From positions 1 to 35,347 of the forward strand of contig PEXU01000038.1 of NCBI GenBank assembly GCA_002774635.1: a stretch of DNA of 35,347 nt. The letters are read 5' to 3'. Of the stretch, positions 1-35,347 are shown piece after piece. The notes beneath the pieces were generated by a model, which was given only the letters and a program-made list of their open reading frames with translations, did no database searches and was not told where the DNA came from. Made by a program: the position numbers and the translations under genes. The stretch's first letter is position 1; the number at the start of each line of letters is the position of its first letter. This DNA is from Candidatus Kerfeldbacteria bacterium CG08_land_8_20_14_0_20_40_16. Its GTDB lineage: Bacteria; Patescibacteriota; Patescibacteriia; UM-FILTER-42-10.

Positions 1-76
1 TGAAAAAATGCATGGCTTTAGATTAATGCGTCTAAACACTGTTTTAGCGCAATGAAGAAATTCTTAAATTGCTCAC

Positions 77-105
77 TTGTCAGAATCAGGTTAATCAATT
101 ATGAT
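77..105 (+). promoter_or_regulatory. Candidate sigma70-type promoter
   Basis: TTGTCA at 77-82 and TATGAT at 100-105 are separated by 17 bases, and the predicted start near 112 would serve the nucleotidyltransferase gene at 154. The match is reasonable but the region is AT-rich, so a chance match is possible. Confidence 0.4.
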
Positions 106-112
106 AGAGAAC

Positions 113-136
113 GTTACCGCTAAAAGGTAACTTTTT
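113..136 (+). terminator. Short hairpin with U-tract
   Basis: GTTACC (113-118) pairs with GGTAAC (126-131) and is followed by five T residues (132-136). It looks like a weak intrinsic terminator, either for a gene left of the window or as an attenuator directly after the candidate start site near 112. Apart from this and the promoter, bases 1-153 hold only a short possible hairpin (TTTAGA/TCTAAA, about 18-37) and no gene I can identify. Confidence 0.4.
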
Positions 137-153
137 AATAACTACTGGGTAAA

Positions 154-903
154 ATGATTAAGAAAGTTATAATATCAGCGGCCGGACAAGGCAAGCGAAT
201 GAAGCACCTTACTAAAGACAAGCCCAAGCACTTGATTGAAGTGAAGGGACATCCTTTTTTGTACTATCTTTTGGAAAACTTGAAGGAAGCGGGGCTAAAA
301 GAAATTATTATTGTTATTGGGTATAAAAAAGAAGTTCTAGAGAAATTCATCAAAAAGTATGACTCTAAGATTACCGTTCTAAATCAGTCTGATTTTGTCG
401 GAGGCGAATACGGCACCGCTTGCCCCATTAAATGCGTCGAGCATCTGGTTAAGAACAAAAATTTTTTGGCCGTTTGCGGAGATGATTTATACTCGGTGGC
501 TGATATAAAGGAGATAATGATTGATGACCATTATAACTATATTGCGGGAATAGTGGATGAACATCCCGAAACTCATGGTGTTCTAGTCACTAAGAAAAAA
601 GATTTACCCTCACACTCAAGGTTTGAGTGCGAGGGTTTACTGGAAAAAATCGTTGAAAAGCCGGAAAAGTTTATGGGTGATTTGGTCAATACCGGAATGT
701 ATAAATTCACGCCGGAGATATTCGGAGTGGTAAAGAAAATACCCCTTTCTCCCCGAGGCGAATATGAAATAACCGATGCTGTTTCCTTACTGGCAGAAGA
801 AAATAAGGTAAAGATAAAAAAAATTAAGGATTATTGGCTGGAATTTACCAGACCAGAGGATGTTATTTCGGTAAGCAATTTTCTGGATCAACACTTTAAG
901 TGA
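154..903 (+). CDS. Sugar-phosphate nucleotidyltransferase family protein
   Basis: This 249-aa protein has the nucleotidyltransferase fold of sugar-1-phosphate or phosphocholine NTP transferases (GlmU/LicC/RfbA-type). The N-terminus carries the nucleotide-binding loop SAAGQGKRM (residues 8-16) followed by KPKHL (23-27), and a GDD at 109-111 fits the metal-binding aspartate. The family makes NDP-activated sugars or CDP-alcohols for envelope polymers. The exact substrate cannot be read from the sequence. It is shorter than GlmU and lacks an acyltransferase or left-handed beta-helix tail. The ATG start has no Shine-Dalgarno but directly precedes the conserved beta strand. The next gene starts 5 bases after its stop, so co-transcription is likely. 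Confidence 0.8.
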   Translation: MIKKVIISAAGQGKRMKHLTKDKPKHLIEVKGHPFLYYLLENLKEAGLKEIIIVIGYKKEVLEKFIKKYDSKITVLNQSDFVGGEYGTACPIKCVEHLVKNKNFLAVCGDDLYSVADIKEIMIDDHYNYIAGIVDEHPETHGVLVTKKKDLPSHSRFECEGLLEKIVEKPEKFMGDLVNTGMYKFTPEIFGVVKKIPLSPRGEYEITDAVSLLAEENKVKIKKIKDYWLEFTRPEDVISVSNFLDQHFK

Positions 904-907
904 TTCC

Positions 908-1912
908 ATGCGTAAAAAGAGAGCTAAAATTGTAACTATCGGCGGGGGAACCGGCAGTTCCCAAGTTCTTTTGGAATTGAAAAAATATCCGGTCCAACTT
1001 TCTGCCATCGTTACCATGATGGATAGCGGCGGGTCGACCGGCCAATTAGTAAAAGAAGCAAAGGTTCACCCCATGGGAGATGTTAGACAAGCGCTTTTGG
1101 CGCTCTCTAAAGCCAGCCCGGATCAAAAAGAATTTTTTGATTTCCGTTTTGCCCGCGGCGGTCTAAGAGGGCACAATCTAGGGAACATGATTTTGGCCGC
1201 TTTTGAAAAAGCAACCGGCAATTTTGAAAAATCGATCGAAATAATTAAGAGATTTTTGACTGTAAAAGGAGATGTTATTCCGGTAACTTTAGAATTTACT
1301 GATTTAGTGGCTTACTTGAAAAATGGCAAAAAATTAGTACGCGAGGATCGGTTGGAACTACTAACTAAAAAAAGTTATTCTTTTAAACGATTAGGATTAA
1401 CTCATAAGGTTAAAGCTAATCCCAAAGCAATAAAAGCAATCAGAGAAGCAGAAATAATTATCATTGGCCCGGGCAATCCGTTGCGTAGCATCCTACCCAA
1501 CTTTTTAGTAACGGGAATTAAATCAGCGGTGAAAAAATCAAAAGCAAAAGCAATCTTCCTTGCTAATCTGATGAATAAAAAAGGACAGACTGATCAATTA
1601 ACCCTTTCTGAATCAATCGCTTTTTACGAACAATATATTGGTAAGGGAGTTATTGATTACGTAGTTTATAACTCCGCCGATTTCTCCAAAGACTTATTAA
1701 GAAAGTATCAATTAAAAGATGAATCCTTGCTAAAGATAGACAAAGATAATCTCCAGCGATCAAATTATAAGGCGATTGGCGCTCCTCTTTTAGCCAAAGG
1801 AGGTTTCTCCCAAAAAAAGGAAGATGTTCTATTGACGAGGACCGCTATTAGACATGATCCCAAAAAGCTTGCTAAGATTATTATGCGGATTATTTCTGAA
1901 AGGAAAAAATGA
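908..1912 (+). CDS. yvcK: YvcK/CofD-like protein (gluconeogenesis factor family)
   Basis: This 334-aa protein belongs to the CofD/YvcK family. The glycine-rich loop IGGGTGSS is at residues 11-18 and the family signature MMDSGGSTGQL at 37-47, followed by PMGDVRQALLAL and RGHNLGNM. In Bacillus, YvcK binds UDP-sugars and is needed for normal cell shape and growth on gluconeogenic carbon sources. CofD itself is a 2-phospho-L-lactate transferase of F420 synthesis, but no other F420 gene is visible here and the length suits YvcK. It overlaps the next gene by 4 bases (ATGA at 1909-1912), indicating translational coupling. Confidence 0.88.
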   Translation: MRKKRAKIVTIGGGTGSSQVLLELKKYPVQLSAIVTMMDSGGSTGQLVKEAKVHPMGDVRQALLALSKASPDQKEFFDFRFARGGLRGHNLGNMILAAFEKATGNFEKSIEIIKRFLTVKGDVIPVTLEFTDLVAYLKNGKKLVREDRLELLTKKSYSFKRLGLTHKVKANPKAIKAIREAEIIIIGPGNPLRSILPNFLVTGIKSAVKKSKAKAIFLANLMNKKGQTDQLTLSESIAFYEQYIGKGVIDYVVYNSADFSKDLLRKYQLKDESLLKIDKDNLQRSNYKAIGAPLLAKGGFSQKKEDVLLTRTAIRHDPKKLAKIIMRIISERKK

Positions 1913-2547
1913 AAATAATTTTAGACTTTGATTATACCTTGTTTAATGCGCAGGACTTCAAACAAGCGCTAAGAGACCGCTTTTCCTTATTTGGAATAAG
2001 TTCCGAGCAGTTTGATGATAGTTATTTTACTATTAAACAGCAGTTGGGCTATTATAATTATAATAAACATCTTAAGATGTTAGCTCAAAATAATAAGATT
2101 AATGAAAATGATTTAATTTTGAGCTTTCAAGAAATAGTTGATTCCGCTAGAGAGTTTCTTTATCCCGACAGCTTGTTTTTTTTGAAAACGATAAAGAATA
2201 TTCCGGATGCTTTTATTTATCTTTTGACTTTTGGGCAGGACAAGCTTCAGCAATCAAAAATTGAGGCCAGCGGGATTAAAAAATACTTTGATAAAATAAT
2301 TGATACAACAAACTCTAAGATGGATTTATTAAAAATAGACAGAAATGTTTCTGATATTGTGATAATCAATGATCGAGGCAAGGAGATCGATGAAATTAAG
2401 CAGCAGTTGCCGCCAGTAAAAGCTATTTGGTTAAGAAGACCTTATTCGCTATATTTTAACGAGGGTTGCCGACAAAAAGATTTTGAGGCCAGCACCTTAA
2501 GCGAGGCCCTTAGTTTTATTAAAACTTTTATAAATAATAAGGATTAA
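1909..2547 (+). CDS. HAD-superfamily hydrolase
   Basis: The 212-aa protein opens with the HAD motif I DFDYTLF (residues 6-12), where D6 would be the nucleophile and D8 the acid/base. A later LLTFGQD gives a motif II-like threonine and IINDRGKEID a motif III/IV acidic site. HAD proteins are usually phosphatases of small phosphorylated metabolites. The helical insert between motifs I and II suggests a C1-type cap. No substrate can be assigned. It overlaps yvcK by 4 bases and is the third gene of the run starting at 154. Confidence 0.75.
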   Translation: MKIILDFDYTLFNAQDFKQALRDRFSLFGISSEQFDDSYFTIKQQLGYYNYNKHLKMLAQNNKINENDLILSFQEIVDSAREFLYPDSLFFLKTIKNIPDAFIYLLTFGQDKLQQSKIEASGIKKYFDKIIDTTNSKMDLLKIDRNVSDIVIINDRGKEIDEIKQQLPPVKAIWLRRPYSLYFNEGCRQKDFEASTLSEALSFIKTFINNKD

Positions 2548-2552
2548 TTAAA

Positions 2553-2795
2553 ATGAGTGAGCATAAAAGAGACGTTCATGGTCATACCGTCCAGGGGGGG
2601 AGTAGTGCTCTGGATGGTATTGATTATCTAGACCACCGCTTAGATTACAAAGAAGTGGAAGTTTTTTTTGATCAAGCTAAAAGACACGGCTCGGTGCAGT
2701 TTGAGGATGACAAAGGTAGAAACTATACTATCGTCCGCAATCAAAACGCCACTTACACTATTGAACGTCGAAAAGAATCTAGTGGCTGGTTTTAA
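2553..2795 (+). CDS. Hypothetical protein, 80 aa
   Basis: I do not recognise this small protein. It begins with a polar, His/Asp-rich stretch (SEHKRDVHGHTV) with no signal peptide or membrane segment, and the second half looks like a small alternating beta structure (VQFEDDKGRNYTIVRNQNATYTIERR). The ATG lies 5 bases after the HAD stop and it is followed 20 bases later by the phosphatidyltransferase, so it is probably in the same transcript. Gene packing and composition support it as a real gene. Confidence 0.6.
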   Translation: MSEHKRDVHGHTVQGGSSALDGIDYLDHRLDYKEVEVFFDQAKRHGSVQFEDDKGRNYTIVRNQNATYTIERRKESSGWF

Positions 2796-2815
2796 ATTTA
2801 AATCACTATTGATCA

Positions 2816-3433
2816 ATGATTAAAGAATTTTTAAATCCTGACCGACTGACCTTAGGAATGGGAAAAGTGCTGTCAAAAGTTTCTGCTAATCCGAATGTTT
2901 GGACAGTTATCTCTATTGTACCAGCAGTAATCGGTTTCTATTTAGTTTGGAAAGGCAGCGTTATTTGGGGAACAGTTTTATTCTTATTATCAGGATTTCT
3001 TGATGCCATAGATGGGGCGGTTGCCCGTTCGCAGAATAGAAGCACTTATTTGGGGGCTTTTATTGACGGCACTGCCGATCGGTTTGTCGATTTTCTTTTG
3101 ATCTTTAGCTTTCTTTTTTTAGCTCTACCTGATTTGTGGTTCTCATTCTCCTATTGGGTGGTGATTGCCGCCTATTTTGCCTTAATGCCCACTTTTACCG
3201 TGGCTTACGCGAACCATCGCCAAGCGGTTCCGGATCCCACAGAAAAGGTTATCTGGCGTATTTTACATCGCTCTGAAATGTACCCTTTGTTTTTAATTGC
3301 TCTATTTGTGGCCGCTTTTAACTTAACCGCTGCCACCTACCTGTTTGTTTTTACCGCCATTCTGTCGATTATTACTACTTTCCAGACAATTTATTTAGTA
3401 GTCAAAAAGTCGAAGAATTATCCTCAAATGTAA
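2816..3433 (+). CDS. CDP-alcohol phosphatidyltransferase family membrane protein
   Basis: The 205-aa integral membrane protein contains the complete CDP-alcohol phosphotransferase signature: D63, D66-G67, A70-R71, G80, D84 and D88 with canonical spacing. These residues bind Mg2+ and the CDP moiety. About six hydrophobic segments follow the family topology. Members transfer a phosphatidyl or phosphoalcohol group from CDP to glycerol phosphate, inositol phosphate or a similar acceptor, making phospholipid head groups. The acceptor cannot be decided; no PgsA-specific feature is clear. Its stop codon lies within the left arm of the hairpin at 3429-3458. Confidence 0.87.
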   Translation: MIKEFLNPDRLTLGMGKVLSKVSANPNVWTVISIVPAVIGFYLVWKGSVIWGTVLFLLSGFLDAIDGAVARSQNRSTYLGAFIDGTADRFVDFLLIFSFLFLALPDLWFSFSYWVVIAAYFALMPTFTVAYANHRQAVPDPTEKVIWRILHRSEMYPLFLIALFVAAFNLTAATYLFVFTAILSIITTFQTIYLVVKKSKNYPQM

Positions 3434-3458
3434 GCGATACGTCGGCGTATCGCTTACA
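3429..3458. repeat. Perfect 13-bp inverted repeat over a stop codon
   Basis: The arm TGTAAGCGATACG (3429-3441) and its exact reverse complement (3446-3458) enclose a TCGG loop. The arm includes the TAA stop of the phosphatidyltransferase. There is no T-tract, so it is not a standard intrinsic terminator. It ends 8 bases before the xseA ATG. Confidence 0.8.
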
Positions 3459-3466
3459 TTACGCTT

Positions 3467-4699
3467 ATGAAAATCTATTCCGTCTCTGAATTCGTTCAAA
3501 CCGTCAGAGAATATTTGGGCGAAACATTCGGGCCGGTAGTAATCCAGGGTGAAGTAACCAATTTCCACCAGCCCAAAGGTAATCTAATTTATTTTGAACT
3601 TAAGGATAAAGAATCCCGAATCTTATGTTTTATGCTTAGTTGGGAACTCAAGGTTCCTATTGAAGATGGTACAGAAATTAGGGTTTTAGGGATTCCTTCC
3701 TTATTCAAAGGATCAGGCGGTTTTCATATTAGAGTGCAGGAAATCGAATTAGTGGGAGAAGGAGCGTTAAGGAAAGCCTGGGAAGCGCTAAAGGAAAAAT
3801 TGGAAAAAGAGGGAATTTTTGCTCTGGAAAGAAAAAGAACTTTGCCGCGTTTTCCTTCTCGGATTGGTCTAATTACCTCTTCGGACGCCGCAGCGTATAC
3901 TGACGTGCTAAGAATTCTAAAAAATCGCTGGTCCGGATTAACGATTAAATTTCTCCCAGTCGCGGTCCAAGGGATCGGTTCCATCACTCGAATCGTTAAG
4001 GCTCTAGGATACTTTAATCAGAAACAGGATATTGAGGTGATTATTCTAACCAGAGGCGGCGGTTCTTTGGAAGATCTGCAGTCCTTTAATTCGGAAGACG
4101 TAGTCCGAGCAATCTTTGCTTCCCAAATTCCAGTGGTTTGCGGAGTGGGTCACGAAAGAGATATTACTCTGGCTGATTTAGTAGCCGATCAGCGGGCATC
4201 CACCCCTTCTAATGCCGCAGAGATAGTGGTTCCCGATCGAAGAGAAATTATTAACACAATAAATTGGAGAACAGATCAAATAAAAAGTAACTTCTCTTTA
4301 CTACTAAAGAGAGCTGACGAAGAAATAACAGAAAAACTTTCTCTTCTCGAGGAGGGGGTTCGAAGCTGGAAAGATAATTTTGTCTATCTTTACGAAAAAC
4401 TTGGTCAAAATTGGCGTTCTTTTGTCCAGAGTTTATTTTGGCAGAAGGAAAAACTGCATAGCTCTCTGATTAAAATTAAAGAAAGATTCACTTTTAATCT
4501 AGAAGTCGTCAAAGAACAGTTGGTCACTCAAACAAGATTAATTACTACCCTTTCTCCTCAAGCAACTCTTGATCGGGGCTATAGTTTGACATATCTTAAG
4601 GATAAGCAGAAAATTATAAAAGACAGCCAAGAAGTTAAATCTGGCGACAACATTACTACTCGTTTGGCAAAAGGAAAAATTAATTCTAAAGTTAACTGA
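3467..4699 (+). CDS. xseA: Exodeoxyribonuclease VII large subunit
   Basis: This 410-aa protein matches XseA throughout. An N-terminal OB-fold (about residues 1-100, VIQGEVTNFHQPKGN) binds single-stranded DNA. The central nuclease domain carries RIGLITSSDAAAYTDVL, RGGGSLEDLQSFNSE and the signature GHERDITLADLVADQRA followed by TPSNAAE. A long coiled-coil region (about 265-370) is where the small subunits attach. With XseB it forms exonuclease VII, which degrades single-stranded DNA from both ends into oligonucleotides in repair. It is followed after 2 bases by xseB. Confidence 0.96.
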   Translation: MKIYSVSEFVQTVREYLGETFGPVVIQGEVTNFHQPKGNLIYFELKDKESRILCFMLSWELKVPIEDGTEIRVLGIPSLFKGSGGFHIRVQEIELVGEGALRKAWEALKEKLEKEGIFALERKRTLPRFPSRIGLITSSDAAAYTDVLRILKNRWSGLTIKFLPVAVQGIGSITRIVKALGYFNQKQDIEVIILTRGGGSLEDLQSFNSEDVVRAIFASQIPVVCGVGHERDITLADLVADQRASTPSNAAEIVVPDRREIINTINWRTDQIKSNFSLLLKRADEEITEKLSLLEEGVRSWKDNFVYLYEKLGQNWRSFVQSLFWQKEKLHSSLIKIKERFTFNLEVVKEQLVTQTRLITTLSPQATLDRGYSLTYLKDKQKIIKDSQEVKSGDNITTRLAKGKINSKVN

Positions 4700-4701
4700 T
4701 T

Positions 4702-4929
4702 ATGACCAAAACGACAAAGAAAAAAACTGTTTCTAAATCTAAATTTAACTTTGCGGAAGCTTTTGCAGAATTAGAAAAAATAACAGAGGAATTTGAAAAC
4801 GAAACGGTTGATTTAGAAGCCGGTTTAAAAAAGTTTGAACGGGGGTTAGAACTGGCCAGTGAGCTCAAAACGAGATTGAAAGAAGTTGAAAACAAGGTTG
4901 AAATTATTAAGAAGAAGTTTGAGGATTAG
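4702..4929 (+). CDS. xseB: Exodeoxyribonuclease VII small subunit
   Basis: The 75-aa protein has the XseB pattern: after a basic N-terminus comes FAEAFAELEKITEEFENET, then DLEAGLKKFERGLELAS and a final helix with LKEVENKVEIIKK. The two helices form the hairpin that packs on the XseA coiled coil. Position directly after xseA (2-base gap) fixes the identity. The length is normal for the family. A long AT-rich inverted repeat follows. Confidence 0.93.
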   Translation: MTKTTKKKTVSKSKFNFAEAFAELEKITEEFENETVDLEAGLKKFERGLELASELKTRLKEVENKVEIIKKKFED

Positions 4930-4932
4930 GAA

Positions 4933-5004
4933 TTAGCTTTTTAGCTTCTTAGGTTTTACAATGTTAAATAAAATGCTAATTTTCCTAAAAAGCTAACAAG
5001 CTAA
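4933..5004. repeat. 21-bp imperfect inverted repeat, AT-rich
   Basis: The arms at 4933-4953 and 4984-5004 are complementary at 19 of 21 positions, around a 30-base centre. The arms are built from repeats of TTAGCTTTTTAGC and its complement CTAAAAAGCTA, which occurs once more just outside at about 5009-5019. The element fills almost all of the gap between xseB and the next gene. Confidence 0.75.
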
Positions 5005-5022
5005 AGTCTAAAAAGCTAGACA

Positions 5023-5622
5023 ATGCGACGAACTAAATATATCCGAATCGATGAAACCCCGCGGCAGATTTTAGGGAATCTGCCAAAGCTCTTTCTAGAT
5101 ACTGCTCGGGGAATTATGTTTGGCGGTGAAGGGAAGAATAGTATCGAAAGAAATAATTCTTTTTCCAGGCCTGATCCAATTAGAAAAAGCTATCCGGAAT
5201 GGCCTTTTAATAATAGTCATTGGCGAATGAGTTTTACGGAAAGTGATCAGGGGGATTTAGAAATTCCTTCCTATCTTTTGGAACAGATAATCAAAACCAA
5301 TAGTCTGGTTACGGAATTCAATGTTGAATTAGAGCAAAAAATGATTCCCAGAACCAAAATTGAAGAATTCCGCTATGACAGCTATAAAATCGGTTTGAAG
5401 ATAGCGGAAGGGATTATTCTTCAGTTCAACCAACCATGGATGGCCAGCCGACAATTTGATTTGGCCCAAATCCACACTGAGAATACCATAATCACTCTTC
5501 AGAACTTCAAGGAGGAAAGAATCGGATCAGCGGAAAAAATTGCCGTCTTGGAACGACACTGCCGCAGAATGATCTCAATAATTAGGGAATTTAAGCAATA
5601 TTTTGATTTAGATCAGCTATGA
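5023..5622 (+). CDS. Hypothetical protein, 199 aa
   Basis: I do not recognise this protein. The first ~80 residues are polar with Pro, Gly and aromatic residues (RKSYPEWPFNNSHW) and little predicted regularity. The remainder, from about residue 85, looks all-helical and amphipathic, ending in REFKQYFDLDQL, with charged and hydrophobic residues spaced as in a helical bundle. It has no signal peptide or membrane segment. Its last codon overlaps the cutA start (ATGA, 5619-5622), so it is coupled to cutA. Confidence 0.6.
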   Translation: MRRTKYIRIDETPRQILGNLPKLFLDTARGIMFGGEGKNSIERNNSFSRPDPIRKSYPEWPFNNSHWRMSFTESDQGDLEIPSYLLEQIIKTNSLVTEFNVELEQKMIPRTKIEEFRYDSYKIGLKIAEGIILQFNQPWMASRQFDLAQIHTENTIITLQNFKEERIGSAEKIAVLERHCRRMISIIREFKQYFDLDQL

Positions 5623-5924
5623 TTTTTATTTATGTTGTTTGCTCTACTGGTCAGGAAGCCAAAAAAATTGGAATGACCTGTGTAAAAAAGCGCCTAGCGG
5701 CTTGTGCTAATTATTTTCCTATAGAATCGATATACTGGTGGCGAAAAAAACTAGTGTTGGATAAAGAATACGCCTTGATTTTAAAAACTAGAAAAGAAAA
5801 TTTTTCCAAGATAAAATCTTTGGTGAAGAAATTACATAGCTATCAAGTACCCTGTTTTTGCTCTTGGCGAGCCGATCAAGTGGAAAAAAATTATTTGGGG
5901 TGGTTAAAAGAAAACAGCAAATAA
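5619..5924 (+). CDS. cutA: CutA1-like divalent-cation tolerance protein
   Basis: The 101-aa protein fits the CutA1 family: an N-terminal beta strand (IFIYVVCST), the conserved core KKRLAACANYFPIESIYWW, and the later KTRKENFSKIKSLVKKLHSYQVPCF with a terminal YLGWL. CutA forms very stable trimers with a ferredoxin-like fold. It was named for copper tolerance in E. coli, but its actual role is unclear. The start at 5619 overlaps the previous stop by 4 bases. A perfect palindrome follows at 5941. Confidence 0.9.
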   Translation: MIFIYVVCSTGQEAKKIGMTCVKKRLAACANYFPIESIYWWRKKLVLDKEYALILKTRKENFSKIKSLVKKLHSYQVPCFCSWRADQVEKNYLGWLKENSK

Positions 5925-5940
5925 AGCGGTTGAAAAACAG

Positions 5941-5966
5941 TAGGCGAGAATACGTATTCTCGCCTA
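5941..5966. repeat. Perfect 26-bp palindrome
   Basis: TAGGCGAGAATAC (5941-5953) is followed immediately by its exact reverse complement (5954-5966) with no loop. There is no T-tract. The outer part AGGCGA/TCGCCT recurs in two other intergenic hairpins of the window (12422 and 24179). TACGCTTA overlaps its right edge (5965-5972), and the same octamer follows the hairpin at 3429. Confidence 0.8.
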
Positions 5967-5984
5967 CGCTTAATATAGAGATTC

Positions 5985-5993
5985 TGCTATAAT
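5985..5993 (+). promoter_or_regulatory. Extended -10 promoter element
   Basis: TGCTATAAT is a perfect extended -10 box (TG at 5985-5986, TATAAT at 5988-5993). No good -35 is present, as is usual for extended -10 promoters. Transcription would start near 6000, about 20 bases before the protease GTG. The untranslated stretch includes an 18-base AT palindrome at 6002-6019. Confidence 0.6.
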
Positions 5994-6019
5994 AAAAATA
6001 TAATTTTTAATTAAAAATT

Positions 6020-7240
6020 GTGCCAAAAAGAATCTATCTTTATTCAACCATCTTGGCCGTCAGTTTCTTGACGCTATTTTTATATTTTGATTCCTCGGTA
6101 CGGCCAGTTGCCGCTTCACTTAATCCGATTCAGGGCGAATATCGGGCAAAAACGCTTTTGGTAAAGTTTCGTCCAGAAATAAAAAAATCAGTCAATATCG
6201 AAGGAACTAAAATAAATCTTCCTTCAGTAGAATTCCTGAATAATAAATATCAATTGAATAAAATTGACCCTCTTTTTCCAGATGCCCGACATGCCAATAG
6301 CGCGCTGGGCACCACTTACCGAATGACCTTTGATTCTTCGGAACAGCTGGAAAAAATGCTAGCTGATTTTAAAAACAATCCAGTAGTATTAACTGCTGAA
6401 CCGGATTATCGGGCAAAGGCGGAGTGGTCTCCCAATGATGAGTATTACTCTGAACAATGGAATTTCGACACAATTAATATGGAAATTGCTTGGGATTACG
6501 ATACCACCACTCCCAAACATGGAGGCGATCCGAATGTAGTAGTGGCGGTAATTGACACTGGTGTAGCTTATGAAAACTATGGCTCTTATGATCAAGCTTC
6601 TGATTTGGCCGATACAAACTTTGTGGCTGGTTATGACTACGTGAATTTAGATTCCCATGCCAACGATGATAATGGTCATGGTACACATGTGGCCGGCACT
6701 ATCGCCCAAAGTACCAATAACGGACTGGGAGTAGCGGGCATTGCTTATAATTCCACTATCATGCCAATTAAAGTATTAGATGAAAATGGTTCGGGCTGGG
6801 TTTCGGATATTATTTTAGGAATTGAATACGCCATTGATAATGATGCTGATGTAATTAATATGAGTATTGCCGCGTCGGCTCAAGTGGCGGCTTTAGACCA
6901 AGCTTGTGAAGATGCCAGAGCAGCTGGCCTTATTCTGGTGGCGGCTACTGGCAATGATGGTGAAGACTCTGTCTCTTATCCAGCAAAACACAGCGATGTT
7001 ATCGCGGTCGGAGCAACAAATTCTAGCAATTCCATCACATCCTATTCCAATACGGGAACGGGGATCGATTTAGTGGCTCCCGGTGGAGAAGGAATCAATC
7101 TAATTGTTCAGCAAACATGCGATAATCCTCCTGCTTGCAACTCCTTTGACTATTACGGTTTTGAAGGAACTTCGATGGCCACTCCGCATGTTGCCGGAGC
7201 AGTGGCACTACTACTAGCCTTATGGTGTTTCGCCGGATAA
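6020..7240 (+). CDS. S8 peptidase, N-terminal part: signal, prodomain, catalytic domain
   Basis: This 406-aa part starts at GTG 6020. A hydrophobic signal sequence spans about residues 7-33 (ending VRPVAA). A propeptide of fervidolysin-like type follows (TLLVKFRPEI to VLTAEPDYRAKAEW, about 42-137). The catalytic triad is complete: D179 in VAVIDTG, H220 in NGHGTHVAG and S385 in GTSMATPHVAG; an AATGND stretch fits the oxyanion asparagine. The protein would act outside the membrane. The last five residues (WCFAG) are out of frame with the family; the true sequence continues in the +1 frame. All triad residues lie before the break, but the terminal helix and beta strand of the fold are lost. Confidence 0.85.
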   Translation: MPKRIYLYSTILAVSFLTLFLYFDSSVRPVAASLNPIQGEYRAKTLLVKFRPEIKKSVNIEGTKINLPSVEFLNNKYQLNKIDPLFPDARHANSALGTTYRMTFDSSEQLEKMLADFKNNPVVLTAEPDYRAKAEWSPNDEYYSEQWNFDTINMEIAWDYDTTTPKHGGDPNVVVAVIDTGVAYENYGSYDQASDLADTNFVAGYDYVNLDSHANDDNGHGTHVAGTIAQSTNNGLGVAGIAYNSTIMPIKVLDENGSGWVSDIILGIEYAIDNDADVINMSIAASAQVAALDQACEDARAAGLILVAATGNDGEDSVSYPAKHSDVIAVGATNSSNSITSYSNTGTGIDLVAPGGEGINLIVQQTCDNPPACNSFDYYGFEGTSMATPHVAGAVALLLALWCFAG

Positions 7241-7313
7241 CGTTCAGGATATTCTGCAGGATTCGGCAACAGATTTAGGATCCAGCGGCTACGATACCAC
7301 TTACGGTTACGGT

Positions 7314-8915
7314 TTGCTTGATATTGAAGCGGCCTTTGTATCCATTGGCGGTGATGTTACTCCTCCTACTAATCCTACCATTAAGGTCTACACCGGTTCT
7401 AATAAGAGTACCGAACTGGATGCTGATACCCGTTATGATGAAATAAGCCCTTATTTTTCCTGGAGTGGCGCTTCGGATACCAGCGGCATCGCCGGCTATT
7501 ACGTGTATTTTGGGACCGCTTCTTATGCTAATCCTAGAACCGCCGGCACATTCCAAACTGGTGTCAACTATTCTGCCAGTGGTCTTTCCGGAGATGACGA
7601 AGATTATTACCTAAAAATTAAAACTAAGGATATTGCTGGAAATACTACAGCTACTTCTACTGTTTTTCACTATATTGTAGATACGGTAGCTGTCGCACCG
7701 ACCAGTCTTTCCGCCAGCAACCAAGCGGATGGAATTTTGCTTTCCTGGGACGAGGGGGATTCCTATTCGACATCCTATGATCTTTATCGATCAGGAACCG
7801 TTGATGGAAGCTACGTTAAGAAAAACACCTCTACTTTAACAAACGCCCAATTTCTTGATGAAAGCGTTAATACTAATGATATTCGCGGAACAACTTATTA
7901 TTATAAAGTAAAGACTGTTGATGACTTAGGAAATTCAAGTAATTACTCCAGTGTACTTAAAGCGACCCATTATCCCGGATCGGATATAGTGATTGGTGCT
8001 GGCCCAGGCGGCGGACCCCAAGTGAGAGTGTTCGAGCCTGACGGAACACTTATTTCCCAATTCTTTGCTTATAGTGAAACCTTTCGAGGAGGCATTAATG
8101 TAGCGGTTGGCGATTTAGATAATGATGGTGGTAATGAAATTGTAACCGGTACTGGTCCCGGCGGCGGCCCTCAAGTGAGAATATTCGATCTTTACGGCAA
8201 TCCTAAATTTACCAATGGCTTCTTTGCCTATGCCGAACATGTCCGCAACGGAGTTTATGTGGCAGTTGGTGATTTAAATGGTGATGGTTACGGAGAAATA
8301 GTTACTGGTACTGGAGCAGGATCCGGTCCGCACGTAAGAACTTTTGATCGTTTTGGCAAGCCGATATTCTCGCCTGGCTTCTTTGCCTATGCCGAACATG
8401 TCCGCAACGGAGTTTATGTAACAACAGGTGATTTAGACGGTAATGGCAAAGATGAAATCATTACTGGGACCGGACCAGGTAGCGGACCTCATGTTCGGAC
8501 CTTTAACTATGTTGGCCAGCCGGTATTTACCCCGGGCTTCTTTCCTTACGACTCCGCTTTTCGAGGAGGAGTAAGGGTCGGCATTGGCGATTTAGATGGT
8601 AACGGTAAAGATGAGATAATCACCTCGCCGGGTACCGGAGGAGGTCCCCAAGTGAGAGCTTTTGACCGTTACGGTAATCCCCGAGTAACCAACGGCTTCT
8701 TTGCCTTTAACCAGGAATTTCACGGCGGAATCTTTATTGCCAGTGGTGATACCAATCAGGATGGATTGGACGAAATAGTGGTCAGTGTAGGAGGATCCGG
8801 CAGCCCGGCAGTCCGAGTATACAGCAATGACGGTACTGAGATTTTGGAATCATTTTATGGACTATCCCAGACCTTTTTAAACGGAATTAATGTCGCCGCC
8901 GGAGCGATGAATTAA
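7314..8915 (+). CDS. S8 peptidase, C-terminal part: two FN3-like domains and FG-GAP repeats
   Basis: The TTG at 7314 opens this frame in databases, but similarity to the protease begins upstream at about 7221, so this is the tail of the gene starting at 6020. After the end of the catalytic domain come two Ig/fibronectin-III-like domains (about TPPTNPTIKV to FHYIVDT, then APTSLSASN to LKATHYP). About six FG-GAP/VCBS-type repeats of 53 residues follow, each with a GDLDGNGKDE-like calcium-binding loop and a GPGGGPQVRVF strand. They probably form a beta-propeller. No sortase motif or C-terminal anchor is visible; the protein ends in a repeat (INVAAGAMN), suggesting secretion or non-covalent surface attachment. 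Confidence 0.8.
   Translation: MLDIEAAFVSIGGDVTPPTNPTIKVYTGSNKSTELDADTRYDEISPYFSWSGASDTSGIAGYYVYFGTASYANPRTAGTFQTGVNYSASGLSGDDEDYYLKIKTKDIAGNTTATSTVFHYIVDTVAVAPTSLSASNQADGILLSWDEGDSYSTSYDLYRSGTVDGSYVKKNTSTLTNAQFLDESVNTNDIRGTTYYYKVKTVDDLGNSSNYSSVLKATHYPGSDIVIGAGPGGGPQVRVFEPDGTLISQFFAYSETFRGGINVAVGDLDNDGGNEIVTGTGPGGGPQVRIFDLYGNPKFTNGFFAYAEHVRNGVYVAVGDLNGDGYGEIVTGTGAGSGPHVRTFDRFGKPIFSPGFFAYAEHVRNGVYVTTGDLDGNGKDEIITGTGPGSGPHVRTFNYVGQPVFTPGFFPYDSAFRGGVRVGIGDLDGNGKDEIITSPGTGGGPQVRAFDRYGNPRVTNGFFAFNQEFHGGIFIASGDTNQDGLDEIVVSVGGSGSPAVRVYSNDGTEILESFYGLSQTFLNGINVAAGAMN
7980..8912 (+). repeat. Six tandem 53-codon FG-GAP repeats
   Basis: The repeat unit is 159 bp, each ending in a GD-D-D/N-G--E motif. 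Two neighbouring units share an identical 44-base block (8217-8260 and 8376-8419, exactly 159 apart), which indicates recent duplication or gene conversion. The final unit is incomplete and lacks the calcium loop. Confidence 0.8.
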
Positions 8916-8936
8916 GAGATCAGTTTATTGGAGATT

Positions 8937-8978
8937 TTAGATTAGTGAAAGCGAAAAGCGAAAAAATCAAAGCGTAAA
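8937..8978. repeat. AT-rich GTGAAA/AAAGCG intergenic repeat, partial copy
   Basis: Between the protease stop and the riboflavin kinase start there is a run of GTGAAAGCGAAAAGCGAAA followed by AAAGCGTAAAATCACAGAT. It resembles the plus-strand reading of the 82-bp repeat at 24859-24940 (TAGTGAA, AAGCGAAAAG, AAAGCGTAA in the same order), but is shorter and diverged. Confidence 0.4.
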
Positions 8979-9007
8979 ATCACAGATAAAAATTAAAAAT
9001 TTATATA

Positions 9008-9385
9008 TTGAATAAGAAATTCCAAGGCAAAGTCATTCGAGGCGATGGTTTGGGGCGAAAGTTAGGATACCCGACGGCTAATCTGAATTGGCCCCCAAAA
9101 AAAAGAATCCCCAAAGGGGTATTTGCTGTTAGAGTGCGAGTACTTAAAAAAAATTATCCGGGGGTAGCGGTGATCGGAATTCCTACGGTAACAGACAAAA
9201 AACCAAAATTAGAAATTCACATTCTGGATTTTGATAAAATGATTTATTGCCAATGGCTTTCTGCTGAAATAATTAAAAAGATTAGAAACCTAAAAACTTA
9301 TCGATCTAAAAAAGAATTAATAAAAATGATTCATAATGATTGCCGGAAGGCAAAAAAAATCTTAATCAATAGCGCTAAGCAATAA
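9008..9385 (+). CDS. ribF: Stand-alone riboflavin kinase domain
   Basis: This 125-aa protein is the riboflavin kinase half of RibF. The motif GDGLGRKLGYPTANL (about residues 11-25) binds ATP-Mg and flavin, followed by PKGVFAVRVRV and LEIHILDFD, with the family's final basic helix. It converts riboflavin to FMN with ATP. The usual bacterial RibF is about 310 aa with an N-terminal FAD synthetase, which is absent here, so the protein resembles archaeal or plant single-domain kinases only in size. The start is a TTG at 9008; no ATG exists upstream in frame before the AT-rich spacer. The antiporter gene starts 1 base after its stop. Confidence 0.85.
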   Translation: MNKKFQGKVIRGDGLGRKLGYPTANLNWPPKKRIPKGVFAVRVRVLKKNYPGVAVIGIPTVTDKKPKLEIHILDFDKMIYCQWLSAEIIKKIRNLKTYRSKKELIKMIHNDCRKAKKILINSAKQ

Positions 9386-9386
9386 C

Positions 9387-10385
9387 ATGACTTTAATTAT
9401 CTGGCTTTTTATTTTTATCGTTAGTTTGATAGTTTTAATCTTTTCGGCTGATCGTTTTACCAAAGCGGCCGAGAAGCTGGGAGTGGCATTGGGAATCCCG
9501 GCCTTTATAGTTGGAATAACCATTGTAAGCATCGGCACCTCTTTGCCGGAATTAATGACCAGCTTGCTGGCTGTTTTTCGGAGCACCCCGGTTCTGGATG
9601 CCACACCGATTGTGGTGGGAGACGTAGTCGGATCGAATATTGCCAACATTCTATTGATTACAGGAATAGTGGTTATTTTAGTAAGAAAGCTGGAAGTAAA
9701 AAGAAGTTTGATTGAACTAGACATCCCCCTATTGCTTCTTTCTACCGCTCTTTTAATTTTAGTGGCGTACGACGGAGTGATTAACTGGATGGAAGGCATT
9801 ATCCTGCTGCTGGGTTTAGGGGTTTATCTTCGCTACAGCCTTTCTGATCATGCCCGGGAAAAAGTTGCAATGGGAGAAGAAGAAAAAATACGGCGCCCGA
9901 TTTGGGGAATTTTCCGCAACAAAGAACAGAAAGCGCGAGTGGAAGGGAAGCTCATTCTAAATTTAATCATTTTCAGCATCTTGATTTATATTGGAGCTAG
10001 ATACACCATTGATTCACTAATTAACATTTCGGACTTAGTAGGCATTGGAACGTCCGTTCTGGCCGCTTCTGCCATTGCTGTCGGTACTTCTTTGCCGGAA
10101 CTTTTTGTATCCGGTGCCGCGGCGCTTAGAGGAAATCACGACATTGCTATAGGGAATATTTTTGGTTCCAATATCTTTAATGCTTTATTTATTATAGGTG
10201 TTCCGGCACTCATTAAACCTTTGACGGTGCCAACAGACGTGCTTCAAATCGGCATTCCCTTTTTAATCGGAGCAACGGTAGTCTATGTATTTTCCGCTAT
10301 TAGCCGCAAAATTTATATCTACGAAGGGGCCATCTACCTTTTAATTTACGTGGTGTTTATCGCCAAACTGTTTAAAATATTCTAA
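9387..10385 (+). CDS. Calcium/sodium antiporter (CaCA family)
   Basis: The 332-aa membrane protein has about ten hydrophobic segments in two inverted halves. Each half carries the CaCA alpha-repeat: GTSLPELMTSLLAVF with VGDVVGSNIANILL in the first, GTSLPELFVSGAAAL with IGNIFGSNIFNALF in the second. The glutamates in GTSLPE and the asparagines in GSNI line the ion sites. E. coli YrbG is the closest named type. It exchanges cations, probably Ca2+ out for Na+ or H+, across the cytoplasmic membrane. A short loop of charged residues near the middle (KVAMGEEEKIRRP) replaces the large regulatory loop of eukaryotic NCX. Confidence 0.9.
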   Translation: MTLIIWLFIFIVSLIVLIFSADRFTKAAEKLGVALGIPAFIVGITIVSIGTSLPELMTSLLAVFRSTPVLDATPIVVGDVVGSNIANILLITGIVVILVRKLEVKRSLIELDIPLLLLSTALLILVAYDGVINWMEGIILLLGLGVYLRYSLSDHAREKVAMGEEEKIRRPIWGIFRNKEQKARVEGKLILNLIIFSILIYIGARYTIDSLINISDLVGIGTSVLAASAIAVGTSLPELFVSGAAALRGNHDIAIGNIFGSNIFNALFIIGVPALIKPLTVPTDVLQIGIPFLIGATVVYVFSAISRKIYIYEGAIYLLIYVVFIAKLFKIF

Positions 10386-10387
10386 AG

Positions 10388-10437
10388 ACAAGTAGAAAAA
10401 AAGCGGCTCGATAATCAGTCGCCTGCTTGTTATTTTT
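10388..10437 (+). terminator. Intrinsic terminator after the antiporter gene
   Basis: ACAAGTAG (10388-10395) pairs with CTGCTTGT (10423-10430), with one G-U wobble. An inner stem GCGGCT/AGTCGC lies within, and a run of T follows at 10433-10437. The inner A-rich bulge makes it imperfect. Confidence 0.55.
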
Positions 10438-10461
10438 GGGAACTTTAAGTAATCTTTAAAT

Positions 10462-10875
10462 ATGAAATGGGTAACCGAAAACATCGAGTTTGCCACCGGG
10501 GAAAAATATCAACTGCTCGACATTACTTATGATATTGAAGAAAAAATAAATTCTTTAAGCATAGAAAGCGGTGTTTGTATTATTAATGTTCCCCACGCTA
10601 CGGCGGGTTTGATTGCAAACGAAAATGAGACAGGGGTGAAAGAAGATATTCTAAATCGAATTTTAGCTTTAGCTCCCGAGAACGTTACGTATCAGCACGA
10701 CCGAATTGACAATAATGCCCGGGCTCACGTAATATCCAGTATTATTGGAACGGATAGTGTGTTCATTATTGAGGAAGGGCGCTTGGTAAGAGGAATTTGG
10801 CAGAATATTTTTTTTGTGGAATTGGATGGCCCACGTTCTGTGAGAAAGGTGGTAATTAAGATATTTGGGGAATGA
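10462..10875 (+). CDS. YjbQ family protein (UPF0047)
   Basis: The 137-aa protein matches the YjbQ/UPF0047 family over its whole length: VPHATAGLIANENE (His and Glu of the putative active site), DNNARAHVISSIIG and GIWQNIFFVELDGPR. Members are small trimeric proteins; E. coli YjbQ has weak thiamine-phosphate synthase activity when overexpressed, but its real role is uncertain. The three conserved histidines (in PHATAG, QHDR and AHVISS) are present. It stands alone between a terminator and a repeat-filled gap. Confidence 0.92.
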   Translation: MKWVTENIEFATGEKYQLLDITYDIEEKINSLSIESGVCIINVPHATAGLIANENETGVKEDILNRILALAPENVTYQHDRIDNNARAHVISSIIGTDSVFIIEEGRLVRGIWQNIFFVELDGPRSVRKVVIKIFGE

Positions 10876-10994
10876 TTGCTAATGGCTGGTAGCTTATGGC
10901 GTATCGCAATCGCTAAGCACGGAGGTTAAAAAATAAGATAATTGAAAGTGAAAAAGTAAAAATTAAAAATTTTAACATTAATTAAACAACAGAA

Positions 10995-11076
10995 ATAGAA
11001 AATCTGAAATTGTTTTAAGCTTTACGCTGTGGTTTTTCACTTTTCACTTTTAATTTTTCACTAAAATAACTTTCTA
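10995..11076 (+). repeat. 82-bp dispersed repeat, copy A (upstream of Mur ligase)
   Basis: This stretch aligns without gaps to the reverse complement of 24859-24940, with about 9 mismatches in 82 bases. Both copies end a few bases before a start codon (11079 here; efp on the other strand) in the same orientation relative to that gene. It contains AAATCTGAAAT, TTTTAAGC, TTACGCT and tandem CTTTT/CACTTTT words. A related inverted stretch (AGTGAAAAAGTAAAAATT) lies at about 10944, so the whole gap 10936-11076 could fold into a long hairpin. The rest of the gap (10876-10935) shows no gene. Confidence 0.75.
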
Positions 11077-11078
11077 AA

Positions 11079-12407
11079 ATGAAATCCTTAATCAAAAAAA
11101 TTACCCCTCCCCTTATTATCCAGTGGTATCATTGGACGCTTTCTTATTTAGGAATTCTGCTCTGCGGGTTCCCTTCGGAAAAACTAATAATTATTGGAGT
11201 AACCGGCACCAACGGCAAATCAACAGTGGTAAATTTAGTTGGTAATATTTTAAAAGCAACCGGCCAAAAAGTAGCCTGGTTGTCTACCGCCAATTTTCAT
11301 CTGGCCGGAAAAGAATGGCTGAACGATCAGAAGATGACCATGCTGGGCCGGTTTAAAACGCAAAAGTTTTTGAAGGATAGCGTAAAAGCAGGTTGCCGTT
11401 ATGTGGTTGTTGAAACATCATCGGAAGGCATCAAACAGTACCGTCACTTAGGAATTAATTACGACGTCGTAGTCTTTACCAATCTTACACCAGAGCACAT
11501 CGAATCCCACGGCAGTTTTGAGAAATATAAACAGGCCAAAGGAAAACTGTTTCAACATCTTACCAAAAAGCCCAGAAAGAAATTTAAGGGACGGACAATT
11601 GATAAAGTAAGTGTTGTTAATACTGATGATCAGCACGCCGATTATTTCTTAAATTTTCCCGCTGATAAAAAAATAACTTACTCTATTAGCCGTCCGTCCG
11701 ATTTTCAGGCAACTGATATTGAATTAAATCCGGGAAAAAGCGGTTTCAAAATTATCAGCCAGTCCTACCAAACAAATCTTTTAGGAAAAGTAAACGTCTA
11801 CAATTGTCTGGCGGCAATCAGTGTTGCTAAAGCTCTTGGAATATCCGATGAAATTATTGCCAAGTCCTTGGCACAGTTTCCAGGAATACCAGGCCGGTTT
11901 GAATTTATTAATAAAGGACTCGCCTCGCTTCCGCTTCGGCGAAGCGGGCAAGATTTTAAAATGATGGTTGATTATGCCCCGGAACCAGAATCTTTGCGAG
12001 CGTTATACGAAACTCTCCAACTTTTTAGATTTAATAGAATAATCCATGTTTTAGGTTCCACCGGAGGCGGAAGAGATAAGGCTCGCCGTCCAATACTAGG
12101 TCGATTAGCCGCAGAGAATGCTGATACGGTAATTATTACCAATGAGGATCCCTATGATGAAAATCCCCAAACAATTATTGATCAGGTTGCTCAAGGTGCC
12201 GAGGAAAAGGGGAAAGTCCTGAATCAGAATCTTTTCAAAATATTAGATCGGAAAGAAGCGATTCAAAAAGCACTGTCTCTTGCTCAAAAAGACAATCTAG
12301 TTTTAATCACCGGCAAAGGGTGTGAGCAGTTTATCTGTGTTGCTAACGGAAACAAGATTCCCTGGGATGATCGCAAGGTGATAAGGGAATTACTGAATAA
12401 AATATAG
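11079..12407 (+). CDS. Mur ligase family protein (MurE-like)
   Basis: This 442-aa protein has the ATP-binding loop TGTNGKST at residues 42-49, the Mur-ligase ETSSEGI and NLTPEHIESHGS motifs, GRFEFI, then DYAPEPESL and the C-terminal STGGGRDKARRP and TNEDPYDENP motifs. It most resembles UDP-MurNAc-tripeptide synthetase (MurE), which adds the third amino acid to the peptidoglycan stem. It lacks the usual ~80-100-residue N-terminal UDP-MurNAc domain; instead about 35 residues with a hydrophobic stretch precede the P-loop. The DNPR motif that marks diaminopimelate MurE is replaced by DPYD, so the amino acid added is unknown. About ten residues (LASLPLRRSG) between GRFEFINKG and QDFK look like an in-frame palindrome insertion. 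Confidence 0.85.
   Translation: MKSLIKKITPPLIIQWYHWTLSYLGILLCGFPSEKLIIIGVTGTNGKSTVVNLVGNILKATGQKVAWLSTANFHLAGKEWLNDQKMTMLGRFKTQKFLKDSVKAGCRYVVVETSSEGIKQYRHLGINYDVVVFTNLTPEHIESHGSFEKYKQAKGKLFQHLTKKPRKKFKGRTIDKVSVVNTDDQHADYFLNFPADKKITYSISRPSDFQATDIELNPGKSGFKIISQSYQTNLLGKVNVYNCLAAISVAKALGISDEIIAKSLAQFPGIPGRFEFINKGLASLPLRRSGQDFKMMVDYAPEPESLRALYETLQLFRFNRIIHVLGSTGGGRDKARRPILGRLAAENADTVIITNEDPYDENPQTIIDQVAQGAEEKGKVLNQNLFKILDRKEAIQKALSLAQKDNLVLITGKGCEQFICVANGNKIPWDDRKVIRELLNKI
11918..11950. repeat. GC-rich palindromic insert inside the Mur ligase gene
   Basis: CCGCTTC (11931-11937), loop GGC and GAAGCGG (11941-11947) form a perfect 7-bp hairpin within a stretch much more GC-rich than the surrounding gene. 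It encodes LASLPLRRSG at a place where related ligases run straight from the GRFEF loop into the next strand, and it keeps the frame. Confidence 0.6.
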
Positions 12408-12421
12408 TATTGGTGAACAGC

Positions 12422-12493
12422 AGGCGAAACGTTCCTCGATTTCTCTCGGAACAGGCCGGCTTGTCCTGAACGGAGCTGAAGGACGTTTCGCCT
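12422..12493. repeat. Large intergenic hairpin with nested palindromes
   Basis: AGGCGAAACGTTCCT (12422-12436) pairs with AGGACGTTTCGCCT (12480-12493), with one bulged T. Inside are GTTCC/GGAAC and GTCCT/AGGAC stems; the latter belongs to the stretch around 12464-12484, which resembles a very widespread palindromic repeat (TTGTCCTGAGCGGAGTCGAAGGAC-type). A T-rich stretch follows, so the whole may terminate transcription of the Mur ligase. In the 352-base gap 12408-12759 the only other items are the rpoB promoter and leader; 12494-12641 shows nothing I can name. Confidence 0.7.
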
Positions 12494-12641
12494 TATTTAA
12501 TTCTTGTGGACAATCTGTGACTTTCTTTTATTAGGCGTAGCAGAAAATCATTGGGAATTGACTTACACTAAGGAAATTCAAAAGAATATTGGCTAACCTT
12601 AGTCAAATACATCTTACAAACTGGTTTTATTATCAAAATAC

Positions 12642-12671
12642 TTGACAGATCTGTTTTTTAGCTGGTAGTAT
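12642..12671 (+). promoter_or_regulatory. rpoBC promoter
   Basis: A perfect -35 TTGACA (12642-12647) and a -10 TAGTAT (12666-12671) are 18 bases apart. The predicted start near 12678 gives an untranslated leader of about 80 bases before the rpoB ATG. This is one of the best promoters in the window. Confidence 0.75.
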
Positions 12672-12682
12672 CAATTTATGCA

Positions 12683-12751
12683 CAATTTAATAAATTGAGG
12701 ACTGGAATAGTCTTAATTACTCTCTTCTCGCAAAATAATATTGAGAAAGAG
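12683..12751 (+). promoter_or_regulatory. Structured rpoB leader with three small hairpins
   Basis: Three consecutive stems are visible: CAATTT/AAATTG (12683-12697), GACT/AGTC (12700-12712) and CTCTTCTC paired with GAGAAAGAG, one base bulged (12722-12751). The last ends 8 bases before the ATG and could affect ribosome access. No known leader motif was recognised and chance structure cannot be excluded. Confidence 0.35.
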
Positions 12752-12759
12752 ACAGTTTT

Positions 12760-15700
12760 ATGACTACTAATAAATTGATTAGTCGTAAGTATTTTACAAA
12801 ATTTCATCAAACAGTCCCCCTCGAAAATTTAATTGATATCCAGATAGATTCCTATAATTGGTTTCTTAGGGAGGGGCTGAAGGAATTATTTGAAGAAATT
12901 TCTCCGATCAAGGATTTTACCGGTCGGGAGTTAGAATTATATTTTTCTGACCATTATCTTGATGAACTGCGTTTTGATGAAAGAACCGCTAAGTCAAAGA
13001 ATCTTACCTACGAGGCGGCCTTGCGGGTACAAGCCCAGCTAGTAAATGAAAGAACGGGTGAAGTAAAAGAGCAGGAAGTATACTTAGGTGACTTTCCCCT
13101 GATGACGGAACGGGGAACCTTTATTGTTAATGGGATTGAAAGAGTAGTAGTAAGCCAGCTAATAAGATCAGCCGGCGTTTTTTTTACTTCAGAAATAATT
13201 AAAGGAAGACGTTATTACGGAGCAAAAATTATTCCCAACCGAGGAGCATGGCTAGAGTTAGAAACCGATGCCTCAGGAGTTATCTCAGTTAAAATTGACC
13301 GCAAAAGAAAAGTGGCCATAACTTCTTTATTAAGAGCATTTGGTTATTCCAGTAATGAAGAAATCTTAGAACTCTTTAAAGAGGTTGATACTAATCCGGA
13401 TATTAGATATATCGAGACAACGATTACTAAAGACATTGCGCGATCAGAGGCGGAAGGACTGAAAGAGGTTTACAAGAGAATTCGGCCGGGTGATTTAGCG
13501 ACGGTTGATAATGCTCGTTCTTTAATCCATTCCATGTTTTTCAACTTTGATCGTTATGATTTTGGCAAAGTGGGCCGTTATAAACTGAATCAGCGTTTTG
13601 GGTTTAATTTTTCTTTATTAAAAGAGAATAGAATATTAAAAAAAGATGATCTGGTAGAGATTATCAAGGAGATTATTCGTTTAAATAATACTCAAGAAGA
13701 GGCAGATGACATTGATCATTTAGGGAACCGCCGAGTGAGAGCGATCGGAGAGTTAGTACAGAATAAGTTCAGAGTCGGTTTGGCCCGAATGGAACGGATC
13801 ATCAAAGACCGAATGAGCACTAAAGACATTGATACGCTTACTCCCAATCAATTAATTAACGCTCGGCCAGTGATTGGCGCAGTGAAGGAATTTTTCATGT
13901 CATCTCAGCTCTCTCAGTTTATGGACCAAACCAATCCCTTAGCCGAATTAGAGCACAAGCGCAGGCTTTCTGCTATGGGCCCCGGCGGACTTTCTCGGGA
14001 AAGAGCTGGTTTTGATGTTCGTGATGTTCATCGCACTCACTACGGACGAATTTGTCCAATTTCCACCCCGGAAGGTCCGAACATCGGATTGGTAGGACAT
14101 TTAACTTCCTATGCCCGGGTAAATGAGTATGGCTTTATTGAGACTCCTTATCGAAAAGTACTGCATGACCTGGAAAATAGAGCAACCTTAACTGAAGGAA
14201 AAATTACCCGGGAAGATATAAAGGATGAAAAAACGAACAGCATAGTTATTAAAGCGGGGGAGGTTATTGATGAAAAAAAAGCGAAGGCATTAGAGAAAGC
14301 AGCGGTAAAGTCCGTACCAATTAAACCAGTTGTTACCGACGAAATAGAATATCTAGATGCCTTTAATGAAGAAAGGTACATCACTACCGCTGCCACTACC
14401 CCGATTGATGACGAGGGATATTTTCTAAAAGAAAAAGCGGAGGTACGGAATCACGGACGGCCAGGCATTGAATCAGCCTGGAAAGTTGACTATATGGATG
14501 TTGCGCCCTGCCAAATTGTAAGCGTGGCGACTTCCTTGATACCATTCTTGGAGCATGATGATGCCGTAAGAGCGTTAATGGGTACCAATATGCAACGGCA
14601 GGCCGTGTCTTGCATTAAGCCCGAAGCTCCTTTGGTAGGCACTGGTGTAGAGGCCCAAGCGGCGCATGATTCCGGACAAGTAGTAATTGCCAAAGATAAA
14701 GGCAAGGTAATTGAAGTATCCTCAGATGAAATCAAAATTTTAGAAGACAGCGGCCACTTACAGACTTATTCACTAGGCAAGTTTGTTCGTTCTAATGCCT
14801 CTACTTGCATGAATCAGAAGCCGCTGGTTGATAAAGGAGAAAAGATAGACATTGGGCAAATAATCGCTGATGGCGCTTCAACCGATCAAGGTGAATTAGC
14901 TCTCGGTCAGAATATCTTAGTAGCTTTTATGCCTTGGGAAGGAGGTAATTACGAAGATGCTATTTTGATTTCTGAAAAACTGGTAAGAGATGACCGTTAT
15001 ACTTCCATTCACATTGAAGATTATTCTATTGATATTAGAGATACTAAATTGGGTCCAGAAGTAGTAACCAGAGATATTCCTAATGTTTCAGAGGAAAAAC
15101 TGAAAGATCTGGATGAAGAAGGAGTTGTCCGTATTGGAGCGAATGTTTCCTCGGGGGATATCTTAGTAGGAAAAATCACTCCTAAAGGAGAAACTGAGTT
15201 GTCAGCAGAAGAGAAATTATTACGGGCCATCTTTGGCGAAAAAGCCAAAGATGTAAAAGACAGCTCTCTCTACCTGGAACACGGTGAGCACGGAAAGGTA
15301 GTGGATATTAAAATATTTTCTCGAGAGAAAGGAGATCGTTTGCCCTCGGGCGTCATTAAAACTATCCAGGTGTCCGTGGCGCAATTAAGAAAAATCCAGG
15401 TGGGTGATAAAATGGCCGGCCGCCACGGGAATAAAGGAGTTATCTCTAGGGTGGTAGCGGTTGAAGATATGCCTTTTTTGGAAGACGGAACGCCGGTTGA
15501 GATCATTCTTAATCCTTTAGGAGTTGCTTCTAGAATGAATTTAGGACAGATTCTGGAAACCCACTTAGGCTTAGCCGCTAAAGCATTAGGATATTATGTT
15601 GCTAGTCCAGCGCTTGATGGGATACCTGAATCGGTAATCAAAGGGGAACTAAAGAAAGCTGGTTTCCCCATAGATGGCAAGATGGTGCTTTACGATGGTC

Positions 15701-16170
15701 GAGCCGGCAAACCTTTTGATCAAAAGGTTACGGTGGGATATATTTATATGATGAAACTAAATCATTTAGTAGAAGATAAAATTCACCAGCGGTCGATTGG
15801 GCCTTATTCTCTAGTTACTCAGCAACCTTTAGGTGGAAAAGCACAGTTTGGCGGTCAACGTTTTGGAGAAATGGAAGTTTGGGCCTTAGAGGCTTACGGA
15901 GCGGCCCATACTCTACAGGAGATGTTAACCATTAAATCGGATGACGTTCCCGGCCGCTCTAAAGCATACGAAGCGGTAATCAAAGGAGAGCCGATCAGAA
16001 AACTAAGTGTACCGGAGTCCTTCAATGTATTAGTCCGGGAGCTTAAGGGTCTTTGTTTGAATGTTGATCTGATAGAAGAAAAGAAAAAAGAGGAAGAAGA
16101 GAGAGAGCCAGTCGCTGAAGAAAAGAAAAAAGCAGTTCCTAGAAAAGAGCGCAAGGAAACAAAAAAATAA
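12760..16170 (+). CDS. rpoB: DNA-directed RNA polymerase subunit beta
   Basis: The 1136-aa protein is a complete beta subunit without large lineage-specific inserts. Recognisable parts are [18 protein letters not shown] (start), the rifampicin-binding cluster with [10 protein letters not shown] and [13 protein letters not shown] (residues about 385-410), [17 protein letters not shown], the [13 protein letters not shown] catalytic-face motif, and [20 protein letters not shown] near the C-terminus. At the main rifampicin-resistance positions it keeps D389, H399 and S404 (E. coli D516, H526, S531). The C-terminal ~35 residues are a Lys/Glu-rich tail. The ATG at 12760 fits the family start. It is co-transcribed with rpoC 30 bases downstream. 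rplJ-rplL, often upstream of rpoB, are not here. Confidence 0.98.
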
Positions 16171-16200
16171 ATGAGTTATTAATTATCTAAAGCGAATCCA

Positions 16201-19200
16201 ATGGTTTTAGATCAAGAAACACCTCTCAATTTTGAAGCGATTCGTCTCAAATTAGCTTCTCCAAACGAAATCCATAATTGGTCGCACGGAGAGGTGACTA
16301 AACCAGAAACGATTAATTATCGTACTCAAAAGCCGGAGAAAAGCGGTCTTTTTGCGGAAGAAATTTTTGGACCTTCGAAAGATTGGGAATGTTATTGTGG
16401 AAAATACAAACGGATTAGATATAAAGGAATTATCTGTGATAAGTGCGGAGTAGAGGTTACTCGTTCTCTGGTCCGCAGAGAGAGAATGGGACATATTAAT
16501 CTGGCTGTTCCAGTATCACATATTTGGTTTTTACGGGGAGTGCCGTCCAAAATTGGGCTGATGCTTGATCTCTCCGTCCAAAATTTAGAAAAAGTCATCT
16601 ACTTTGCCGATTTTATTATTACTTCTGTGAATGATGAATTGCGTCAAGAGACCCTAAAGCAAATAGATTCTGAGTATCGCAGTAAGAAGAAATCAATCGA
16701 GGCTGATTTTAACCGCCGGCTGAATGAAATAAAGCAGACCGAAGCCAAAGATTTAGCGGCTACCAAGAACGAAACGGAAAAGGAGAAAAAGAAAAAAATA
16801 TTTGAACAAGAATTAATCAATAATTCTGTTAACCGAGATGAGAAATTGCGTGACTTGCAAGAAGCGGTAGAGTTGGCGCGCAGGGAGTTAAAGGAGTTGC
16901 GCGTTAAACAAATAATTTCTGAAAACAGATATCAGGATCTTTCTTTAAAGTATGGTCATGTTTTTGAAGCGGGGATCGGCGCTGAAACAATCAGAAAGCT
17001 GTTAGAAAAAATGGATCTGGATAAATTAGCAAGGGGATTAGAAGAAGAAATTCAAAAGAGCAGCAAGAATCAACGCCGGCGTTTAGTACGCAGAATGAAA
17101 TTGATTAAGAACATGAAGAAGAATAACATCCGGCCAGAATGGATGATTCTGACTGTAGTTCCGGTAATTCCTCCTGATCTGCGACCCATGGTCCAATTAG
17201 ACGGAGGTCGTTTTGCCGCTTCGGATTTGAATGATTTATATCGAAGAGTAATTAATCGTAATAATCGATTGAAGCGATTAATAGAGCTTAATGCTCCTGA
17301 AGTTATTTGCCGTAATGAAAAGAGAATGCTTCAAGAAGCGGTGGATGCCTTGATTGATAACAATGCCCGACACGGTAAAACAGTCACTGCTTCTACTGGT
17401 CAGAAAAGAACGTTAAAATCCTTAGCCGATATGTTAAAGGGAAAACAGGGGAGATTTAGACAAAACCTATTGGGTAAAAGAGTTGATTATTCCGGCCGTT
17501 CGGTAATCGTCGTTGGACCTCATCTTAAGCTCCATCAATGTGGGATACCAAAAAGAATGGCTTTGGAATTATTTAAACCATTTGTAATTAGCGAATTAAT
17601 CAAGAGAGAATATGTTCATAACGTTCGCAGCGCTAATCGGTTTATTGATTCCGGACGTTCAGAAATTTGGGATATCTTGGAAGAAGTAACGAGGAACTCT
17701 CACGTTTTACTCAATCGTGCTCCTACACTTCACAGATTGGGCATTCAAGCATTTCAGCCAATTCTAATTGAAGGTAGTGCTATTCAGATTCATCCCTTGG
17801 TTTGTCCTCCGTTTAATGCCGATTTTGACGGCGATCAAATGGCGGTTCATGTTCTGCTTACCCAAAAAGCAAAATGGGAAGCAAAAGAGATAATGCTTTC
17901 GGCTAAGAATTTACTAAAGCCAGCCACTGGCGAACCAGTAGTAACCCCCTCTCAAGATATCGTCTTAGGATGCTATTATCTTACTTTAGTGAATGACCGG
18001 GAGGTAATAAAAAAAGTATTTGCTTCGTCTACCGAAGCTATTTATGCTTATGAAGCGGGAGAAATAAAAATCCAGACTAAAATAAAAATACGCATAGAGG
18101 GAAAAATAATAGAATCGAGCGTTGGCCGAGTACTATTTAATGAAGTTTTGCCGGAAGACATGCCGTTTTGTAATCAAGTGATGGACAAAAAAATTCTAAA
18201 AAACATCATCCGCGAGATGCTAGATAAAGAAGGCAGTGAAAAAACAGTTGAGTTGTTGGATGAAATTAAAAAAATGAGTCTTCATTATCTAACTCAGTCT
18301 GGGCTAAGTTGGGGGATGGAAGACACTCCTGTTCCGCCCAAAAAGAAAGAATTGATTCAGAAAGCGGAAAAAGAGCTTGACGAAGTGCGAAATCAACACG
18401 AGATGGGATTACTAACCAAAGAGGAACGACATGCCAGAATTATTGATGTTTGGACCAGTATCAAAAATGAAATCCAGGAAGTTAGTAAAAAGACATTAGA
18501 TCAATTTGGTCCCGTTTTTGCTATGATTGATTCCGGCGCACGCGGCAGCTGGGGTCAGATTACTCAAATGATGGGCATGAAAGGGCTAGTTACCAATCCT
18601 GCGGGCGAAACAATTGAATTACCAATCAAAGGCAGTTTTAAAGAGGGCTTTGATGTTTTAGAGTACTTTATTTCCACTCATGGTACCAGAAAAGGTCTTT
18701 CGGATACCGCCTTAAGAACAGCCAATGCGGGCTATTTGACCCGTCGTTTAGTAGACGTTGCCCAAGAAGTAGTCGTTACTGAGGAAGATTGTAAAGATGA
18801 CGAGGGGGTGGTATTAACAAAAGAAGAAAGCGAAGAGGTCGGGGAACCTCTAGCGAGCCGAATTTTAGGGAGGGTAGTGTTAGAAAATATTAAATCAGGA
18901 AGAAAAACTCTAGTAAAGAAGGAACAGCTAGTGACCGAAAAAGAATATGAGCTGATAAAAAATCTGGATCTTAAGGCAGTAAAAATCCGATCCATTCTTA
19001 CCTGTAAAACAGTAAGAGGAATCTGTCAGAAGTGTTACGGATACGAATTAGGTTATAATCATTTAGTAAAATTGGGTGGCGCCGTAGGAATTATTGCGGC
19101 CCAAAGTATTGGTGAGCCTGGCACCCAATTAACTATGAGGACTTTTCATACCGGAGGAGTAGCGGGGCAAGATATCACTCAAGGTCTTCCAAGAGTAGAG

Positions 19201-20055
19201 GAACTTTTTGAAGCCCGCCCAGTAAAGAAAGCGGCGATTATAAGCGAAACTGACGGCCAGGTATCAATTAGTGAGGATAATAAACAAAAGATTATAAAAG
19301 TATATGCCGAGAGGCCATTCACTAATACCTACCGGCTAAAAGATTTTTTCGGTAAGAACAAATACAGTTTTAAAGTGAAAAGCGGAAAGCTGGTAAAGAA
19401 AGGAGATCTTCTAGCAGAAAGCTCCAATAGGACCTTAAAGGCCCGCGAAGCTGGTAAGGTTAGTATTGAAGACGAGTTGATTAAAATATCAGTTGTTAAA
19501 GAAGAAACAAAAGAGTATCCCGTACCGATTGGGTATTCACTTTGGGTTAAGGAGGGAGAATTAGTGTCCCACGGCCAGCAGTTGACGGAAGGAAATATGA
19601 ATCTTCCAGAACTTTATCGCTTACGGGGCAAAATAACAGTTCAAAAGTATATTATTAAAGAAATTCAGTATATTTATTCTTCACAAGGCCAACGTTTGAA
19701 TGACAAGCATATCGAAGTGATTGTCCGTCAGATGTTCTCCCGCTACTACATTAAAGATGCCGGGGATACCGATCTTCTTTCGGGAGAAATAGTATCTGCC
19801 GCTCAGTTGCAAGAGGCAAACCGAATAGTTAAAAAAGGCGGCCAGCAAGCGTCTGCCGAGAATCTATTACTAGGTATCACTAAGTCCTCTCTTTCTACTG
19901 ATAGTTTTTTAGCGGCGGCTTCTTTTCAAGAAACGGCCAGAGTGTTAATTGACGCCTCCGTCTCGGGAAAAGTCGATAAATTAAGAGGGTTAAAGGAAAA
20001 TGTGATTATTGGTAAGCTAATTCCAGTCGGGACCGGTTTCTTAGAAAAGAGATAA
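16201..20055 (+). CDS. rpoC: DNA-directed RNA polymerase subunit beta'
   Basis: The 1284-aa protein contains the N-terminal zinc site (C64, C66, C79, C82), the catalytic NADFDGDQM loop at residues 539-547 with three Mg-binding aspartates (D541, D543, D545), the bridge-helix region ([18 protein letters not shown]-like), and [18 protein letters not shown] with [10 protein letters not shown] of the trigger loop. The second zinc site ([13 protein letters not shown]) lies before it. A charged helical stretch at about residues 150-235 lies in the usual position of a coiled coil. It ends with the normal LIPVGTG region. A good terminator follows at 20077. Confidence 0.98.
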
Positions 20056-20076
20056 AAATAACTGGGCAATTATTTG

Positions 20077-20111
20077 GTAAAACGGGCATCCTCTAATGAT
20101 GTCCGTTTTAC
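20077..20111 (+). terminator. rpoC terminator hairpin
   Basis: GTAAAACGGGCATC (20077-20090) pairs with GATGTCCGTTTTAC (20098-20111), a 14-bp stem with one G-U pair and a 7-base loop. The T-rich side lies mostly within the stem (CCGTTTTAC, then TTCATT), so termination may be partial. Confidence 0.65.
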
Positions 20112-20142
20112 TTCATTGATAATTAACTGCATAATTTTCTCA

Positions 20143-20172
20143 TTGACCGAACAGCTCTTTTTGTGATAAAAT
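20143..20172 (+). promoter_or_regulatory. Candidate ftsK promoter
   Basis: TTGACC (20143-20148) and TAAAAT (20167-20172) are separated by 18 bases, with GATAAA at 20165 as an alternative -10. The start near 20180 would leave a short leader before the ATG at 20195. It lies just after the rpoC hairpin, consistent with a new transcription unit. Confidence 0.5.
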
Positions 20173-20194
20173 TAAAAATCGGTTAATCCAAAAT

Positions 20195-22417
20195 ATGAAT
20201 AGAGAAAAAACAGCAAGACAAATTGCTAAAGAAAAGATTTCTAAGGATGAACAAACACTACTGAATCCAGAAACCAGGCGAGGTATAATCATTGTCCTCC
20301 TTTTTTTGGTAGCTATTCTAAGTATTCTTAGTTTTTTTGATTTAGCGGGTAGCGTGGGAGAGTTTCTCAAAAATATCCTGCTGGTCGTTTTTGGATGGGG
20401 GGCCTACTTGTTCCCGATTATCCTGATCGCTATCGGATATCTTCTTATTTTTCCGGAAAAATACAGCATCAAACTCTCTAATTATCTTGGTATTTTCTTG
20501 CTTTACTTAAGTTTTTCAGGAATTTTACATCTGTTTATCTCGCAGGATAAAGCAGTATCGGCAATCGGCGAAGGCAGGGGGGGAGGATATTTTGGACTGG
20601 TCGTTAGTTTGCCCTTATTAAAGATAATGGGGATTTGGGCTACGGCGGTGGTTCTAATTGCCCTATTATTTATCTCGCTTTTAATAGTCTTTTCCACCTC
20701 TCTTAATCGGATTATTGAAAGCGGGGGCGTGGTTGGCTCTATTCTTAAAAAGCCAAAGGAATTTCTTTTAAAATTAAAAGAAGCGCTTTCCCGTTCCCAC
20801 AAAGAAGAACCAACTACGGTCGAGGAATCTGATCGTCAATTATTTAATGCTAAAGAAGTTTCCACCTCACCAGTTTTAAAGGAATCGGTTAGCGAGTCAT
20901 CACGATCCACAGCTAAAAAAGAAGAACAACTTACTATTTTTCCCGGCAAGAAGAAAAGAACAAAAATTGATATTCCTCTCGATCTTTTAGAGGGATCTTC
21001 CACTACTCCTACCAGTGGAGATATTAAAATGAATCGGGAAAAAATTGAAAGGACTTTAGCTAATTTTGGTATTGAGGTAGAAATGGGAGAAACCAATGTT
21101 GGCCCTACCGTTACCCAGTATACGCTTAAGCCCGCCGAAGGAGTCAAGCTTTCTCAAATTGTTACTTTGCAAAATGATATTGCTTTGGCGCTTGCTGCCC
21201 ATCCGATCAGGATTGAAGCCCCCATTCCCGGAAAATCTTTAGTGGGGATAGAAGTTCCTAATCAAAAGGTGGCTATTGTTAAGTTAAAGGAAATTTTAGA
21301 AAGCGACTCCTTCAAAGAACGAAAATCGGACCTGACTATTGCTTTAGGGAAAGATGTCGGAGGCAAAGCCTGGACGGCTGACTTGGACGCGATGCCCCAT
21401 TTATTAATTGCTGGTGCGACCGGATCAGGCAAAAGTGTTTGTATCAATACCATTATTGTCAGCTTGCTTTATCAAAATTCCCCTGACAATCTCAAATTTA
21501 TTTTAATTGACCCCAAAAGAGTTGAATTTACTGTGTATAACGGAGTTCCTCACTTATTGACCCCTGTTATTACCGAAGTAGATAAAACTATCAATGCCTT
21601 AAAATGGATTGTCGGTGAAATGGACCGCCGATTTCGTTTACTGTCCGAGGGAGGAAAAAGAGATATTCGAAGCTTCAACGGGGAATTGAAAGAGCGGTTG
21701 CCATATATTGTGGTAGTGATTGATGAATTGGCGGATCTAATGAGTATTGCGACGGTACAAGTGGAAACCGCTATCATCCGGTTAGCTCAAATGGCGCGCG
21801 CTGTAGGAATTCATCTGGTAGTTGCTACCCAAAGACCATCGGTAGATGTAATCACGGGCTTAATTAAGGCTAATATTACTTCCCGAGTTGCCTTTACCGT
21901 AGCTTCTTCTATAGATTCGCGGACAATCTTGGATTTCTCCGGTTCCGAGAAGCTGCTGGGTCGTGGAGATATGCTTTATGTTTCAGCTGAACTATCAAAA
22001 CCGAAACGTCTGCAGGGAGCTTATGTGACCGAAAAAGAGATTGAGCGGATTGTAAACTTCTTAAAAGAGAAAGGTAAACCCGAATATCAGGAAGAAATAA
22101 TTACTAAACAATCATCCCTTGGCGAAGCAGGCAATGAATTCGAAGCGGAAGAAGATGAAACATTGTTAACGGAGGCCAAAGATGTGATTCTTAAGGCGCA
22201 AAAGGCTTCAGCTTCCTTTTTACAAAGAAGGTTGCGAATTGGATATGCCCGGGCCGCCAGAATATTGGATATTTTAGAAAAAAGAGGCATTATTGGCCCA
22301 GGCGAAGGAGCAAAGCCCCGGGAGGTCTATCTTCAAGAAGGAGAGGAAAGTGAGAATAATGACGGGAAAGATTCTTACCCAGAGGAGGATAGTAACGAAG
22401 ATGAGTTATTAAACTAG
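20195..22417 (+). CDS. ftsK: DNA translocase FtsK/SpoIIIE
   Basis: The 740-aa protein has four to five N-terminal membrane helices (about residues 28-175), a short linker, the alpha domain (MNREKIERTLANFGIEVEMGE onward), the RecA-like motor with Walker A GATGSGKS at residues 407-414, Walker B in YIVVVIDELADLM, and a C-terminal winged-helix gamma domain (about 650-705, ASASFLQRRLRIGYARAARILD) that reads polar DNA motifs. It pumps chromosome termini through the septum and promotes dimer resolution. The linker is much shorter than in E. coli (1329 aa), close to SpoIIIE. It is followed 4 bases later by the RodZ-like gene. Confidence 0.96.
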   Translation: MNREKTARQIAKEKISKDEQTLLNPETRRGIIIVLLFLVAILSILSFFDLAGSVGEFLKNILLVVFGWGAYLFPIILIAIGYLLIFPEKYSIKLSNYLGIFLLYLSFSGILHLFISQDKAVSAIGEGRGGGYFGLVVSLPLLKIMGIWATAVVLIALLFISLLIVFSTSLNRIIESGGVVGSILKKPKEFLLKLKEALSRSHKEEPTTVEESDRQLFNAKEVSTSPVLKESVSESSRSTAKKEEQLTIFPGKKKRTKIDIPLDLLEGSSTTPTSGDIKMNREKIERTLANFGIEVEMGETNVGPTVTQYTLKPAEGVKLSQIVTLQNDIALALAAHPIRIEAPIPGKSLVGIEVPNQKVAIVKLKEILESDSFKERKSDLTIALGKDVGGKAWTADLDAMPHLLIAGATGSGKSVCINTIIVSLLYQNSPDNLKFILIDPKRVEFTVYNGVPHLLTPVITEVDKTINALKWIVGEMDRRFRLLSEGGKRDIRSFNGELKERLPYIVVVIDELADLMSIATVQVETAIIRLAQMARAVGIHLVVATQRPSVDVITGLIKANITSRVAFTVASSIDSRTILDFSGSEKLLGRGDMLYVSAELSKPKRLQGAYVTEKEIERIVNFLKEKGKPEYQEEIITKQSSLGEAGNEFEAEEDETLLTEAKDVILKAQKASASFLQRRLRIGYARAARILDILEKRGIIGPGEGAKPREVYLQEGEESENNDGKDSYPEEDSNEDELLN

Positions 22418-22421
22418 CAAA

Positions 22422-23114
22422 ATGATTAGTTTTAGAGAAAAAGAAATTTCAGAAGCAAGAACCCTTGGAGACAAGTTACGTCTAGCCCGGGAAGAGGAAA
22501 GAATAACCTTAGAAGCGGCTGAAGCAAGAACCAGGATTCGGGCTGAATATTTAAAATATCTTGAAGAAAGCCGGTATGAAAAATTACCGGGCGAAATATA
22601 TATTAGGAATTTCCTTATTACCTATGCTAAGTTTCTGCATCTGAATCCCCAAAGGGTAATCAATTTATTTGAAGAAGAGAGCAAGATCTACCAGAAAGTG
22701 ACATCATTAGAAAAACGTCCTAAAAACGGAAAAAGCATTGTACCAACCCACCCCTTTCTAAACCCCCACTTTATCCGAAATAGTTTAATTGTTTTAGTAA
22801 TCTTGATTTTATTTTTCTATCTTGGATTAGAGCTCAATAAAATGATCTCACCTCCTCTATTAATTGTTGATAATCCTTCAGGTGACAACATTGTTACTAC
22901 AGAACACACTATTGAAATATCAGGAATGACCGAAAAAGAATCAAAAGTGTTGATTAATGGCGAGGAGATAGCACAAAATCAAGATGGTTATTTCCAAGCG
23001 GCCGTTGATTTAAAAGAAGGAATTAATGTTCTAAAAATCACGGCTGAAAAAAAACATAGCAAGGAAAGCATCGTCTACAAACATATTAAAGTTGAATCTT
23101 CTAATGACTCTTAA
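22422..23114 (+). CDS. RodZ-like membrane protein with N-terminal HTH
   Basis: The 230-aa protein has an N-terminal helix-turn-helix of the RodZ/HTH_25 kind (TLGDKLRLAREEERITLEAAEARTRI, then YLKYLEESRYEKLPGEIYIRNFL), a linker, one membrane segment (about residues 115-137) and an extracytoplasmic beta domain (PPLLIVDNPSGDNIVTTEHTIEI to YKHIKVES) resembling a glucodextranase B/Ig-like fold. RodZ ties MreB filaments to the membrane; in organisms without MreB, the role is unclear. No mreB is seen in this window. It lies between ftsK and recA with short gaps, so all three may share a transcript. Confidence 0.8.
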   Translation: MISFREKEISEARTLGDKLRLAREEERITLEAAEARTRIRAEYLKYLEESRYEKLPGEIYIRNFLITYAKFLHLNPQRVINLFEEESKIYQKVTSLEKRPKNGKSIVPTHPFLNPHFIRNSLIVLVILILFFYLGLELNKMISPPLLIVDNPSGDNIVTTEHTIEISGMTEKESKVLINGEEIAQNQDGYFQAAVDLKEGINVLKITAEKKHSKESIVYKHIKVESSNDS

Positions 23115-23135
23115 TTAAAAATTAACGGAAAACTT

Positions 23136-24155
23136 ATGAATAAAAAGCATAGTAATCCTCTCAATTCCGCAAAAGAAAAAGCGACCGAAGCCGCCATTGA
23201 ACAGATTAAAGAACGCTTCGGAGCGGGCGCGATAATGCGGCTAGGGGAAGCAAAAAGAATCCAGGTGGATGTCATTCCAACCGGTTCCCTTTCTTTGGAT
23301 ATCGCCTTGGGAGTAGGGGGAATCCCCCGCGGCAGAATAATCGAAATTTTTGGCCCCGAGGCTTCAGGAAAAACCACGCTTGCTCAACATATTGTAGCTC
23401 AGCTACAAAAGATGGGCGGGACGGCCGCCTTTGTGGATGCCGAACATGCCTTGGATCCAGAATACGCTCGCAAAATTGGGGTAAATGTTGACGAGCTGCT
23501 GATTTCCCAGCCAGATACAGGGGAGCAAGCCTTAGAGATTGTCGAGACGCTGGTCCGCTCCAACGCCGTGGATATAATAGTGATTGACTCGGTAGCTGCG
23601 CTTACCCCTAAAGCAGAAATTGAAGGAGAAATGGGAGATCAACACATGGGGCTGCAAGCGCGCTTAATGAGCCAGGCCCTCAGGAAATTGGCCGGAATAG
23701 TAAGCAAGTCCAGGACGGTCGTAGTCTTCATTAATCAGATTCGGATGAGAATTGGCGTTTTCTTTGGTAATCCTGAAACAACCACCGGCGGAACGGCACT
23801 TAAATTTTATTCTTCAGTAAGAATCGAGGTTCGGCGCTCGGCCCAAATTAAAAAAGGAGAACGAATTATCGGTAATCGGACTAAGGCAAAAGTGGTCAAG
23901 AACAAAGTAGCGGCCCCTTTTCGGACCACTGAATTTGACATTATGTACAGCGAAGGAATTTCTATTATGGGCGATATCTTGGATACCGCTCTTCAGTATG
24001 GCGTGATTCAAAAAAGCGGTAATTCCTATAGTTATGGCGAGATTAAGCTAGGCGTAGGCCGGGAAACGGCAATAACCTATCTTAAAGAGAATCCCAAGAT
24101 AGTCCAAGAGATTAAAAAGAAAACCTGGGAAGCAGTTAAGGCAAAAGAAGAATAA
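23136..24155 (+). CDS. recA: Recombinase RecA
   Basis: The 339-aa protein is a full RecA. Walker [13 protein letters not shown] begins at residue 73, [12 protein letters not shown] and [14 protein letters not shown] are diagnostic, and LMSQALRKL and [12 protein letters not shown] are the DNA-binding loop and core motifs. It forms filaments on single-stranded DNA, drives strand exchange and activates LexA-type repressors where present. The C-terminal tail is short and lacks the strongly acidic end of E. coli RecA. No intein or insertion. It converges with efp across the hairpin at 24175-24261. No SOS box was recognised upstream. Confidence 0.98.
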
Positions 24156-24174
24156 AGTCTCGTGATGATCAAAA

Positions 24175-24261
24175 ACGTAAGGCGACCCTTTTCCGCCACT
24201 TTATAATTAATAATTTTAAGGTAAGGCGGATCCGCCTCAGGCGGATAGGGTCGCTTTTCGT
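24175..24261. terminator. Shared bidirectional hairpin between recA and efp, with nested palindrome
   Basis: The outer arms 24175-24189 and 24247-24261 match at 13 of 15 positions (core GCGACCCT/AGGGTCGC). T-rich stretches follow on both strands, so it can end both convergent transcripts. Within it TCCGCC (24192-24197) can pair with GGCGGA (24225-24230), and an extra TCCGCC-TCA-GGCGGA palindrome (24231-24245) sits only on the right side, looking like an insertion. Confidence 0.7.
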
Positions 24262-24286
24262 AAAGAAGAAACGCGGGTCGTGCAAT

Positions 24287-24847
24287 CTAAGCACGTTCTA
24301 CGTATTCACCCGTTTCAGTATTTATTCTAACTAGATCGCCCACTTCCACAAATAGAGGAACTTGAACGGTATGGCCGGTTTCTAATACAGCCGGCTTGGT
24401 AACATTACCCCGGGCTGTATTGCCTCGTACTCCCGGCGGAGCAGAAGTTACTTTTAAATCGACTTTTGGTGGCAAATTGACAGCCAATGGTCTTTCCTTA
24501 AAATTCAAGATTTCTACATCCGACTCATCTTTGACATAATTGGAAATTTCTCCGATTTGATCCTGAGAGAGAATAAACTGCTCAAAAGACTGATTGTCCA
24601 TAAAATGGAAATTGACCCCCTCTTTATACAAAAAATTAGCCTTTGTACGAGAAAGTTCAGCTAGCTCAATTTTATCTCCCGATTTAAAGGTTTTCTCTAG
24701 AACATTCCCAGAAATAAGATTCTTTAGTTTGGTTCGCAAGATAGCACCTCCTCTACCCATTTGGACATGTTGGGTGGTTTGAACAACAAAAGGCTCACCA
24801 TCTAAGACGATTACCGTATCAATCTTTAAATCATTCATGGTGAGCAT
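24287..24847 (-). CDS. efp: Translation elongation factor P
   Basis: The 186-aa protein shows all three EF-P domains: the KOW-like N domain (MNDLKIDTVIVLDGEPFVV), a central OB domain (FKSGDKIELAELSR onward) and a C-terminal OB domain with the signature VKVTSAPPGVRGNT-like stretch and VQVPLFVEVGDLVRINTETGEYVERA. It rescues ribosomes stalled at proline runs. The tip of the N-domain loop is QMGRGGA, placing Arg where most bacteria have Lys (PGKG). Two starts are possible, 24847 (MLTMND) or 24838 (MND); neither has a clear ribosome site. The upstream gap carries the second copy of the 82-bp repeat. Confidence 0.95.
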   Translation of the reverse strand: MLTMNDLKIDTVIVLDGEPFVVQTTQHVQMGRGGAILRTKLKNLISGNVLEKTFKSGDKIELAELSRTKANFLYKEGVNFHFMDNQSFEQFILSQDQIGEISNYVKDESDVEILNFKERPLAVNLPPKVDLKVTSAPPGVRGNTARGNVTKPAVLETGHTVQVPLFVEVGDLVRINTETGEYVERA

Positions 24848-24858
24848 GTTTTTGCTTG

Positions 24859-24940
24859 TAGGAAGTTGTTTTAGTGAAGAATTAAAAGCGAAAAGTTAAA
24901 AACTAAAGCGTAAGGCTTAAAACGATTTCAGATTTTCTAT
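24859..24940 (-). repeat. 82-bp dispersed repeat, copy B (upstream of efp)
   Basis: Read on the minus strand, it aligns without gaps to 10995-11076 with about 9 mismatches. It lies 11 bases upstream of the first possible efp start, as copy A lies just upstream of the Mur ligase start. It covers most of the gap between rpsR and efp. Confidence 0.75.
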
Positions 24941-24961
24941 CCTTCTAGATCCTAAAACAGC

Positions 24962-25183
24962 CTACCGTGTAGTATAAGGGATTAAAGCCATGTGCCGGGC
25001 GCGCTTTACCGCCCGGGCTAATTTTCTTTGATGCTTGGCGCAAGTCCCCGTTTTTTTGCGAGGGAGGATTTTAGCATAAGAAGATAAAAAACGCTGGAGA
25101 TTCTTAGCGTCCTTGTAATCAATCTCCTTGATACTGTTAGCGCAGAAATAGCATTGTTTTTGCTTTAGAAGATTGTTTGCCAT
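24962..25183 (-). CDS. rpsR: 30S ribosomal protein S18
   Basis: The 73-aa protein is S18: the N-terminal CYFC with later [23 protein letters not shown] motif, and [21 protein letters not shown] in the middle. S18 sits on the platform of the small subunit and pairs with S6. It keeps three cysteines (CxxC plus CAKH) in the positions of the zinc-binding form. The order rpsF-ssb-rpsR on the minus strand is the common bacterial one, with ssb 12 bases upstream. Confidence 0.97.
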
Positions 25184-25195
25184 ATAGATCGTTGA

Positions 25196-25630
25196 TTAGA
25201 ATGGAATATCCTCAACATTAATTTCTTCTTCCGCGGAGGAATCATTAGCAGTGCTATCTTGGGGAGGAACAACTTCTTTTTGAGGCTGAGATTGGTTGAC
25301 TCCAGGACGATCAAGCATAATCATATTATCAACAATAATTTCAGTACGATATTTCTTTTGTCCAGTTTGGTCATCCCACGATCGGGTTTGAATTCGGCCA
25401 TCAATATATACGCGTCCCCCCTTTTTTAGATACTGCCCGGCTATTTCGGCTAATTTTCTCCAAGCAACCACATTATGATATTCCACCTTTTCTTGCTTTT
25501 GGCCGCTTTTGTCAGTCCAAGTGAAATTGGTTGCCACTGAAAAAGTGGTTACCGATTGTCCGGAAGGAATTGTTTTTGTTTCTGGGTCGCGGGTGAGACG
25601 CCCGATAATCATTGCTTTATTAAGATCCAT
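25196..25630 (-). CDS. ssb: Single-stranded DNA-binding protein
   Basis: The 144-aa protein has one OB-fold (about residues 1-105) with the SSB signature MDLNKAMIIGRLTRDPE, FSVATNFTW, VEYHNVVAWRKLAEIAGQYL and KGGRVYIDGRIQTRSW. A short Gln/Ser-rich linker leads to the acidic tip VEDIPF, which recruits repair and replication partners. It protects single-stranded DNA as a tetramer. It lies between rpsF and rpsR; only 39 bases separate it from the rpsF stop, so it is probably on the rpsF transcript. Confidence 0.96.
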   Translation of the reverse strand: MDLNKAMIIGRLTRDPETKTIPSGQSVTTFSVATNFTWTDKSGQKQEKVEYHNVVAWRKLAEIAGQYLKKGGRVYIDGRIQTRSWDDQTGQKKYRTEIIVDNMIMLDRPGVNQSQPQKEVVPPQDSTANDSSAEEEINVEDIPF

Positions 25631-25669
25631 GTTTTTAAATAAAAGGATTAATTATAATGAATTGATATC

Positions 25670-26182
25670 TCATTTAATCATATCGTCGTCCAGAATTTTG
25701 TCCAGTTTTTCGTCTAACTCTTCTAGAGAAATCTTTTTCTTGGGGGGGGCTGCAGCCTTCTCTTCTTTTTTTATTTCCGTTTTTTCCGTACTAACCGGAG
25801 TGGCTCCCATTTTCTTTTCCTTTTTCTCCTCTTCTTGTAGTCTAAGGGCGGCAGATCGCTCCAACATTCGTTCTCTTTCTAGATCCCGCTCCGTTTTTTC
25901 CCTTATTTTCAAAATTTGATGTCGAATCACCTCTTCCATTAATCCTAAATCTTTCTCGATCGCGTGATATTTCTCGGGGGTAAGGTTAAATTCAATAAGC
26001 ACATAGAACCCATAACGGCTTTGCTTAATAGAAAAAGCTAATTTTTTCTTGCCTAAATTTTCATTTTTTGTGATGGTGCCACCGTTCTTCTTAATAATCC
26101 CGAATATCTTATCAACCACAAAAGGAAGCTCTTCCTCGGTAATCCTAGAAGAGATAATAATTAAAGCTTCATAATGTTGCAT
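25670..26182 (-). CDS. rpsF: 30S ribosomal protein S6 with long C-terminal tail
   Basis: I chose the ATG at 26182 (MQHYEALIII) because GAGGT lies 6 bases upstream and this is the family start; the frame is open back to 26212, which adds ten unlikely residues. Residues 1-95 are a normal S6 (YEALIIISSRITEEEL, GKKKLAFSIKQSRYGFYVLIEFNL). A tail of about 75 residues follows: a charged helix (REKTERDLERERMLERSAALRLQEEEKKEKK), a Lys/Ala/Pro linker and the acidic end LEELDEKLDKILDDDMIK. S6 binds 16S rRNA with S18. E. coli S6 also has an acidic tail that is glutamylated, but much shorter. Confidence 0.93.
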   Translation of the reverse strand: MQHYEALIIISSRITEEELPFVVDKIFGIIKKNGGTITKNENLGKKKLAFSIKQSRYGFYVLIEFNLTPEKYHAIEKDLGLMEEVIRHQILKIREKTERDLERERMLERSAALRLQEEEKKEKKMGATPVSTEKTEIKKEEKAAAPPKKKISLEELDEKLDKILDDDMIK

Positions 26183-26271
26183 GGTGGGACCTCTTTGTTC
26201 CGCCCGCTTCAAGAAGGTCAGCCCTTAAAGCATGGGATTGAGCAGAATCATTAATAGTAATATTCTTGTTT

Positions 26272-26300
26272 ATCCTAGCAGGTATCGAAAAAGCAGTCAA
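26272..26300 (-). promoter_or_regulatory. rpsF-ssb-rpsR promoter
   Basis: On the minus strand TTGACT (26300-26295) and TAGGAT (26277-26272) are 17 bases apart. The start would be near 26265, about 80 bases before the rpsF ATG. The rest of the gap (26301-26404) shows no gene; a weak hairpin lies near 26390-26406. Confidence 0.7.
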
Positions 26301-26404
26301 GAAAATTTGAGAGAATAAAAGTATTATTTTTTGCTATCGGAATTTAAAGGGCGGTAGATTATAATTTACAGCAAATCACTAAATACTAGGTGGCACGAGA
26401 CGCC

Positions 26405-27433
26405 TTAATTGTTTTGAATAGGCAAACAACGCTCTAGGTGATAATCAAAGAAATCACAACTTTCTGTGGAACAGTTGTCCCGAGGACAAAATTTGGGAAA
26501 AGCGGTCGGATTCAAGCCCGCTCTAAGAATTCCTTCAATTTCCGCCGAGCTCAGTTTAGTGGCGATGCTTTTCAAATTCTGGATGCAGTTTCCCGCCGGG
26601 TCATAATACCATTCTTCAACTCCGGCAAGAATATCAGGTTTGGCTAATTCCTCAATAGCCTTAATTTCCAGAACAGCATTTTTTTTCCTGGCTTCTAATA
26701 CTCTAAGCATTACGATTGTATCATGTAGGTTTACTTCTCGATCCGGGTTGGTGACGATATTAATATTTCCCGAAGCCAGTTGTTGTAGAATTAGGTCAGC
26801 TTTTAGGTTGGGGTTATTTTTCAGAAAATCACAAGAATAAGGATTATTGCTTTTAACAATCATTACTCTTATTAATTTTTTTCCCTGGAAAACATCAAAA
26901 GCATTGGCGACTTCCTCATTTTTTATCACCGTTTCCTTAGGAGAAACAGAAGAGGTCCTTTTTTTCTCGACATGGTAACAAGCCAGCAGAAAAGGCATTA
27001 CTAAATCAATTATTCTTTGAGGATTATCAGGATATTCCTGGGTTAAATCTTTGGTTAACTCGGCTAAGTCAAACGCCTGGTTAGCGGAATCAAGAGAGCG
27101 AGCGTCATGATTGTTATTTTTTTCAATAAACAATAGCAGTCCGCTTAAAGCCGGGTCTTTACTCACTCCCAGGCTTTCCGCTACTTGCCGAGTGATGCTG
27201 GAATTCTCTTTTTTAAATTTGCTAGTTTCTAAATCGATTACTAAAATTCCCTGCGATTCCAGTCCGCTCGCAGTTTTTTCCGAAGGCAAGTCTTTTCTGA
27301 ATTCCATTTTAGCCTTTCGGATACCGGGATAGCCGTTTTCTCCAAAAAGCAGTAACAGCAAAACTGCCGCAATCGCATCTAATTGGGGTTTGGAAGATAA
27401 TACAATCGTATTAATCGGTTGGGGATTGGACAT
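26405..27433 (-). CDS. Hypothetical protein, 342 aa, with C-terminal cysteine cluster
   Basis: I cannot assign this protein. The N-terminus (NTIVLSSKPQLDAIAAVLLLLLFGE) followed by GILVIDLETSKF and later NNNHDARSLDSANQAFDLAEL recalls the layout of DHH/MYG1-type metal-dependent phosphoesterases, which have an Asp-Ala pair in a first helix, a second V-D strand and a later Asp-containing loop. However, the first His motif is missing, so I treat this as a resemblance only. The C-terminus has CPRDNCSTESCDFFDYHLERC, four cysteines plus a histidine that could bind a metal. No signal peptide or true membrane span. It has its own TATACT -10 upstream. Confidence 0.6.
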   Translation of the reverse strand: MSNPQPINTIVLSSKPQLDAIAAVLLLLLFGENGYPGIRKAKMEFRKDLPSEKTASGLESQGILVIDLETSKFKKENSSITRQVAESLGVSKDPALSGLLLFIEKNNNHDARSLDSANQAFDLAELTKDLTQEYPDNPQRIIDLVMPFLLACYHVEKKRTSSVSPKETVIKNEEVANAFDVFQGKKLIRVMIVKSNNPYSCDFLKNNPNLKADLILQQLASGNINIVTNPDREVNLHDTIVMLRVLEARKKNAVLEIKAIEELAKPDILAGVEEWYYDPAGNCIQNLKSIATKLSSAEIEGILRAGLNPTAFPKFCPRDNCSTESCDFFDYHLERCLPIQNN

Positions 27434-27450
27434 ATCTTTACTCTCTAATT

Positions 27451-27456
27451 AGTATA
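27451..27456 (-). promoter_or_regulatory. Candidate -10 box for the 342-aa gene
   Basis: TATACT on the minus strand lies 18 bases before the ATG at 27433. The corresponding -35 region falls in the T-run of the neighbouring terminator and is poor, so this is tentative. Confidence 0.35.
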
Positions 27457-27468
27457 CTCCATTGAAAT

Positions 27469-27510
27469 TAAAAAAAAAGAACCCCCATTCCGGAAAATCC
27501 GAAATGGGGG
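27469..27510 (-). terminator. Strong intrinsic terminator of the cold-shock-tailed gene
   Basis: On the minus strand CCCCCATTTCGGA and TCCGGAATGGGGG form a 13-bp stem (one G-U) with a 3-base loop (27510-27482), followed directly by TTC and a run of about nine T. It is the clearest terminator in the window and ends the gene at 27533-28315. Confidence 0.9.
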
Positions 27511-27532
27511 AATTGTTTTGAGAACGAAAGAA

Positions 27533-28315
27533 CTATGAGGTGAGCCGAACACCGTGTACTTCCCAACCGAATTTGGTCGGGCGATTCTTTCCGGTGTGAG
27601 TTAATTTCTGAAGGTGAGTGAATTTTATTCGCTCACCTGACTTCAGGAACTGAAGGTGATATCCGTTGCCCCGGTTGATTTCCGACCAGTGGACGCGGAC
27701 GATCCCTTCTCCAGTTACAATGGCGCCGATCCCTTGGGCGATGTTGAACCAAAGCACTAACCCCTCATTTGACGACAGGTTCTCCAGCACTTGAGCGGGA
27801 GCTCTCCTGTATTGTGCGATTAGTGGTAGGTTGTCTGGCTTCAGGCGACCTTGAAGAAAAGTCAACAGTTGCGGCCACTTCACTGCAGGCATTGTCACAT
27901 TGCCTCCGTCACGATAGCAGGTGGCTCCTATGGTTTTCTGGGTGGTGAGAAAGAATTTCCCGTGTTGGGAAATGACGGCGATCTCCCAGATTTGGAACTG
28001 ACCATTGGGCTCCAGTTTCAGCAACCGAAGGTTGTTTTGAGGGTAAGGAGTAAAGAACTCCCCGTCCTCGCTTTTCCTTACCGGAATGGTCAGCTTGTAA
28101 GTCAGATTGCCACCGCTTTTTTTCACTTCTTTCGGGATGATATTCTTCTTACCATCCACAGTGACTACCAGGAAGTTGCCGGCTTCCGGACCGATGGTGA
28201 CTTTCAACCGGAGCGGTAAATGGTCGTCGAGTTTGCCCAAGCAACCGTCCTCACTGATCTTTAGTGAATCTTCACCCCACATCACTTGCGTTGAAATACC
28301 GTTAATTCCTACCAT
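27533..28315 (-). CDS. Unrecognised protein with cold-shock-like C-terminal domain
   Basis: The start is the ATG at 28315 (MVGINGI) because GAAAGGAGGA lies just upstream; the frame is open to 28357. The 260-aa product has no signal peptide. Its first ~185 residues are mostly beta-like (LPLRLKVTIGPEAGNFLVVTVDG, then LTYKLTIPVRKSEDGEFF) and unfamiliar. The last ~65 match the cold-shock domain pattern: VLWFNIAQGIGAIVTGEG, VRVHWSEI, LKSGERIKFTH and a final VHGVRL. That suggests nucleic-acid binding, but the aromatic RNP residues are only partly kept. The gene is alone, with a near-perfect promoter, the best ribosome site in the window and a strong terminator. Its GC content is visibly higher than its neighbours, so transfer or high expression is possible. 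Confidence 0.75.
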   Translation of the reverse strand: MVGINGISTQVMWGEDSLKISEDGCLGKLDDHLPLRLKVTIGPEAGNFLVVTVDGKKNIIPKEVKKSGGNLTYKLTIPVRKSEDGEFFTPYPQNNLRLLKLEPNGQFQIWEIAVISQHGKFFLTTQKTIGATCYRDGGNVTMPAVKWPQLLTFLQGRLKPDNLPLIAQYRRAPAQVLENLSSNEGLVLWFNIAQGIGAIVTGEGIVRVHWSEINRGNGYHLQFLKSGERIKFTHLQKLTHTGKNRPTKFGWEVHGVRLTS

Positions 28316-28446
28316 GGCGTTCCTCCTTTCTAAGAGGTTAAAATTGGTAGGTCTCACTTCGAAAGATTGTCTAAGAGCGTACTTATTTTAATTCACAATT
28401 TTGCATTGCAGGCTAAAATAAAAACATCTTTAAAAGAGAACCATTC

Positions 28447-28475
28447 AGTATAGACCCTTATTTAGTTTTTGTCAA
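28447..28475 (-). promoter_or_regulatory. Strong promoter for the cold-shock-tailed gene
   Basis: On the minus strand TTGACA (28475-28470) and TATACT (28452-28447) are exactly 17 bases apart, a near-consensus sigma70-type promoter. The start near 28440 gives a leader of about 125 bases, long enough for the kind of structured leader found on cold-shock mRNAs. Confidence 0.85.
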
Positions 28476-28522
28476 GGCTGATTGCTTTTACCCATCCTTG
28501 CTAATATACTTATAACTGATGA

Positions 28523-28628
28523 ATCCCGTTAGAAATTTATAAGACGTGGGGTTCTAATAAAATAATAAATTCAGTAAGGATAAAGTAGTTTAAAATATAA
28601 ATATTATTCGTTAAATCTCTAACGGGAT
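28523..28628. repeat. 17-bp inverted repeat reaching the uvrC start codon
   Basis: The arms 28523-28539 (ATCCCGTTAGAAATTTA) and 28612-28628 are complementary at 16 of 17 positions, with 72 bases between. The right arm ends on the AT of the uvrC ATG (28627-28629). The stretch between is AT-rich. It could be a small palindromic element, or a fold that hides the start codon. Confidence 0.7.
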
Positions 28629-30390
28629 GAATAAGCAAAAACTAAACAATATCCCCAATAAACCGGGCGTTTATCTTTTTAAAGACAAAAACGGTGCCAT
28701 TCTTTATATTGGCAAGGCCCGGAATCTCAAAAGCCGGGTTGGCTCTTATTTTAGGAAGTCGGCCAATTTAGAGCCGGCTAAGGAAATAATGGTGGGTAAA
28801 ATAGCGGACCTGGAATATATTCTGGTCGATTCCGAAGTGGAAGCCCTGCTTTTAGAAAGCAGCCTGATTAAAAAACACAGACCCCCTTATAATGTTGAGT
28901 TAAAGGACGACAAATATTTTCTGTACCTAAAAGTCACCTTAGAAGAAGGTTTTCCGAGAGTTCTGACGGTTCGCCGCGTGGCTAAAGACAAAAACCGTTA
29001 CTTCGGCCCTTTCACTTCGGCTGCAGCGGTAAAAAATACCCTGCGCTTAGTCCGAAGAATTTTTCCTTACAAAATCTGTAAGAATCCTCCGGAAAAGCCC
29101 TGTCTGGGTTATCATATTGAACGCTGTCTGGGCCACGTTACTAAAGATTTTACTAAGCGGGATTATCAGAAAATCATCGAGGGGGTAATCAAGTTTTTGG
29201 AAGGGAAGAATAGATTCTTGCTTTCTGATTTAAAAAAACAAATGAAAGAAGCGGCCCGCCAAAAAAAATATGAAAAGGCGGCCAGAATCAGAGATCAAAT
29301 TCGGGGCATCGAACATTTAATGGAAAGACAGAAGGTGATTTCCATCAAATTGGAAAATCAAGATATTGTCAGCCTGGGTCGCGATAATAATCTGGCGGCA
29401 ATCAACCTTTTTCAAATTAGAGAAGGAAAACTGCTGAATCGAGAACAGTTTTTACTCCAAAACGTAAACTTACGAACCGACTCAGAGTTAATCGATTCTT
29501 TTTTAAACCAATACTACGCCTTGGCCTCTGATTACCCCAAAGAAATAGTTGTGCCGGCTGAAATCAAAAATCGGAGTATTGAAAAGTTAACCAAGGCCAA
29601 ACTTACTTTTCCGTGCAAAGGGAGAAAACGGCAATTAGTAAAAATGGGTAAAGAGAACGCCGAGGAATATTTGCGCCAAACTCAGCTGGAATCGGAATTA
29701 CGCGATCAATCCGGGCAAAAATCCTTGGCGGAATTGGCCAAAGAATTAAAACTTACTAAGAGTTCCCGCCGGATTGAGGCCTATGATATCTCTAATATTC
29801 AGGGAACAAACGCGGTCGGTTCCATGGTTGTATTTACGGCCGGACGGCCCGACAAATCGCAATACCGCAAGTTTAGAATCAAAACGGTCAAAGGCGCCAA
29901 TGACCCGGCAATGATGGCGGAAGTAATCAGACGCCGTTTTCAAAGAATAAAAGCTGAAGAAAAAGAACGTTGGCCATTGCCTGATTTAATAGTGCTGGAT
30001 GGTGGAAAAGGGCAGTTGAGTTCGGCTAGGAAAATACTAAAGAAGTTTGGTATTGATCAGCCGGTAATTGCGCTGGCGAAACGGAAAGAAGAGATTGTTC
30101 GGCCCAATCAAAAAAATCCTATAGTACTGTCCAATAATTCGCAAAGCCTCCAGCTGCTCAAGCAAATAAGAGATGAAGCGCACCGCTTTGCCATTGGGTA
30201 CTATCGCAAAAGACATCAGGCAGAAACAAAAAGATCAGCCCTTGACGAAATACCGGGAATCGGGCCTAAAACAAAAAAGAAGCTGCTGTTCGCTTTTGGA
30301 TCAGTACAAAAAATTAAGGAAGCAAGTTGGAAAGATTTAGAAAAAGTGATTGGAAGTAAGCTGGCAAGAAAGATTAAGGAATATCTTTAA
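28627..30390 (+). CDS. uvrC: UvrABC system protein C
   Basis: The 587-aa protein has the N-terminal GIY-YIG nuclease (NKPGVYLFKDKNGAILYIGKA, residues about 10-90) for the 3' incision, a cysteine-bearing stretch (CKNPPEKPCLGYHIERCLGHV, about 145-170), a UVR helix (about 200-235) that contacts UvrB, the RNase H-like domain (RIEAYDISNIQG, LIVLDGGKGQLSSA) for the 5' incision, and C-terminal helix-hairpin-helices (LDEIPGIGPKTKKKLL). Length and order are normal. The start is fixed by the family N-terminus and the overlap of the inverted-repeat arm. Confidence 0.97.
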   Translation: MNKQKLNNIPNKPGVYLFKDKNGAILYIGKARNLKSRVGSYFRKSANLEPAKEIMVGKIADLEYILVDSEVEALLLESSLIKKHRPPYNVELKDDKYFLYLKVTLEEGFPRVLTVRRVAKDKNRYFGPFTSAAAVKNTLRLVRRIFPYKICKNPPEKPCLGYHIERCLGHVTKDFTKRDYQKIIEGVIKFLEGKNRFLLSDLKKQMKEAARQKKYEKAARIRDQIRGIEHLMERQKVISIKLENQDIVSLGRDNNLAAINLFQIREGKLLNREQFLLQNVNLRTDSELIDSFLNQYYALASDYPKEIVVPAEIKNRSIEKLTKAKLTFPCKGRKRQLVKMGKENAEEYLRQTQLESELRDQSGQKSLAELAKELKLTKSSRRIEAYDISNIQGTNAVGSMVVFTAGRPDKSQYRKFRIKTVKGANDPAMMAEVIRRRFQRIKAEEKERWPLPDLIVLDGGKGQLSSARKILKKFGIDQPVIALAKRKEEIVRPNQKNPIVLSNNSQSLQLLKQIRDEAHRFAIGYYRKRHQAETKRSALDEIPGIGPKTKKKLLFAFGSVQKIKEASWKDLEKVIGSKLARKIKEYL

Positions 30391-30453
30391 ACAAATTGAA
30401 AAAAATAAAGGAGTATATTTGATTAGAAGAATGAGTTCCTAGAATACAGTAAT

Positions 30454-30556
30454 GCGAAGCTTTTAGCCTCGCTTACAAGAAAACGAGTAACTTCCCAAAA
30501 CGTATCTTAAATAAGCGACCCTAAAAGGGTAGCAATACTTCAAGGTTTCAACCTTG
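30454..30556. repeat. Cluster of three small hairpins after uvrC
   Basis: The gap 30391-30577 contains GCGAAGC/GCCTCGC (30454 onward, one mismatch), CCCT-AAA-AGGG near 30522-30533 and CAAGGTT-TC-AACCTTG (about 30541-30556). None has a T-tract. No tRNA fold or gene is seen in this gap. Confidence 0.45.
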
Positions 30557-30577
30557 CGCTCTATCTCCAAAAACCAT

Positions 30578-30727
30578 ATGCCCAAAAAAATTATCTCCGA
30601 AGAAGAAAATCAGAAAAAAATCAAAGCGGTTCGCCGCCAAAAAAAGAAACGTCCTAAAATGAAGGTCTCGGGACGTTCTGTTGTCCAGCTAAAAAAAATA
30701 ATTGAGGATAAATCAAAGAAGAAATAG
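30578..30727 (+). CDS. Small basic protein, 49 aa
   Basis: An open frame from ATG 30578 to TAG 30725-30727 encodes a 49-residue protein, about 40% Lys or Arg: a Glu-rich start (MPKKIISEEENQKK), a basic middle (VRRQKKKRPKMK) and an ordered-looking end (VSGRSVVQLKKIIEDKSKKK). I do not recognise it. The charge suggests binding to nucleic acid or the ribosome. The gene stops on the base next to the helicase stop on the other strand (30728), as expected for true packed genes. No ribosome site is visible. It could be a chance frame, but the composition is not random. Confidence 0.55.
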   Translation: MPKKIISEEENQKKIKAVRRQKKKRPKMKVSGRSVVQLKKIIEDKSKKK

Positions 30728-32881
30728 TTATTTATTTTCCACTAATTCTTCCGGGATTTCCTCTAGAAATCGGGAAGGGATGGTAATTCGGGAACTACCC
30801 CAAATGTTCCGTTGGCGGGTATGAATTAAATAGACTTTTTCTTTGGATCTCGTTACCCCGACATAATAAAGTCTTCTTTCTTCTTCCAGTTCAGCGGGGT
30901 CAAACAGACTGTTGGCATGGGGGAACAGTCCCTCTTCCATTCCGGCTAGAAAAACCACTTTGTATTCTAACCCCTTGGCATTATGGGTGGTCATTAGAGT
31001 AAGGCCTTTTTTGCCGTCTTCTAAAAAATCCACATCGTTTACCAGTGCGGTTTCTTCCAAAAACGAGCGGATGCTTTCCAATCCCTGCTGGTTGTCAAAT
31101 TTTTTAGCTACTGTTTTAAGCTCTAAAATATTTTCCCATCTGGCTTCACCTTCGGGAGTGCCATCCTGAACATGTTTTTTATATCCGGTTTTATTCAGAA
31201 TCAAATCAATGATTTCCCGAGGTTTTAAATTTTGAGCTTTGTCCTTAAGGTCAATAATTAAACTCGCAAAAAAGAGAAGGGCGTTTCGGGCCCGAGAGGG
31301 TAAAGAAGCTATTTTATCCGCTTGCTTTACCGCTTTTAAATAGTCGATCTTATCAGCTTCCGCAAAATTTTCTAATAATGACCAGGTTTTGCGCCCGATA
31401 CTGCGGGGAGGCTCGTTAATTATTCTCTTCATACTCACTTGATCATTAGGCTCTACTAAAATTCTAAGATAGGCCAAAAGATCTTTTACTTCTTTCCGTT
31501 CGTAAAATTTTACGCTTCCAATTATCTGATAAGGAACTCCATATTCCAGCAAGGTTTCTTCCAAAGCTCTAGACTGGGCATTAGTTCGGTAAAGAATAAC
31601 ATAATCAGAAAGATTGATTAATCCTCCTCGGATCTTTTTTTGGATGGCAATTTTAGCTGTTTTTTTCTCCGGTCCGCCCGATTTGTTTTTTTCTATTTCC
31701 AGAATAGTATCTAGAATTCCTCCGGCCGGATGGTTGTTCTCTTCCTCTGATTCATAGACTATTTCGTCATCAGCCTCTCCCCGATGGTCACTTGTTTCTT
31801 CCCTTAATCCAAAAATTTCCCCCAGAATATATTCTCCTTCTTCCTTTTCATTAGCTACCTGTTGAACTGTGATTTTTTCCCCTGGCTTGCTATCAGTCCA
31901 TAATTTTTTATCCGTCCGGGCTTTATTCTTGGCAATGATATGATTACTGGCCTCTACGATTGTTTTAGTGGAGCGGTAGTTTTGTTCTAAATAAATTATT
32001 TTTGCCTGGGGATAATCCTTTTCAAAATCTAAAATGTTCTGAATGTCCGCTCCGCGAAAGGAATAAATCCCTTGCCAGTCGTCTCCTACCACGCAGATGT
32101 TTTTTGATTTTTTCGACAAAAGGTTGGTCAACAGGTACTGGGCGTGATTGGTATCCTGGTATTCATCCACCATTAAGTACTTGAAGCGCCGCTGGTATTT
32201 TTCCAGCACGGCCGGATATTTCTGAAAAAGCTGTACCGTCATCATGATCAAATCGTCAAAGTCCAAAGCATTGTGCTCCCGTAACTGTTTTTGATATTCT
32301 TGGTACACTTTAGCCGTCAGCTTTTCTATAAAATCTTTGGCTTTATGCTGGTACTGGCGGGGAGTAAGCAAGTTGTTTTTCGCTTGGTTGGAAATTACGC
32401 TTAAAAACATCCGCGGCGAATATTGTTTTTGGTCAATCACCATTTTTTCCAACACCCCCTTCATTAAAGCTATTTGGTCGTAATCGTCGTAGATTAAAAA
32501 GTTGTTCTTGAAACCCAATGCACCGATCTCCTTTCTCAGCACCCGTACGCAGAAAGAGTGAAAAGTTCCCACCCAGGGTTGATCTAAGTCGATTGATTGC
32601 GAAGGATTAATCTTTCTTTTTAATAGTTTTTCTACTCTCTGTTTCATTTCTTCGGCCGCTTTGTTGGTAAAAGTCACCGCCAAAACAGAAGAAGGACTGA
32701 CCTGTTTTTCAATAATTAAATAAGCTATCCGGTGAACCAGTATTCTGGTTTTGCCGGAGCCAGCGCCGGCTAATACCAAAACGGGCCCTTCTGTTTGGAG
32801 AACGGCGGATTGTTGTTTTCCATTTAACTTACTTAAGATAGAGTCAGTCATAGTCTTAGATGGTTCTTTAAAATATATCAT
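30728..32881 (-). CDS. ATP-dependent DNA helicase UvrD/PcrA
   Basis: The 717-aa SF1A helicase has the Q-motif LNGKQQSAVLQTEGPVLV, Walker A AGAGSGKT with RILVHRIAYLI, motif Ib VTFTNKAAEEMKQRV, GTFHSFCVRVLR, Walker B LMVDEYQDTNHAQ, motif III GDDWQGIYSFRGA, motif IV LEQNYRST, and motif V/VI TTHNAKGLEYKVVFLAGMEEG with YVGVTRSKE. It unwinds DNA 3' to 5' in repair. An acidic insert of about 50 residues (REETSDHRGEADDEIVYESEEENN onward) lies between motif IV and domain 2B. Starts at 32881 or 32851 (MTDSILSKLN) are possible. I keep the longer because the candidate promoter lies just upstream, but the shorter fits the family better. Confidence 0.93.
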   Translation of the reverse strand: MIYFKEPSKTMTDSILSKLNGKQQSAVLQTEGPVLVLAGAGSGKTRILVHRIAYLIIEKQVSPSSVLAVTFTNKAAEEMKQRVEKLLKRKINPSQSIDLDQPWVGTFHSFCVRVLRKEIGALGFKNNFLIYDDYDQIALMKGVLEKMVIDQKQYSPRMFLSVISNQAKNNLLTPRQYQHKAKDFIEKLTAKVYQEYQKQLREHNALDFDDLIMMTVQLFQKYPAVLEKYQRRFKYLMVDEYQDTNHAQYLLTNLLSKKSKNICVVGDDWQGIYSFRGADIQNILDFEKDYPQAKIIYLEQNYRSTKTIVEASNHIIAKNKARTDKKLWTDSKPGEKITVQQVANEKEEGEYILGEIFGLREETSDHRGEADDEIVYESEEENNHPAGGILDTILEIEKNKSGGPEKKTAKIAIQKKIRGGLINLSDYVILYRTNAQSRALEETLLEYGVPYQIIGSVKFYERKEVKDLLAYLRILVEPNDQVSMKRIINEPPRSIGRKTWSLLENFAEADKIDYLKAVKQADKIASLPSRARNALLFFASLIIDLKDKAQNLKPREIIDLILNKTGYKKHVQDGTPEGEARWENILELKTVAKKFDNQQGLESIRSFLEETALVNDVDFLEDGKKGLTLMTTHNAKGLEYKVVFLAGMEEGLFPHANSLFDPAELEEERRLYYVGVTRSKEKVYLIHTRQRNIWGSSRITIPSRFLEEIPEELVENK

Positions 32882-32903
32882 AAAGAAGAAAGATTAAAAA
32901 GAA

Positions 32904-32912
32904 AGTATATCA
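32904..32912 (-). promoter_or_regulatory. Candidate extended -10 for the helicase gene
   Basis: TGATATACT on the minus strand is an extended -10 box (TATACT at 32909-32904), with a predicted start near 32897. No -35 match is present. Confidence 0.4.
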
Positions 32913-32937
32913 GGAAAGTTTTTCCGCCATGGTTTTA

Positions 32938-32968
32938 AAGAAAAAAGGGAGTTCCTTTCGAAACTCCC
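32938..32968 (-). terminator. Intrinsic terminator of the UPF0182 gene
   Basis: On the minus strand GGGAGTTTC and GGAACTCCC pair around a GAAA tetraloop (32968-32947), followed by CTTTTTT-type sequence to 32938. The stem, stable loop and T-run are textbook. Confidence 0.85.
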
Positions 32969-32998
32969 TCATAATTTGTGAACGAGAAAATGTTGCTG

Positions 32999-35212
32999 CT
33001 ACTCACTGGAATGTTCAAGGATGGCCTTGAGCGCTTCCAAGTGCTGAGCAGCTTCCACCAACTTGCCTTCTCCAGTAAGAGTCAGCCAGCTGTAGAAATG
33101 TTCGCTGACAAGCTTAATCAACTCTTTGTCAGAAACCGTCGAATCAACCACTGTACCAGTGATAGTTGTCATTGCCAGGCGATTCTGTCCGAGCAGATCA
33201 GCCAAGGCCGCTTCAAAAGTCGGACCATATCCGAGCTTGGTGTTAGAGGCCACTACCAGTCGCTTGAGTTCAGGCATTTTGCCTGCCTCGGCCTGTAGAT
33301 AGATTGGCTGAACATACATGAAGCGATGATCTGATAAAGGAATTGTCAGGAGATTTCCCTGGATTACTGTGGAACCTTTCTGACTCCATAAAGTAAAGTC
33401 TTTAGAAATCCTTTCATCTTGGTTGATGCGGATTTCAATCTGCATTGGTCCCATGATCAACTTGTCTTTGGAAAAGCGGTAGACCAACAGTTTGCCATAA
33501 TGATTCCCGTCGCATCTGGCCGCCATCCAAGCAACCATGTTGTGCTTGGGGTTATCAGGATCTACGGTTCTGGGCGTGAAAGGCAAAATCTGACAGAATT
33601 CATCCTCTTTTTCGCCAGGTAAGGTAATAACCACATAGTAAGGCAGAATTTCTTGAATATTGCCAGCGTGAACTTCCTTGGCAATGTCCCAAGCATCCTC
33701 CCTGTTATAGAAAACTACTGCATCATTCATGTGGTAATTGGCGTACATCTTAGCCTGGATTCTCATCAGGTCCTCTGGATAGCGGACATGCTCCAAAAGT
33801 GCTGGCGGCAGTTCGCTTTTCGGCGAAAAGAGATCTGGGAAGATTTTTTGCCAAGTCTGGATGACAGGATCATCTGGGTCAAAGACGTAGAAACGCACCT
33901 TGCCGTTGTAGGCATCCATCACCACCTTGACTGAATTACGGATGTAGTTAAAGTCCTCATATCTTTCAGAGTAAGGAAAGTTATTGGTGGTGGTGTAGGC
34001 GTCCCAGATGAACCAAATCTTGCCATCGGCAATGACTTGATAAGGGTCATTGTCGTAAAACAGAAAGGGTGCAACGGTCTTGACCCTTTCCTCCAAGCTA
34101 CGGCGGAAGAGGATTCTACTTGAAGCGTTGAACTCGCTGGCAGTCAAAAGCCGCAGGCCGTCGAACTGGATGGCAAAAGCCAGTTTTCTCAAGAAACTGC
34201 TTAAAGTAATGCCGCCAGTTCCTTGATAGTGGCAGGTGGCATTGGTTTCACCTTTAGGGAAGTCAAATTCCTCGTGAATGGTCCCGGTGTAGACACGTTC
34301 TCTGGTCAGCTCGCCGTAGTAGATTTCCGGTCGCGAGATTGCCAGTGCTGAAAAGCGCGTTTCAGGAGGAATGTTCTTAACCCAGTAATCTGGTTGTCCA
34401 TCAGTAGTCACGGTATTGACCGGATTCATACAGATGCCGTAACCGTGAGTGTAGACCAAACGCTCGTTCTGCCAGGTGCGAGCCCTTGGATCAAGCAGAT
34501 TTTGATTGAGTTCCCGAGAGGACGCCATCATCTGGACAATCCGTTCATCAATCTTGTAGCGGACCACATCCACGTCAGGGAAGCGGTAGTACATCCGAAA
34601 ACTTTGGCGTTGATCAGCATTAGACTGCAAAACTCGCCAGTCCCAAAACCTGATGTTGGCCAAAGTATTGTCGTTGGTCGGATCGTTAACAGCTTCCGGC
34701 GTAATGTTTTCTTCTACTGGAAAGTCTTGTTCTGCAATGTTGGTTAAGCCATAAGCTTTTCTAGTGAACTCAATGTTACGTAGGATGTAGGGCTTTTCCA
34801 TGGAAAGCTCATTGGGTGAAACCGAATAGCTCTGAATGAGTGAGGGCCTGATGATTACAGCAATCAGCCAGACTAAAAACCAGATAGCAATAGCACTACC
34901 TGCCAGAATTACCTTGGGTTTGAAATTGCGGATGAAGATGGTAACCAGGAAGGCAATTAAAGCCATAGCGATAATCCAACAGTAAAGATGGTAAGCCCCA
35001 ATCTGGACATTGATATCAGTGTAACCTGCCCCGAAAACCGCCCCGCGTTCAGAGAAGTTCAAATTCCAAATATTGAATCGAACTGCAAATAGCCAGATGG
35101 CTGACCAAAGCGCCGCTATGATTGTTAAATGATTAAGCAGGTGTTTCCAACCACGCCATTTTTTTTCATCCAGGTCTTCTTCATTTTGACAGGTACCCCA
35201 AAATTTAGACAC
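32999..35212 (-). CDS. UPF0182 family membrane protein, 5' part lost to an IS insertion
   Basis: The frame encodes 737 residues, of which the first nine (MSKFWGTCQ, from a GTG) are read from the end of the adjacent insertion sequence. From about residue 10 it matches the UPF0182/COG1615 family: SERGAVFGAGYTDINVQ, SVSPNELSMEKPYILRNIEFTRKAYGL, RFWDWRVLQSNADQRQSFRMYYRFPDVDVVRY and YTHGYGICMNPVNTV. Family members are about 900-1000 aa with seven N-terminal membrane helices; here only the last three or so remain. The large C-terminal part would lie outside the membrane. The function of the family is unknown. GC content is visibly higher than in neighbouring genes. The gene keeps a strong terminator, so it is probably a recent disruption; the missing half should lie beyond the IS. 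Confidence 0.85.
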   Translation of the reverse strand: MSKFWGTCQNEEDLDEKKWRGWKHLLNHLTIIAALWSAIWLFAVRFNIWNLNFSERGAVFGAGYTDINVQIGAYHLYCWIIAMALIAFLVTIFIRNFKPKVILAGSAIAIWFLVWLIAVIIRPSLIQSYSVSPNELSMEKPYILRNIEFTRKAYGLTNIAEQDFPVEENITPEAVNDPTNDNTLANIRFWDWRVLQSNADQRQSFRMYYRFPDVDVVRYKIDERIVQMMASSRELNQNLLDPRARTWQNERLVYTHGYGICMNPVNTVTTDGQPDYWVKNIPPETRFSALAISRPEIYYGELTRERVYTGTIHEEFDFPKGETNATCHYQGTGGITLSSFLRKLAFAIQFDGLRLLTASEFNASSRILFRRSLEERVKTVAPFLFYDNDPYQVIADGKIWFIWDAYTTTNNFPYSERYEDFNYIRNSVKVVMDAYNGKVRFYVFDPDDPVIQTWQKIFPDLFSPKSELPPALLEHVRYPEDLMRIQAKMYANYHMNDAVVFYNREDAWDIAKEVHAGNIQEILPYYVVITLPGEKEDEFCQILPFTPRTVDPDNPKHNMVAWMAARCDGNHYGKLLVYRFSKDKLIMGPMQIEIRINQDERISKDFTLWSQKGSTVIQGNLLTIPLSDHRFMYVQPIYLQAEAGKMPELKRLVVASNTKLGYGPTFEAALADLLGQNRLAMTTITGTVVDSTVSDKELIKLVSEHFYSWLTLTGEGKLVEAAQHLEALKAILEHSSE

Positions 35213-35222
35213 TTTGTCCTCA

Positions 35223-35231
35223 TGGTATAAT
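35223..35231 (+). promoter_or_regulatory. Extended -10 of the IS transposase
   Basis: TGGTATAAT is a perfect extended -10 (TATAAT at 35226-35231), 24 bases before the transposase ATG. A weak -35 would lie in the IS end. Confidence 0.55.
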
Positions 35232-35254
35232 GGTTAGAGAAAGGAGAAAATATT

Positions 35255-35347
35255 ATGCTCAAAGGACATCGTTTGGTATCAAAAGACGTTAAAGAGCAAA
35301 TATTAAAAAGAATTAAGGAAGACGGCCTGCCGGTATCGCAGGTAGCT
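35255..35347 (+). CDS. Transposase OrfA, N-terminal fragment (cut by window end)
   Basis: The ATG at 35255 is preceded by AAAGGAG with 8 bases spacing. The visible 31 residues (MLKGHRLVSKDVKEQILKRI, then KEDGLPVSQVA) match the start of the helix-turn-helix of IS3/IS481-type OrfA proteins, in which the second helix follows the (G/D)xPVSQVA stretch. OrfA binds the terminal repeats; the catalytic DDE part would be in OrfB downstream. The gene is open to the window edge. Confidence 0.75.
   Translation, partial: MLKGHRLVSKDVKEQILKRIKEDGLPVSQVA

Follow-up and report, generated by a model that had tools for sequence, protein, structure and literature searches.

The csd gene of Candidatus Kerfeldbacteria bacterium CG08_land_8_20_14_0_20_40_16 belongs to an undescribed, scattered, accessory protein family that is specific to Patescibacteria as far as sampled. 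The gene lies in contig PEXU01000038.1 of assembly GCA_002774635.1, of which positions 1 to 35,347 were analyzed (35,347 nucleotides, hereafter the window). Its product joins an N-terminal domain, predicted with confidence to be a novel all-beta fold without a known relative, to a C-terminal domain that is a real cold-shock/OB domain with an altered nucleic-acid face. The most likely role, to which we give a probability of about one half, is that of a single-stranded nucleic-acid-binding adaptor which is made in quantity and is not a minimal general chaperone.

Transcription unit of the csd gene

The initial annotation had described an isolated, apparently highly expressed gene, and its account of the flanking signals proved accurate (Table 1). 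The promoter matches the consensus at 11 of 12 positions and outscores all other promoter-like sites of the region. It is followed by a leader of about 125 nt, the ribosome binding site GAAAGGAGGA directly before the ATG, and, beyond the stop codon, a terminator with 13 base pairs, 8 of them GC, and the T-run TTCTTTTTTT. The gene is indeed isolated, with uvrC starting divergently 311 nt upstream and the downstream gene, on the same strand, lying past the terminator. Judging from the promoter and the Shine-Dalgarno sequence, the csd gene is probably highly expressed. In a study of groundwater ultra-small microbes, csp genes ranked in the top 20 of the named genes by expression, which the authors attributed to sample preservation (PMC9938205).

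Table 1. Features of the csd locus (positions in the window)
Feature	Position	Strand	Remarks
csd coding sequence, 260 aa	27533..28315	-	ATG at 28315, stop at 27533; N-domain (residues 1 to ~165), linker, C-terminal cold-shock domain (residues ~183-258)
N-terminal domain, residues 1-178 as modelled	27782..28315	-	predicted all-beta, pLDDT 94.4
Cold-shock domain, residues ~183-258	27542..27769	-	RNP1-like QGIGAI, RNP2-like VRVHW
Sigma-70-type promoter TTGACA-17-TATACT	28447..28475	-	11/12; same in sister species G001
Leader, ~125 nt	28316..28440	-	has 18-bp hairpin
Ribosome binding site	28320..28330	-	directly before ATG
Intrinsic terminator	27482..27510	-	13-bp stem, T-run
DHH-like protein, 342 aa	26405..27433	-	downstream neighbour; DHH motif degenerate here
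uvrC	28627..30390	+	divergent neighbour

The strong autonomous transcription unit holds across the family, in which an own near-consensus promoter is nearly always present. Within 180 nt upstream of the gene, a promoter matching at least 10 of 12 positions was found for 14 of the 18 members, compared with 23 of 128 flanking genes (18%) and 7% of shuffles, and one matching at least 11 of 12 positions for 9 of the 18, compared with 4.7%. The flanking genes in this comparison include operon-internal ones, and part of the gap arises because every family gene either opens its transcription unit or makes up the whole of it.

Between the window and G001, the genome of a sister species, identity is 84% over promoter and leader, versus 59% for the coding DNA. 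The 18-bp leader hairpin has two mismatches in the window copy; over the two sequences, 94% of the cells are paired, with five one-sided consistent changes. The folding z-scores are -5.6 in G001 and -1.4 in the window, and two sequences are too few for proof of a conserved structure. A known RNA element in the leader was rejected, as the leader matched no Rfam family. Between the csd promoter and uvrC, and touching the uvrC start, lies an inverted repeat, CCCGTTAGARATTT (28525-28626; 5959-6122 in locus L036), with two copies in the window and three in G001; the other examined stretches of the window's genome contain no copy.

A cold-shock domain with an altered nucleic-acid face

The single csd protein matches the Pfam CSD family at residues 184-236 with E=2.8e-4 and 21.1 bits, which is under the 27-bit gathering cut-off. 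A family profile built from 14 members matched PDB cold-shock proteins far better, at E=8.9e-9, and the AF2 model of the csd protein could be aligned by Foldseek with CspE (3i2z) at a TMt of 0.82, an rmsd of 2.0 and an E of 2.5e-4, with all five strands of the OB fold in the model. The initial annotation had called the C-terminus cold-shock-like, and had proposed that a structure prediction without an OB/CSD fold there should overturn that claim; both the profile match and the CspE-like fold uphold it.

We then counted residue conservation over the 17 members that have the cold-shock domain. In the WFN strand, position 189 is Trp in 15 of the 17 and position 190 is aromatic in all of them. G197 is kept in 17 of 17. 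H209 is kept in 10 members, and the position of W210 is aromatic in 15. The RNP motifs, by comparison, are changed. RNP1, KGFGFI in classical proteins, reads QGIGAI in the window, so that its aromatics are missing from the csd protein; across the family the first position is aromatic in 5 of the 17 members and the second in none. RNP2, VFVHF, reads VRVHW, the Phe being mostly replaced by Arg or Lys: position 207 is Arg in 12 members and Lys in 2. Positions 198 and 207, the equivalents of F17 and F27 of CspB, are never aromatic (0/17). F17 of RNP1 and F27 of RNP2 are two of the base-stacking aromatics of ordinary cold-shock proteins.

With CspA, CspB and CspE (PF00313), the C-terminal ~75 residues have in common the OB/CSD fold, the WFN strand, the His of RNP2 and the GE.v.F strand. 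Unlike these proteins, the family has its cold-shock domain behind a novel domain of ~180 residues, is without the F17/F27 equivalents, has gained an Arg and, in the case of the single protein, scores below the Pfam gathering level. With 260 residues and an N-domain, the csd protein also lies outside the stand-alone length of 65-75 aa of the CspA type. An ordinary Csp of 65 aa is encoded on contig C12 of the same genome. Lin28 and the Y-box proteins resemble the csd protein in having a cold-shock domain joined to other sequence, with weak structural and profile matches over that domain, but neither sequence nor fold searches relate the N-domain to any of these proteins. A weak match to the phage cold shock protein phrog_729 (a profile of 277 positions) is also confined to the cold-shock domain and leaves the N-domain unmatched.

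The N-terminal domain

Residues 1-178, modelled with an alignment of 18 sequences, are predicted to fold as an all-beta domain that also has a short helix. In line with the initial annotation, which recognized no family in this part of the protein, these residues matched nothing in Pfam, NCBIfam or PHROGs, and Foldseek searches with the model gave nothing significant: the best PDB hit had an E of 0.078 and a probability of 0.28, and the best BFVD hit an E of 0.038. The conserved motifs of the domain are EDGxLG and ISQxGxFFLxxQ.

Family and distribution

The family is scattered and has 18 members in the genomes sampled. Profile searching identified 14 true members in the 381 genomes of the class sample (~4%) and four further ones, from other classes (G402, G428, G530 and G701), in a phylum sample of 380 genomes; matches in G034, G142, G313, G545, G586 and G678 were left out as ordinary Csps, false matches or matches to the cold-shock domain only. 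The close relatives are those of G001 (50% identity), G018 and G038. Within taxonomic families the gene is sporadic, with 3 carriers among 41 genomes in f22 and 2 full members among 21 in f6, and the tree of the protein family has long branches without a resolved branching order. The member in G068 (L044, C13:58541-59104) consists of the N-domain only, followed by stop codons, and has little GC3 excess; this copy is perhaps decaying.

Collections of phages, plasmids and viral contigs contained no relatives of csd, and a phage or plasmid origin was rejected on these grounds. Outside Patescibacteria the search used narrow peptide patterns with light coverage. In the literature we found no paper on a family that combines this N-domain with a cold-shock domain.

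Composition of the gene

As stated in the initial annotation, the gene differs in composition from its neighbours. Its GC content is 0.50 against 0.41 in the flanks, its GC3 is 0.58, and its fraction of C-ending codons, 0.70, ranks first among 231 sampled genes of its genome (mean 0.30, sd 0.09). GC3 exceeds that of every flanking gene in 14 of the 18 family loci. In G038 (L038), the gene downstream of csd has a GC3 of 0.86 and lies in a 14-kb stretch of a contig of ~41% GC; the csd member of this genome shows no GC3 excess itself.

The comparison of sister genomes bears on the age of this signature. Between the window's genome (G000) and G001, four-fold sites of the csd gene are 0.47 identical, within the range of 0.40-0.58 for the neighbours, and because its four-fold divergence equals theirs the gene has been resident as long as they have. 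Two-fold-site GC is nevertheless 0.65 and 0.61 in the window and G001 copies versus about 0.22-0.38 in the neighbours, and a second sister pair, G336 and G260, shows the same pattern (0.82 in both versus about 0.3). Since both copies retain a GC excess despite neighbour-like synonymous divergence, this excess is maintained and is no relic of a recent transfer. At the protein level the two csd copies of G000 and G001 are 50% identical, and the neighbouring proteins have diverged more slowly, at about 76-93% identity. The alternative offered in the initial annotation, a transferred gene, therefore does not stand in the sense of a recent event: the locus is syntenic in G001 with the same leader, and the GC3 excess outlasts synonymous divergence in two sister pairs.

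In the same genome, the genes for ribosomal proteins, EF-Tu and EF-G have C-ending fractions of 0.05-0.33, without the csd-type bias, indicating that the GC3/C-ending bias is no simple marker of abundance; codon bias was accordingly rejected as plain proof of it. A gene on the opposite strand was also rejected as the cause of the GC3, as the antisense ORFs vary in length and frame.

Neighbouring genes

No Pfam family matches the 342-aa protein encoded downstream, which shares 32% identity across 289 residues with the product of the gene directly downstream of the G402 member, where the DHH motif is kept. The csd and DHH-like genes are adjacent in the window, in G001 and in G402, which belongs to another class. 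Relatives of the DHH-like gene occur in 38 of the 381 class genomes, including 3 of the 14 with csd, and this lack of enrichment led us to reject it as an obligate partner. In genus g178, five species have the DHH-like gene just upstream of relA, and G249, which is without it, has the csd gene there. At 13 of 15 other DHH-like loci (L100-L115), the upstream gene on the same strand has raised GC3 and C-ending codons; these genes belong to unrelated families, orphan or paralogous, and include further DHH-like proteins. The beta-rich orphans among the genes beside DHH-like genes were rejected as homologues of the N-domain at an hhalign probability of 0.6%. On the other side, uvrC is divergent beside csd in the window, G001, G076 and G428, a shared adjacency that fits an old linkage with frequent loss.

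Discussion

We propose that csd encodes a two-domain cytoplasmic protein that would be strongly transcribed from its private promoter. The ligand of the cold-shock domain would still be single-stranded nucleic acid, most probably RNA, bound by a modified face in which the Trp and Phe of the WFN strand and the His and one aromatic of RNP2 are kept, the stacking aromatics of RNP1 and RNP2 (198 and 207) are gone and a conserved Arg (207) is gained. The N-domain may add a contact to a protein or a ligand, and the ordinary 65-aa Csp of the same genome would fill the general role.

Two other readings of the cold-shock domain have to be weighed against this. A plain abundant RNA chaperone or cold-shock protein with an extra domain, close to the abundant RNA-binding protein suggested in the initial annotation, would account for the fold, the strong promoter and a structured leader reminiscent of csp leaders; we nonetheless consider it unlikely, given that the equivalents of F17 and F27 are missing from every one of the 17 domain-bearing members, that the genome already has an ordinary Csp and that only ~4% of the class genomes carry the gene. 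Loss of the two stacking aromatics could, conversely, abolish RNA binding, and the domain would then have turned into a protein-interaction or structural module, with the function residing in the N-domain. The altered nucleic-acid face and the strong conservation of ISQxGxFFLxxQ outside the cold-shock domain are compatible with such a module, which is a doubtful reading in view of the retained W189, F190, H209 and W210 and the basic residue gained at 207.

The neighbourhood and the composition raise two further possibilities. The DHH-like gene may have several alternative partners, the csd protein being one, with the partner binding an RNA or nucleotide that the DHH-like protein processes; the adjacency in the window, G001 and G402, the exchange of the slot upstream of relA in g178 and the raised GC3 of the upstream genes at 13 of 15 other loci speak for it. 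As the two genes co-occur without enrichment (3/14 versus 38/381), are separated by a terminator in the window and are not near each other at most csd loci, we regard this partnership as quite improbable. A recently transferred GC-rich gene without a settled role, finally, would explain a GC and GC3 far above the flanks and the patchy distribution, but is highly unlikely: the sister species shares the locus, promoter and leader, the GC excess has lasted through neighbour-like synonymous divergence in two independent sister pairs, and it recurs in most family members. The nucleic-acid-binding adaptor remains our preferred interpretation.

The family thus brings together an all-beta domain for which we found no solved relative and a cold-shock domain in which other, consistently conserved residues stand in place of the classical RNA-binding ones. 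Its maintained codon signature is absent from the ribosomal genes of the same genome. One tentative idea, less probable than not by a good distance, is that csd belongs to a class of strongly promoted, fast-evolving orphan genes of Patescibacteria, from unrelated families, with selectively kept GC-rich, C-ending codons in an AT-rich background; ribosomal genes would not share these codons, and several of the orphan genes stand beside a DHH-like gene. If this is true, such orphan genes together would encode a set of abundant accessory proteins of a new kind.
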